Shown in pieces: positions 1-64,000 of a DNA stretch of 64,000 nucleotides. The notes below the pieces were generated by a model. It saw only the letters and a program-made list of their open reading frames with translations, had not been told where the DNA came from and did no database searches. The stretch is taken from contig JAGWTZ010000004.1 of the NCBI GenBank assembly GCA_028868695.1, positions 1 through 64,000 of the forward strand. Direction: 5' to 3'. Within the stretch, counting starts at the first letter, position 1. Every line of letters begins with the position of its first letter. Source of the DNA: Alphaproteobacteria bacterium. Its GTDB lineage: Bacteria; Pseudomonadota; Alphaproteobacteria; Rhizobiales; Aestuariivirgaceae. Made by a program: the position numbers and the translations under genes.

Positions 1-630
1 GCCGTGCAGGTGCTATGGGCGGCGGCGGCGGGCTTCCTTGTTGCCTATGCCCTGCAGAACAAGGGCTTCACCTATCACATCCTGCCCGCCACCAGTTTTG
101 CCTTGCTCGCCTGTGCCGCCACCGCGCTGTTCGAGGCGCGCAAGGGCCTCGCCCCCGCCCTCATGGCCGTGGCCGCCGCCGCGATGCTGGCGTCAGAGCC
201 GCAAATCTACCGCGAAAACCGCGACATCAGTTCCCGCATCGAAGCCTACCGGAGCGCCGGCACGCAATCTGTCTTTATCGCTTCCAACCGCTTCTCCCAT
301 GCCTTCCCTTATGTGGTGGAGCAGAAGCTGCAATGGGCCTCGCGCCTGCCCACGCAATGGCTGGTGCCTTATGTGAGCGATCATTGGCAGAAGGGTGAGG
401 CGGCGCATGATCCCATCACCGCCAAGGCGCTGGATTGGACGATGGAGGATCTCGCCACCCTCAAGCCCGATATCATCGCCATCGACAACACCAAGGCCCA
501 GCGCGAGCAGATGGGCGGCTTCGAGTTCCTGAAATTCTGGTCGGAGGATGCGCGCTTTGCCGCCCTGTGGCAGAACTACAGCCTCGCTTCCAGCGAAGGC
601 GACATTCTCATTTACCTGCGCAAGAAATGA
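1..630 (+). CDS. C-terminal part of a polytopic membrane protein, possibly glycosyltransferase-like; 5' truncated by window edge
   Basis: Open frame from base 1 to stop at 630; N-terminal hydrophobic helices then soluble C-terminus. Confidence 0.55.
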   Translation, partial: AVQVLWAAAAGFLVAYALQNKGFTYHILPATSFALLACAATALFEARKGLAPALMAVAAAAMLASEPQIYRENRDISSRIEAYRSAGTQSVFIASNRFSHAFPYVVEQKLQWASRLPTQWLVPYVSDHWQKGEAAHDPITAKALDWTMEDLATLKPDIIAIDNTKAQREQMGGFEFLKFWSEDARFAALWQNYSLASSEGDILIYLRKK

Positions 631-634
631 AAAA

Positions 635-654
635 CCCCGCCGTTGCCGGCGGGG
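635..654. terminator. Hairpin terminator between convergent genes
   Basis: CCCCGCC-gttgcc-GGCGGGG perfect stem between the stops of two convergent CDSs. Confidence 0.7.
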
Positions 655-680
655 CTTCAAATTCAAAAAGCCAGAAGCGC

Positions 681-974
681 TTAGATGGCTTCCTTGACTT
701 CCTTGGCGGCGCGGAAGGCCAGCTTCTTGGAAGCCTTGATCTTGATCTGCTCGCCCGTCAGCGGGTTGCGGCCGAGGCGGGCCGGGCGCTTCTTCACCTG
801 GAAGATGCCGAGGCCGGTGACGCGCACCTTGTTGCCCTTCTTGAGGTGCTTCACGGTGGCTTCAACGAAATCAGCCAGCAAGGCGGCGGTGGCCTTCTTG
901 GACATTTCGTGCTTCTCGGCGAGGTCGGCAGAAATCTTCGTCAACGCGATCGTCACAATCTTTTCGTCAGCCAT
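681..974 (-). CDS. HU family DNA-binding protein
   Basis: MADEKIVTIALTKISADLAEKHEMSKK...GLGIFQVKKRPARLGRNPLTGEQIKIKASKKLAFRAAKEVKEAI is a typical HU/IHF fold. Confidence 0.95.
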   Translation of the reverse strand: MADEKIVTIALTKISADLAEKHEMSKKATAALLADFVEATVKHLKKGNKVRVTGLGIFQVKKRPARLGRNPLTGEQIKIKASKKLAFRAAKEVKEAI

Positions 975-1140
975 GGTTCTCTCCTTCAGTTGGCGAATCA
1001 AGATGCCAGCCAAATTAACGAATTGGCAACGTCGTGAAAACCCTTATTTTTCGCAGGTTTTTTCGATCGCGCTTGAGAAAAGCCAAGGAATCAGCGGTTA
1101 ATTTTCCGTTAACGCCAGAAAGGTACATAAAAACAGCGAG

Positions 1141-1833
1141 TTAAACGAAATCCGTGTGGTTCTTGAGTGGAATCGGCGGCAGGCTGTGCTTGGCCTGCAG
1201 GGCATCAAGATTGGCCCGCCGCGCCGCCTCGTTCTGCCCGGACATGTTGGCCTGATGCACGCGGATGGCCACGGCAGGCGCCTTTTGGTGGAACAGTGAG
1301 AAGCCGCCGCGCGCCACGCGCAGATACCAGTCCCAATCCCAGTAATAGGGCAGGGCTTCGTCAAAGCGCCCCAGCTGCTCATGGATCTTGCGCCGGTAGC
1401 ACACCGCAGAAATCAGGATGGTGTTGTCCTTCTCGAGCGAAGAAGCCGTGGCGTTCCGGTCAAACAGCTTCACGCTGCCATCTGCAAAGCGCATCTCGCC
1501 ATTGGCGAAATAAAAGTCCGTATGCTGATCAAATTGCGCCTGTGCCTTTGCCAGGTGCCGCAGGTCAATCCAGAAATCATCGTCATCAAGAAAGGCGATG
1601 AATTCGCCCGTCGCATGCGCAACCCCAAGGTTGCGGGCGGGAACTGCCGTGCGCTTGCGATTGTCCAGCACATGCACGCGCGGGTCGGCAAACGAAAGGG
1701 TGAGCGGGTCGCCATCATTGACCAGCAGCAGCTCCAGCGAAACGCCCTCTTGCGCCAGAACGCTCTCCACCGCTTGCGGCAGGAACTCCTCGCGGTTGCG
1801 CGTCGGGATGATGACGCTGAAACGGGCCGTCAC
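1141..1833 (-). CDS. Glycosyltransferase family 2
   Basis: FSVIIPTRNREEFLPQAVESVLAQ...FLDDDDFW GT-A motif. Confidence 0.9.
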   Translation of the reverse strand: MTARFSVIIPTRNREEFLPQAVESVLAQEGVSLELLLVNDGDPLTLSFADPRVHVLDNRKRTAVPARNLGVAHATGEFIAFLDDDDFWIDLRHLAKAQAQFDQHTDFYFANGEMRFADGSVKLFDRNATASSLEKDNTILISAVCYRRKIHEQLGRFDEALPYYWDWDWYLRVARGGFSLFHQKAPAVAIRVHQANMSGQNEAARRANLDALQAKHSLPPIPLKNHTDFV

Positions 1834-2741
1834 GGCTTCAGCCAGCGCAGGTCCGGGTAAGGCACGCGCTCCTTGGCCACGAAGAAATAACGCCGGAAGA
1901 TCTCGCCATAGCCGCGCATCGTGTAGTTGCCGTTCTGCGCCACCATCCGCGCCTTTTCCGCCCGGTAATAGGCGGGGATTTCATACCACGGCAAGGCGGG
2001 CCTGTCGTGATGCGCCACATGCAGGTTGTTGTGCAGGAACAGCAGGCCCCAGAAGGGCGAGGCCTCAACGATGATGGTGCGGTGGTGATAATCCGGCGCC
2101 GCCTGGTGCTCGCAGAATGAGCGCACCAGCGCCAGCGAAATGGAAGGATAGGCGATCAGCAGCAGATATTGCCAGACAGGCATGCCGCACCACAGCACAT
2201 AGGCCAGCACCACAGCGCAGGAGAGCGCGAAATTCACCCAGCAGGCGGCGCGGTAGCGGTCGCCCTTCAGGGCCTCGCCCAAGTCGGCTGACCAGAAGCG
2301 GATGATGCTCACCGCAGGCCCGATGCTCATGCGCCCCAGCAGGGAGTTGTTGAAGCTGTAGACCATGCGCTTGATGCCGGGTAGGGCAGCCCAGCTTGCG
2401 GGCAGCATGTAATAGGTCTCGGGGTCTTTCTCCGGGTCGGTGAGATAGGCGTCATTGTGGTGCTGCAAATGCGTGTCGCGGTAGCGGCCATAGGGCAGCC
2501 ACATGTTGGGGATCACGAACACCAAGGCCTGATTGAGAAGGCGCGAGCGCGTGGGGTGCCCATGCAACACTTCGTGCTGCAGCGAGGAGTGCAGCGCCGC
2601 GAAATAGGCGCCAACCGGCAGGATCACCCACCATGGCAGCGCGGCGTGAAACCACACCAGCCCGCCCACCACAAGATAGGTGGAGGCGATGAGCCCCACC
2701 GTGGGCCACTCGATGCGTTGAAAGAATTTGCCGTTTGCCAT
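1830..2741 (-). CDS. Fatty acid desaturase family protein
   Basis: Histidine boxes HEVLHGHPT, HLQHH, HNNLHVAHH; start chosen at MANGKFF. Confidence 0.85.
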   Translation of the reverse strand: MANGKFFQRIEWPTVGLIASTYLVVGGLVWFHAALPWWVILPVGAYFAALHSSLQHEVLHGHPTRSRLLNQALVFVIPNMWLPYGRYRDTHLQHHNDAYLTDPEKDPETYYMLPASWAALPGIKRMVYSFNNSLLGRMSIGPAVSIIRFWSADLGEALKGDRYRAACWVNFALSCAVVLAYVLWCGMPVWQYLLLIAYPSISLALVRSFCEHQAAPDYHHRTIIVEASPFWGLLFLHNNLHVAHHDRPALPWYEIPAYYRAEKARMVAQNGNYTMRGYGEIFRRYFFVAKERVPYPDLRWLKP

Positions 2742-2806
2742 TTGCGCTTCCACTCCTGCGCTGAATCTATAAGCTCGCCTCACCCGCCACAAGAGCAGCC
2801 CGCTTC

Positions 2807-3571
2807 ATGATTGCCGCACCCCTCATGGCCTCCCTGCCGATGTATGATTGGCCGGAAATCCGCGCCGCAACCGATGCCTTCTGGGCGGGCCTTGCGCGCC
2901 ATGCCGGCGTGGCGCTGCCGCTTGAGAGGGCGCTGGCCTACAGTGAGCCCTGGCGTCACCCGGAACTCCTTTTCAGCCAAACTTGCGGTTATCCTTTCAC
3001 GCATGAATTCAAGGGCTTGCTCAGCTATGTTGCCACGCCGCATTATCTTGCCGAAGGCTGCGATGGCCCGCGCTATTCCAGCTTCGTCTTCGCGCGCGAG
3101 CATGTGGCGCTGAAGGATTTGCGCGGTGCCACGCCCGCCATCAATGGCAGGGACTCCATGTCCGGCATGCTGGCGCTCAAGCTGGTGTTTGCGCCGCTTG
3201 CCACCGCGGGTGAATTCTTTGCGCCAGCCCTGGTGAGCGGCGGCCACCGCGCCTCGCTGAAGGCGGTGCGCGAAGGCCGCGCCGATGTCTGCGCGGTGGA
3301 TGCGGTCTGCGTCGGCCTCGCCCGCAGGCATCGCACGGGGGATCTGGATGGGCTGGTGGAAATCGCCCGCTCGCCTCTCGTGCCAGCGCTGCCCTATGTC
3401 ACCCGCGTGGGCGATGTGGCGAGGCTGCGCGCCGCGCTTGCTGCCGCGATGGTTGATCCTGCATTGGCCGAAGCCCGCGCCGCCCTGCTGCTGGGTGGCG
3501 TCACGGTCCTGCCCGAAGGCGCCTATGACGTGATCCCGCGCCTGGAAGCAGAAGTGAATTTGCATTTGTAG
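2807..3571 (+). CDS. PhnD-like phosphate/phosphonate-type periplasmic binding protein
   Basis: MYDWPEIRAATDAFWAGLA...TCGYPF...INGRDSMSGM...GRADVCAVDAV pattern typical of PhnD-like proteins. Confidence 0.75.
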   Translation: MIAAPLMASLPMYDWPEIRAATDAFWAGLARHAGVALPLERALAYSEPWRHPELLFSQTCGYPFTHEFKGLLSYVATPHYLAEGCDGPRYSSFVFAREHVALKDLRGATPAINGRDSMSGMLALKLVFAPLATAGEFFAPALVSGGHRASLKAVREGRADVCAVDAVCVGLARRHRTGDLDGLVEIARSPLVPALPYVTRVGDVARLRAALAAAMVDPALAEARAALLLGGVTVLPEGAYDVIPRLEAEVNLHL

Positions 3572-3586
3572 TCCAAAACCGAGTTA

Positions 3587-3614
3587 CGTCATGCCCGCTT
3601 TCGCGGGCATGACG
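3587..3614. repeat. Short palindromic repeat / possible terminator
   Basis: CGTCATGCCCGC-tttc-GCGGGCATGACG, perfect 12-bp stem. Confidence 0.75.
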
Positions 3615-3638
3615 GCGGCACGGGCTTTGCTCGAGGCG

Positions 3639-4274
3639 CTACAGCTTCTTCGGCACAGTCTCATTGGCGCCGATGCGCGCCGCGTCAAATTCCTCGCGCA
3701 TTTCGCAATGGCGCGAGAGCGCGTGCAGCTTGGGATATTTGTCGGCGGGGAAGAATTCCGGCAGCCGCAGCTTGAGGTGAGACAGCATGCAGCCGATGGT
3801 GATGTCCGCCTGGCTCATCTTGTTGTCGAAGAACCACGGGTTGCCGCAATCATGCTCCAGCTTTTCCAGCGCGGCCTTGATCTGCGAGGCCATGCGCGCA
3901 TCAAGGTTCTTGCTCACATGGCCGCTCTCGTGGAACTGCCGTTCAAAGAACAGCCCCACCACCTTGTCGGAAATGCCGGTGGAAAGCGCGCAGGCCTGCA
4001 GCACCTTGCGCCGCTCCGCGCCATGTTGCGGCGTCAGCGCCCGCGCCCCGCCCGCCACATGGTCAAGATGGTCGATGATGGCGTTGGAATCGATCAGCGT
4101 CTCGCCGTCTTCAAGAATGAGGATGGGCACCCGGCAAAGCGGATTGATGGCCTGAACTTCCTTCTTGTCGCCAAACACCGAAAGCGGCTTGCGCGTGAAG
4201 GGCATGTGATAGTGATGCAGCGTCACCGCCACGCGGCGCACGAACGGAGAGTCATACTGGCCAATCAGGATCAT
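3639..4274 (-). CDS. Glutathione S-transferase family protein
   Basis: MILIGQYDSPFVRRVAVTLHHYHMPF...DSNAIIDHLD N-terminal GST thioredoxin fold. Confidence 0.9.
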   Translation of the reverse strand: MILIGQYDSPFVRRVAVTLHHYHMPFTRKPLSVFGDKKEVQAINPLCRVPILILEDGETLIDSNAIIDHLDHVAGGARALTPQHGAERRKVLQACALSTGISDKVVGLFFERQFHESGHVSKNLDARMASQIKAALEKLEHDCGNPWFFDNKMSQADITIGCMLSHLKLRLPEFFPADKYPKLHALSRHCEMREEFDAARIGANETVPKKL

Positions 4275-4292
4275 GCCCGGACTCTGCCCGGA

Positions 4293-5612
4293 TTAGCCCA
4301 GCCTCGCAAGGGCCTTCTCTCGGCCGATCAGCGGCAAAAGGGCTGCAAGTTCGGGGCCATGGTCAAGGCCGGTCAGTGCCCGGCGCAGCGGCATGAAAAG
4401 CTCCTTGCCCTTGCGGCCGGTGGCGGCTTTCACGGCTTCCGTCCAGGCTTTCCAGGTGCTGCCATCCCAGGGTGCGGGCGGCAAGGCGGCGCGGGCGGCG
4501 GCGATGAATGCGGCATCCGCCTCGGCCACTTCGCCCTTCATGTCTCCGGCCACGATCCCATGCCAGGCCTTGGCGTCGGCCAGCTTTTCGATATTGCCGC
4601 GCACCGCCAGCCAGAAGGCCTCGTCGCCGTAAGCCAGCCTGTCCTTCACCGCGCCCCATGGCAGCATGTGCAGCAGCTTGGCGTTGATCAGCTTCAACTC
4701 CGCCTCGTCAAAGCGTGCGGGCGCGCGCGAAAGCTTGCCAAGGTCAAAGCTCTCCACAAGCTCGGAATAGTCCGTGCACGGATGAATGCTGTCGGATGTG
4801 CCCAAGAGCGAGGCCATGGAAACCACCGCCATCGCCTCCAGCCCATCCTCGCGGAACTGCTGGATGGAGAGCGAACCAAGCCGCTTCGAGAGGCCCTTGC
4901 CGTCGGCGCCATTGAGCAGGCTGTAATGCGCATAGGCCGGCACCTTGCCGCCAATCGCCTCGGTGATTTCAATCTGCACCGCGGTGTTCACCACATGATC
5001 CTCGCCGCGGATCACATGCGTCACGTCAAAATCAATGTCGTCAATCACCGAGGGCAGGGTGTAGAGATAGGTGCCATCCTCGCGGATCAGCACCGGGTCG
5101 CTCAGCGTCGCTGTGTCGATATGCACTGCCCCGCGGATCAGGTCGTTCCACTCCACCGGCTTCTGCGCCAGCTTGAAGCGCCAATGCGGCTTGCGCCCCT
5201 CGGCAACAAAGGCGGCAATCTCTCCGGGCGAAAGCTTCAATGAGGCCCGGTCATAAACTGGCGGCAGCCCGCGCGCCTGCTGGCGCTTGCGGCGGCGGTC
5301 CAGCTCATCGGCGGTTTCATAGCAGGCATAGAGAAAGCCGCGCGCCTTCAAATCCGCGGCCACCGCGTCATAGCGGGCAAAGCGCTTGCTCTGCCATTCC
5401 ACGCGGGCGGGCTTGATGCCAAGCCAGGCCACATCGGCGGCAATGCCATCGGCAAACTCCTGCGTCGAACGCGCCACGTCGGTGTCATCATAGCGCAGGA
5501 TGAATTGCCCGCCCGTCTTCAGCGCGAACAGCCAGTTGAGCAATGCGGCACGCGCATTGCCGATATGAATGCGGCCTGTGGGCGAGGGGGCGAAGCGGAC
5601 AATCGTGGACAT
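4293..5612 (-). CDS. gltX: Glutamate--tRNA ligase
   Basis: [25 protein letters not shown] and GLSKRLGS (KMSKS-like) motifs. Confidence 0.93.
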
Positions 5613-5663
5613 GCAAGCCAGCTAGCCGTTACAACAGGCAAAATCAATATTGCGAGGCAAAAG

Positions 5664-6653
5664 ATGAAGCAAAGGCGTTTGGGGCAGAATGGCCCGATGG
5701 TGGGTGAAGTGGGCCTGGGCGCCATGAGCTTTGGCGGCATTTTCGGCCCCACCGACAAGGCCACCAGCCACCGCGCGCTGGACAAGGCGCTGGATGTGGG
5801 CATGACGCATATCGACACGGCGCTGATCTATGGCCCCTTCGTCTCGGAAGAAGTGATCGGCGAATATCTGGCGAAGAGCCCGGCGGCGCGCAAAGCCTTC
5901 TCTATCGCCACCAAGGGCGGCATCAACCCCAACCCGCGCGGCGTGAGCAATACGGCCGGCTTCATGCGCGAATGCCTCGAAAGCTCCTTGAGGCGGCTGG
6001 GGGTGGAGCGGGTGGATCTGTATTATGTCCACCGCCGCGAACATGCGATCCCCATCGAGGATGTGATGGGCACCATGGCGCAGTTCGTGAAAGAAGGGAA
6101 AATCGGCGGCATTGGCCTTTCCGAAATTTCCCCCGCCACGCTGGAACGCGCCAGCAAGATTCACCCCGTGGCCGCCGTGCAGAATGAATACTCGCTGTGG
6201 ACCCGCCTGCCAGAATTGGGCCTCACGCAGCTCTGCAAGAAGCTGGGCACCACGCTGGTCGCCTTCTCGCCCGTGGGCCGCGGCGTGTTGACCGATGTGG
6301 TGATTGACACTGAAAAGCTGCCTGCATCAGATTTCCGCAAAGGCATCCCGCGTTTTCAAGCGCCCAACTTTGCGCTCAACATGCAGCGCGTGGAAATGTT
6401 CAAGGCCTATGCCAAAGCGAGGGGCTGGACGCCCGCCAGCCTGGCCAATGCCTGGGTGCTGGCACAGGGTGAACACATCATCCCCATCCCCGGCACCAGA
6501 ACCGCCGAACACCTGGCCGACAACGCCTCCGCTTCCGCCATCAAACTGAGCGCGAAAGACTTGGCCGAGATTGAAGACATCATGCCCTTAGGTTCCGCTC
6601 ATGGAAACCGTTACTCCCACGAGCAGCAGGGCGCGGCGGAGCAGTATTGCTGA
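5664..6653 (+). CDS. Aldo/keto reductase
   Basis: MKQRRLGQNGPMVGEVGLGAMSFGG...DTALIYG...IPIPGTR AKR motifs. Confidence 0.9.
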   Translation: MKQRRLGQNGPMVGEVGLGAMSFGGIFGPTDKATSHRALDKALDVGMTHIDTALIYGPFVSEEVIGEYLAKSPAARKAFSIATKGGINPNPRGVSNTAGFMRECLESSLRRLGVERVDLYYVHRREHAIPIEDVMGTMAQFVKEGKIGGIGLSEISPATLERASKIHPVAAVQNEYSLWTRLPELGLTQLCKKLGTTLVAFSPVGRGVLTDVVIDTEKLPASDFRKGIPRFQAPNFALNMQRVEMFKAYAKARGWTPASLANAWVLAQGEHIIPIPGTRTAEHLADNASASAIKLSAKDLAEIEDIMPLGSAHGNRYSHEQQGAAEQYC

Positions 6654-6674
6654 AAAACGCCGTGCACCAGAAAT

Positions 6675-6769
6675 CCGTCATTCCCGCGAAAGCGGGAATC
6701 CCAGTTTTGAATTAGGCATTGGTCACAAACCGGTTCAAACACAGATTCCGGCTTTCGGGGGGATGACGG
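6675..6769. repeat. Dispersed palindromic intergenic repeat
   Basis: ccgtcattcccgcgaaagcgggaatccc ... gattccggctttcggggggatgacgg; imperfect inverted arms, non-coding. Confidence 0.75.
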
Positions 6770-6972
6770 CCGGGGCGGGCGGTGAGTGGCCAATTCAGCC
6801 AATGCCACCCAGCAATAGGCTTTTAATCCGCCAGAAACGGCCCTACAGCGTGTTCCACCTGGTGCCCGCTGGGGAACCGCGGAAAGGATAAAAGTCTTCT
6901 GTATGAGGCCGCAAAGTGCCTAGGAATTGAAATCTATCGTCGGTTGCGCGGGGCGCGCGCCTGCACGTGGCT

Positions 6973-8598
6973 TCACCCCAGATCGCGCCATCCGTTGGTG
7001 ATCGGATATCTCCGGTCGCGCCCGAAATTCCTTCTCGTGATCTTCACACCCGGCGCGCTTTGCCGCCGCTTGTATTCGGCCACATAGAGCAAGTGCTGGA
7101 TGCGCTTCACCAGCGCCACGTCATGCCCGCGCGCCACGATCGCGCTCACAGGTTCCTCAAGCTCAACCAAGCCTTCGAGAATGTCATCGAGCACTTCATA
7201 GGGCGGCAGTGAGTCCTGGTCCTTCTGGTTCTCGCGCAGCTCGGCCGTGGGCGCCTTGGTGATGATGCGTGTGGGAATCACAAAGCCCATCGTGTTGCGC
7301 CACTCGGCCAGCCTATAAACCTCCACCTTGTAGATATCCTTGATCGGGTTGAAGCCCCCATTCATGTCGCCATAAAGCGTGGCGTAGCCAACACTCATCT
7401 CGCTCTTGTTGCCGGTGGTCAGCACCATCGCGCCAAACTTGTTGGAGATCGCCATGAGGATCACGCCGCGTGAACGGCTTTGCACATTCTCCTCAGTGAT
7501 GTCGGAATTCTTGCCGGCAAACATTGGCTTCAGGGCCGAGAGAAAACCTTCCACCGGCTCCTTGATCGGCACCACATCATAGCGCACGCCCAGAAGCTTG
7601 GCGCATTCCTCGGCATCAACAAGACTGTCCTTGCTGGTATAGGCGTAAGGCAGCATCACGCAATGCACGCGCTCCTTGCCCAGCGCGTCCACCGCCATCG
7701 CCGCGACAACGGCGCTGTCAATGCCGCCCGAAAGCCCCAGCACCACGCCGGGGAAGCGGTTCTTGTTCACATAATCCTTGAGGCCCAGCACGCAGGCCTT
7801 CCAGGCCTCTTCTTCCTTCTCGGGCAGAACGGCAAAATCGCCTTTCTTGCACTGCCAGCCATCGTCCATGCGGTTCCACTCGCTGATGACAACGGCTTCC
7901 TCGAACATCGGCATCTGCAGCGCCAGCGAGCGGTCGGCGTTCAGCACGAAGGACGCGCCATCAAACACCAGCTCATCCTGCCCGCCCACCTGGTTGAGAT
8001 AGGCCAGCGGCAACCCCGTTTCCGTGACGCGCGCCACCACTAGGTTCAGGCGCACGTCATCCTTGTTGCGCTCAAAGGGCGAGCCGTTGGGCGAGAGCAG
8101 CAGCTCCGCCCCCGTTTCCTCCAGCGTCTCACACACTTCGGATTTCCAGATGTCCTCGCAGATGGGAACGCCGATGCGCACGCCCTTGAAATTGATCGGC
8201 CCCGGCGCCGGCCCCGGCTGGAACACGCGCTTCTCGTCAAACACGCCGTAATTCGGCAAGTCGAACTTGAAGCGAACGGTTTCAATCTTGCCACCATTCA
8301 ACAGCGCCACGGCGTTGTGCAGCTTCTCACCCTCGCGCCAGGGCAGGCCCATGAGCATCGCGGGGCCATTGGGAAAGGCCGCCGCCAGTTCCTCGCATGC
8401 CGCCTTGCAGGCCGCGACGAATGAGGGCCGCAGCACGAGATCCTCTGGCGGATAGCCGGCGATGAACAGCTCCGGAAACAGCACGAGGTCAACGCCTGAA
8501 AGCTTGGCCACCTCGGCCTTGGCCTTGGCAAGATTGGCGGAAACCGCGCCAACCGTGGGGTTAAGCTGTGCAAGGGCGATGGTGAGTTTGTCGGTCAT
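6973..8598 (-). CDS. nadE: Glutamine-dependent NAD+ synthetase
   Basis: N-terminal nitrilase domain (LVLFPELFIAGYPPEDL, PICEDIWK) plus GLSGGIDSAVVAAMA NAD synthase motif. Confidence 0.95.
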   Translation of the reverse strand: MTDKLTIALAQLNPTVGAVSANLAKAKAEVAKLSGVDLVLFPELFIAGYPPEDLVLRPSFVAACKAACEELAAAFPNGPAMLMGLPWREGEKLHNAVALLNGGKIETVRFKFDLPNYGVFDEKRVFQPGPAPGPINFKGVRIGVPICEDIWKSEVCETLEETGAELLLSPNGSPFERNKDDVRLNLVVARVTETGLPLAYLNQVGGQDELVFDGASFVLNADRSLALQMPMFEEAVVISEWNRMDDGWQCKKGDFAVLPEKEEEAWKACVLGLKDYVNKNRFPGVVLGLSGGIDSAVVAAMAVDALGKERVHCVMLPYAYTSKDSLVDAEECAKLLGVRYDVVPIKEPVEGFLSALKPMFAGKNSDITEENVQSRSRGVILMAISNKFGAMVLTTGNKSEMSVGYATLYGDMNGGFNPIKDIYKVEVYRLAEWRNTMGFVIPTRIITKAPTAELRENQKDQDSLPPYEVLDDILEGLVELEEPVSAIVARGHDVALVKRIQHLLYVAEYKRRQSAPGVKITRRNFGRDRRYPITNGWRDLG

Positions 8599-8732
8599 GA
8601 TGAACTGCTCTTAGCGCAAGGCACAGGCAACGCCAATCACCAGCAATTCAGCCTTGCAAAATGGGGGATGAACCGCCAAATTCCGCAGGTCTTTCGGCGC
8701 GCGCCGGCCGCGCCATCCAACAGGGGGAATGA

Positions 8733-9728
8733 ATGCGTCTCGACAACCAGCGTGAAAGCGGAAACATTGATGACCAGCGCGGCCAGGGCGGCGGCATGGG
8801 CTTTCCCGGCGGCGGCTCTTCCGGCTTTGGCGGTGGCGGGGGAGGCGGCGGCCTTGGCATTTTGCTGCCGCTCTTGCTCAACACCATCGGCTTTCGCGGC
8901 GTCATCGTTCTTGCCGTGCTTTATTTCGCGCTCAAAATGTTCACGGGCGTTGACCTGCTGAACATCGCAGCCGGCGGCGGGGGCACGGGCTTTCAGCTTC
9001 CTTCCACCACCACATCATCCTCAATTGGCCAGCCCGGCGCGGCCGTGGCCCCTGGCGGCACGAAGTCCGCCGCCGATGCCGCGAGCGATCCCGGCAAGCA
9101 TTTCGTGGCCAAGGTTCTGGGCTCCACTGAAGATGTTTGGACCAAGATTTTCGCCGACATGGGCCAGCAATATCAAAAGCCGCGCCTGGTGCTGTTCTCG
9201 AACTTCACCCAATCCGGCTGTGGCACGGCGCAATCATCCATGGGCCCCTTCTATTGCCCGGCCGACCAGAAGGTCTACATCGACCTCGCCTTCTACAAGG
9301 AGCTGAAGGACAAGCTGGGCGCGCCCGGCGATTTCGCGCAGGCTTATGTGGTGGCGCATGAGGTGGGCCACCATGTGCAGAACCTGCTGGGCATCGCCGA
9401 TCAGGTGGATAACGCCCGCCGCAGCGCTTCCGAAACCGAGGCCAACCACCTCTCGGTGAAGATGGAGCTGCAGGCCGATTGCTTTGCCGGCGTCTGGGCC
9501 ACCGAGGCTGATGCCATGAGCCACATTCTCGAAAGCGGCGACGTTGAGGAAGCGCTGAACGCCGCCAGCCAGATTGGCGATGACCATTTGCAGAAGGCCT
9601 CGCAGGGCTATGCCGTGCCGGACACCTTCACCCACGGCACCTCGGCCCAGCGCGTGAAATGGTTCAAGACCGGCCTTGCCGCCAAGAGCCTGAACGATTG
9701 CGACACCTTCAACGCCGCCAATCTTTGA
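8733..9728 (+). CDS. Neutral zinc metallopeptidase (YpfJ-like)
   Basis: Gly-rich N-terminus, one TM helix, [16 protein letters not shown] zinc motif. Confidence 0.9.
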
Positions 9729-9752
9729 CCGGCCGCCGGCGTCACAAGTTTC

Positions 9753-9777
9753 GCTCCTGCCCGCCAAGGGCAGGAGC
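9753..9777. terminator. Stem-loop downstream of metallopeptidase gene
   Basis: GCTCCTGCCC-gccaa-GGGCAGGAGC; no strong T-tract. Confidence 0.5.
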
Positions 9778-9918
9778 CCATCAACCAGCCGTTAAGCAAA
9801 GGCCTTAACGGCCTGTTGGTGTTGGGCGGGAAAATCCCGCGTGCGCGCGCCGTGCATTGCAACTTGTTCACCGTCTTTCAAAGGCCCTTGCCTAAGCCGT
9901 GAAGAAACGGGGGAAGCC

Positions 9919-11328
9919 ATGCGGCGCAATCTCAATGACGAAGTGGGCAAACGGCTGCTCAAGGGCCTTGATCTGGCAGGGCTTGGCGGCCTCAGTCTTG
10001 TGGCCAGTTTCCTGGCGGTGCGCGGCGGTGATGGCGCCGATGCTGTTCTGGCCGGCTTCTTCGCCCTTGCCCTCACCTTCCTGTGCATGATCATCCTGCG
10101 CGGCCTTGATCTCTATGAGGCGCGCAAGCAGGTGCACCTTGGCTCCAGCATCATCAAATCCATCACTGCCGTGGCCATTGTTGGCCTGGCGGCCGCGCTT
10201 TGCGCGCGCCTCATCGGCTTGCAGTTTGAGGAAGGCTGGGCCCGCCTGTGGCTGCCGGGCAGCGCGGCCTATATCATGCTCTCCCGGCTTCTCGCCTGGG
10301 CTCTGGTGCGCCGCGATGTGCACAGTGGCGCGCTGCGCCAGCGCATCGCCATTGTGGGTGGCGGCAAGGCGGCCGAAGACGCCATCACCACGCTGGAAAA
10401 CTCCAAGGGTCTCGACATTGAAATCCTCGGCCTGTTTGACGACCGTTTCGACAACCGCAGCCCCGCCTCCATTCACCGCGTGAAGAAGCTGGGCAAGATC
10501 GCCGATCTTGATGCCTATGCCCGCGCCAATGCGGTGGATCTGGTCATCGTTGCCATTCCCATTTCGGCCGAGCAGCGCCTGCTGCAAATCCTCAAGCGCA
10601 TTTGGGAACTGCCGGTGGACATCCGCGTCTCCGGCCAGGCGGCCAAGCTGCGCCTGTCGCGCTCGGCCTATCACCATCTGGGCGACCTGCCGCTGCTGCC
10701 GCTGTTTGACCGCCCGCTGAGCCACTGGAACGAATTCACCAAGGATGTGCTGGACCGTTTCGTGGCGCTCATCGCCATCCTTCTGCTCTCGCCGGTTCTG
10801 GCGCTGGTGGCGCTGGCCGTGCGCCTCGAAAGCAAGGGGCCCATCATCTTCAAGCAGAAGCGCTTCGGCTTCAACAATGAGCTGATCGAGGTCTACAAGT
10901 TCCGCTCCATGTATGTGGACAAGAGCGACGCCACCGCCGCCAAGCTGGTGACCAAGGGTGACCCGCGCGTCACCAGGGTGGGCCGCATCATCCGCAAGAC
11001 CTCGCTGGATGAGCTGCCGCAGCTTTTCAACGTGCTCAAGGGCCAGCTCTCGCTTGTCGGCCCGCGCCCGCATGCCACCCAGGCCAAGGCCGCCGGCGGC
11101 CTTTACGATCAGGTGGTGGAAGGTTACTTCGCGCGCCACAAGGTGAAGCCCGGCATCACCGGCTGGGCGCAGATCAACGGCTGGCGCGGCGAGACCGACA
11201 CCGTTGAAAAGATCGAACAGCGTGTGAAGCACGATCTTGAATATATCGACCAATGGTCCCTGCGCCTTGATCTTTACATTCTCATGAAGACGCCGCTGGC
11301 CTTGCTGAAAAGCGAAAACGCCTACTGA
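9919..11328 (+). CDS. Undecaprenyl-phosphate glucose phosphotransferase (WcaJ/ExoY-type sugar transferase)
   Basis: Polyprenyl glycosylphosphotransferase C-terminus: KSKGPIIFKQKRFGFNN, SLDELPQLFNVLKGQLSLVGPRPH, KPGITGWAQINGWRGET. Confidence 0.92.
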   Translation: MRRNLNDEVGKRLLKGLDLAGLGGLSLVASFLAVRGGDGADAVLAGFFALALTFLCMIILRGLDLYEARKQVHLGSSIIKSITAVAIVGLAAALCARLIGLQFEEGWARLWLPGSAAYIMLSRLLAWALVRRDVHSGALRQRIAIVGGGKAAEDAITTLENSKGLDIEILGLFDDRFDNRSPASIHRVKKLGKIADLDAYARANAVDLVIVAIPISAEQRLLQILKRIWELPVDIRVSGQAAKLRLSRSAYHHLGDLPLLPLFDRPLSHWNEFTKDVLDRFVALIAILLLSPVLALVALAVRLESKGPIIFKQKRFGFNNELIEVYKFRSMYVDKSDATAAKLVTKGDPRVTRVGRIIRKTSLDELPQLFNVLKGQLSLVGPRPHATQAKAAGGLYDQVVEGYFARHKVKPGITGWAQINGWRGETDTVEKIEQRVKHDLEYIDQWSLRLDLYILMKTPLALLKSENAY

Positions 11329-11430
11329 TCGGTAATGCGGCCCCTTCCGGGTTGGTATTCCGCCAAATCAATGCTAACCCTGTGTTGAACTGCCGCAAAG
11401 GCAGGCAACAGAACCTGGGGAAGCATCAAC

Positions 11431-11727
11431 ATGGATCAGAACACTCTCAACCTCATCATTTCGGCCATCGCTGGCCTGGCCGCGGGCCATGGCACGGGTG
11501 CTGCCAACCAGAGCACGTCCCTTGGCCCGGTGGGCAACACTGCAACGGGCGCCATCGGCGGCGTGCTTGGTGGCCTGATCGCCGCGCTGGTTCCTGCCTT
11601 GCAGCAGATCGGCACGGGCACGGTGAATGGCGGCAACCTCGGTGGCGGCGCCATCGGCGGCATCGTGCTCACAGCCATCGTCTCGGCCCTCAAGAACAAC
11701 ATGGGCGGCGGCACGGCGGCGAAGTAA
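11431..11727 (+). CDS. Small glycine-rich membrane protein, copy 1
   Basis: 98 aa, SLGPVGNTATGAIGGVLGG glycine-zipper motif shared with the next ORF. Confidence 0.7.
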   Translation: MDQNTLNLIISAIAGLAAGHGTGAANQSTSLGPVGNTATGAIGGVLGGLIAALVPALQQIGTGTVNGGNLGGGAIGGIVLTAIVSALKNNMGGGTAAK

Positions 11728-11888
11728 CACCGCGCGCCACGCATCTCATTTCCGCGGCCGCCAACCGCAAGGTTTGCGGCTGTTTTGTTGTGCGCTGCAT
11801 CACGGCTTTGGTTTGGTGATGTGCCGCTTCGATGTTACAACTCGGCGAGGTCTGCCATCACGGAAGATCGAATCAAGGGGGTAGAAAA

Positions 11889-12167
11889 ATGGATATCACG
11901 TCACTTCTCATCCAGCTCGTTGCCGGCGCTGTCGGCGGCAATGTGGGTGGCACCGCAATGAAGGATCAAAGCCTCGGGCCAATCGGCAACACCATTGCCG
12001 GCGCCGTGGGCGGCCTTGGCGGCGGCACGGTTCTGGGCTCGCTGATTCCTGCCCTTGCCTCGGCTGCGGCCGGTGGCTCCACGGTTGGCAATCTCGCCGC
12101 CAGCGGCGTGGGCGGCCTGGTGCTGCAAATCATCGTTGGCCTGATCAAGAGCAAGATGGGCAACTGA
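11889..12167 (+). CDS. Small glycine-rich membrane protein, copy 2
   Basis: SLGPIGNTIAGAVGGLGGG motif, same architecture as 11431..11727. Confidence 0.7.
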   Translation: MDITSLLIQLVAGAVGGNVGGTAMKDQSLGPIGNTIAGAVGGLGGGTVLGSLIPALASAAAGGSTVGNLAASGVGGLVLQIIVGLIKSKMGN

Positions 12168-12190
12168 TCCCAAGCCAGCGCGAATGAGAG

Positions 12191-12216
12191 GGGCGCCCAT
12201 TGTGGCGCCCTTTTTT
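12191..12216 (+). terminator. Rho-independent terminator
   Basis: GGGCGCC-cattgt-GGCGCCC followed by TTTTTT. Confidence 0.85.
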
Positions 12217-13189
12217 ATTGCGGCAGCCGCCCGCCCAGCTCATCGGCGATATGCGCCTTGATGATGTCGTCAAAACTCTTCTCGGCCTCGAAGCCAAGCT
12301 CGCGCGCACGACGCGCCTCAAAGCGCGTGGGCCAGCCCTTTACGATCGTCCAGATGGTGTCATCCGGCACCTCGCGGATGAGCGCGAGCGGCTTGTCACC
12401 CGCCACCCGCTTCAGCGCATCCAGCTGCTCCTGCACGGTGACGCCCACGCCAGGCATGGTGAGATTGCGCCGCGGGCCGACGCGCCCGCCATCAATGCTG
12501 GCGGCATGGATGAGGAAGTTCACCGCCGAGCGCGGGCTCGCATGGGTGTGCACCACATCGCGCGGCACGGGCAGAACCGCTTCCTGGCCCGCCAGCGGCT
12601 CGCGGATGATATTGGAGAAGAAGCCGGAGGCCGCCTTGTTGGGTTTCCCCGGCCGCACGCAAATGGTGGGCAGGCGGATGCCGATGCCATCGAATATGCC
12701 CTTGCGCGTGTAATCCGCCAGCAGGGCCTCGCTCATCATCTTCTGCGTGCCATAGGAGGTGAGCGGCGTGAGATGGAAATCATCGGGGATCACCGCAGGG
12801 AAGGGCGCACCGAACACCGCGATAGAGGATGTGAACACCACGCGCGGCGAAATGCGCGCCGCGCGCATGGCGTCAAACAGCACGCGCGTGCCATCGAGGT
12901 TGACGCGGTAGCCGAGATCGAAGTTCGCTTCCGCCTCGCCCGAGACAATCCCCGCCAGGTGAAACACCACATCGGGCTTGGCTGCCATCAGCCCAGCAGC
13001 GAAGGTGGGGGCCGCAAGATCGCCCACATGGGCATTGAGCGGTGTGACGCCGCGCGGCCATTCGCTCGCCACCACGTCAACAAGGTCAATGGCAGTAATG
13101 GCCTTGCCGTTCAGCTGGCCATCTTGCATCAGCCGCGCCGTGAGCTTGCGGCCGATCATGCCGGCTGCCCCGGTGATGAGAATGCGCAT
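12215..13189 (-). CDS. NAD-dependent epimerase/dehydratase, D-erythronate dehydrogenase (DenD)-like
   Basis: MRILITGAAGMIGRKLTARL Rossmann motif; YGTQK catalytic motif; VRPGKPNKAASGFFSNIIREPL resembles DenD family. Confidence 0.8.
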   Translation of the reverse strand: MRILITGAAGMIGRKLTARLMQDGQLNGKAITAIDLVDVVASEWPRGVTPLNAHVGDLAAPTFAAGLMAAKPDVVFHLAGIVSGEAEANFDLGYRVNLDGTRVLFDAMRAARISPRVVFTSSIAVFGAPFPAVIPDDFHLTPLTSYGTQKMMSEALLADYTRKGIFDGIGIRLPTICVRPGKPNKAASGFFSNIIREPLAGQEAVLPVPRDVVHTHASPRSAVNFLIHAASIDGGRVGPRRNLTMPGVGVTVQEQLDALKRVAGDKPLALIREVPDDTIWTIVKGWPTRFEARRARELGFEAEKSFDDIIKAHIADELGGRLPQ

Positions 13190-13192
13190 GTC

Positions 13193-14116
13193 TTACTTTC
13201 CCCAGCGCAGCGCCAGCGGATTTGCTTCGCGCGCCAGTTCCAGCAAACCCTTGCGCGTTTCCGGATGCAAGGGGCGAAGCGGGTGGCGCACATGATCGGA
13301 CTTGATCACGCCGCCTTCCTTCATCACCGCCTTGGCGGAGCGCAGGCCGCACTGGCGGTTCTCGTAATTGATCAGCGGCAGCAGATTCTTGTAGATCGCG
13401 GCCGCCTTGGCGCGGTCTCCCGCATGATGAGCAATGATCGCGGGCCGGATCAGGTCAGGGATCATCGCCGAGCACATCGAGCCGGTGGCTCCGGCATCAA
13501 GATCGGCCATCAGGGTGATCGACTCTTCGCCGTCAAACGGGCCCACGATGCTCTTGCCGGCTGCCGCGATCAGGTCACGCAGCTTTTGCGCGGCAAAGGC
13601 CACCTCGATCTTGAAATAGGAAACCAGCGGAACTTCCTGCGCCAGCCGCACAAGGAAGGGAACGGAAAGCTTGACGCCCGAAAGCGGCGCATCTTGCACC
13701 ATGATGGGCAGGCCGCTGGCCTTGGCGATGGCCGCGAAGTGTTCAATCATCGCGCCTTCATCGGCCTGCAGCGCGGCGCCGTGATAGGGTGGCATCAGCA
13801 TCAGCATGGCGGCGCCATGGTCGGCCGCATGCCTGGCGCGGGCAGCGGCGATTTGCGTCGAGAAATGCGAACAGGTGACAATGACTGGCACGCGGCCGTT
13901 CACCTGTTTCAGGCAGGCCTCGGTGGAAACGCGCCGCTCTTCATCCGTCATCACAAACTGCTCGGAGAAATTGGCGAGGATGCAGATGGCGTCTGACCCC
14001 TGGTCCACCATCAGGTCCATCACCCGGCGCTGGCCGTCCAGATCAAGCGCGCCATCGTCATGGAACACGGTGGGGGCAACAGGCAGAACGCCGGTGAGGG
14101 GCCTTGAGAGTTTCAT
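13193..14116 (-). CDS. Dihydrodipicolinate synthase family, L-2-keto-3-deoxyarabonate dehydratase-like
   Basis: CILANFSEQF, MPPYHGA, FKIE (Schiff-base Lys), DGEESITLMADLDAGATG, LPLINYENRQCGL. Confidence 0.75.
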   Translation of the reverse strand: MKLSRPLTGVLPVAPTVFHDDGALDLDGQRRVMDLMVDQGSDAICILANFSEQFVMTDEERRVSTEACLKQVNGRVPVIVTCSHFSTQIAAARARHAADHGAAMLMLMPPYHGAALQADEGAMIEHFAAIAKASGLPIMVQDAPLSGVKLSVPFLVRLAQEVPLVSYFKIEVAFAAQKLRDLIAAAGKSIVGPFDGEESITLMADLDAGATGSMCSAMIPDLIRPAIIAHHAGDRAKAAAIYKNLLPLINYENRQCGLRSAKAVMKEGGVIKSDHVRHPLRPLHPETRKGLLELAREANPLALRWGK

Positions 14117-14161
14117 GGGGATCACTTTCCAAATGGTTGCCCCGCGGGCCAAGGCAGTGGC

Positions 14162-15166
14162 CTAGACCTTCGGGTGTTCCAGCATTTGTAATACAATTGG
14201 CTCGGTACCTGCAATACGCGCCATCACCATGCGCGCCAGTTCCTGGCCAGCCAGCCGGAAATCCTCGCCGATGCCGATAATGTTCTGCTCAAACAGCTGG
14301 ATGGTCTCGGAAATCGGCTTGGCCACCATGTCATAATCACGCCCGATCATCTTGCCGCCTTGGCGCATGCCGGCGATGGTGGCCAGCGCCACGCTGGAGG
14401 ATACGCAGACAATGCCGTCCGGCCCGTCGCGCCGCTCGGCCAGCGCCTTGGTGGCCAGCACCAGCTGCTGCACCTCGGAATCAGTGTCCACCGTGCTGAG
14501 CAGTTCGCCGCGCATGCCAAAAGTGCTGAGCCCGCGGTTGAAGCCGCCCAACGTGTGGTGGAAATAGTTGAGCTGTGCTGGCGGCCCGATCAGCACCAGG
14601 TTCTTGCGGCCGTGCTTGTGCAGCAGGTGCACCGCCTCGAAGGCGAAGGCGTCATTGTTGAAATCGAAATAGGCGTGTTCGATGCCCATGGCGGTGCGGC
14701 CATGGGTGGCGAAGGGCATGTTGTTTTCGATGAGATAGCGCACGCGCGGATCATCCGGCTGGGTGCGCGAAATGATGACGCCATCGGCGGAGTTGGTTTC
14801 AACAATGTAGCGGATGGGGTCCATCGGATCGGAGAGCGAATAAGGCGTGATCACCAGATGGTAGGGCGTGTCCTTCAGCGCATCTGAAATGCCATAGACA
14901 ATATTGGCAAAGAAGCCCGAGCCGCCGTCTTCCGCGTTCAGCACCACGGTGATCACATTGCTCTTGCCGGTGCGCAGGCGCACGCCCGCGCGATTCGGCC
15001 GGTAGCCCATCTGCTGGGCGGCCTTCTGCACGCGGCGGCGCGTTTCCAGCGCGATTTCCGGGCTGTCACGCAGCGCCTGGCTGACCGTGGAAATGCCAAG
15101 CCCGGTGATCTCCGCAAGCGAGCGCAGGGTAGGGCGCTTTTCTGAACCATCCGACATGGCGCACAA
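14162..15166 (-). CDS. LacI family transcriptional regulator
   Basis: N-terminal HTH TLRSLAEITGLGISTVSQALRDSPEIALETRRRVQKAAQQMGYRPN. Confidence 0.95.
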   Translation of the reverse strand: MCAMSDGSEKRPTLRSLAEITGLGISTVSQALRDSPEIALETRRRVQKAAQQMGYRPNRAGVRLRTGKSNVITVVLNAEDGGSGFFANIVYGISDALKDTPYHLVITPYSLSDPMDPIRYIVETNSADGVIISRTQPDDPRVRYLIENNMPFATHGRTAMGIEHAYFDFNNDAFAFEAVHLLHKHGRKNLVLIGPPAQLNYFHHTLGGFNRGLSTFGMRGELLSTVDTDSEVQQLVLATKALAERRDGPDGIVCVSSSVALATIAGMRQGGKMIGRDYDMVAKPISETIQLFEQNIIGIGEDFRLAGQELARMVMARIAGTEPIVLQMLEHPKV

Positions 15167-15181
15167 TTCATAGGCAAATCC

Positions 15182-15193
15182 TGAATCGTTTCA
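15182..15193. promoter_or_regulatory. Candidate LacI-family operator 1
   Basis: TGAATCGTTTCA, near-perfect palindrome in the divergent lacI/ABC intergenic region. Confidence 0.65.
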
Positions 15194-15248
15194 AGTCCAG
15201 AAAAGCAATTGTGCAGCGCAATATTTCGCCGCCAAAAATTTTCTCATC

Positions 15249-15260
15249 TGAAACGTTGCA
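15249..15260. promoter_or_regulatory. Candidate LacI-family operator 2
   Basis: TGAAACGTTGCA, one mismatch from TGAAACGTTTCA, same intergenic region. Confidence 0.65.
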
Positions 15261-15319
15261 ATTTGAAAAATGCTGAGTTAGCGTTTCACCACCCAAATAA
15301 GACGAGGGAGGAAATTGTC

Positions 15320-16576
15320 ATGGGTCTGAAGAAATTTGCAGCCGGTCTTGCGTTCACTGCATCGCTCTTTGCGATGGGTGCGGCCAAGGCCACTGACATT
15401 GAAGTGACGCATTGGTGGACATCCGGTGGCGAAGCCGCTGCCGTGGCTGAATTCGCCAAGGCCGTGAACGCCTCGGGCGATCATTGGGTTGACGGCGCCA
15501 TCGCCGGCTCGGGCGACGTTGCCCGCCCGATCATCATTTCGCGTATCTTGGGCGGCAACCCGATGGGCGCCACCCAGCTGAACCCCGGCCATGACGCCGA
15601 CGAACTGATCAAGGCCGGCCTGATGCAGGACCTGACGGACGTGGCCAAGAAGGAAAACTGGGATGGCATCCTGCGTCCCAAGACCCAGCTGGCTTCCTGC
15701 ACGGTGGACGGCAAGGTCTGGTGCGTTCCTGTGAACCTGCACTCGGCCCAGTGGCTGTGGACCAACCGTCACGTCTATGAAAAGCTCGGCCTGCAGCCGC
15801 CGAAGGATTGGAACGAATTCGTCGCCGATGCGCCGAAGCTGAAGGCCGCTGGCATTCAGCCGATGGCCCTGGCCCAGGGCTGGCCGGTTGGCCTGCTGAT
15901 CCAGGACTTGATGGTGGCTGTGGCTGGCGTCGATGGCTTCGTGAAGGTGTACAAGGATCGTGACCTCGGCGTTGCCGGCGGCCCCGATTTCGCCAAGGTC
16001 TTCAAGGCCGTGGAAGACGCCCGCTCGATGGTCGATCCCAAGGACATGACCAAGCAGTGGAACGAAGCTGTGGCCCTCGTGATCACCGGCAAGGCTGGTG
16101 GCGTGGTGCACGGCGACTGGTCTGGCGGTGAATTCCAGGTGGCCAAGATGGTTCCGGGCAAGGACTATGATTGCTTGCCGGGCCTCGGCCTCACCCCTGT
16201 GCTGAACACCGGCGGTGACGTGTTCTACTTCCCGAAGAGCAAGGACCCGAAGATCACCGAAGCCCAGCTGAAGATGGCTTCCACACTGGTGAAGCCGGAC
16301 GTGCAGGTGGCCTTCAACCTGAAGAAGGGCTCGCTGCCGATGCGCGGCGACGTCGATCTGTCGGCTGCCAACGACTGCATGAAGAAGGGCTTGGAAATTC
16401 TTGACCATCCGAAGTCCAACGCCGTTTTCCCGAACGACGTGCAGATGCTGGACCGCGACTCGCTGAACCAGATCAACGACCTGATGACCCAGTTCTTCTC
16501 CACCCCGGCCATGACTGCGGCTGATGTGCAGAAGAAGTTCGTGGACATCATCAAGGCCGCTCCTCCGATGAAGTAA
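15320..16576 (+). CDS. Sugar ABC transporter substrate-binding protein
   Basis: Signal peptide plus DIEVTHWWTSGGEAAAVAEFAKAVN, typical glucose/mannose-type SBP. Confidence 0.92.
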   Translation: MGLKKFAAGLAFTASLFAMGAAKATDIEVTHWWTSGGEAAAVAEFAKAVNASGDHWVDGAIAGSGDVARPIIISRILGGNPMGATQLNPGHDADELIKAGLMQDLTDVAKKENWDGILRPKTQLASCTVDGKVWCVPVNLHSAQWLWTNRHVYEKLGLQPPKDWNEFVADAPKLKAAGIQPMALAQGWPVGLLIQDLMVAVAGVDGFVKVYKDRDLGVAGGPDFAKVFKAVEDARSMVDPKDMTKQWNEAVALVITGKAGGVVHGDWSGGEFQVAKMVPGKDYDCLPGLGLTPVLNTGGDVFYFPKSKDPKITEAQLKMASTLVKPDVQVAFNLKKGSLPMRGDVDLSAANDCMKKGLEILDHPKSNAVFPNDVQMLDRDSLNQINDLMTQFFSTPAMTAADVQKKFVDIIKAAPPMK

Positions 16577-16593
16577 GGCGAAAGCCGAACCTG

Positions 16594-16620
16594 GTCCGGC
16601 GGGCACAGCGCCCGCCGGAC
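16594..16620 (+). promoter_or_regulatory. Stable intra-operon stem-loop after the SBP gene
   Basis: GTCCGGCGGGC-acagc-GCCCGCCGGAC, 11-bp stem. Confidence 0.75.
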
Positions 16621-16636
16621 TGTTTCCTGCAAAAAG

Positions 16637-16792
16637 TCTCCATTCCAGCCGAGCCGGTCCTGTGCGTGAAGTGCAACAGGCTGGGTCAACGCGTCTTGTG
16701 CGGGCTGGAAGGGTGCGTTCCCTCACATGCCTCACCCTGGCGTGGCGGGAAGGCGCAGCTTCAGCCCATCGCGGGCTTGGCTGGAATGGAGA
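16637..16792 (+). other. Structured intercistronic element bounded by a perfect 14-bp inverted repeat
   Basis: TCTCCATTCCAGCC (16637-16650) and its exact reverse complement GGCTGGAATGGAGA (16779-16792), with smaller hairpins between. Confidence 0.6.
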
Positions 16793-16810
16793 TTGTCAAA
16801 GACAGATCAC

Positions 16811-18469
16811 ATGACCACACTTGACCTCGCCTCTGTGCCCGCGCGCGAAGGGCCGCCCCACATCCAGCAATTCACCAATCCCGTGCGTTATGGCTTTGCC
16901 GCGCTGATGGCGCTGCTGGCCTTCGCCTGCATCTACTTCGACTGGCCTTTCGCCAAGATCGGCACCTTCCAGCCAATGATGTATGCGGCAGGTGTTGTCG
17001 TCATTGCCTACGTGATCGACATTCCCTTCAAGAAACTGTGGCCGAAGCTGGCGCTGTTTGATGTGTACATCGTGGCCGTCGCCATCGCCTGGTGGGCCTG
17101 GTACACCAAGGGCAGCCCGATTGATTTCTCCGGCCCCTCCGGCGCGCTTTTCACCAATATGTGGCCCTTTGCCGGCTTGCCGGATTCAGTTCCGCTGCCG
17201 GCTGATGCCGGGTTCTTCGGCCTGATCCACTGGGTCTATCTCGAACTGTTCCAATATATCGGCTGGGTCATCCAGAACGCCTTCCAGACGCTTCTGGCGG
17301 GGATCATCATTGTCGGCGGCATATTGGGCTTCCTGGTCAGCGTGGTTGCCGCGGTTACCTTCCCGTGGTTCGCGGCCAATGGCGCCTTGCACATTCTTCA
17401 GGCAACGGCCGTGCCGGGCCTCAAGATCTCCCGCAACATGACCATCGGCCTTGCAGTGGCGCTGGGCCTTGCGCTCGTGCTGGCCTGGGGTGCTGGCACA
17501 GGCTGGGGCTTCTATGCCACCGACGCCGCTGCTGACGCCGCCTGGAAGTGGGGCAGCCTGTTCATCTATTTCTTCACCTTCGCCGCCGCCGTGTGGAACG
17601 CGCCCTATTCGAACTTCCACTCAAAGATCGCGTCGATCCCGATGATGTTCATCGTGCTGTTCGCCTTTGTGGGCAGCGCCTTCTGGACAGTGGCCTATTC
17701 CACCACCGATGCGAAGATCTATCCGGTCTTCAACTTCATCGGCCTGAAGCAGTATTACCGCCTCTTCACGGTTGATGTGTGGTCCACCGCCGTCCACAAC
17801 ATCGTGATCTTCATCCTGCTGGGCACGGCCTCGTCCTTCATCCTGGGCTTCCTGCTCGCCGTGTTCATGGACCAGAAGATCAGGCTCGAAGGCCTGTTCC
17901 GCACGATTTATCTCTATCCCTTCGCGCTGTCCTTCATCGTCACTGGCCACGTCTGGGCCTGGATATTCTCGCCCACCTATGGCCTTGAGAAGTCCATCCG
18001 CCAGTTCGGCTGGAGCAATTTCAACTTCGCCTGGATTTCCGACAATGACCTGGCGATCTATTGCGTGATCATCGCCGCCGTCTGGCAGGGCACGGGCCTG
18101 GTGATGGCCCTGATGCTGGCGGGCCTGCGCGGCGTGGACGATGAAGTCTGGAAGGCCGCCCGCGTGGACGGCATTCCCAAGTGGCGCACCTATATCCAGA
18201 TCGTCATTCCGATGATGCGCCCCGTGCTCATCACCACCTTTGTGATCGTCGCCTCCGGCAACTTCCGTGTCTATGACATCGTGGTGGCGCTGACAGATGG
18301 CGGCCCAGGCATCTCCACCTCGGTCCCTTCGCAATACGTCTACAAATATCTCTTCTCCGGCAGCATCGGCCAGGGCCTTGCGGCCTCGACTGTGATGCTG
18401 CTGATTTCGGCCATCATCCTGATCCCCTGGGTCTATGTCGAATTCGTCAAGAACAAGCAGGTACGGTAA
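16811..18469 (+). CDS. Sugar ABC transporter permease with extended N-terminal membrane domain
   Basis: C-terminal MalF/UgpA-type domain (ALMLAGLRGVDDEVWKAARVDGIPKWRTYIQIVIPMMRP EAA loop) preceded by ~270 aa of extra TM segments. Confidence 0.88.
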   Translation: MTTLDLASVPAREGPPHIQQFTNPVRYGFAALMALLAFACIYFDWPFAKIGTFQPMMYAAGVVVIAYVIDIPFKKLWPKLALFDVYIVAVAIAWWAWYTKGSPIDFSGPSGALFTNMWPFAGLPDSVPLPADAGFFGLIHWVYLELFQYIGWVIQNAFQTLLAGIIIVGGILGFLVSVVAAVTFPWFAANGALHILQATAVPGLKISRNMTIGLAVALGLALVLAWGAGTGWGFYATDAAADAAWKWGSLFIYFFTFAAAVWNAPYSNFHSKIASIPMMFIVLFAFVGSAFWTVAYSTTDAKIYPVFNFIGLKQYYRLFTVDVWSTAVHNIVIFILLGTASSFILGFLLAVFMDQKIRLEGLFRTIYLYPFALSFIVTGHVWAWIFSPTYGLEKSIRQFGWSNFNFAWISDNDLAIYCVIIAAVWQGTGLVMALMLAGLRGVDDEVWKAARVDGIPKWRTYIQIVIPMMRPVLITTFVIVASGNFRVYDIVVALTDGGPGISTSVPSQYVYKYLFSGSIGQGLAASTVMLLISAIILIPWVYVEFVKNKQVR

Positions 18470-18474
18470 ACTCC

Positions 18475-19422
18475 ATGTCCACTGAAGCACTAGACCCGCA
18501 AGGCCCCAAGCCCCGCCACTGGTATGAGTGGGAACGGATCGTGGTTTACACCTTCCTGATCCTCACTTCGGTCTACTTCCTCATGCCGCTCTATATCGTG
18601 ATCATCACCTCCTTCAAGGATCTCGATCACATCCGCGACGGCAACATATTCTGGCCGCAGTTCTCCTATGGCGAGATCACCACGACTGACCCTGCCGGCA
18701 ACACGGTGACGGCCATGGCCCATTGGTGGAGCCCATGGTACCGCGCCATGTTCGAGGTTTGCACCGGCCTTGAGTGCCGCGGCATCACACCAAACTTCCT
18801 GAACTCGGTGATCATCACCGCATGGTCGGTGCCCATTTCAATCGCCGTCGCCCTCACCACGGGCTATGCCCTGTCGAACTGGCCTTTCAAGTTCTCCGAG
18901 GCCTTCTTCACAGTGCTGATCGTGGGTTCCTTCATCCCCTTCCAGGTGATGCTCTATCCCATGGTGCTGCTCACCAAGAACATGGGCATCTATTCAACGC
19001 TCTCCTGCGTGGTCTTCGTCCATACGGTGTTCGGCCTGCCCATCCTCACGCTGCTGTTCCGCAACTATTTCGCCTCGCTGCCGGTGGAGCTGTTCAAAGC
19101 GGCGCGCGTGGATGGCGCGGGCTTCTGGCGCATCCTGTTCCAGGTGTTCCTGCCCATGGCCATCCCGATCATGACGGTGGCCGTCATCCTTCAGGTGACA
19201 GGCATCTGGAACGACTTCCTGTTCGGCGTGGTCTTCGCTGGCCTGCCCAACTATCCGATGACGGTGAAGCTCAACAACATCTTCACCTCCACCTTCGGCA
19301 TCAAGGAATATAACGTGGAAATGGCCGCCACGATGATCGCCGGCTCCGTGCCGCTGCTCATCTATTTCCTATCCGGCAAATATTTCATCCGCGGCATCGC
19401 CGCTGGCGCAGTCAAGGGGTAA
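18475..19422 (+). CDS. Carbohydrate ABC transporter permease (MalG-type)
   Basis: EAA-loop motif LPVELFKAARVDGAGFWRILFQVFLPMAIP. Confidence 0.92.
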   Translation: MSTEALDPQGPKPRHWYEWERIVVYTFLILTSVYFLMPLYIVIITSFKDLDHIRDGNIFWPQFSYGEITTTDPAGNTVTAMAHWWSPWYRAMFEVCTGLECRGITPNFLNSVIITAWSVPISIAVALTTGYALSNWPFKFSEAFFTVLIVGSFIPFQVMLYPMVLLTKNMGIYSTLSCVVFVHTVFGLPILTLLFRNYFASLPVELFKAARVDGAGFWRILFQVFLPMAIPIMTVAVILQVTGIWNDFLFGVVFAGLPNYPMTVKLNNIFTSTFGIKEYNVEMAATMIAGSVPLLIYFLSGKYFIRGIAAGAVKG

Positions 19423-19424
19423 CG

Positions 19425-20540
19425 ATGTCTACTGCAACAAAATCCAAAACGTCGAGCGTTTCGATCCAGAACATTGCGCAGTCCTATGGCGCGCTGCAGG
19501 TGCTGAAGGAGCTTTCGCTCGACATTCCCGAAGGCGAGTTCCTGGTGCTGCTGGGCCCCTCGGGCTGCGGCAAGTCCACGTTGCTGAACTGCATCGCCGG
19601 CCTCCTCGAGCCGACACAGGGCAAGATCTTCATCAAGGGCAAGAACGTCACCTGGGAAGAGCCATCAAAGCGTGGCATCGGCATGGTGTTCCAGTCCTAT
19701 GCCCTCTATCCGCAGATGACGGTGGAGCGGAACCTCTCCTTTGGCCTTCGTGTGGCTGGCATGGCCAAGGATGAAATCGAAAAGCGCGTGAAGCGCGCCT
19801 CGGAAATCCTGCAGATCGAGCCTTACCTGCAGCGCAAGCCCATGCAGCTTTCCGGCGGCCAGCGCCAGCGTGTGGCCATCGGCCGCGCCTTGGTGCGCGA
19901 TGTGGACGTGTTCCTGTTCGACGAGCCGCTTTCGAACCTCGATGCCAAGCTGCGCGCAGAGCTGCGCGTGGAAATCAAGCGCCTTCACCAGCGCCTTGGC
20001 AACACCATGATCTATGTGACGCATGACCAGATCGAGGCCATGACGCTCGCTGACCGCATCGCCGTGATGAAGGGTGGTTCCATCCAGCAGCTGGATGCGC
20101 CGCTCACCATCTATTCCAAGCCGAAGAACCGCTATGTGGCGGGCTTCATCGGCTCGCCTTCGATGAACTTCATCAAGGCCAAGATTGGCGGCACGGCCAA
20201 GTCTCCCACCGTGGAGGTCTCTGGCCAGACGCTGGACATTTCGCAATACGCCTTCATTGATGGCACGCCGGTTGGCCGCGAGGTGGAGTTTGGCGCAAGG
20301 CCGGAACACATCAACATCCTGCGCGGCGCCGCTGCCAAGGGCAAGAATGTGTTCTCCGCCACCATCGAACTGGTGGAACCCATGGGCTCGGACTCGCTGG
20401 TGTGGCTTGAGCTGGGCAGCCAGAAGGTCTCGGCCCGCGTCGAATCCTCGGAAACCTTCACGCCAGGCGAAAAGGTGGCCGTGCAGTTCCGCGTCGACCA
20501 GGCCTCGATCTTCGACCTGCAGAGCGGCGACCGGTTGTAA
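19425..20540 (+). CDS. Sugar ABC transporter ATP-binding protein (UgpC/MsmK type)
   Basis: Walker A GPSGCGKST, signature LSGGQRQR, Walker B FLFDEPLSNLD. Confidence 0.95.
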   Translation: MSTATKSKTSSVSIQNIAQSYGALQVLKELSLDIPEGEFLVLLGPSGCGKSTLLNCIAGLLEPTQGKIFIKGKNVTWEEPSKRGIGMVFQSYALYPQMTVERNLSFGLRVAGMAKDEIEKRVKRASEILQIEPYLQRKPMQLSGGQRQRVAIGRALVRDVDVFLFDEPLSNLDAKLRAELRVEIKRLHQRLGNTMIYVTHDQIEAMTLADRIAVMKGGSIQQLDAPLTIYSKPKNRYVAGFIGSPSMNFIKAKIGGTAKSPTVEVSGQTLDISQYAFIDGTPVGREVEFGARPEHINILRGAAAKGKNVFSATIELVEPMGSDSLVWLELGSQKVSARVESSETFTPGEKVAVQFRVDQASIFDLQSGDRL

Positions 20541-20567
20541 AATTTATTGGCGAGTCCAAATCTGTTT

Positions 20568-20712
20568 CGCCCTTCGCCCGTTGGGGGAAGGTGCCCGAAG
20601 GGCGGATGAGGGCCTTGCCGTACATTCAGAAAGTGAACTTCATGCTCCTTGGCATGTTGGAAGACTCTTATCCGGCCCTTCGCGCCACCTTCCCCCAATG
20701 GGGGAAGGGTGA
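20568..20712. repeat. Inverted intergenic repeat element
   Basis: Arms TTGGGGGAAGGTGcccGAAGGGCGGATGAG and CTTATCCGGCCCTTCGcgcCACCTTCCCCCAA. Confidence 0.75.
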
Positions 20713-20724
20713 CCATGTGGCAGC

Positions 20725-23178
20725 GTGATGGGCAGCACGGCCGAACTCAATCTCCACGGCCTTTGGCGCATCCGTTCTGCTGATGGCAAGCATGAATGCG
20801 ATTACCCGGTTCCCGGTGATGTCCATTCCGCGCTGATCGCCGCCGAGATCATCTCCGACCCCTATGTTGGCCGCAATGAATATGACGTGCGCTGGGTGGC
20901 CGAGCAGGAGTGGATCGCGAGCCGCGAGTTTGAATGGGCGGGCGAGGGCGCATGGCACCTCGATGTCGATTATCTCGACACCGTGGCCGAAGTGAAAATC
21001 AACGGCAAAAGCGTTCTGAAGGCCGACAACTGCTTCCGCCGCTACACGCCGGATGCCTCATCGGCGCTCAAGCGCGGCAAGAACAAGATTGAAATCCGCT
21101 TCTTCTCCAACGTGGCCGAGGCGCAGAAACGCCAGAAGGCGCATCCCTATTTCGTGCCCTATGCCGCGCAGAACTGCCCCATCCCCGACACCAACTTCCT
21201 GCGCAAGCCATCGTGCCACGCCGGCTGGGATTGGAACCTCGCCATCATGCCGTTTGGGGCCTATGGGCGATTTAAACTTTGCAAAGAAAAGACTGAAATT
21301 TACTGCGAGGACATCCGGTTTACAGAAACCCACCTGCCCAACGGTCGAGTGAAACTTGATTGCGCGGCTTATATTGCCAATGGCGAAAGCGGGAAGAGCT
21401 ATGACCTGAAAGTCACATTGGGTGATGCAACGCAGGTCATTAGATTTACGTTGGGCAATGCCTGGCATGTTGCTGAATTCGAGATCGAAGTTGCCAAGCC
21501 GAAGTTGTGGTGGCCTGCTGGCTCAGGCGAGCAGCATCTCTATAATTTGCAGGTAGAGATCGGCAATCATATTGAGGTCCGCCGGATCGGCCTGCGCCAG
21601 ATCGAACTTATCAATGAAAAAGATGATGTGGGCGCACGCTTTGCGTTCCGGATGAATGGCAAGGAAGTGTTTTGCCGTGGGGCCAACTGGATTCCCGCAG
21701 ACGCCTTGCCCTCGCGCGCGACGCCAGAGCTGACGCGCAAGCTGCTTCAAGCGGCGGTTGACGCAAACATGAACATGATCCGCGTGTGGGGCGGCGGCTA
21801 CTACGAGCAGGACTGGTTCTACGACATCTGCGATGAACTGGGCCTTCTGGTTTGGCAAGATTTTCAATTCGCTTGCAACTTATATCCTGCTGATAGGGAT
21901 TTCTTGCGGGATGTATCGCGTGAGGTTTCGTATCAGACTGATCGGCTCTATCATCATCCGTCCATTGCAATATGGTGCGGTGACAATGAACTCATTGGTG
22001 CGCTGAATTGGTTCCCGGAATCCCGGGCTAACCGCGACCGTTACCTTGCCGCTTATGACCGCTTAAATCACACCATTGAGCGGTCAGCGATCGGCAATCG
22101 AAAGGACATCAACTGGTGGCCATCCTCGCCATCGCCCGGCCTGCTTTCTTTCGGCGATGCCTGGCATGATGACCGCTCGGGTGACATGCACTTCTGGAGC
22201 GTGTGGCACGAGAGCAAGGATTTCGAACACTACCGCGATGTGAACCCGCGCTTCTGTTCGGAATTCGGCTTCCAGTCTTACCCCTCGCTGCATGTGATCA
22301 AGCAATTCGCCACCAGCGAGGAAGACCTGAACATCGCCAGCCAGGTGATGGAAAGCCACCAGAAAAACACCGGCGGCAATGAGCGCATCGCGGGCACGAT
22401 GTTCCGCTATTTCCGCTTCCCCAAGGATTTCGGCAATTTTGTTTATGTGAGCCAGATCCAGCAGGGCCTCGCCATCAAGACGGCGATTGAATATTGGCGC
22501 AGCCTCAAGCCGCATTGCATGGGCACGCTCTATTGGCAGCTCAATGACACCTGGCCCGTGGCCTCGTGGAGTTCGCTTGATCACGGCGGCGGCTGGAAGG
22601 CGATGCACTACATGGCGCGGCGTTTCTATGCGCCCGTCTCTGTGATGGCCGTGCCCGACAAGAAGACAGGCAGCCTCACCGTGAAGGCGGTGAATGACCG
22701 GCTGAAGCCGCAGAAACTGTCGCTCACCCTCACCATTCTCGATCCCGCAGGCGCGGCCCGCAAGCTGAAGTCGCTCGCCAAGTCCATCCCCGCCGACAAG
22801 GCGGTGGAGCTGGTGAAGCTCAAGAAGCCGGACCTGCCAAAGGGCCATATCCTCATCATGGATTATGAGGCGGCTGATGGCTCGAAGGGCAGGGCGCATT
22901 TCGCGCATGAGCCCTATAAGGCGCTGAACATCGTGAACCCGCACATCACCCACCGCGCCGAAGTGAAGGGCGGCGCGCTGCACATCAGGCTGGCCAGCAA
23001 GAACGCTGCCCTCTTCGTCACGGCCGAATCCGGTGTGGAAGGCCGCTATTCCGACAACGTGCTCGACATGCTGCCCGGCGAGACGGCGGAGATCATCTTC
23101 ACACCAGACTATGCGCACGATCTTGCCGCCGCGCAAAAGAACCTCACCATCCGCGATCTTTGGAGTTCATCGCATTGA
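20725..23178 (+). CDS. Glycoside hydrolase family 2 beta-mannosidase
   Basis: GVLNLHGLWRIRS-type N-terminus, CRGANWIPADALPSR, WCGDNELIGALNWF (acid/base), CSEFGFQSYPS (nucleophile); no signal peptide. Confidence 0.92.
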   Translation: MMGSTAELNLHGLWRIRSADGKHECDYPVPGDVHSALIAAEIISDPYVGRNEYDVRWVAEQEWIASREFEWAGEGAWHLDVDYLDTVAEVKINGKSVLKADNCFRRYTPDASSALKRGKNKIEIRFFSNVAEAQKRQKAHPYFVPYAAQNCPIPDTNFLRKPSCHAGWDWNLAIMPFGAYGRFKLCKEKTEIYCEDIRFTETHLPNGRVKLDCAAYIANGESGKSYDLKVTLGDATQVIRFTLGNAWHVAEFEIEVAKPKLWWPAGSGEQHLYNLQVEIGNHIEVRRIGLRQIELINEKDDVGARFAFRMNGKEVFCRGANWIPADALPSRATPELTRKLLQAAVDANMNMIRVWGGGYYEQDWFYDICDELGLLVWQDFQFACNLYPADRDFLRDVSREVSYQTDRLYHHPSIAIWCGDNELIGALNWFPESRANRDRYLAAYDRLNHTIERSAIGNRKDINWWPSSPSPGLLSFGDAWHDDRSGDMHFWSVWHESKDFEHYRDVNPRFCSEFGFQSYPSLHVIKQFATSEEDLNIASQVMESHQKNTGGNERIAGTMFRYFRFPKDFGNFVYVSQIQQGLAIKTAIEYWRSLKPHCMGTLYWQLNDTWPVASWSSLDHGGGWKAMHYMARRFYAPVSVMAVPDKKTGSLTVKAVNDRLKPQKLSLTLTILDPAGAARKLKSLAKSIPADKAVELVKLKKPDLPKGHILIMDYEAADGSKGRAHFAHEPYKALNIVNPHITHRAEVKGGALHIRLASKNAALFVTAESGVEGRYSDNVLDMLPGETAEIIFTPDYAHDLAAAQKNLTIRDLWSSSH

Positions 23179-23241
23179 CCGCAACCCACTTCCCCGGCCA
23201 TGACGAATTGAAATAGACATTGGAAACATCAGGAGAGCCAC

Positions 23242-24012
23242 ATGCCAAAACGCCTTTCATTCCAGCTTTATTCCGCCCGCAACTTCCAGCCATGGGAACC
23301 GGTTGTAGAAACCATCGCCGCGCTCGGCTTCAAGGAAGTGGAGGGCTTCGGCGGCGCTGAATATGGCGCCAAGGGCACGGTGTTTGACGATCCCGCCAAG
23401 TTCCGCGCGCTGCTCGACAAGCACGGCCTCACCATGCCCACCACGCATCTCATGCCGCTTGCCCTGTTCGAGACCGACATGAAGCGCGTGCTGCAGATCG
23501 GCAAGACCATGGGCATCAAATATTTCTATTGCCCCTATGTCATGCCCGAGGAGCGCAAGAACACCTCGGCCTATTGGAAAAGCTTCGGCAAGCGCCTGAA
23601 TGAAATCGCCAAGAAGGTGCGCGATGAAGGCTATGGCTTCGGCTGGCACAACCATGATTTTGAATTCGCCAAGCTGCCCGATGGCTCGCTGCCCATCGAC
23701 CGCATTTTCGAGGGCGGCCCGCACATTGATTGGGAGATGGACCTGGGCTGGACAATCGCCGGAAAGCAGAACCCGGTGAAGTGGATCAAGAAATATGGCG
23801 AGCGCATCACCTCGGTGCATGTCAAGGACATGAACGCCAAGGGCGACAAGTATGACCAGCCGGATGTGGGCAAGGGTGTCGGCAAGTGGCCGGAAATCTT
23901 CAAGGCCCTGCGTGATCACTCGCGCTGCGTCACCTATGTGCTGGAGCATGACAACCCCAAGGACTACAAGACCTGGGCCAAGAACAGCTTTAACTTCGTT
24001 TCGAAAATCTGA
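23242..24012 (+). CDS. Sugar phosphate isomerase/epimerase-like TIM barrel
   Basis: SFQLYSARNFQPWEPVVETIAALGFKEVEGFGG ... GFGWHNHDFEF ... VHVKDMN. Confidence 0.88.
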   Translation: MPKRLSFQLYSARNFQPWEPVVETIAALGFKEVEGFGGAEYGAKGTVFDDPAKFRALLDKHGLTMPTTHLMPLALFETDMKRVLQIGKTMGIKYFYCPYVMPEERKNTSAYWKSFGKRLNEIAKKVRDEGYGFGWHNHDFEFAKLPDGSLPIDRIFEGGPHIDWEMDLGWTIAGKQNPVKWIKKYGERITSVHVKDMNAKGDKYDQPDVGKGVGKWPEIFKALRDHSRCVTYVLEHDNPKDYKTWAKNSFNFVSKI

Positions 24013-24021
24013 GGTAACAAA

Positions 24022-25176
24022 ATGGCAAAAACATTGGGCGTCGGCATCATTGGGTGCGGCAACATTTCCTGGGCCTATCTCACCCTGGCCAAGAAATTCA
24101 ACAACATCGAAGTGCGCGCCGTGGCCGATGCGGTCATGGCTGCGGCTGAGGCGCGCGGCAAGGAATTCGGTGTTCCCGCCGTGACGGTGAAGGACCTCTT
24201 GAAGCGCAAGGACATCGACATCGTGGTGAACCTCACGGTGCCTGCCGTGCACTATAAGGTCTCGAAGCAGATCCTTGATGCCGGAAAGCATGTCTATTCC
24301 GAAAAGCCGCTCACGCTCTCCTACAAGGACGCGCTGGCCTTGCAGAAATATGCCGCCAAGAAGAAGCTGCGCGTGGGTTCAGCACCCGATACGTTCCTCG
24401 GCGCTTCCCACCAGCTGGCCCGCAAGGCCATTGATGATGGCGTGATCGGCAAGGTGATGTCGGGCACCTGCCACTTCATGGGCCCGGGCATGGAAATGTG
24501 GCACCCGCAGCCGCACTTCTTCTTCCAGCCCGGCGGCGGCCCGATGTTGGACATGGGCCCCTATTACATCACCAACCTGGTGAACCTCCTGGGCCCGGTG
24601 AAGCGCGTGATGGGCATGGCCACCACGGCGCGCAAGGAACGCGAGATCACCACGCCCGACAGCAAGCACAAGGGCGAAAAGATCAAGGTGAAGACGCCAA
24701 CGAGCTATCACGCCATCCTCGAATTCGCCAATGGCGCGGCCATCACGGTTGGCCTCTCCTGGGATGTGTGGGCCCACAAGCACCAGAACATGGAGCTTTA
24801 TGGCCAGACCGGCGCCATGTTCGTGCCAGACCCGAACTTCTTCGGCGGTGACGTGATGGTCACCAAGCAGGATGGCAAGACCGAGGCCATGAAGGCCTGG
24901 GACCATCCCTTCGGCAAGCTCAACTGGGGCCACCGCAACAGCCAGACCGATGTGATCTGGGCCAACTACCGCTGCGCCGGCCTTTCCGACATGGCCGACG
25001 CCATCATCAACCGCAAGAAGCTGGCGCGCTGCGACATCTCCATGGTGGCCCATGTGGTCGAGGTGATGACCGCGATCATGGAAGCCGGCCAGAAGAAAAA
25101 GGTGCTCACGCTGAAATCCACCTGCAAGCGGCCGGAGCCGCTGGGCCCCAAGGAAGCCGCCGCGCTGATGAAGTAA
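24022..25176 (+). CDS. Gfo/Idh/MocA family oxidoreductase
   Basis: GVGIIGCGNISWAYL Rossmann motif and GKHVYSEKPLTLSY (EKP) motif. Confidence 0.92.
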   Translation: MAKTLGVGIIGCGNISWAYLTLAKKFNNIEVRAVADAVMAAAEARGKEFGVPAVTVKDLLKRKDIDIVVNLTVPAVHYKVSKQILDAGKHVYSEKPLTLSYKDALALQKYAAKKKLRVGSAPDTFLGASHQLARKAIDDGVIGKVMSGTCHFMGPGMEMWHPQPHFFFQPGGGPMLDMGPYYITNLVNLLGPVKRVMGMATTARKEREITTPDSKHKGEKIKVKTPTSYHAILEFANGAAITVGLSWDVWAHKHQNMELYGQTGAMFVPDPNFFGGDVMVTKQDGKTEAMKAWDHPFGKLNWGHRNSQTDVIWANYRCAGLSDMADAIINRKKLARCDISMVAHVVEVMTAIMEAGQKKKVLTLKSTCKRPEPLGPKEAAALMK

Positions 25177-25202
25177 CGCATCCGCGCCAAACTAAAATAA
25201 CC

Positions 25203-25276
25203 GTCATGGCCCGCTTCGCGCGGGCCATGCCATTTGAAAACGCATGCATGGCCCGCTTGTGGCAGGCCATGGCGGC
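25203..25276. repeat. Palindromic intergenic repeat
   Basis: ccgtcatggcccgcttcgcgcgggccatgcc ... tggcccgcttgtggcaggccatggcgg. Confidence 0.6.
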
Positions 25277-25301
25277 TGATAGTTTGCTTCAATTTCCGCC
25301 C

Positions 25302-26270
25302 ATGGAGGCAACTTTGATTTACAACCGCACCGGCAAATCCGGCCTACTTCTTCCCGCCATCTCACTGGGCCTCTGGCAGAACTTCGGCGGGGCAAGCGAC
25401 AAGGCCACCATGCGCGCCATCTGTGCGAGGGCCTTTGAGCTTGGCGTCACCCATTTTGACCTTGCCAACAACTATGGCCCGCCGCCCGGCAGCGCCGAGG
25501 AAAACTTCGGCGAAATCCTGCGCGGCCAGTTCGCCGCCCACCGCGATGAGCTGATCATCTCCACCAAGGCCGGCTATCACATGTGGGATGGGCCTTACGG
25601 CGAATGGGGCGGCCGCAAATACATGCTGGCAAGCCTTGATCAGTCCCTGAAACGCCTCGGCCTCAGCTATGTCGATATCTACTATTCTCACCGCTTTGAC
25701 CCCAACACGCCGCTCGAGGAAACCATGGGCGCGCTGGATCATGCCGTCCGCTCCGGCAAGGCGCTCTATGTGGGCATTTCCAACTATCCCGCCGCCGCCA
25801 CCAAGAAGGCCGCCGCGATCCTGAAAAAGCTGGGCACGCCCTGCCTCATCCACCAGCCGCGCTTCAGCATGCTGCAGCAGGAGCCGCTGAAGGAAGGCGT
25901 CTTCAAGGCCGTGGCCGAGGCCGGCATGGGAGCCATCGCCTATTCACCGCTGGCGCAAGGCATGCTCACCAGCAAATATCTGGCCGGCATTCCCCAGGAC
26001 AGCCGCGCCAGCCAGAACTTCACCCTGAAGCGTGATCGCCTGACTGATGATGTGGTGGCCAGGGTCAAGGCCCTCAACGCGCTGGCCGAAGGCCGCGGGC
26101 AGACGCTGGCGCAAATGGCCATTGCCTGGGTTCTCACCCATCCTGAAATCACGTCGGCCTTGATCGGCGCCTCACGCGTGGCACAGGTGGAAGATGCGGT
26201 GGGCGCGCTCAACAACGCAGCCTTCAGCAAGGCGGAACTGGGCAAGATCAACAAGATCCTGGCAGGCTGA
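25302..26270 (+). CDS. Aldo/keto reductase (YghZ / L-glyceraldehyde 3-phosphate reductase type)
   Basis: THFDLANNYGPPPGSAEENFGEIL ... HRFDPNTPLEETMGALDH. Confidence 0.9.
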   Translation: MEATLIYNRTGKSGLLLPAISLGLWQNFGGASDKATMRAICARAFELGVTHFDLANNYGPPPGSAEENFGEILRGQFAAHRDELIISTKAGYHMWDGPYGEWGGRKYMLASLDQSLKRLGLSYVDIYYSHRFDPNTPLEETMGALDHAVRSGKALYVGISNYPAAATKKAAAILKKLGTPCLIHQPRFSMLQQEPLKEGVFKAVAEAGMGAIAYSPLAQGMLTSKYLAGIPQDSRASQNFTLKRDRLTDDVVARVKALNALAEGRGQTLAQMAIAWVLTHPEITSALIGASRVAQVEDAVGALNNAAFSKAELGKINKILAG

Positions 26271-26360
26271 GCAGGCGCCCGCCCGCAGCCCCGCGGCTAC
26301 GAACCGTTAACCATCTCATCCTAGCCTGAAAGGCCGGTCAGCTTTTTGGGGGACGCGCGG

Positions 26361-27005
26361 ATGCGCAAACACATCGTCATTCTGGCGGCTTTTCTGCCCG
26401 CGCTGGCGGGCTGCAGCACCAACCCGTTCACCGGTGAAAGCCAAATCTCGGATACGGCCATTGGCGCGGGCGGCGGCGCGGCGCTGGGGGCTGGCGCAGG
26501 TTTCGCCGTGGGCTCCCTCACCAAGGCAGACCCGAAACAGGCCGCGCTGATCGGCGCTGGCGTGGGCGCCGTGGCCGGGGCAGGCGTGGGTCTCTACATG
26601 GATGGGCAGGAAGCCAGGCTGCGCCAGGATTTGCAGGACAGCGGCGTCACCGTCACCCGCGTGGGCAACACGGTGGTGCTGAACATGGCCAGCAATGTCG
26701 GCTTTGACCCGGGCGATGCCAGCATCAAGCCGCGTTATCAAAAGGCGCTCAACGCCGTGGCCCAGGTGCTGGCCAAATACAAGACAACCAGGGTTCTGAT
26801 TGATGGACACGCCGATGCGCAGGAAGCGCAGGCCGCCAGCCTCTCGCAGGCCCGCGCCCAGGCCGTGGCCAGCTATCTGATGTCGCACAAGATCACCGGC
26901 AGCCGCCTGCAGCTGCGCGGCTGGGGCGCGAGCCAGCCGGTGGCCGCCAGCGCGGATGCCGCCGCCAACCGCTGCGTGGAAATCACTTTGCAGCCAGAGG
27001 CCTGA
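26361..27005 (+). CDS. OmpA-family lipoprotein with glycine-zipper segment
   Basis: Lipobox LAGC, glycine-zipper, then OmpA-like VLIDGHADAQEAQAASLSQARAQAV. Confidence 0.9.
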   Translation: MRKHIVILAAFLPALAGCSTNPFTGESQISDTAIGAGGGAALGAGAGFAVGSLTKADPKQAALIGAGVGAVAGAGVGLYMDGQEARLRQDLQDSGVTVTRVGNTVVLNMASNVGFDPGDASIKPRYQKALNAVAQVLAKYKTTRVLIDGHADAQEAQAASLSQARAQAVASYLMSHKITGSRLQLRGWGASQPVAASADAAANRCVEITLQPEA

Positions 27006-27016
27006 GGCGCAGCGCC

Positions 27017-27652
27017 TTAAACGCCCGAGACGACGCCCCAGCTCTTTGCGGCTTCGTCATAGGCATGAAGCTCGCCCAGCGCGATGTCGAACCACGCGCC
27101 ATGCAGGCCCACCTCGCCCTTGTTCTCGCGCATGCGCAGCCAGGGGAAAGTGCGCAGGTTGGCCAGCGAATGTTCCACCGAGGCATGTTCCACCGCCGTT
27201 TGCAGGTCATGCGCGTGGTCATGCTCGTCTTTCACGGCCGCCGCCACATCGCGCACATCGCTCATCCATTTGCCGATGAAATCGCCGGCACTCAGCGGGT
27301 CTCCGCCTTCGACAACGGCGCGGATGCCGCCGCAGCGCCCATGCCCCATCACCACCACATCCTTCACGCCCAGCGAAAGCACCGCAAACTCAATGGCGGC
27401 CGAGGTGGAATGGTGCTTGCCATCCGGCGCATAGGGCGGCACCAGGTTGGCCACATTGCGCATCACGAAAATGTCGCCCGGCCCGGCATCAAAGATGGTT
27501 TCGGGCGCGGCGCGGCTGTCGCAGCAGGCGATGATCATCAGCTTGGGCTTTTGAACGCCCGCACCCAGGGTGCGGTAGCGCTCTTCGTCCTGCACATAAC
27601 GCCCGGAGCGGAAGCGGTGATAGCCGGCAAGCAGGTGGTCAGGAAGCGTCAT
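27017..27652 (-). CDS. Beta-class carbonic anhydrase
   Basis: ACCDSRAAPETIF ... MGHGRCGGI zinc motifs. Confidence 0.95.
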   Translation of the reverse strand: MTLPDHLLAGYHRFRSGRYVQDEERYRTLGAGVQKPKLMIIACCDSRAAPETIFDAGPGDIFVMRNVANLVPPYAPDGKHHSTSAAIEFAVLSLGVKDVVVMGHGRCGGIRAVVEGGDPLSAGDFIGKWMSDVRDVAAAVKDEHDHAHDLQTAVEHASVEHSLANLRTFPWLRMRENKGEVGLHGAWFDIALGELHAYDEAAKSWGVVSGV

Positions 27653-27690
27653 CGTACCTCCGCATGTTGAATGGACACAGAAGACAGGAT

Positions 27691-28323
27691 ATGGCGGTGG
27701 ACATGAGCAAAATCCAGTCCTTTTTCCCCACCCAGATCTACCGCGCCGACAAGGTGGCCTCCGCCAAGCTGAACCGCGAGTTGGAACAGGCCAGCCTGAT
27801 GCTCGCGCAGGATGATGGCGCAGGCATCAAATGGTGCGAAAAGCACGGCTATCCGGGCTATACATCCTATGCTTCGCTCAATGACCTGCCCTGGCGCATC
27901 CCCGCCTTCAAGGCGCTGGAGAAGGTTCTCGACCGCCACGCCGCCGCCTTCGCCAAGGCGTTGCACTGGGATTTGCGCGGCGGCAAGCCGGTGTGTGACT
28001 CGCTGTGGGTGAACGTGCTGCCCGAGGGCGGCTCCCACACCTCGCATATCCACACCAATTCGGTGCTGAGCGGCACCTATTACGTCGCCGTGCCGGAAGG
28101 CGCAGGGCCCATCGTCTATGAAGACCCGCGCCATGCCATGATGATGGCGGCACCGCCCCTCAAGGCCAATGCGCCGCTCTCACACAAGGCCCATGTGCCG
28201 CTGCGCCCCGCCGTGGGCTCGCTGCTGTTCTGGGAAAGCTGGCTGCGCCATGAAGTGCCCGTCAACCGCGCCGAGGGCCTGCGCATCTCCGTCAGCTTCA
28301 ACTATGTGATCGGCGAGAAATAG
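27691..28323 (+). CDS. TIGR02466-type putative 2OG-Fe(II) oxygenase
   Basis: FFPTQIYRADK ... HIHTNSVLSGTYYVAVPEGAGPIVYEDPR ... ESWLRHEVPVNRAEGLRISVSFNY. Confidence 0.85.
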   Translation: MAVDMSKIQSFFPTQIYRADKVASAKLNRELEQASLMLAQDDGAGIKWCEKHGYPGYTSYASLNDLPWRIPAFKALEKVLDRHAAAFAKALHWDLRGGKPVCDSLWVNVLPEGGSHTSHIHTNSVLSGTYYVAVPEGAGPIVYEDPRHAMMMAAPPLKANAPLSHKAHVPLRPAVGSLLFWESWLRHEVPVNRAEGLRISVSFNYVIGEK

Positions 28324-28336
28324 GGCTTTCCGCCCC

Positions 28337-28684
28337 TCACTTCTTCTGCCGCGCCGCGCGCTCTTCGTCCTCAAGATGGAAGCTGCGCAGCACATGGTGA
28401 AGCGCCGGGGCCAGCGCGAAGCCGGCAATGGCAAAGAACAGGAAGCCGCACACCAGCGCATAGACGCCTTCCACCCACTGGCCCGCAGCGGTCTTCAACT
28501 GGTCGCGCGGCCCTTCCGAGGCAAGGATCATCGCGGCATCATCAAAGGCCGATGCCCAGGTGATCTCGCCATTGCCGAAATAGACATACATGCACATGCC
28601 GATGACCATCGCCACGGCAATGACGGCCAGCGCCCAAAGCGAATTGCGCGTGGTGCGCTGGAGAAGAATGCGGTGGCGGCTCAT
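28337..28684 (-). CDS. Hypothetical small membrane protein
   Basis: 115 aa ORF with two TM segments, overlaps the start of the HlyU-like gene by 4 nt. Confidence 0.6.
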   Translation of the reverse strand: MSRHRILLQRTTRNSLWALAVIAVAMVIGMCMYVYFGNGEITWASAFDDAAMILASEGPRDQLKTAAGQWVEGVYALVCGFLFFAIAGFALAPALHHVLRSFHLEDEERAARQKK

Positions 28685-28947
28685 GATTTGAAAATCGCCT
28701 CTCCCATCTGGTCGATGATCAGCTGGCCTTTGCTGATTGCAAATTCGGCCGCCTCATTCTTGTCGGCGAAGCGGTCGGCGCGCACAAAGGCGTGGGATTT
28801 GCCGTCCTTCAGGATCGTGCCGGAAAGCTGCCAGCCATCGCCCGCCTTATAGGGCGTAGCCTCAATCACAAAACCTTTGTATTCCAATGTCTTGACTGGC
28901 GTTGCTGCAGCAACGGGTGAAGTGAACCATTTGTCCCAGAATGCCAT
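28681..28947 (-). CDS. HlyU-like family protein
   Basis: 88 aa: TLEYKGFVIEATPYKAGDGWQLSGTI ... ADRFADKNEAAEFAISKGQLIIDQMG. Confidence 0.8.
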   Translation of the reverse strand: MAFWDKWFTSPVAAATPVKTLEYKGFVIEATPYKAGDGWQLSGTILKDGKSHAFVRADRFADKNEAAEFAISKGQLIIDQMGEAIFKS

Positions 28948-28956
28948 TGTCCCTCC

Positions 28957-29937
28957 TCAGGCCGCCAGGTCTTTCACAGCGCCTTGGGTGCCATCGCAAT
29001 GGGCGTGGCATTCCGTCTTGGCGCTGGTTTCGATCTGCACGGTGACATGATCAATGTTGTGGTGATGCTCCAGCTCTTCGCACAGGTTGGTGATGAAGCC
29101 ATCACCCGGGTGCCCGCCCGGCATTAGAAGATGCGCGGTGAGTGCGGTGTCGGTGGTGCTCATCGGCCAGATGTGCAGGTCATGCACATTGGCAACACCG
29201 GGCCGTGAGGCGAGAAACGCCCGCACCGCCGCGGCATCCACCTGCGAGGGCACCGCCTTGAGCGACATGGCCAGCGCCTCGCGCATCACGCTCCAGCTGG
29301 TGAAGATGATCACCGCCACGATGACAAGGCTGGTCAGCGGGTCAAGCCACAGCCAGCCGGTTTGCTGCATGAGGAAGCCGGCCACCACCACGCCGAAGGA
29401 AACCAGCGCATCGCCCAGCATGTGCAGATAGGCGCCGCGCATGTTGATGTCGTCCTGCCGCTCGCGCAGGAACAGCAGGGCCGTGATGCCATTGGTGAAA
29501 ATGCCCACCGCCGCCACCGCCATCACCCAGAAGCCCGGAACGGCAACCGGCGCGAACAGGCGCTGCAAGGCTTCCCAGCCGATCGCCCCCACCGCCACCA
29601 GCAGCAGCACTGAATTGAACAGCGCCGCCAGGATGGTGGAGCCCTTGAACCCGAAGGTGTAGCGCGCACTGGGCGCCCTGGTGGCCAGATGCGCCGCCAT
29701 CCAGGCCGCCAGCAGGCCCAGCACGTCAAACAGGTTGTGCCCGGCGTCGGCCAGCAGGGCAACCGAATTGACCCACAGCCCATAGCCCACTTCGCCAATG
29801 ACAAAGCCGCCATTGAGCAACACGCCCAGCGCAAAGGTCAGCCCGAAGCTTGCCGGCGCGTGGGAATGGCCGTGGCCATGCCCGTGGTCATTGTGATGGT
29901 CATGGGTGTGGCCGTGGGGATGGTGGTCATGTGCCAT
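28957..29937 (-). CDS. Cation diffusion facilitator family transporter
   Basis: His-rich N-terminus, ALLADAGHNLFDVLGL and MLGDALVSFGVV motifs. Confidence 0.93.
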   Translation of the reverse strand: MAHDHHPHGHTHDHHNDHGHGHGHSHAPASFGLTFALGVLLNGGFVIGEVGYGLWVNSVALLADAGHNLFDVLGLLAAWMAAHLATRAPSARYTFGFKGSTILAALFNSVLLLVAVGAIGWEALQRLFAPVAVPGFWVMAVAAVGIFTNGITALLFLRERQDDINMRGAYLHMLGDALVSFGVVVAGFLMQQTGWLWLDPLTSLVIVAVIIFTSWSVMREALAMSLKAVPSQVDAAAVRAFLASRPGVANVHDLHIWPMSTTDTALTAHLLMPGGHPGDGFITNLCEELEHHHNIDHVTVQIETSAKTECHAHCDGTQGAVKDLAA

Positions 29938-30031
29938 GCCGCCTTATGCCACGCCGCAAGCCAGCGGGGCAACCGCAGATCGTTGACAGTTCTGTAACTT
30001 GCTGCAAGATCAGCAAGGTGAGACAGACAGC

Positions 30032-30385
30032 ATGATCGGCATGGTTCTTGTGGCAGGAGTTGCGGCGCTGCACGCCTACTTCCTCTATCTGGAAATGTTT
30101 GCCTGGGGGGCACCGCGCACCCGTGCCGCTTTCGGCACAACGGAGGAGTTTGCCCAGGCCAGCAAAGTGTTGGCTGGCAATCAGGGCCTTTACAATGGCT
30201 TCCTCGCGGTTGGGTTGCTGTGGAGCCTTTGGCTGGGCGAACCGGGCCGGCCGTTCACTCTGTTCCTGCTGGCATGCGTTATTGTTGCGGGGATTTATGG
30301 CGCCGCAACAGCCAGCCGCCGTATCCTCTTCATCCAGGCCTTGCCCGCGGTGCTGGCGTTGCTGGCCTTTTGGACCCGTTACTAA
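30032..30385 (+). CDS. DUF1304-like membrane protein
   Basis: MIGMVLVAGVAALHAYFLYLEMFAW...NQGLYNGFLAVGLLW. Confidence 0.85.
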   Translation: MIGMVLVAGVAALHAYFLYLEMFAWGAPRTRAAFGTTEEFAQASKVLAGNQGLYNGFLAVGLLWSLWLGEPGRPFTLFLLACVIVAGIYGAATASRRILFIQALPAVLALLAFWTRY

Positions 30386-30437
30386 ACTGCTTGCCCTGCC
30401 GTCACCTGAATGTTAGGTGCAGCCGTCATCCAATTGA

Positions 30438-32347
<1,910 letters not shown>

Positions 32348-32350
32348 GCC

Positions 32351-33640
32351 ATGAAGCTTGCAGGCCGCGTTTCGGCGGCGATTGATGTCATCGCTGAAAT
32401 TACCACGCGCAACCGCCCGGCTTCGGAAGCGCTGAAGGATTGGGGCAAGGCCCACCGCTTTGCCGGCTCGACTGACCGCCACGTTGTGGGCACGCTGGTG
32501 TTTGACACACTGCGCCGCAGGAACAGCGCCGCCGCCCTGATGGGCGCGGAGACGCCCCGCGCCTTGGTGCTGGGCGCCCTGGGCGTGGTCTGGCAAATCC
32601 CGGTGAACGAAATCGCCGCCCTGTGTGAAGAACAATTCGGCGCCGGCAAACTGGCGGCAGCGGAGACTGCGGCCCTGCAGCGCGGCCTGCCGCAAGATCT
32701 GCCCGCCTTCGTGGCGGGGGATTTCCCCAAATGGCTGGAGGCGGAGCTCACGTCAGCCTTCGGGCCAAAACTTGTGCCCGAAATGGCGGCGCTGGCCACC
32801 CGCGCGCCAGTGGATTTGCGCGTCAACACGCTCAAGGCCACGCATCAGGCTGTGGCTGCCGCTCTCGCGAAATTCGCTGCCGCGCCTACCCGCTTTGCAC
32901 CCACGGCCCTGCGCATTCCCGCCCCCGGCGTGGAGGTGCGCAATGTGAATGTGGAGGCCGAGCCCACCCATGGCCTTGGCCAATTCGAAGTGCAGGATGA
33001 AGCCTCGCAAATCGCCGCCGCCCTAACCGGCGCAAGGCCGGGCGAGGCTGTGCTCGATCTCTGCGCCGGGGCAGGGGGCAAGTCTCTGGCGCTGGCCGCG
33101 CTGATGAACAATCAGGGCAGCATCATTGCCCATGACCGTGACAAGCACCGCCTGCGCCCGATCTTTGAGCGCATCGCCCGCGCCGGTGCCAGCTGCATTG
33201 AAGTGGTGGCCGCCGACGAGGCCCAAAAGCTGGCGCGGCCCAAGGGCTATGACCTTGTGGTGGTGGATGCGCCCTGTACAGGTTCCGGCACCTGGCGGCG
33301 GAAGCCGGATGCCAAATGGCGCCTTGGCGAAAAGCAGTTGCAGGTGCGCCTCAATGAGCAGGCCAAGGTGCTGGAACAGGCCGCCCCCTTGGTGCGGCCG
33401 GGCGGAAGGCTGGCCTATTTCACCTGTTCGGTTCTCCCTTGCGAGAATGCCGGGCAGGTTAAAGCATTCCTGAAGGCGCATGCCGATTATGAGATTGCTC
33501 CGTATGCTGAGCAATGGCGCGCCACCCTGCCGGGAGAGCCGCCCGCCTCAGCCGCGAAGGAGGCAGGCCTATTGCAGCTCACGCCGCTGGATCACGGCTG
33601 CGACGGCTTCTTCGTGGCCATTCTCCGCCGCAAGGGTTGA
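32351..33640 (+). CDS. RsmB/NOP family 16S rRNA (cytosine) methyltransferase
   Basis: VLDLCAGAGGKSLALAAL, VDAPCTGSGTWRRKPD, FTCSVLPCEN. Confidence 0.92.
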   Translation: MKLAGRVSAAIDVIAEITTRNRPASEALKDWGKAHRFAGSTDRHVVGTLVFDTLRRRNSAAALMGAETPRALVLGALGVVWQIPVNEIAALCEEQFGAGKLAAAETAALQRGLPQDLPAFVAGDFPKWLEAELTSAFGPKLVPEMAALATRAPVDLRVNTLKATHQAVAAALAKFAAAPTRFAPTALRIPAPGVEVRNVNVEAEPTHGLGQFEVQDEASQIAAALTGARPGEAVLDLCAGAGGKSLALAALMNNQGSIIAHDRDKHRLRPIFERIARAGASCIEVVAADEAQKLARPKGYDLVVVDAPCTGSGTWRRKPDAKWRLGEKQLQVRLNEQAKVLEQAAPLVRPGGRLAYFTCSVLPCENAGQVKAFLKAHADYEIAPYAEQWRATLPGEPPASAAKEAGLLQLTPLDHGCDGFFVAILRRKG

Positions 33641-33652
33641 GCGCGAAGCCGC

Positions 33653-34366
33653 CTATTCCAATTCCCAGACGATGTTCACATCGGCGCTGATCGCCATTGC
33701 GCCTTGCGCCACGGGAACGGGCGCTGCGGCGGCATCCATGGCCATGCCGCGCTTGGCAAACACCAAAGGAACTGGCGGCGCACTGGCGTTTTCACTGATG
33801 CTGGCGATGGCGCCCAGCTTGGTGCCCGCCGCCTCGGCCAGCAGCGTGGCCTTGCGCAGCGCGTCCTTCACGGCGGCCTTGCGCGCTTCATCTTCGGCGG
33901 CCTGCGGGTTGGCCACGCTGAAGGAAATGCCGGTGATCTGGTTGCTGCCCGCACCCACCGCCTTGTCCAGCAGCGCGCCCAGCTCATCCAGCTTGCGCAC
34001 CGTCACGATCACGGTGTTGTTGACGTCATAGCCCACCAGCTTGGGCGCCTGGTTGTTGGAATAGTCATAGCGCGGGCCAACCGAGAAGTTGCTGGTCTGC
34101 ACGTCCTTGTCGTCAATGCCGGCGGCCTTCAGCGCGGCCAGCAGGGCGGTCATGTTCTTGGTGTTGGCGTCCACCGCGGCCTTGGCGGTGGCGGCCTGGG
34201 TCTGCGTGCCCAGCGAAACAATCGCCATGTCCGGCGTTTGCTTCACTTCGCCATGCCCGGAAAGCGAAATGAGATGCGGTGTCTTGGCGGTGTCGGCCAT
34301 GGCGGCTCCTGGGCCCAGAAGGGCGGTGGCAAGAACGAGCGGGGCAAGGGATTTGAACATGGTCAT
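33653..34366 (-). CDS. SIMPL domain-containing periplasmic protein
   Basis: Signal peptide; LISLSGHGEVKQTPDMAIVSLGTQTQA. Confidence 0.9.
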   Translation of the reverse strand: MTMFKSLAPLVLATALLGPGAAMADTAKTPHLISLSGHGEVKQTPDMAIVSLGTQTQAATAKAAVDANTKNMTALLAALKAAGIDDKDVQTSNFSVGPRYDYSNNQAPKLVGYDVNNTVIVTVRKLDELGALLDKAVGAGSNQITGISFSVANPQAAEDEARKAAVKDALRKATLLAEAAGTKLGAIASISENASAPPVPLVFAKRGMAMDAAAAPVPVAQGAMAISADVNIVWELE

Positions 34367-34423
34367 CCTTTCATCGGTGCGCCATGGCGTAGGAATAATT
34401 TGCGGCAGGATTGTGAACGCGAA

Positions 34424-35881
34424 TTACCGGAAGGGCGGCTCGTCAAAGCTGCGCAGCTTGCGCGAATGCAGGCTGGACCTTGCGTTGCGCAAATGCTCCA
34501 GCGCCGAAATGCCGATCATCAGGTGTTCGCCCACCGCGCGGTCATAAAACGCATTGGCCGCCCCCGGCAGCTTGATTTCGCCATGCAGCGGCTTGTCGGA
34601 AACGCACAGCAGCGTGCCATAGGGAACGCGGAACCGGTAGCCCTGCGCCGCCAGTGTGCCGCTTTCCATGTCGATGGCGATGGCGCGTGAAAGGTTGATG
34701 CGCTTGCGCTCCAGCGTCCAGCGCAGTTCCCAGTTCCGGTCATCATGGGTCATCACCGTGCCGGTGCGCAGCCGCGCCTTCAGTGCCTCGCCGCTTTCGC
34801 CTGTCACCTGCGCCGCCGCCTGCTGCAGCGCCACCTGAACTTCGGCCAGCGCGGGGATGGGAATTTCCGGCGGCACGATGTCATCGAGAATGTGGTCCTG
34901 CCGCAGATAGGCATGGGCCAGCACATAATCGCCGATGCGCTGCGATTGGCGAAGCCCGCCGCAATGGCCGATCATCAGCCAGCAATTGGGCCGCAACACG
35001 GCGAGATGGTCGGTCATGTTCTTGGCGTTGGAGGGGCCAACGCCGATGTTCACCAGCGTGATGCCACCCGCGCCATCGGCGCGCGACAGGTGATAGGCTG
35101 GCATCTGGAACTTGTGCCACGGGCTGTCATCAAGGATCTTGTCGATCTGCGCTTTCGTCAGCCCACGGACGATCTTGCCCCCGCCCGGCAGGTGCAGCGC
35201 GTCATAGGGGCTGCCGTTGCCCAGCTGTTCGATGGCCCAGCCCATGAACTGGTCCACATAGCGGTGATAATTGGTGAGCAGGATCCATGGCTGGAACTGC
35301 TGCCAATGCGTGCCGGAATAATGCTGCAGGCGCTTCAGCGAATAATCCACGCGCACCGCGTCAAACAGCGCCAGCGGGTGATAGCGGCCCATGCTGGCCT
35401 CCCACTGGCTGTCAGCGATTTCATCGCCCACCAGCGAAAGCTGCGGCACAGGGAAGTGCAGCGCCAGCTCCGCCGCCGAGACATCGCTGTTGCCCAATTC
35501 GCTGCCGCCCTGCAGCACGTAAGGATAAGGAATTTCCTGCGAGGAAGGGCCTACGCTGATCTTCGCCCCATAATCGCGCGTCAGATAGCCAAGCTGCTCC
35601 AGCAGGTAACCGGCGAAGAATTGCGGCTGCGTCACAGTGGTGGCGTAAGTGCCCGGCCCTTGGAACTTGGCATAGGCGCGCGCGATGGTGGGCTGCACGC
35701 CATCCGCCTCATAGGTCACTTTCAGCTCGGGATAGACAAACCCCGCCCGCTCGGCCTTGCTCGGTTCTTCGCGTGTCTTGAAATAGCGTTGCAGGCTGGC
35801 GGCCAGCGCCCCCGTGGCCTTGCTGTGGAATTCAATGAGGGCGGCAACCGCGTCCTGCGGCGAGAGATTTTCCTGTTTCAT
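34424..35881 (-). CDS. amn: AMP nucleosidase
   Basis: Full-length AMP nucleosidase-like sequence incl. GVGPSNAKNMTDHLAVLRPNCWLMIGHCGGLR, DMESGTLAAQGYRFRVPYGTLLCVSDKPLHGEIKLPG. Confidence 0.93.
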   Translation of the reverse strand: MKQENLSPQDAVAALIEFHSKATGALAASLQRYFKTREEPSKAERAGFVYPELKVTYEADGVQPTIARAYAKFQGPGTYATTVTQPQFFAGYLLEQLGYLTRDYGAKISVGPSSQEIPYPYVLQGGSELGNSDVSAAELALHFPVPQLSLVGDEIADSQWEASMGRYHPLALFDAVRVDYSLKRLQHYSGTHWQQFQPWILLTNYHRYVDQFMGWAIEQLGNGSPYDALHLPGGGKIVRGLTKAQIDKILDDSPWHKFQMPAYHLSRADGAGGITLVNIGVGPSNAKNMTDHLAVLRPNCWLMIGHCGGLRQSQRIGDYVLAHAYLRQDHILDDIVPPEIPIPALAEVQVALQQAAAQVTGESGEALKARLRTGTVMTHDDRNWELRWTLERKRINLSRAIAIDMESGTLAAQGYRFRVPYGTLLCVSDKPLHGEIKLPGAANAFYDRAVGEHLMIGISALEHLRNARSSLHSRKLRSFDEPPFR

Positions 35882-35951
35882 GGCAAGGCTCTAGCATAGA
35901 TTCTCGAATTCATGTAGCCAGAGCACGCGATTGTGACGCGCGCGCGAAGGC

Positions 35952-36027
35952 GGGCCTATAGCTCAATGGTTAGAGCTGACGGCTCATAACCGTCTGGTTC
36001 CAGGTTCGAGTCCTGGTGGGCCCACCA
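35952..36027 (+). tRNA. tRNA with CAT anticodon (tRNA-Ile2 or tRNA-Met; Ile2 favoured)
   Basis: 76-nt cloverleaf GGGCCTATAGCTCAATGGTTAGAGC...ACGG-CTCATAA-CCGT...GGTTCGAGTCC...CCA with encoded CCA; GGTTAGAGC D-arm resembles ileX. Confidence 0.93.
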
Positions 36028-36047
36028 TGCCTCCACGGCGCACTCAT

Positions 36048-36108
36048 GGGGTTCTCTGTTTTGGCAGGGAACCCCCGCATTTCCACGGCAAAAGTGGCCT
36101 CTTTTTTT
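36048..36108 (+). terminator. Possible terminator region after the tRNA
   Basis: Weak stems (GGGGTTC...GAACCCC) followed by a TTTTTTT run. Confidence 0.4.
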
Positions 36109-36268
36109 AGAAATGGGTCTGCACCTCAGCGGTTGTCAGAGTTGGCCCGGCGGCCGATTTCGCGGGCCAGACGCTTTCCGATCCGCAGCGCCATTGAATT
36201 CGAATTCGCAGAGAAATGGTTGTTTTGCTGATGTTTCAGAGATCGGCGAAACCAAGACCCTTGGCTGT

Positions 36269-38008
36269 TCATTCCAGGCCGTGGGCGGGTCGCTCAGACG
36301 GGTGAGTCGCTTGGTCGTGAGCTCGGCCGGCCCTGGGCGGCAACCGCTTTGAGCTTGCGGCGGGTTTTGCAGTCTGCTGGGCAGCCTGTGACTTTCGTGC
36401 TTGGCGCATCAATCTGGCAAGCTGCTTGTAGAGTGGTGTCGGCCGTCCGCTTTTGTCGAGCAGCCCCCGAGGACCTGTGAGCGCAGAAAGCGTGACTGAC
36501 TTGAGGCCAGCCCGCGCGGCGGCTTCAATGACCCCCTTGTTCCAGTCTACCGCGAATGTTGCGAACTGGCGGGGATCATTGGGCGCCAGGCAAACGCGTC
36601 TGCTTTTGGGGTTTGCCGCCAGCGCTGCTCCATAGGGGTTGAAGCGGGCCCCAATGCTGCTGGGTCCCAAGTGATATGGTGTTTTGCCAATGAAGGCCTT
36701 GGCCGAGGCGAAGATGTGAGGCAGGCTTTCGAGAGTTTGCATGACGGCTTCGTCGCTGGCGTCATGCACGATCGGACAGATGGCATGGGTGATGAAATCA
36801 AACACACCCTGCGGCGGCCGCTTCCGGTTCAACTCGGTGAAATAGGTGATCATGCCACCGCCGATGCTGGCGCGCGGAAAATGCTTTCGCGCCGCCGCAG
36901 CCATTTCTTCATAGCTGGGCCCCCAAGGGCGTTTGTCAGTGGGTTGGAACGATTTCAGATCATGGGATTGCGTGACGACAACACGCGCGGGCTCAAGGCC
37001 TGCGCGCTGTGTGCACCCTGCGAACTTGGCCATTTCAAGCTCAGCTGAAACCTTGCCCGGCAAAACGATTTCCAGGCAGACGGGAATGGATGTTTGCTGC
37101 GCCAATGCGCCATAGGCCATTGCGGCGGCCTCCATGTCTTCACCGTCATGCAGCGTGAAGGTCAAGTGCTGCGGCGCAAGTGCGCGCAGCTGGTTGAGGC
37201 GTCTCAAGGCCTCAGCAGCTTCCGATGGGCCGATGGCTATTCCAATTTCTGGCAGCTTCATCTTGCTTGCGGTGGAGATCGAATTGCTTCTGGCTGTGTC
37301 CTTGGCCTTGCCTCGCAGATCAAGCGTGATGCGCTGTTCAATAGTCTTGCCCGCGGGGAGAACATAGGGCCAAGGATCAAGCAGGGAGCACACATAGGTC
37401 TTGTAGGAAGCGTCAGACCAATTGCGTTGATCTTCCATCTCGAACTTTGGCCCTTCCATCAGCACCTTGGCTTTCAGCCCCGGAGCGGGTGCGTGTTCCA
37501 ATGCGCGGATATTGAAGAACGGCTGGCCTGGGCTGATCAACCGGGGAAAGCGGGCGCGCTGCACCTTGCCATCAGTGTGGATGATGGACAGCGGCTTTCC
37601 GGCAACGCCGTTGATGGGATGCAGCACCACAAATCCCGTGCGGTTTGTCTTGAAATCCTTGTCCGGCGTGGCGGAAACGTGAAACACGAGCTGTTGTGGC
37701 GTTGCGCGGATGGAAGCCTGCATCGTGAGCTTCGCGCCGGCATTTTCGGCGGTGGCGCGGTAGCTTACGCTGAAGCCATCTTTGCGCTTGGTGATCTTCA
37801 ACCCGCTCACCCGGGCAGGGCATGTGCCCCAGTTCTCATCGCGCACCAGAAATGAAATGCCGCGCAATACTTCGATGCCGTCATGCCGGATATCTGCCAG
37901 CCCTCCGCCTTGAAATGCTGCCGCCAATGGGCCGGCTTTGAGGATGGCCTTCTTTGCCGGGGGTTCGCTTGTGCCGAATTTTGCCCTGTATTCCGTCGTT
38001 TTGACCAT
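36269..38008 (-). CDS. apnL: D-apionate lactonase-like protein (ApnL)
   Basis: Size and sequence pattern (AFQGGGLADIRHDGIEVLRGISFLVRDENWGT...) plus adjacency to ApnO/ApsD/RLP/OiaK-like genes; start at GAGGAGAG-ATG. Confidence 0.75.
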   Translation of the reverse strand: MVKTTEYRAKFGTSEPPAKKAILKAGPLAAAFQGGGLADIRHDGIEVLRGISFLVRDENWGTCPARVSGLKITKRKDGFSVSYRATAENAGAKLTMQASIRATPQQLVFHVSATPDKDFKTNRTGFVVLHPINGVAGKPLSIIHTDGKVQRARFPRLISPGQPFFNIRALEHAPAPGLKAKVLMEGPKFEMEDQRNWSDASYKTYVCSLLDPWPYVLPAGKTIEQRITLDLRGKAKDTARSNSISTASKMKLPEIGIAIGPSEAAEALRRLNQLRALAPQHLTFTLHDGEDMEAAAMAYGALAQQTSIPVCLEIVLPGKVSAELEMAKFAGCTQRAGLEPARVVVTQSHDLKSFQPTDKRPWGPSYEEMAAAARKHFPRASIGGGMITYFTELNRKRPPQGVFDFITHAICPIVHDASDEAVMQTLESLPHIFASAKAFIGKTPYHLGPSSIGARFNPYGAALAANPKSRRVCLAPNDPRQFATFAVDWNKGVIEAAARAGLKSVTLSALTGPRGLLDKSGRPTPLYKQLARLMRQARKSQAAQQTAKPAASSKRLPPRAGRAHDQATHPSERPAHGLE

Positions 38009-38077
38009 TCTCTCCTCGCCGTCCACTAAGCACCAAGCCTAGAATCGCACAACAACTTCATCATATAGTGGTTGACT

Positions 38078-38089
38078 CATCATACCAGA
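38078..38089. promoter_or_regulatory. Candidate FadR/GntR operator A (upstream of apnO)
   Basis: cATCATACCAGa; shares the 10-mer ATCATACCAG with site B at 40720. Confidence 0.5.
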
Positions 38090-38118
38090 TATGAAATGAC
38101 TATTGAAGTGGAGGAACC

Positions 38119-38946
38119 ATGACGAAAATTGCACTGTTTGGCGCCGGCGGAAAAATGGGCATGCGCCTTGGCGCCAATCTCAAGAATTCGCGCTTTACGG
38201 TGGCGCCCGTTGAAGTCAGTGACGCAGGCAAGGCGCGCCTGCGCGATGAATTGGGCTGGCAGGCTGCGCCAGTGGAGCACGCACTTCAAGGTGCAGACAT
38301 TGTGGTTCTCGCTGTTCCCGACACGGCCATCGGCAAGGTTGCACATTCCATCATTGATCAATTGAAGCCGGGCACCATGGTGGTCGTTCTTGACGCTGCC
38401 GCCCCCTATGCCGGCCACCTCCCGGTGCGCAAGGACATCACCTATTTCGTCACCCACCCCTGCCACCCGCCGATCTTCAATGACGAGACAGACATGAAAG
38501 CCAAGCTCGACCGTTTTGGCGGGGTTGCCGCCAAGCAAGCGATTGTCTGCTGTCTCATGCAAGGGCCTGAAAGCGATTATGCCAAGGGTGAGGAGGTGGC
38601 CAGGACCATTTGGGCACCAGTCATGCGCTCGCACCGCCTGACGGTGGAGCAGCTCGCCCTGCTGGAACCGGGTCTGGCGGAGACTGTCGCGGCGTCTTTG
38701 CTCGATGTGATGCGCGAGGCCATGGATGAAGTGGTGCGCCGCGGCGTGCCGCAAGAGGCTGCGCGTGACTTTCTGCTCGGCCACTTGAATATCCTGGGCG
38801 CGGTTATCTTCAAGGAGCAACCCGGCGTGTTCTCGGATGCTTGCAACAAGGCAATCCAATTCGGCAAGCCAGTTCTGATGCGCGATGATTGGAAGCGGGT
38901 GTTCGAGCCCGATGAAATTGCCGCCTCCATCCGCCGGATCACTTGA
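38119..38946 (+). CDS. apnO: D-apionate oxidoisomerase-like NAD-binding protein (ApnO)
   Basis: MTKIALFGAGGKMGMRLGANL Rossmann; THPCHPPIFND; cluster context. Confidence 0.78.
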   Translation: MTKIALFGAGGKMGMRLGANLKNSRFTVAPVEVSDAGKARLRDELGWQAAPVEHALQGADIVVLAVPDTAIGKVAHSIIDQLKPGTMVVVLDAAAPYAGHLPVRKDITYFVTHPCHPPIFNDETDMKAKLDRFGGVAAKQAIVCCLMQGPESDYAKGEEVARTIWAPVMRSHRLTVEQLALLEPGLAETVAASLLDVMREAMDEVVRRGVPQEAARDFLLGHLNILGAVIFKEQPGVFSDACNKAIQFGKPVLMRDDWKRVFEPDEIAASIRRIT

Positions 38947-39974
38947 TGTTGCGCGGCGCCCTGATCGGCTGTGGCTTTTTCGCAATCAACCATTTGCATG
39001 GCTGGCGCGATGCCAAGGGGGCTGAAATTGTTGCGATTTGTGACCGCTCGGCAGACCGCCTCAAGATCGCTGGCGACCAGTTCGGCATAACGGCCCGCTA
39101 CCAGGACGCGGCGGAAATGCTGGCGCGTGAAAAGCTCGACTTCGTCGACATCGCGACAACGGCCCCCATGCACCGCGCCTTGGCTGAAATGGCGGCCGCC
39201 CGGGGATTGGCGGTGATTTGCCAGAAGCCTTTTGCGCCCACGCTGGAAGACGCGAAGGCCATTGTGTCTGCATGCGAGAAGGCGGGCGTGCCGCTGATGG
39301 TGCATGAAAACTTCCGCTGGCAATCTCCCATGCAAAGGGTGAAGCAGGTCGTATCCTCGGGCGAGATCGGCGATGTCTTCTGGGGCCGTGTGTCATTCCG
39401 CTCCGCTTATGACGTTTTTTCCGGCCAGCCCTATTTGGCGGAAGGCGATCGCTTCATTGTGGAGGACTTGGGTATTCACGCGCTGGACGTGGCGCGCTTC
39501 CTGCTGGGTGATGCGCTCAACGTCAGTGCGCGCATCAAGCGCGTCAATCCGAAAATCAAAGGCGAGGACGTTGCCACGATGCTGCTGGACCACGGAGGCG
39601 GCGTTGCCTCTGTGGTGGATTGCTCCTATGCGACAAGGCTTGAAACCGAAGCCTTTCCCGAAACCCTGATTGAGTTGGATGGAACAAAAGGATCGCTGCG
39701 CTTGGCGCAGGGCTATCGGCTTTCGGTCACATCGCCAAGCGGCACCCGGCATGAAGACGTGTCACCGCCGCTGTTGGCCTGGGCTTCAAAGCCCTGGCAC
39801 AACATACAGGAAAGCGTGGCGCTCATTGAACAGCATTGGGTCGATTGCCTGAAGTCGGGCAAGGAGCCAGAAACTTCAGGGCGCGACAATCTCAAGACTT
39901 TCGCTTTGGTGGAGGCCGTCTATCAGTCAGCGAAGACGGGTCAAACCATTCCGCTCAGCGCTTTGCTCGGCTAG
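38946..39974 (+). CDS. apsD: Gfo/Idh/MocA oxidoreductase, D-apiose dehydrogenase-like (ApsD)
   Basis: GALIGCGFFAINHLHGWRDAKGAEIVAICDRSADR; CQKPFAPTLEDA; translationally coupled to apnO. Confidence 0.75.
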   Translation: MLRGALIGCGFFAINHLHGWRDAKGAEIVAICDRSADRLKIAGDQFGITARYQDAAEMLAREKLDFVDIATTAPMHRALAEMAAARGLAVICQKPFAPTLEDAKAIVSACEKAGVPLMVHENFRWQSPMQRVKQVVSSGEIGDVFWGRVSFRSAYDVFSGQPYLAEGDRFIVEDLGIHALDVARFLLGDALNVSARIKRVNPKIKGEDVATMLLDHGGGVASVVDCSYATRLETEAFPETLIELDGTKGSLRLAQGYRLSVTSPSGTRHEDVSPPLLAWASKPWHNIQESVALIEQHWVDCLKSGKEPETSGRDNLKTFALVEAVYQSAKTGQTIPLSALLG

Positions 39975-40689
39975 GCTTTTGCGGCGTCTTGGAGACATAA
40001 AGGCTGCGCGACCGCTCGAGGTGTTTGACCATGGCTGCTTCCGCAGCGTCCGGATCATTTGCGGCGAGATGCGATATGATCTCTTCATGCTCGGCCAAGG
40101 TGAATTTCTCCTTGCCCGTCCAGATCAGCATTTGACTATGATAGGTTTTCAGCCAGTTCAACATGGCCTCGCTGACGGCGGTGAAAATCGGGTTTTGGGA
40201 AATGGCCGCGATTTGCGTGTGAAAATGCATGTCGGCAGCCATGAATTTTTCGGCATCACCAAGGAAGCGGCGCTGTTCTTCAAGCGTGGCGCGCAAACCC
40301 TCCAGGTCTTTGTCCGTCGACTTTTGCGCGGCCTCGCGCACCATGCCGCGCTCAAAGAAGATGCGTGCCGATTTCAGGTGCTCGAGAGATTCACCCGAAA
40401 GCGCAAGCATGATGCGTGCCGATTGGTCCATCTGCCGCATCAAGGATTGAGGCGTGAGCTCCAGCACACGGGCGCGCTCCCCGTGATTGATTTGAACAAG
40501 GCCCATGCCTTCAAGCTGCTGCATGGCTTCGCGGATGGCCGGGCGGCCCACCTCAAAGCGCGCCATCAGTTCCCTCTCGGAAGGCATCAGGCTGCCGGGC
40601 ACACGCTCGCCGGAAACGATCAGGCGCTTCAGCCGCTCGAACACCTCATCAGAAAGCTTGCGCTTGGATATCCTCTCAGAATTGCTCAT
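39955..40689 (-). CDS. FadR/GntR family transcriptional regulator
   Basis: KLSDEVFERLKRLIVSGERVPGSLMPSERELMARFEVGRPAIREAMQQLEGMGLVQINHG HTH plus FCD domain. Confidence 0.93.
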   Translation of the reverse strand: MSNSERISKRKLSDEVFERLKRLIVSGERVPGSLMPSERELMARFEVGRPAIREAMQQLEGMGLVQINHGERARVLELTPQSLMRQMDQSARIMLALSGESLEHLKSARIFFERGMVREAAQKSTDKDLEGLRATLEEQRRFLGDAEKFMAADMHFHTQIAAISQNPIFTAVSEAMLNWLKTYHSQMLIWTGKEKFTLAEHEEIISHLAANDPDAAEAAMVKHLERSRSLYVSKTPQKPSRAKR

Positions 40690-40718
40690 ATGAATTAGCT
40701 GCTCCGCCGTTGTCGCGT

Positions 40719-40730
40719 TATCATACCAGT
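40719..40730. promoter_or_regulatory. Candidate FadR/GntR operator B (between the regulator and the RLP gene)
   Basis: tATCATACCAGt in the 49-nt divergent intergenic space. Confidence 0.5.
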
Positions 40731-40738
40731 TCCAGAAA

Positions 40739-42007
40739 ATGACAAAAGCCCAGAACTTCATCACCCTCACCTATTTGATCGAGACGGCAGGCAGCCCCGA
40801 AAGATTGGCAGCCAAGATCGCATCTGACCAATCGACCGGAACCTTCGTGCCCCTGCCGGGTGAAACGGAAGAGTTGAAAAACCGGGTGGCGGCGCGGGTT
40901 GTGGGCTTGAGGGCGTTGCCACCAGTGGCAAAGCCCTCTTTTCCAACGCATGAGGCGGGCCCCTTCAACCGCGCGGAAGCAGACATTGCTTTCCCGTTCG
41001 ACGCCATCGGAACTGATCTTTCAGCCTTGATGACCATTGTCATCGGTGGCGTGTATTCGATCAAGGGCTTCACTGGCATTCGCGTGGTGGACATGAAGCT
41101 GCCGCCGGAATTCGGCACGGCCTGGCCCGGCCCGCAGTTCGGCGTGGCAGGCTCGCGCCGCCTGACAGGCGTGCAGGGCCGCCCGGTCATCGGCACGATC
41201 ATCAAGCCGGCGCTGGGCCTGCGCCCTCACGAAACCGCGGCGCTGGTGAGCGATGTGATCGACGCTGATGTGGACTTTGTCAAAGACGACGAAAAGCTGA
41301 TGTCGCCGTCCTATTCGCCTCTCGAAGAGCGCGTGAAGGCGATCATGCCGATGATCCTCGAGCGCGAACAGAAGACCGGAAAGAAGGTGATGTATGCCTG
41401 GGGCATCTCCGCCACGGATCCCGATGAGATGATGCGCCATCATGATCTGGTGCTGAATGCGGGCGGCAACTGCGCGGTGATCAATATCAATTCCATTGGC
41501 TTTGGCGCCATGGCCTTCCTGCGCAAGCGCTCTGGCCTTGTTCTGCACGCCCACCGCAATGGCTGGGATATTCTCACCCGTCACCCCGGGCTTGGCATGG
41601 ACTTCAGGGTCTGGCAGCAGTTCTGGCGCCTGCTCGGCGTGGATCAATTCCAAATCAATGGCATCCGCGTGAAATATTGGGAGCCCGATGAAAGCTTTGT
41701 TGCCAGCTTCAAGGCCATCAGCACGCCACTGTTTTCACCGCAAGACTGCCCGTTGCCGGTGGCGGGTTCTGGGCAATGGGGCGGGCAGGCAGCGGAGACC
41801 TACGCGCGCACCGGCAAAACTGTTGACCTTATGTATCTCTGCGGAGGCGGCATCGTCTCGCATCCTGGCGGCGCAGGGGCCGGGGTGAAAGCAGTCAGGC
41901 AGGCTTGGGAAGCCGCAGTGCAGGGGATACCGATTGAAGCCTATGCGCGCGAGCACCCGGAACTGGCGCAATCCATCGCAAAGTTTGCAGATGGGAAAGA
42001 CGCGTGA
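40739..42007 (+). CDS. RuBisCO-like protein, 3-oxo-isoapionate-4-phosphate decarboxylase (OiaC) or transcarboxylase/hydrolase (OiaX) type
   Basis: RuBisCO large-chain fold motifs VDFVKDDEKL (carbamylated Lys/Asp/Glu), LHAHRNGW, GGGIVSHPGGAGAGVKAVRQAWEA; next to a DUF1537 kinase. Confidence 0.85.
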   Translation: MTKAQNFITLTYLIETAGSPERLAAKIASDQSTGTFVPLPGETEELKNRVAARVVGLRALPPVAKPSFPTHEAGPFNRAEADIAFPFDAIGTDLSALMTIVIGGVYSIKGFTGIRVVDMKLPPEFGTAWPGPQFGVAGSRRLTGVQGRPVIGTIIKPALGLRPHETAALVSDVIDADVDFVKDDEKLMSPSYSPLEERVKAIMPMILEREQKTGKKVMYAWGISATDPDEMMRHHDLVLNAGGNCAVININSIGFGAMAFLRKRSGLVLHAHRNGWDILTRHPGLGMDFRVWQQFWRLLGVDQFQINGIRVKYWEPDESFVASFKAISTPLFSPQDCPLPVAGSGQWGGQAAETYARTGKTVDLMYLCGGGIVSHPGGAGAGVKAVRQAWEAAVQGIPIEAYAREHPELAQSIAKFADGKDA

Positions 42008-43227
42008 GCCGGTTGCTTTCATACTATGGCGATGATTTCACGGGTTCCACCGATGTGATGGAGGCCTTGGCCAGCCATGGCGTGAACACGGTGCTGTTCA
42101 CGCGCATTCCATCAGCGGAGGAATTTGCGCCCTTTGCAGAATGTGAAGCCATTGGCCTGGCGGGAACCAGCCGCAGCCAGACGCCGGAATGGATGGATGC
42201 CAATCTGCCCGCTGCCTTCACTTGGCTGAAAGGACTTGATGCGCGCTATTGCCACTATAAGATTTGCTCAACTTTTGATTCCAGCCCCAAGGTTGGCAGC
42301 ATCGGCCGCGCTGCCGAAATTGGCCTGCGGATTTTCGGGCAGGGCCGGGCCGCGCTGGTGGTTGGTGCGCCGCAGATCAAGCGTTACACATTTGCGGGCC
42401 ATCTCTTTGCGGCATACCAAGGCAAGGTTTACCGGATTGACCGTCACCCGGTGATGAGCGTGCACCCCGTGACGCCAATGGATGAAAGCGATGTGCTCCG
42501 CCACCTCGCGCGGCAAACGGATGCGGCGGTTGATCTTTTTGATGTGCATGATGCAACCAGCCAACTTGCGGCGGGTCAAGCGCTCTTGGATCTGCCGAAA
42601 CTCGGGCTGCCCTTTGTGCTGGGTTCGTCAGGTATTGAATATGCCTTGATGGCGGCCATGAAAAAGCGGCGTGATGCCAAATTTGCGCCAGTGCCTGCGC
42701 TTGACCGCATGCTGGTGATCTCCGGCAGCGTGTCGCCAACGACTGCCAGGCAGATCAAATTTGCAGGTGAACGAGGCTTTGCGCCGCTGGCGGCAGATGC
42801 GTTGGACCTGGCGCAAGGCAAGCACGAGGAAATTCTCGCACAAGCGCAATCGCTTCTCGCGGCCGGAAAATCGCCGCTGATCTACTCCGCCTCCGGGCCG
42901 GCAACCGATCAGGGCAAAGCCCTTCAATCCATTCCATCGGCGCGCGAAACGCTCTCCAAGACACTCGGGCAGCTGGCGCGGATGCTGGTTGCGCAATTCC
43001 GCCTGAAGCGGCTGGTCATTGCCGGGGGTGACACATCAAGTCATGCGCTTGGGCAGCTTGATATTCACGCACTGACGGCACGTTTTCCCCTGGTTGAAAC
43101 TCCGGGCTCCCCGCTTTGCACGGCGCATTCCTCGAATGCGGGCCTCAATGGCTTGGAAGTGGCGATGAAAGGCGGCCAAGTGGGGGGTGATGACTACTTC
43201 GTGAAATTGAAAGACGGTATGGCGTGA
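42004..43227 (+). CDS. oiaK: DUF1537/four-carbon acid sugar kinase family, 3-oxo-isoapionate kinase-like (OiaK)
   Basis: YYGDDFTGSTDVMEAL ... VISGSVSPTTARQI ... IAGGDTSSHAL; GTG start overlaps the RLP stop. Confidence 0.82.
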   Translation: MSRLLSYYGDDFTGSTDVMEALASHGVNTVLFTRIPSAEEFAPFAECEAIGLAGTSRSQTPEWMDANLPAAFTWLKGLDARYCHYKICSTFDSSPKVGSIGRAAEIGLRIFGQGRAALVVGAPQIKRYTFAGHLFAAYQGKVYRIDRHPVMSVHPVTPMDESDVLRHLARQTDAAVDLFDVHDATSQLAAGQALLDLPKLGLPFVLGSSGIEYALMAAMKKRRDAKFAPVPALDRMLVISGSVSPTTARQIKFAGERGFAPLAADALDLAQGKHEEILAQAQSLLAAGKSPLIYSASGPATDQGKALQSIPSARETLSKTLGQLARMLVAQFRLKRLVIAGGDTSSHALGQLDIHALTARFPLVETPGSPLCTAHSSNAGLNGLEVAMKGGQVGGDDYFVKLKDGMA

Positions 43228-43439
43228 GCAAAAAACCCTGGATCGGAACAAGCTGGAAAATGAACAAGCTGCGGGCAGATGCGCAAGGCTTTGCGCGTGC
43301 CCTGGCGGCCTCGGCGGTCGCGCAGGGGCAGGGGTTCCAGCCCTTCGTCATCCCGCCCTTTCCCTATATTGCCGAAGTCGCGCAAATCCTCGGCGGCACC
43401 AAGGTGAAGGTGGGCGCGCCTGACGGGCAATGCACGTGA
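43224..43439 (+). pseudogene. Truncated triose-phosphate-isomerase-like gene, probably L-erythrulose-1-phosphate isomerase (LerI/EryH) remnant
   Basis: MSKKPWIGTSWKMNKLRADAQGFARAL...FVIPPFPYIAEVAQILGGTKVKVGAP then stops at 71 aa; the family is ~250 aa. Confidence 0.85.
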
Positions 43440-43440
43440 T

Positions 43441-43715
43441 GGATTATTCGCGATACTTGACGCTGCTCTATACGAACGCACGACTCCCAAATTGCCAATG
43501 GCGATATGAATCTCAGCGACATCGAAAGCCGTCACCTCGAGCGCTTCGGTGTCATCAATGGCGATATCCTTGAGAATGTTGGCAACCGCCCCTTCATCCT
43601 AGTCCGGCCGCTCGGTGATCTTGGCCAGAAACAGGTTGACGGCCTTGATCTCAGCCGGAGCGAGGTTCTCGAACTTCACCACAGCCACTTCGGTGCCAGC
43701 CTACTCACGCCCTGC
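43441..43715 (-). pseudogene. Decayed reverse-strand coding remnant of unknown identity with internal stop
   Basis: Reverse frame reads AGTEVAVVKFENLAPAEIKAVNLFLAKITERPD*DEGAVANILKDIAIDDTEALEVTAFDVAEIHIAIGNLGVV. Confidence 0.55.
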
Positions 43716-43723
43716 CGCCGCCC

Positions 43724-45748
43724 TCAGGCCACTTCTGCCCTGGCAATCTTGCCTTCGATGGCGCGGGTTGCAGCCAGGGCCTCGGTGAGGGGCAGGGGCT
43801 TGCTGTAGAAATAGCCTTGGATGAATTCCACGCCAATGGATTTGAGCGTGGCCACCTCAGCCTCGGTCTCGGCACCCTCCGCCACCATGGTGAAGTTCAG
43901 CGCCCGTGCCAGGCTGGCGATGCCGTGCAGAAGCGGCTGCTCCGGGTTGGTGGCTTTGTCCTGGCGCACAAAGGCGCGGTCGATCTTCAATTTGTCAAAG
44001 GACAGGTTCTCCAGATAGGACAGCGAGGAATAGCCTGTGCCGAAATCATCCAGCGCGGTGGAAACGCCAAGCGCCTTGAGGTCATCCAGCAGTTTCTTGA
44101 CGAGGCCTGTGGACTTGCCGATGAACAGGCTTTCGGTGAGTTCGAGGCACAGCATGTGAGCCGGCAGCTGGGCGGCCTGCAACGCTTCATCAACCGTCTT
44201 CACAAAATCCGAAAGCAGCAGCTGGCTGGCGGAAACGTTGACGGAAACAAACCGTTCCGTGCCATCGAGGTCCAGCCAGGCGCGCGCATCCTGGCAGGCC
44301 TTGCGCAGCACCCAGTTGCCAAGGTCTGTGATCAGGCCGGATTTCTCGGCGATGGGAATGAACTTGGCGGGCGAAACCAGCGCGCCATCGCCGCGCCGCC
44401 AGCGCAGCAGCGCCTCATAGCCATCAACCCGCGTGGTCTTCGTGGAAACAATGGGCTGATAGTAAACAATCAGTTCACCCGCGGCGATGGCTCCGCGCAG
44501 GCTGCGCTCCATCTCCGCTTCCTCGTCGATGGCCTGGCCCAGCTCGTGGCGATAGCCCAGCACGCGGCCCACGCCCTCGCGCTTGGCCTGCGTCAGCGCC
44601 AGGCTGGCGTGGCGCTGCAGGTCTTCGGCGCTTTCACCGAAATCCGGCGCCAGCGCATAGCCGCCGCACACCGAGACATGCAGCTCATGGCCGCCAAGGT
44701 TCATGGATTTGTAGAGGCTCGCAATGAAGGGCGCCAAGGCCACATGCGCCTCATCAGCGTTCTTCACCCCGGGAATGAGAATGCCGAATTCATCGCCGCC
44801 CAGCCTTGCCACCATGCTGTCCTCAGACCCCGCCTCGCGCAGCAGGGCCGCCACATTGAGCAACAGCGCATCGCCGATCACCTGGCCCAGCGTGTCATTG
44901 ATGGTTTTGAAATTATCGATATCCATCAACAGGATAACGCATTGGCCGGCGGGCGTCTCGCCAAAGCGCTCGTTCAGCCGCTCCTGAAAGCTGGCACGGT
45001 TGGGCAGGCCGGTGAGCGGGTCGAAATAGGCGAGCTTCTTGAGCGCGCTGTCACGGTTGTGGATTTCGCCGATCATGCCGTTGAAGCTGTCAACCAGCGT
45101 GCGGGTTTCGCCCTCGGCCTCGGGAATATGGGTCACTTCATAGCGGCGCGCCTTGCGCAGCGCGAGAATGGAGTTGGTGAGCTGCACGATCGGCGCGGTG
45201 ATGCGTTTCTGCAGGCGCCGCGCCAGGGCCAGCGCGAACAGAAGCCCCACAATGGCGCTGAGAACAATCACGCCCAGCGTGGCGAGAAGCTGGTCGCGCA
45301 CCGTGGAAATGTCACCCACCATGACCAGGCGGCCAACATTTTCACCGCCGCGCACCACATCAACGGCCACGGGCATCAAGCCCTGGGTAACCATTTTGAG
45401 AAAACTGGGATCGCCCGTCATCACATCGCTGGAAAGCACCACATGGTTGCCGGCATAGGCAACAACCGTGTCACTGCCATCGATGGCGTAGACGCTGGCC
45501 ACATCATTGAGGCGCTTGATGGAGTGGAACACGCGCTGGATCGCCGCACTGTCATGTGCGGCCAGCGATTCACCGATGGCTGACGCGAACACAAAGCCTG
45601 TGGATTCCAGGCCCGCCCTGCGGGCTTTCACATTGGCATTGAGCTGATAGAAGGCGAGGGAAACGGCAAGCAGGCTCATCGCCGTGACGATGGCGATGGC
45701 CACCAGGCGGTTGATCCGGCGGCCAATGGTTGTCTGTTTGTTGCTCAT
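43724..45748 (-). CDS. Membrane GGDEF/EAL protein (c-di-GMP turnover)
   Basis: Two TM segments, HAMP-like region, ARLGGDEFGIL and GYEALLRWRR ... DDFGTGYSSLSYL motifs. Confidence 0.95.
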   Translation of the reverse strand: MSNKQTTIGRRINRLVAIAIVTAMSLLAVSLAFYQLNANVKARRAGLESTGFVFASAIGESLAAHDSAAIQRVFHSIKRLNDVASVYAIDGSDTVVAYAGNHVVLSSDVMTGDPSFLKMVTQGLMPVAVDVVRGGENVGRLVMVGDISTVRDQLLATLGVIVLSAIVGLLFALALARRLQKRITAPIVQLTNSILALRKARRYEVTHIPEAEGETRTLVDSFNGMIGEIHNRDSALKKLAYFDPLTGLPNRASFQERLNERFGETPAGQCVILLMDIDNFKTINDTLGQVIGDALLLNVAALLREAGSEDSMVARLGGDEFGILIPGVKNADEAHVALAPFIASLYKSMNLGGHELHVSVCGGYALAPDFGESAEDLQRHASLALTQAKREGVGRVLGYRHELGQAIDEEAEMERSLRGAIAAGELIVYYQPIVSTKTTRVDGYEALLRWRRGDGALVSPAKFIPIAEKSGLITDLGNWVLRKACQDARAWLDLDGTERFVSVNVSASQLLLSDFVKTVDEALQAAQLPAHMLCLELTESLFIGKSTGLVKKLLDDLKALGVSTALDDFGTGYSSLSYLENLSFDKLKIDRAFVRQDKATNPEQPLLHGIASLARALNFTMVAEGAETEAEVATLKSIGVEFIQGYFYSKPLPLTEALAATRAIEGKIARAEVA

Positions 45749-45884
45749 GCCCCACTCCCTTAACCTTGGGTGATATCAGTGCCGCTTTAAACGCAACTGA
45801 ATCAACAGGGTGAACGCATTGCAAACGCCACACAGGGTTAATCCGCAGGCGGATGATTAAAATTGAAAATACCGCCGGAACCAT

Positions 45885-45912
45885 ATCTTCATTTCCTCCG
45901 TGTAATGAAGAT
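45885..45912 (+). promoter_or_regulatory. 5' hairpin upstream of TadG-like gene 1
   Basis: ATCTTCATT-TCCTCCGTGT-AATGAAGAT perfect 9-bp stem, loop contains TCCTCC. Confidence 0.5.
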
Positions 45913-45936
45913 CGCTTAATACGGGGAAAGAGAGCC

Positions 45937-47271
45937 TTGAGTTTCACTGCCGCAATATGGAAGGGAATTCGCCGTTGGTGCGCCAGCACCGGCGGCAACA
46001 CCGCAATCATGTTTGCGCTCTCCCTTCCGGCCCTTGCGGGCGTTGGCGGCCTTGCCATTGATTTCGCCACCTTGAACCTGAAGCGCGCCGCCCTGCAAAG
46101 CGCTGCTGATGAGGCCGCCATCTCCGCGGCCAAGCAGCTCAGCCTCGCCAGCGCCAACGACACGGCCATCCAGGCCTCGGTGACCACCTATCTCTCCAAC
46201 CAGTTGAGGGGCGATGACGCGGCGGCTTCTGGCGCAACGCTCATCACCCACGCCGGTGGTGCTTCCAGTGGCACTGGCGGCATGGCGATGGCCATGGCCG
46301 CTCCGGGCGCGCCTGCCACGCAGTCCGCCAGTGACTCCGTTACCGTGCAGGTCACCGAAGCCTGGACGCCCTTCTTCGCACATTTCGTCAGCCCCAATGT
46401 GACGCCCATCGTGGTTGCCGCCACGGCCACTTTGCAAGGCAACAACAAGCTCTGCGTTCTCTCCCTCAACGGGTCAGACAGCAACGCCTACAAGATGATG
46501 AACAATGCCCATGTGCAGGCGCCCACCTGCGGCATCTTTTCCAACTCGGTGGCAGCCAACGGCATGGTGCTGCAGAACACGGCCTCGCTCACCGCCTCCG
46601 TGATCTGTTCATCGGGCGGCATTGTCGCCACCGCCTCGCAGACCAACGTGACGCCGGAAACGGATTGCCCGGTGATGCCAGACCCGCTGGCTGGCCATGC
46701 CACGCCCACGGTTGGCGCTTGCACGGCCAACAGCTACGCGGTCTCGTCGGGAACCATCACCCTGGCGCCCGGTGTCTATTGCGGCGGCATGTCCATCACC
46801 GGCACGGCACGCGTCACCTTCAGCCCCGGCACCTATGTCATCAAGAATGGTGCCTTCACCATTGCCGGGCAGGCCGTCGCTTCAGGAATGAACACGGGCT
46901 TCTACCTGGTCGGAGACAATGCCCTGATCAATTTCGCGGGCAACTCGACGATCAATCTCAGCGGCGCGGAATCGGGCGTGATGGCCGGGCTGCTGTTCTT
47001 TGCCGACAAGGGTGAATCGGATGGCTCAACCCATGTGATCAATTCGCCCAATGTGCAGGTTCTCACCGGAACGATCTATCTGCCGATGGGCGACATCCTG
47101 GTGAACCCCAACGGCAACGTGGCAGGCACTTCCGCCTACACGGCGATCATCGCCCAGCGCGTGCGCATGGGCAACGGCTCAAACCTGGTGATGAACACCA
47201 ACTATGCCAGCACCAATGTGCCCGTGCCTGATGGCGTGCGCACCACGGCCACAGTCGTCCTCAGCAACTAG
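45937..47271 (+). CDS. TadE/G-like pilus-assembly-related secreted protein, copy 1
   Basis: GGNTAIMFALSLPALAGVGGLAIDFATLNLKRAALQSAADEAAISAAKQL TadG-like N-terminus; TTG start chosen by alignment with copy 2. Confidence 0.8.
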   Translation: MSFTAAIWKGIRRWCASTGGNTAIMFALSLPALAGVGGLAIDFATLNLKRAALQSAADEAAISAAKQLSLASANDTAIQASVTTYLSNQLRGDDAAASGATLITHAGGASSGTGGMAMAMAAPGAPATQSASDSVTVQVTEAWTPFFAHFVSPNVTPIVVAATATLQGNNKLCVLSLNGSDSNAYKMMNNAHVQAPTCGIFSNSVAANGMVLQNTASLTASVICSSGGIVATASQTNVTPETDCPVMPDPLAGHATPTVGACTANSYAVSSGTITLAPGVYCGGMSITGTARVTFSPGTYVIKNGAFTIAGQAVASGMNTGFYLVGDNALINFAGNSTINLSGAESGVMAGLLFFADKGESDGSTHVINSPNVQVLTGTIYLPMGDILVNPNGNVAGTSAYTAIIAQRVRMGNGSNLVMNTNYASTNVPVPDGVRTTATVVLSN

Positions 47272-47301
47272 CCTGTCGGAAAGCCCGCAAAGCGAACGAT
47301 T

Positions 47302-51451
<4,150 letters not shown>

Positions 51452-51455
<4 letters not shown>

Positions 51456-53020
51456 AGCGGCATCGTGTCGTGCTTGCGCGCCGGGTGCAGCGCCGATTTC
51501 TTGCGAAGCGCCGCAAAGGCCCGCGCGATCCGCTTGCGCGAGGCATGCGGCATGATCACCTCGTCAATGAAGCCGCGCTCGGCCGCCACGAATGGGTTGG
51601 CAAAGCGCGCCTCATATTCGCTCGTGCGCGCCGCGATCTTGTCCTTGTCATCGAGTTCGGCCCGGTAAAGGATTTCAACGGCCCCCTTGGCCCCCATCAC
51701 GGCAATTTCGGCGGTGGGCCAAGCATAGTTCACATCGGCGCCGATGTGCTTTGATGCCATCACGTCATAGGCCCCGCCATAGGCCTTCCGCGTGATCAGC
51801 GTCACCATCGGCACGGTGGCCTGCGCATAGGCGAACAGCAGCTTGGCGCCATGCTTGATGACGCCGCCATATTCCTGCGCCGTGCCCGGCAGGAAGCCCG
51901 GCACATCCACCAGAGTGAGGATGGGGATGTTGAAGGCATCGCAGAAGCGCACAAAGCGCGCCGCCTTGCGCGAGGAGTCGATGTCCAGAACGCCCGCCAG
52001 ATGCAGTGGCTGGTTGGCCACCACGCCAATCGTCTGTCCCTCCATGCGGATGAAGCCGGTGATGATGCTGCGGGCGAAAGCCTCCTGGATTTCGAAGAAG
52101 TCACCCTCATCGGCCAGCGCCAGCACCAGTTCCTTCATGTCATAGGGCTTGGTGGCGGAATCAGGGATCAGCGTGTCCAGCCGCGCCTCAATGCGCGCCG
52201 GGTCATCAAAGAAGGGGCGGGTGGGGGCGGGCTCCCGGTTCGAGAGCGGCAGGAAGTCAAACAGCCGCCGCACCTGTTCCAGCGTTTCGATGTCATTGTC
52301 ATAAGCCCCATCCGCCACCGAGGATTTGCTGGTGTGGGTGGTGGCCCCGCCCAGTTCCTCGGCGGAGACGATCTCGTTGGTGACGGTCTTCACCACATCC
52401 GGCCCGGTGACGAACATGTAGGACGAATCCTTCACCATGAAGATGAAATCGGTCATCGCCGGGGAATAGACAGCCCCGCCCGCGCAAGGCCCCATGATCA
52501 CCGAAATCTGCGGAATGACGCCCGAGGCATCGACATTGCGCTTGAACACTTCCGCATAGCCCGCCAGCGATGCAACGCCTTCCTGGATGCGCGCCCCGCC
52601 GGAATCATTGAGGCCGATGACCGGCGCCCCCATCTTCACCGCCATATCCATGATCTTGCAGATCTTCTGCGCATGGGTTTCGGAGAGCGAGCCGCCCAGC
52701 ACGGTGAAATCCTGCGCAAACACGCACACCATGCGGCCATTGATCGTGCCCCAACCGGTGACCACGCCATCCCCCGCGATCTTCTGCTTCTCCATGCCGA
52801 ACTCGGTGGAGCGGTGGGTGACGAACATGTCGTATTCTTCAAAGCTGCCCTCATCGAGCAGCACGTCGATGCGCTCTCTCGCGGTCAGCTTGCCCTTGGC
52901 ATGTTGGGCTTCAATGCGCTTGGCGCCCCCGCCCATCCGGGCATCCTGGCGGCGCTGTTCCAATTGGTCGAGAACGTCTTGCACGGGTGTTCTTCTTGTT
53001 GTTGCCTGTTGGGACATCAT
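51452..53020 (-). CDS. Propionyl-CoA carboxylase beta subunit
   Basis: Carboxyltransferase motifs [46 protein letters not shown]. Confidence 0.95.
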
Positions 53021-53124
53021 TGCTAGCCGAACGGCGGCGCAAGGGCAATTGCCGGGGGCTGGGCCATGCAGAATCCGCCCTGTGGCCTTTGCCCGCTGCG
53101 GCAAAATGGGCAATCAGGTGGCCC

Positions 53125-53997
53125 ATGGCATCATCATCAACCAGGGGCGCCGCCCTTGTCATTGCTTCCGCCCTGCTGTGGAGCTTTGGCGGCACCATCG
53201 CCCGCTTCATCTCGGTTCAGGATTCCTGGACAGTGGTGTTCTGGCGCTCAACCTTTGCCGCGCTGTTCCTTCTGGCCTTCATGCTGGTGAATGATGGCCC
53301 GCGCGAAACCACCGCAATGTTCCGCCGCATGGGCTGGGCGGGGCTCGCCGTGGCGCTGTGCTTTGCCATCGCGTCCACTTCATTCGTGATTGCGCTGGCC
53401 TATACCAAGGTGGCCAATATCCTGCTCATCCAGGCAGGCGTGCCGTTGCTGGCGGCCCTGCTGGCTTGGGCGGTGTTCCGCGAGAAGGTGTCAGTGCCAA
53501 CCCAGCTTGCCATCGCCGCGGTGATCGCCGGCGTTGGCATCATGGTGTCGGAATCGCTGGATGGCAAAGTCTCTCCCATCGGCGATGGCCTGGCCATTCT
53601 CATCGCCTTCGCCTTTGCCTGCGCCACGGTGATTTCGCGCCACCATGCCGAAGTGCGCATGCTGCCAGCGGTTTGCCTGGCGACCTCGGTGGCCGGGCTG
53701 TTTGCCGCCACGCGCCTTGGCAGCTTTGGCGTCTCACCTGCGGATTTCGGCTTCCTGTTCCTGTTCGGCGCGGTGAATTTGGGGGCAGGCCTTGCCGTGT
53801 TCACCATGGGTGTTCGCCTCATCCCGGCCGCCTTTGCCGCCTTGCTGGGCACACTGGAGCCTGTTCTGGCCCCGCTATGGGTATGGCTGGTGCATGGCGA
53901 AGTGCCCAGCGCCCGCACCCTGCTGGGCGGATCGGTGGTGTTTGCGGCCCTGTTCATCCATCTGCTTCTCGAATGGCGGCGCAGCGCCAAGGCTTGA
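53125..53997 (+). CDS. DMT family (EamA) transporter
   Basis: Ten-TM EamA pattern, ALLWSFGGTIARFI, LGTLEPVLAPLWVWLVHGEVPS. Confidence 0.88.
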   Translation: MASSSTRGAALVIASALLWSFGGTIARFISVQDSWTVVFWRSTFAALFLLAFMLVNDGPRETTAMFRRMGWAGLAVALCFAIASTSFVIALAYTKVANILLIQAGVPLLAALLAWAVFREKVSVPTQLAIAAVIAGVGIMVSESLDGKVSPIGDGLAILIAFAFACATVISRHHAEVRMLPAVCLATSVAGLFAATRLGSFGVSPADFGFLFLFGAVNLGAGLAVFTMGVRLIPAAFAALLGTLEPVLAPLWVWLVHGEVPSARTLLGGSVVFAALFIHLLLEWRRSAKA

Positions 53998-54044
53998 CGC
54001 GATACAACTTTACCGGGCATTTACGAATTCGCTTAGTCTGCCAT

Positions 54045-54061
54045 TAGGAGTTGTACTCCTA
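54045..54061 (+). promoter_or_regulatory. 5' hairpin upstream of TadG-like gene 2
   Basis: TAGGAGT-tgt-ACTCCTA perfect 7-bp inverted repeat 11 nt before ATG 54073. Confidence 0.5.
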
Positions 54062-54072
54062 GATTGCGGGCC

Positions 54073-55335
54073 ATGAGGGTCTGGTTCCACGGCATATTTG
54101 CACCGCTCCTGCGCTTTTGCAGGGACGCACGAGCCAATACCGCCATCATGCTGGCCCTTGCAGCGCCGGTTCTGCTGGGCGGCGCGGGCATGGCGGTGGA
54201 TTTCGGCACCTATACCATGAAGGCCAATGCCCTGCAGGCCGCAGCCGACGAGGCCGCCACCGCAGGCACGCGCGAATTGGCGCTGACCAGCTCGACGGAT
54301 ACCTCCATCACCGCCTCGGTGACGAACCTGCTGAACAGCAATTTGCAGCAGAACGATGCATCGGCAACGCCCACCGTCACCATCAACCGCGCCAAGGGCA
54401 CGGTGACGGTCCGGCTTTCCGAGGCCTGGACACCAGTTTTCGCCCATTTCCTCAATGCCGGCATCACCCCGGTGATCGCCAGTGCCACAGGCATGCTGCA
54501 AGGGGAATCGCGGCTCTGCATTCTCGCCCTGCATGGTTCTGATCCCTTCACCTTCAACATGATGAAGAATGCCCATGTGCAGGCGGCCACCTGCTCGGTC
54601 TATTCCAATTCGACAAGCGGCCAGGGCATGACGCTGCAAAACGCCTCCAGCATCAACGCCGCGGTGATTTGCTCGGCTGGCGGCGTCATTGGCACCGGCT
54701 ATTCCACCAGCGTGAAGCCGCAAACCGATTGCCAGCCGCTGGCTGACCCGCTGGCCGGCCGGGCGGCACCCGCTGTTGGCGCCTGCACGGCCACCAATTT
54801 CAAGGTAACAACCGGCGCAGTTTCGCTGTCGCCCGGTGTCTATTGCGGCGGCATCAACATTTCCGGCACGGCCATCGCCTCTTTCAACCCCGGGACCTAC
54901 ATCATCAAGGATGGATTTTTCTACATCGGCAATTCAGCCCAGGTGACGGGCACCAATGTCGGCTTTTATCTCACCGGCAAGAATGCGCTGCTGTGGTTCC
55001 TGGGCACGGCCTCGATCAATTTGAGCGGCGCCGAATCCGGCCCTCTCGCTGGCCTGCTGTTCTTTGGCGACCGCACCATGAATTCGCCCATCCCGCACAT
55101 CATCAGCGCCAGCAACGTGCACCAGTTGACAGGCACCATCTATTTCCCCTCCACCAACCTGTGGATTGACCCGAACGGCAACGTGGCCGAGGCTTCTGCC
55201 TACACGGCGATCATCGCCTTGCACATGGTCATCGACAATGGCCCCAACCTGGTGCTGAACACCAACTATGGCGCCACTGCGGTGCCGGTGCCGGATGGCG
55301 TGCGCTCGACATCAACGGTGGTTCTCTCCAACTGA
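54073..55335 (+). CDS. TadE/G-like pilus-assembly-related secreted protein, copy 2
   Basis: ANTAIMLALAAPVLLGGAGMAVDFGTYTMKANALQAAADEAATAGTREL; C-terminal half matches copy 1 throughout. Confidence 0.8.
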   Translation: MRVWFHGIFAPLLRFCRDARANTAIMLALAAPVLLGGAGMAVDFGTYTMKANALQAAADEAATAGTRELALTSSTDTSITASVTNLLNSNLQQNDASATPTVTINRAKGTVTVRLSEAWTPVFAHFLNAGITPVIASATGMLQGESRLCILALHGSDPFTFNMMKNAHVQAATCSVYSNSTSGQGMTLQNASSINAAVICSAGGVIGTGYSTSVKPQTDCQPLADPLAGRAAPAVGACTATNFKVTTGAVSLSPGVYCGGINISGTAIASFNPGTYIIKDGFFYIGNSAQVTGTNVGFYLTGKNALLWFLGTASINLSGAESGPLAGLLFFGDRTMNSPIPHIISASNVHQLTGTIYFPSTNLWIDPNGNVAEASAYTAIIALHMVIDNGPNLVLNTNYGATAVPVPDGVRSTSTVVLSN

Positions 55336-55391
55336 TCGCGCGCTTTGCGTGCCCGCGCTGGCCGTGCTAACCGGGCCGCCGGAGCATCATC

Positions 55392-57302
55392 GTGATTTCA
55401 ACACCGCTACTCGACACCATCAACTCCCCGGCTGACCTGAAGCAGTTGAAAGACCAGCAGCTGCCGCAGCTGGCCCAGGAATTGCGCGATGACATGATTG
55501 CCGCCGTCTCCAAGACTGGCGGCCATCTCGGCGCTGGCCTTGGCGTGGTCGAACTCACCATCGCCTTGCATCATGTGTTCAACACGCCGGATGACCGGCT
55601 GGTCTGGGATGTGGGCCACCAGGCCTATCCCCACAAGATTCTCACCGGCCGCCGCGGGCACTTCGCAACCCTGCGGCAGGAAGGCGGCCTTTCCGGCTTC
55701 ACCCGCCGCGCCGAAAGCGAATTTGACCCGTTTGGCGCGGCCCATTCCTCCACCTCCATTTCGGCAGGCCTCGGCATGGCCGTGGCGCGTGACTTGAAGC
55801 AAGAGAAGCGCAATGTGATCGCGGTGATCGGCGATGGTTCAATGTCGGCAGGCATGGCCTTCGAGGCCCTGAACAATGCCGGTGCGCTCAATGCCCGGAT
55901 GATTGTCATCCTCAACGACAATGACATGTCCATCGCCCCGCCATCGGGCGCGCTCTCGGCCTATCTGGCGCGGCTGGCCACCGGCAAGGCCTATCATGAT
56001 GCGCGCGACATCGGCAAAAAGCTGGCGTCCTATCTGGGCGCGCGGGTGGACAATGCCATTCACCGCGCCGTGGGCCATGCCCGCGGCTTTGTCACCGGCG
56101 GCACGCTGTTTGAAGAGTTGGGCTTCTTCCATGTTGGCCCCATCGACGGGCATGATTTCAACGCCCTGCTGCCGGTGCTGCGCAATGTGCGCGACAATGC
56201 CACCGGGCCGGTGCTCATCCATGTCGTCACCCGCAAGGGCAAGGGCTATGCCCCCGCCGAAGCCGCCGCCGACAAGTATCACGGCGTCAACAAGTTCAAC
56301 GTCATCACCGGTGAGCAGGCCAAGCCGCCATCCAATGCCCCGGCCTATACCAAGGTGTTCGGCAAGGCGCTGGTGGAAGAGGCGGCGCGCGATGAACGCA
56401 TCGTGGCCATTACCGCCGCCATGCCGTCAGGCACCGGGCTTGACCTGTTTGGCGAGGCTTTCCCCAGTCGCCTGTTTGACGTGGGCATCGCCGAGCAGCA
56501 TGCCGTCACCTTCGCGGCCGGCCTTGCCAGCGAGGGGTTGAGGCCCTTTGCGGCGATCTATTCCACCTTCCTGCAGCGCGCCTACGACCAGGTGGTGCAT
56601 GATGTGGCGATCCAGAAGCTGCCGGTGCGCTTCCCCATTGACCGCGCGGGTTATGTCGGCGCTGATGGCCCCACCCATTGCGGCGCGTTTGACATTGGCT
56701 TCCTGGCCAGCCTGCCGGGCTTTGTGGTGATGGCGGCGGCCGATGAGGCCGAGCTGAAGCACATGGTGCGCACAGCCGCCGAATATGATGAGGGCCCCAT
56801 CTCTTTCCGGTATCCGCGTGGTGACGGCGTGGGCGTGGACCTGCCGGAACGTGGCAGCCTTCTCGAAATCGGCAAGGGCCGGGTGGTGAAACAGGGCACG
56901 CGTGTGGCCATCCTCTCCTTCGGCACAAGGCTGCAGGAGTCGCTGCAGGCGGCGCGGGAGCTGGATGCCGCAGGCCTTTCCACCACGGTGGCCGATGCCC
57001 GCTTCGCCAAGCCGCTGGATGTGGATCTCATCACCCGCCTCGCTGAAAACCATGAGATGCTGGTGCTGGTGGAGGAGGGGGCTGCCGGCGGCTTCGGCGC
57101 GCAGGTGATGCATGCCTTGGCGCGGCTGGGGCTGCTGGACCGGGGCCTGAAACTCCGCAGCCTGACACTGCCCGATGAGTTCACCGAACAGGCCAAGCCA
57201 GAGGTGATGTATGCCCGCGCCGGGCTTGACCACCGCGGAATAGTGGCCAGCGTGTTGCAGGCCTTCGGCCAGGACGCCGCCGCAACCCTGATCAGGGCCT
57301 AA
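55392..57302 (+). CDS. dxs: 1-deoxy-D-xylulose-5-phosphate synthase
   Basis: [56 protein letters not shown]. Confidence 0.97.
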
Positions 57303-57377
57303 CTTGCCTTGAACGATAAAAATTAAATTATTTCAATGGTTTAAAAAAATGATGATCGCACATCAAAAGCTGTTGCG

Positions 57378-57398
57378 TTGCCGGGGTTAACCCGGCAA
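57378..57398 (+). other. Perfect hairpin in dxs-glgP spacer
   Basis: TTGCCGGG-gttaa-CCCGGCAA, 8-bp stem upstream of the likely glgP start (TTG 57429). Confidence 0.55.
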
Positions 57399-57428
57399 AA
57401 CATTTCAGGACAAATCACGGAGCCGCAA

Positions 57429-59867
57429 TTGACCAAAGCCGCCACGGGCAAATCTGAAAGCGCCAGCCAGATCAAGTCGGACATCCTGGCCAAGCTCACT
57501 TATGCCATCGGCAAGGCGCCGGATGTGGCCAAGCATCATGACTGGCTGCGCGCCACCATCCTGGCCCTGCGTGACCGGATCATCGACCAGTGGATGGCCT
57601 CCACCCGTGCCGCCTATCAGGCCAAGGCCAAGCGCGTCTATTATCTCTCTGCCGAATTTCTCATTGGCCGCCTGTTGCGCGATGCCCTGAGCAACCTCGA
57701 CCTGACGGACGGCTTCCGCCAGGCCCTGACCGAACTGGGCGTGGACCTTGACCTCACAGAAGCCCTGGAAGCCGATGCCGCGCTGGGCAACGGCGGCCTC
57801 GGCCGCCTTGCCGCATGCTTCATGGAAAGCATGGCCAGCCTTGACATCCCCGCCTATGGCTATGGCCTGCGCTACCAGCATGGCCTGTTCCGCCAATTGA
57901 TCAATGATGGCTGGCAGGTCGAACTGCCGGAGAACTGGCTGGAGGACGGCAACCCCTGGGAATTCCAGCGCCGTGAAGCCGCCTACAAGATTTCCTTCGG
58001 TGGCCACGTGCAATCCACCTCCGGCAAGGAAGCCGCCATTTGGCACCCGGATGAAACCATGCTGGCCAGCGCCTATGACACGCCCATGGTGGGCTGGCGC
58101 GGCAAGCGCGTGAACACGCTGCGCCTCTGGTCGGCCCGCGCGCTGGATCCCATCCACCTCAGCGCCTTCAACAGTGGTGATTTCGCTGGCGCCCTTTCGG
58201 GCAGCACCCGCGCCGAAATCATCACCCGGGTGCTTTACCCCTCAGATTCGACGCCCGCGGGCCAGGAACTGCGCCTGCGCCAGGAATATTTCTTCACATC
58301 GGCCTCGCTGCAGGACATCCTGCGCCGCCACCTTCAGCAATATCCGTCGCTCGACAACCTGGCCGAAAAGGTCGCGGTGCAGATCAACGACACCCATCCC
58401 GCCGTGGCCGTGGCTGAACTCATGCGCCTGCTGGTCGATATCCACCACGTCGCCTGGGAAAAGGCCTGGACCATCACCCAGGCGGTGATTTCCTACACCA
58501 ACCACACGCTGCTGCCCGAAGCGCTGGAAAGCTGGCCGCTGGAACTTTTTTCACGCATGCTGCCGCGCCACTTGCAGATCATCTACGCCATCAACGATCA
58601 CATGTTGGTGGAAGCCCACAACAAGCTGGGCGCGGACCTTGATTTCATCCGCTCGGTTTCGCTGATTGACGAGAATGGCGGCCGCCGCGTGCGCATGGGC
58701 AACCTGGCCTTTGCCGGCGCCCACAGCATCAATGGCGTCTCGGCCTTGCACACCGAGCTGATGAAGCAAAGCGTGTTCCGCGATTTGAACCAGCTTTACC
58801 CTGGCCGCATCAACAACAAGACCAACGGCATCACGCCGCGCCGCTGGCTGCACAACATCAACCCGCAACTTTCAGCGCTCATGGCCCAGGCCGGCGGCCC
58901 GGAAACCTTGGACAATGCCGAACTGCTGACACGCGCCGCCGGCATTGAAACCAATCCTGCCTGGTTCGCCCGCTTCGCTGAAATTAAGCGCGACAACAAG
59001 GTGGCGCTGTCGCATCTGGTCGAAGCCCGCATGGGCCTGAAGCTTGATCCCTCCGCCATGTTTGACGTGCAGGTCAAGCGCATCCATGAATACAAGCGCC
59101 AGCTGTTGAACATCCTGCAAACGGTGGATCAGTATCTCCAGATCAAGGCCAACCCGACCGGCAATTTCGTGCCGCGCGTCAAGATTTTCGCAGGCAAGGC
59201 CGCGCCGAGCTACACCCAGGCCAAGCTGATCATCAAGCTGATCAACGATGTCTCCGCCGTGGTGAATGAAGACCCGGCGATGAAGGACCTGCTCAAGGTG
59301 GTATTCCTGCCCAACTACAACGTCTCGCTGGCCGAGGTGATCGTGCCGGCGACGGACCTTTCGGAGCAGATTTCCACCGCCGGCATGGAAGCCTCCGGCA
59401 CCGGCAACATGAAATTCGCCCTGAATGGCGCGCTCACCATCGGCACGCTCGATGGCGCCAATGTCGAAATGCGCGAGCATGTGGGCGCGGAAAACTTCTT
59501 CATCTTCGGCCTTGAGGCCCATGAGGTGGATGAGCGCCGCCGCCACGGCATCGACGGCCACGCGGTGGTCGAGGCCTCGCCACGCCTGCGCGCCGTGCTG
59601 CGCGCGCTGACACAGGGAACCTTCTCGAAGGGTGAGCCGACGCGCTTCAACCCAATCGTTGATTCCATCTATCACGGCGACTGGTTCATGGTCGGCCAGG
59701 ACTTCGATGCCTATGTCGCCGCCCAGGAAAAGGTTTCCGCGGTTTGGACCGCGCAAAGAGACTGGACGCGCATGGCAATTCGGAATAGCGTCAACATGGG
59801 CTGGTTCTCATCGGATCGCACGATCAGGGAATATGCCCGAGACATCTGGAACGTGCCCACCAATTGA
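57429..59867 (+). CDS. glgP: Glycogen phosphorylase
   Basis: AALGNGGLGRLAACFMES; EASGTGNMKFALNGALTIGTLDGANVEM PLP-site motif. Confidence 0.96.
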   Translation: MTKAATGKSESASQIKSDILAKLTYAIGKAPDVAKHHDWLRATILALRDRIIDQWMASTRAAYQAKAKRVYYLSAEFLIGRLLRDALSNLDLTDGFRQALTELGVDLDLTEALEADAALGNGGLGRLAACFMESMASLDIPAYGYGLRYQHGLFRQLINDGWQVELPENWLEDGNPWEFQRREAAYKISFGGHVQSTSGKEAAIWHPDETMLASAYDTPMVGWRGKRVNTLRLWSARALDPIHLSAFNSGDFAGALSGSTRAEIITRVLYPSDSTPAGQELRLRQEYFFTSASLQDILRRHLQQYPSLDNLAEKVAVQINDTHPAVAVAELMRLLVDIHHVAWEKAWTITQAVISYTNHTLLPEALESWPLELFSRMLPRHLQIIYAINDHMLVEAHNKLGADLDFIRSVSLIDENGGRRVRMGNLAFAGAHSINGVSALHTELMKQSVFRDLNQLYPGRINNKTNGITPRRWLHNINPQLSALMAQAGGPETLDNAELLTRAAGIETNPAWFARFAEIKRDNKVALSHLVEARMGLKLDPSAMFDVQVKRIHEYKRQLLNILQTVDQYLQIKANPTGNFVPRVKIFAGKAAPSYTQAKLIIKLINDVSAVVNEDPAMKDLLKVVFLPNYNVSLAEVIVPATDLSEQISTAGMEASGTGNMKFALNGALTIGTLDGANVEMREHVGAENFFIFGLEAHEVDERRRHGIDGHAVVEASPRLRAVLRALTQGTFSKGEPTRFNPIVDSIYHGDWFMVGQDFDAYVAAQEKVSAVWTAQRDWTRMAIRNSVNMGWFSSDRTIREYARDIWNVPTN

Positions 59868-59876
59868 GTTGAGCAA

Positions 59877-62078
59877 ATGGCCGAAGCAAAATGGAAAACC
59901 AGCGGCCCCGAAATTCAGGCCGTCATTGATGGCCGCCACGCAGACCCGTTCAAGCTTTTAGGGCTGCACCAATATGGAAAAACCTTCATTGCCCGCGCCT
60001 TTGTTCCCGGTGCGGACATCCTCTCCGTCCAGGCGCTGGATGGCACTGAGCTTGGCGCGCTGGAGCGCCGCCACCCCGCAGGTTTCTTCGAAGGCCCGGT
60101 AAAGGCCACCAAGCTGCAGCCCGTGAAATTTGCCTGCGCCAATGGCGGCGGGCGCTGGGTGACGAACGATGCCTATTCGCTCGGCCCTGTGCTCGGCCCG
60201 CAAGATGATTACTTCATGGGCGAGGGAAACCACTTCCGCCTTTATGAAAAGCTGGGCGCCCACCCGATGCGCCACGAAGGCGTGGATGGCGTTCACTTCG
60301 CTGTCTGGGCGCCCAATGCCGAACGCGTCTCCGTGGTGGGGGATTTCAACGGCTGGGATGGCCGCCGCCATGTGATGCGCAAGCGCCTCGAAGTGGGCGT
60401 GTGGGAAATCTTCGTGCCGGGCGCTGAGGCGGGGCATGGCTACAAATATGAATTGCTGGGCCCCGGCGGCAACCTTCTGCCCCTGAAGGCAGACCCGTTT
60501 GGCTTTGCTGCCGAGTTGCGGCCCAACACCGCCTCCAAGGTTTATGACACCAGCACCTTCAAGTGGACGGATGGCGAATACTTGAAGCACCGCGCCGGCG
60601 GAGACAAGCGCCGCGCGCCGATGTCGGTCTATGAGGTGCATCTCGGCTCCTGGCGCCGCAAAGAGGGCAACCGCTTCCTCACCTATGATGAGCTGGCCGA
60701 TGAGCTGGTCGCCTACGCCAAGAACATGGGCTTCACCCATATCGAGCTGCTACCGGTTTCAGAACACCCTTTTGATCCAAGCTGGGGCTATCAGCCCACC
60801 GGCCTGTTTGCGCCCACCTCGCGCTTTGGTGATCCCGCCGGCTTTGCCCGCTTCGTGAACAAGGCCCATGCCGCAGGCATCGGCGTGATCCTCGATTGGG
60901 TGCCCGCCCATTTCCCCACCGACGAATTCGGCCTCGGCAAGTTCGACGGAACCGCGCTCTACGAACATGCCGACCCGCGCCAGGGCTATCACCCGGATTG
61001 GAACACGGCGATCTACAATTTCGGCCGCCGCGAAGTGGCTGCCTTCCTGCTCAACAACGCGCTGTTCTGGCTGAAGCAGTATCATATCGACGGCCTGCGC
61101 GTGGATGCCGTGGCCTCGATGCTGTATCTCGATTACTCGCGCAAGGAAGGCGAGTGGATCCCCAACCAGCATGGCGGGCGCGAAAACCTTGAAGCCATCG
61201 CTTTCCTGCAGCGTGTGAACCACGAGAGCTATGGCCAGCACCCCGGCGTTGTCACCATCGCCGAGGAATCCACCGCCTTCCCCGGCGTCTCCAAGCCCAC
61301 CTCGATGAATGGCCTGGGCTTCGGCTTCAAGTGGAACATGGGTTTCATGCATGACACGCTGAAATACATGGGCCGCGAGGGCATTCACCGCAGGCACCAC
61401 CACAACGATCTCACCTTCGGCCTGCTTTACGCCTTCAGCGAAAACTTCGTGCTTCCCCTGTCGCATGATGAAGTGGTGCATGGCAAAGGCTCGCTGCTCG
61501 GCAAGATGTCGGGCGATGATTGGCAGAAGTTCGCCACGCTGCGCGCCTTCTATGCCTTCATGTGGGCCTATCCCGGCAAGAAGCTGTTGTTCATGGGCCA
61601 GGAGTTTGCCCAGTGGCGCGAATGGAACTTCGCCCAATCGCTGGATTGGCACTTGCTGGATGGCGAGCCGCACAAGGGCATGCAAGACCTGCTGCGCGAC
61701 CTGAACCACCTCTACGCCCGCGTGCCCGCGCTTCACGCCCGCGATTGCGAGCCGGAGGGTTTTGAATGGCTTCTGGCCGATGAGGCCGAAGCCTCCGTCT
61801 TCGCCTGGGCCCGCCATGATGGCGAGGGCGGGGACATCATCGTTTCCGTTTCCAACTTCACCTCGGTGCCGCGCCCGGACTACCGCCTGCCGCTGCCCCG
61901 CGATGGCAAGTGGAAAGAGGTGCTGAACACGGACGCAACGCCCTATTGGGGCTCGGGCCTTGGCAATGGCGGCGCCATCACGGCGGATGCAGGCCCCAGC
62001 CACAACAAGCCTGCTTCCGCGCTCATCACACTGCCGCCGCTGGCCACGGTGTATTTCAAAAAAGAAAAAAACAGCTAG
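59877..62078 (+). CDS. glgB: 1,4-alpha-glucan branching enzyme
   Basis: CBM48 plus GH13 motifs: [45 protein letters not shown]. Confidence 0.96.
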
Positions 62079-62087
62079 GGGAACGCT

Positions 62088-63353
62088 ATGAATACCACGC
62101 GCAAAAATTCACCCATCGCCCGTGACGCCATGGCCTATGTGCTGGCCGGCGGGCGTGGCAGCCGCCTGATGGAATTGACCGACATCCGCGCCAAGCCGGC
62201 CGTGCCTTTCGGCGGCAAGTCCCGCATCATTGATTTCGCGCTGTCCAACGCCCTCAATTCCGGCATTCGCCGCATCGGCGTCGCCACCCAATACAAGGCC
62301 CACAGCCTCATCCGCCATCTGCAGCGCGGCTGGAACTTCTTCCGCACCGAGCGCAACGAGAGCTTTGACATTCTCCCCGCCTCACAGCGCGTGAGCGAGG
62401 ACCAGTGGTATGCCGGCACGGCCGACGCCGTGTATCAGAACCTCGACATCATCGACGCCTACAACGTCAAATACATCATCATCCTGGCCGGCGATCACAT
62501 CTACAAGATGGATTACGAGCTCATGCTCCAGCAGCATGTGGACACCGGCGCCGATGTCACCGTGGGCGTGATGGAAGTGCCGCGCATGGAAGCCACAGGC
62601 TTCGGCGTGATGCATGTTGACGAGGCTGACCGCATCATCAATTTCGTCGAAAAGCCGAAAGACCCGCCAGCCATCCCCGGCAACCCAGACTTGGCCTTGG
62701 CCTCGATGGGCATCTATGTCTTCGAGACAAAGAAGCTGGCGGAATACCTGAAGGAAGACGCCGCCACCCCCGGCTCATCGCGCGATTTCGGCAAGGACTT
62801 GATCCCCAAGCTCGTCAAGGGTGGCAAGGCTGTCGCCCACCGCTTCACCAAATCCTGCGTGCGCGCCGAAAGCGAGAAGCAGGCCTATTGGCGCGACGTG
62901 GGCACCATTGATGCCTATTGGGAAGCCAATCTCGATCTCTGCGAAATCCTGCCTTCGCTTGACCTTTATGACCATGACTGGCCGATCTGGACGCACAGCG
63001 AAGTCACCCCGCCTGCGAAATTCGTGCATGACCTTGAAGGCCGCCGCGGCCAGGCCATTTCCTCGCTTGTGGCGGGTGGCTGCATCGTTTCCGGCGCCTC
63101 CATCCGCCGCACCATGCTGTTCACCGGCGTGCGCGTGAATTCCTTCTCCAACCTGGAGGAGGCCGTGGTGCTGCCCGGCGTGCATATTGGCCGCAACGCC
63201 CATCTCTACAAGGTAATCATCGACCGTGGCGTTTCCATCCCCGAGGGCCTCGTCGTCGGCCAGGATTGGGAGCTGGATGCCAAGCGCTTCCGCCGCTCTG
63301 AAAAGGGCGTGTGCCTCATCACCCAGCCGATGATTGACAAGCTGGGCATGTGA
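62088..63353 (+). CDS. glgC: Glucose-1-phosphate adenylyltransferase
   Basis: [44 protein letters not shown]. Confidence 0.97.
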
Positions 63354-64000
63354 TGCGGGTTCTTTCTGTCGCGGCGGAAATCTTCCCGCTGATCAAGACC
63401 GGCGGCCTCGCCGACGTGGCTGGTGCCTTGCCCGCCGCCTTGGCGCCCAAGGGCGTGGAGATGGTGAGCTTCGTGCCGGGCTATCCCGCCGTGATGGCCG
63501 CCTTGTCCGAGGCGCGGGAGCTTTATCATTTCCCTGATCTTGCCGGCGGCCAGGCCCATCTGCGCGCCGGCAAGGCCAAGGGGCTTTCGGTGCTGGTTTT
63601 GGATGCGCCGCATCTTTATGGCCGCCCCGGCAATCCTTACCTCGGCCCCGACGGCAAGGACTGGCACGACAATGGCCGCCGCTTCGGCGTGTTCTCCGAA
63701 GTGGCCGCCAACATCGCGCGCGGCCAGTATGGCGACATGAAGTTTGACCTGCTGCACGCCCATGATTGGCAGGCAGCGCTCGCCCCCGCCTATCTGCGCT
63801 ATCGTGGCGGGCCGAAGTCCCTGCTCACCATTCACAACATCGCCTTCCAGGGCGTGTTTGCGCCAGAGCTTTTCGTCACGCTCAACCTGCCGCCCCATGC
63901 CTATGCGCTGGATGGCGTGGAATATTATGGCAATGTCAGCTTCCTGAAAGGCGGGCTCGCTTCCGCCTCGGCGCTTTCCACCGTCAGCCCCACCTATGCG
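63353..64000 (+). CDS. glgA: Glycogen synthase, 3' truncated by window edge
   Basis: [34 protein letters not shown] (KTGGL ADP-glucose motif); ATG overlaps glgC stop. Confidence 0.95.
   Translation, partial: MRVLSVAAEIFPLIKTGGLADVAGALPAALAPKGVEMVSFVPGYPAVMAALSEARELYHFPDLAGGQAHLRAGKAKGLSVLVLDAPHLYGRPGNPYLGPDGKDWHDNGRRFGVFSEVAANIARGQYGDMKFDLLHAHDWQAALAPAYLRYRGGPKSLLTIHNIAFQGVFAPELFVTLNLPPHAYALDGVEYYGNVSFLKGGLASASALSTVSPTYA

Follow-up and report, generated by a model that had tools for sequence, protein, structure and literature searches.

The analyzed window is a 64,000-nt stretch of alphaproteobacterial DNA. It contains a sugar ABC-transporter operon in the order SBP – permease 1 – permease 2 – ATPase (Table 1). 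Downstream of the operon lies a beta-mannosidase-like gene, and on its upstream side a LacI-type regulator is encoded divergently. The substrate-binding protein (SBP) matches Pfam SBP_bac_1 (E 1.5e-22) and the PDB entries 5xpj and 5dvf, described as "binding protein component of ABC sugar transporter" (E ~1e-64). The SBP stop codon ends at 16576 and the ATG of permease 1 is at 16811, so that the spacer between them (16577–16810) comprises 234 nt, and it harbors two predicted structures, a short GC-rich stem-loop (hairpin 1) and a 160-nt module closed by a long stem (module 2, 16635–16794). The 5-nt gap between the two permease genes contains no hairpin. An alternative in-frame permease start is possible at the ATG at 16727, inside module 2; the start was taken as 16811, since the permeases of several relatives align from its residue 1. 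The N-terminal ~260 residues of permease 1 (window 16811–17600) have no Pfam match; several genus relatives align with this part from residue 1, and the alignment with the orthologues from Rhizobium, Mesorhizobium, and Rhodobacterales starts only at about residue 263.

Table 1. Genes and predicted RNA structures of the operon (window coordinates).
Feature	Coordinates	Strand	Remarks
SBP gene	15323–16576	+	First in operon; sugar ABC-transporter substrate-binding protein, GtsA / glucose-binding-protein relative
Hairpin 1	16593–16621	+	GC-rich stem-loop; begins ~16 nt past the SBP stop; z –5.4
Module 2, 5' arm of closing stem	16635–16655	+	21 contiguous pairs in sense RNA
Module 2, interior	16656–16773	+	118 nt; no unusual structure of its own, z –1.45
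Module 2, 3' arm of closing stem	16774–16794	+	Includes GGAG at 16788–16791
Permease gene 1	16811–18469	+	552 aa; BPD_transp_1 at residues 343–539
Permease gene 2	18475–19422	+	5 nt after permease 1
ATP-binding protein gene	19425–20540	+	UgpC/MalK type

In the predicted fold, hairpin 1 pairs positions 16593–16604 with 16610–16621. The separate 11-bp GC-rich hairpin reported by a first-pass annotation of this DNA is recovered here, 16594–16604/16610–16620 pairing with a probability of at least 0.98. For comparison with relatives, orthologous loci were fetched via the SBP, their spacers were extracted, and those of 81 relatives were scored. Within the first 75 nt of each spacer, the top-scoring hairpin has a median score of 32, versus 17 in shuffled controls, and in 59 of the 81 relatives it exceeds the 99th percentile of these controls. 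A GC-rich hairpin is present in nearly all relatives and usually starts ~15–25 nt past the SBP stop; the sequences of these hairpins diverge, the pairing is retained, and hairpin 1 of the window is one of the set.

Because MAFFT misplaced the 5' arms in rows from Rhizobium, covariation was tallied in 21 sequences whose core was aligned by anchoring on the hairpin. The 21 were picked for a common TCCGGC core; anchoring and choice alike bias the alignment towards a hairpin, yet both controls, shuffling and sliding, are clear: 98.4% of the cells pair and both sides have changed at seven of nine pairs, a result matched by none of 500 shuffles and not approached by the slid versions. By this comparison, the predicted hairpin 1 is an ordinary, widely conserved feature downstream of the SBP gene, and a covarying hairpin just past the SBP stop is general in the family to which this SBP belongs, in Hyphomicrobiales as well as in Rhodobacterales genomes.

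Other SBP genes of the same genome show a similar arrangement. Hairpins with a score of at least 29, starting 6–23 nt past the stop codon, follow 11 of its 16 SBP_bac_1 genes; the remaining five fall below the cut-off, two narrowly and three clearly. Among other co-directional gaps, the same criterion selects 15 of the 91 that are at least 60 nt long and 3 of the 131 shorter than 20 nt. Gene calls for this control were made mechanically; SBP genes may be among its members, and the window's own is. At two junctions (C41, spacer 234 nt; C23, 206 nt), hairpin 1 is accompanied by a second stable stem-loop of unrelated sequence. Together with those of the relatives, these SBP junctions form a simple, testable set.

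Taken as a whole, the spacer probably is an intercistronic element that partitions expression between the SBP and permease genes, hairpin 1 serving as a 3'-end barrier and module 2 as a second stem-loop. A ribosome at the SBP stop codon would cover the mRNA up to just before hairpin 1, which most likely acts as a barrier to 3'-to-5' exonucleases after downstream cleavage or partial termination; if so, the SBP mRNA would outlive or outnumber the permease mRNA, as at malE-malF. Hairpin 1 thereby probably allows binding protein to be made in far larger amounts than transporter.

Alternatively, hairpin 1, alone or together with module 2, might be a leaky internal terminator, and the same stoichiometry would then result from termination instead of differential decay. 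This possibility is tentative and the strongest of the alternatives considered. At Clostridia SBP junctions, internal terminators poor in U residues are active (PMC9045158); in the window, TGTTTCC comes after hairpin 1, and CACTTTTCC or TTTTTT comes after some of the paralogous hairpins of the genome. However, a terminator and promoter consensus scan of 16500–16900 gave no site and no GC stem with a U tract, and most tails that follow the stems in this genome are not rich in U. Hairpin 1 is compatible with either mechanism; since it lacks a U tract, we favor protection over termination.

Module 2 differs from hairpin 1 both in its scale and in its distribution. The perfect 14-nt arms described in the first-pass annotation are present at exactly the positions given; no other exact 14-nt inverted repeat spaced by 300 or less occurs in the 64 kb. 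Over 16637–16655/16774–16792, 18 of 19 bases match, with one DNA mismatch; in the sense RNA, the arms pair over the full length listed in Table 1, uninterrupted because both DNA imperfections (16636/16793 and 16651/16778) become G-U pairs. The pairing probability is ~0.96–1.0 for 16636–16650 and ~0.6–0.76 for 16651–16655; the outermost pair, 16635/16794, has 0.71. Folding, proposed earlier as a check, yields z –7.3 for the whole spacer; module 2 alone has z –6.0 on the plus strand and –4.7 on the minus strand, with fold energies of –92.0 kcal/mol (sense) versus –75.3 (antisense). When the 234-nt spacer was dinucleotide-shuffled 400 times, arms with one mismatch reached at most 15, compared to the observed 19, and exact arms at most 14, equal to that observed.

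These values were set against 52 co-directional gaps of 100–300 nt, sampled in 464 kb of the same genome. Contiguous stems of at least 14 pairs are seen in 10 of these gaps, so the earlier statement that a chance repeat of this kind is unlikely in 64 kb was too strong. Sixteen of the 52 fold at z ≤ –4; highly structured gaps being this common in the genome, the fold z-score by itself says little about function. Most of the gaps with the strongest structure belong to dispersed palindromic families, which module 2 does not. The stability of module 2 beyond chance comes almost wholly from the closing stem, as its interior folds no better than shuffled sequence (Table 1).

Comparison of the relatives' spacers, another check proposed at first, divides the two structures: hairpin 1 is conserved and covaries, and module 2 shows no covariation. 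Most relatives lack module 2 or have something else in its place, many spacers being only 75–100 nt long, and a homologous interior was found in no relative. The spacers of G017 and G019 contain hairpin 1 and a further stem-loop, each single-copy in its genome; in an SBP tree, the window genome, G017, and G019 show no resolved grouping. In G017, the arms are CCATTCAAGCC and GGCTCGAATGT at +63/+125; the corresponding window arms are CCATTCCAGCC and GGCTGGAATGG, with the 5' arm at +64. Here 19 of 22 letters match (10/11 in the 5' arm and 9/11 in the 3' arm), which none of 2000 shuffles reaches, the next best relative having 16/22; this suggests that the arms of G017 and of module 2 are orthologous. 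The inner difference is an uncompensated broken pair (A opposite C), and hence the G017 arms give no evidence of selection for pairing. In two Mesorhizobium soli strains (L042:3683–3880 and L043:3683–3881), the spacer of ~198 nt forms very long stems (–94 kcal/mol) and may hold a palindromic repeat of rhizobial type that has inserted at this junction.

Module 2 might also be neutral, an inverted duplication that arose by chance or is decaying in a spacer that tolerates it, as its absence from most relatives and its unstructured interior would allow; we regard this as unlikely, given the 21 consecutive sense-strand pairs with no true mismatch and the arm letters matched in G017.

A mobile palindromic element was the main alternative offered in the first-pass annotation, and it fails on copy number. 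Copies of module 2 were sought by DNA searches of its own genome, genus, and order and by an arm-pattern search of its own genome. The genome search gave the spacer as a single copy; 37 genomes of the genus contain no spacer homologue, 398 genomes of the order yield only short spacer matches of 24–36 nt, at chance level, and a blastn search of plasmids gave no match. The order matches apparently lie in protein-coding genes, as judged by eye from open frames, which resemble a TRAP-type SBP and a fumarylacetoacetate-hydrolase-like protein. The arm-pattern search found 44 near-matches, an apparent excess over the reversed control; the 22 examined read as coding strings rather than repeat copies, since they lie mostly in long open frames and have no comparable inverted partner and no common flanks.

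Module 2 could still be the only copy, or the last survivor, of a MITE-like family. The prior for this is not small, since most other long palindromes found between genes in the sampled 464 kb are members of multi-copy families, and some relatives lack module 2. Nevertheless, we consider it rather improbable: besides the missing second copy, module 2 does not resemble the sampled repeat elements of the same genome; no target-site duplication is seen by eye in the window flanks, a comparison made without the empty site of a near relative; and matching arms stand at the same offset in G017, where the module is single-copy too.

A close point of reference is the palindromic (MITE-like) element at 20567–20712 of the window. 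Like module 2, it is intergenic and has long arms around a center, whereas its family is multi-copy, with dozens of matching segments, and module 2 is single-copy. This element lies between the ATPase and the GH2/beta-mannosidase-like gene; its arms are 27 nt long and 89% complementary, and 43 matching segments are found genome-wide. A second palindromic family, with ends GTCATTCCCGCGAAAGCGGGA, is represented by G000 C10:6677–6697 (in the window), C34:18268–18359, and C56:4421–4498; the pattern has 47 genome matches with at most two mismatches, against none for the reversed pattern. A third, apparently smaller, intergenic family has ends GTCATGGCCCGCTT...AAGCGGGC (L159:16168–16297 and L160:14449–14578).

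About as improbable as a mobile origin is that module 2 is a genus-restricted long-stem element conserved by sequence, acting as a dedicated processing or binding site at SBP-permease junctions together with the widespread hairpin 1. Were it so, the arms would be common to the window genome and G017 with the interior free to vary, and the layout would have arisen repeatedly at further SBP junctions of the genome, each time from a different sequence.

The first-pass annotation had likened the spacer to a cis-regulatory RNA, with a multibranch junction closed by a P1-like stem. The more general part of this proposal holds, as hairpin 1 beside module 2 covaries and is conserved, so the spacer may be described as a structured cis-acting RNA region. 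The junction itself is not supported: the interior has no unusual stability, no Rfam family matches, most relatives lack the module, and one pair is broken in G017. Among the two inner hairpins listed previously, CCTGT/ACAGG is predicted (~0.8 for four of five pairs) and AGGG/CCCT has a probability of 0.0. An Rfam search at a permissive threshold returned only sub-threshold matches, the best far below the gathering score, and over the whole window Rfam finds tRNA only. The module 2 stem ends 16 nt before the permease ATG, whose surroundings are predicted to be largely unpaired and contain no good Shine-Dalgarno sequence, which is consistent with modest permease translation; the GGAG of the 3' arm is unlikely to be a ribosome-binding site, as it is paired and stands 18–19 nt from the ATG. 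A riboswitch-like, ligand- or protein-responsive regulator of the permease genes, its arms conserved by sequence, is very improbable: the arms match in G017 at nearly the same offset while the rest of that spacer has diverged, and the stem stands close to the start codon, but the interior is no more stable than its shuffles and differs greatly in length in G017, no Rfam family matches, two genomes at most share the arms, GGAG is too distant for a sequestered ribosome-binding site, the start region is largely unpaired, and a module of –92 kcal/mol is unlikely to switch.

As judged from these sequence data, module 2 is a single-copy extra with the same ends in one relative only and with no sign of a riboswitch or a mobile element. 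Within the expression-partitioning reading, it most likely adds to this system a second stem-loop that is specific to the lineage. The usual substrate of RNase III is about two helical turns of uninterrupted duplex; the 21-bp stem has this length, and module 2 could thus be an RNase III site separating the two messages, or else a second exonuclease or attenuation barrier. It may also uncouple the permease start from SBP translation. The analysis shows the predicted structures, the conservation and covariation of hairpin 1 with its enrichment after SBP genes of this genome, and a single-copy module 2; how nucleases or termination would act here, and what module 2 might do, we infer. We are surest of the conserved hairpin 1 and least sure that module 2 has a role.

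For a few cases it is understood how a single operon yields far more binding protein than transporter. In Clostridia, stem-loops downstream of SBP genes control stoichiometry, partial termination leaving more SBP than permease mRNA (PMC9045158); in E. coli, hairpins with no U tract shield SBP mRNAs from 3'-to-5' exonucleases (PMC5927463). The window has a stable predicted stem-loop directly downstream of the SBP gene, within an ABC importer operon, and by this predicted structure hairpin 1 is an intercistronic stem-loop of the known malE-malF/Clostridia kind.

In the malE-malF case (the E. coli maltose operon; PMC5927463), as here, one or more stable stem-loops separate the permease gene from an SBP gene that comes first in the operon, the U tract is lacking, and tandem structures are possible. 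The sequence is unrelated; for the window, stabilization and decay are proposed from predicted structure, and module 2, unlike malE-malF, is one long closed stem-loop. The internal terminators downstream of SBP genes in cellulolytic Clostridia (PMC9045158) resemble hairpin 1 in being GC-rich, in having a tail low in U, and in following a 5' SBP gene. They differ in that the window host is alphaproteobacterial, its spacer has an extra 160-nt module and no U-rich tail, and termination here is conjectural. In both settings, such hairpins recur after many SBP genes of one genome. Module 2, with its long stem, at most elaborates on this SBP-downstream hairpin.
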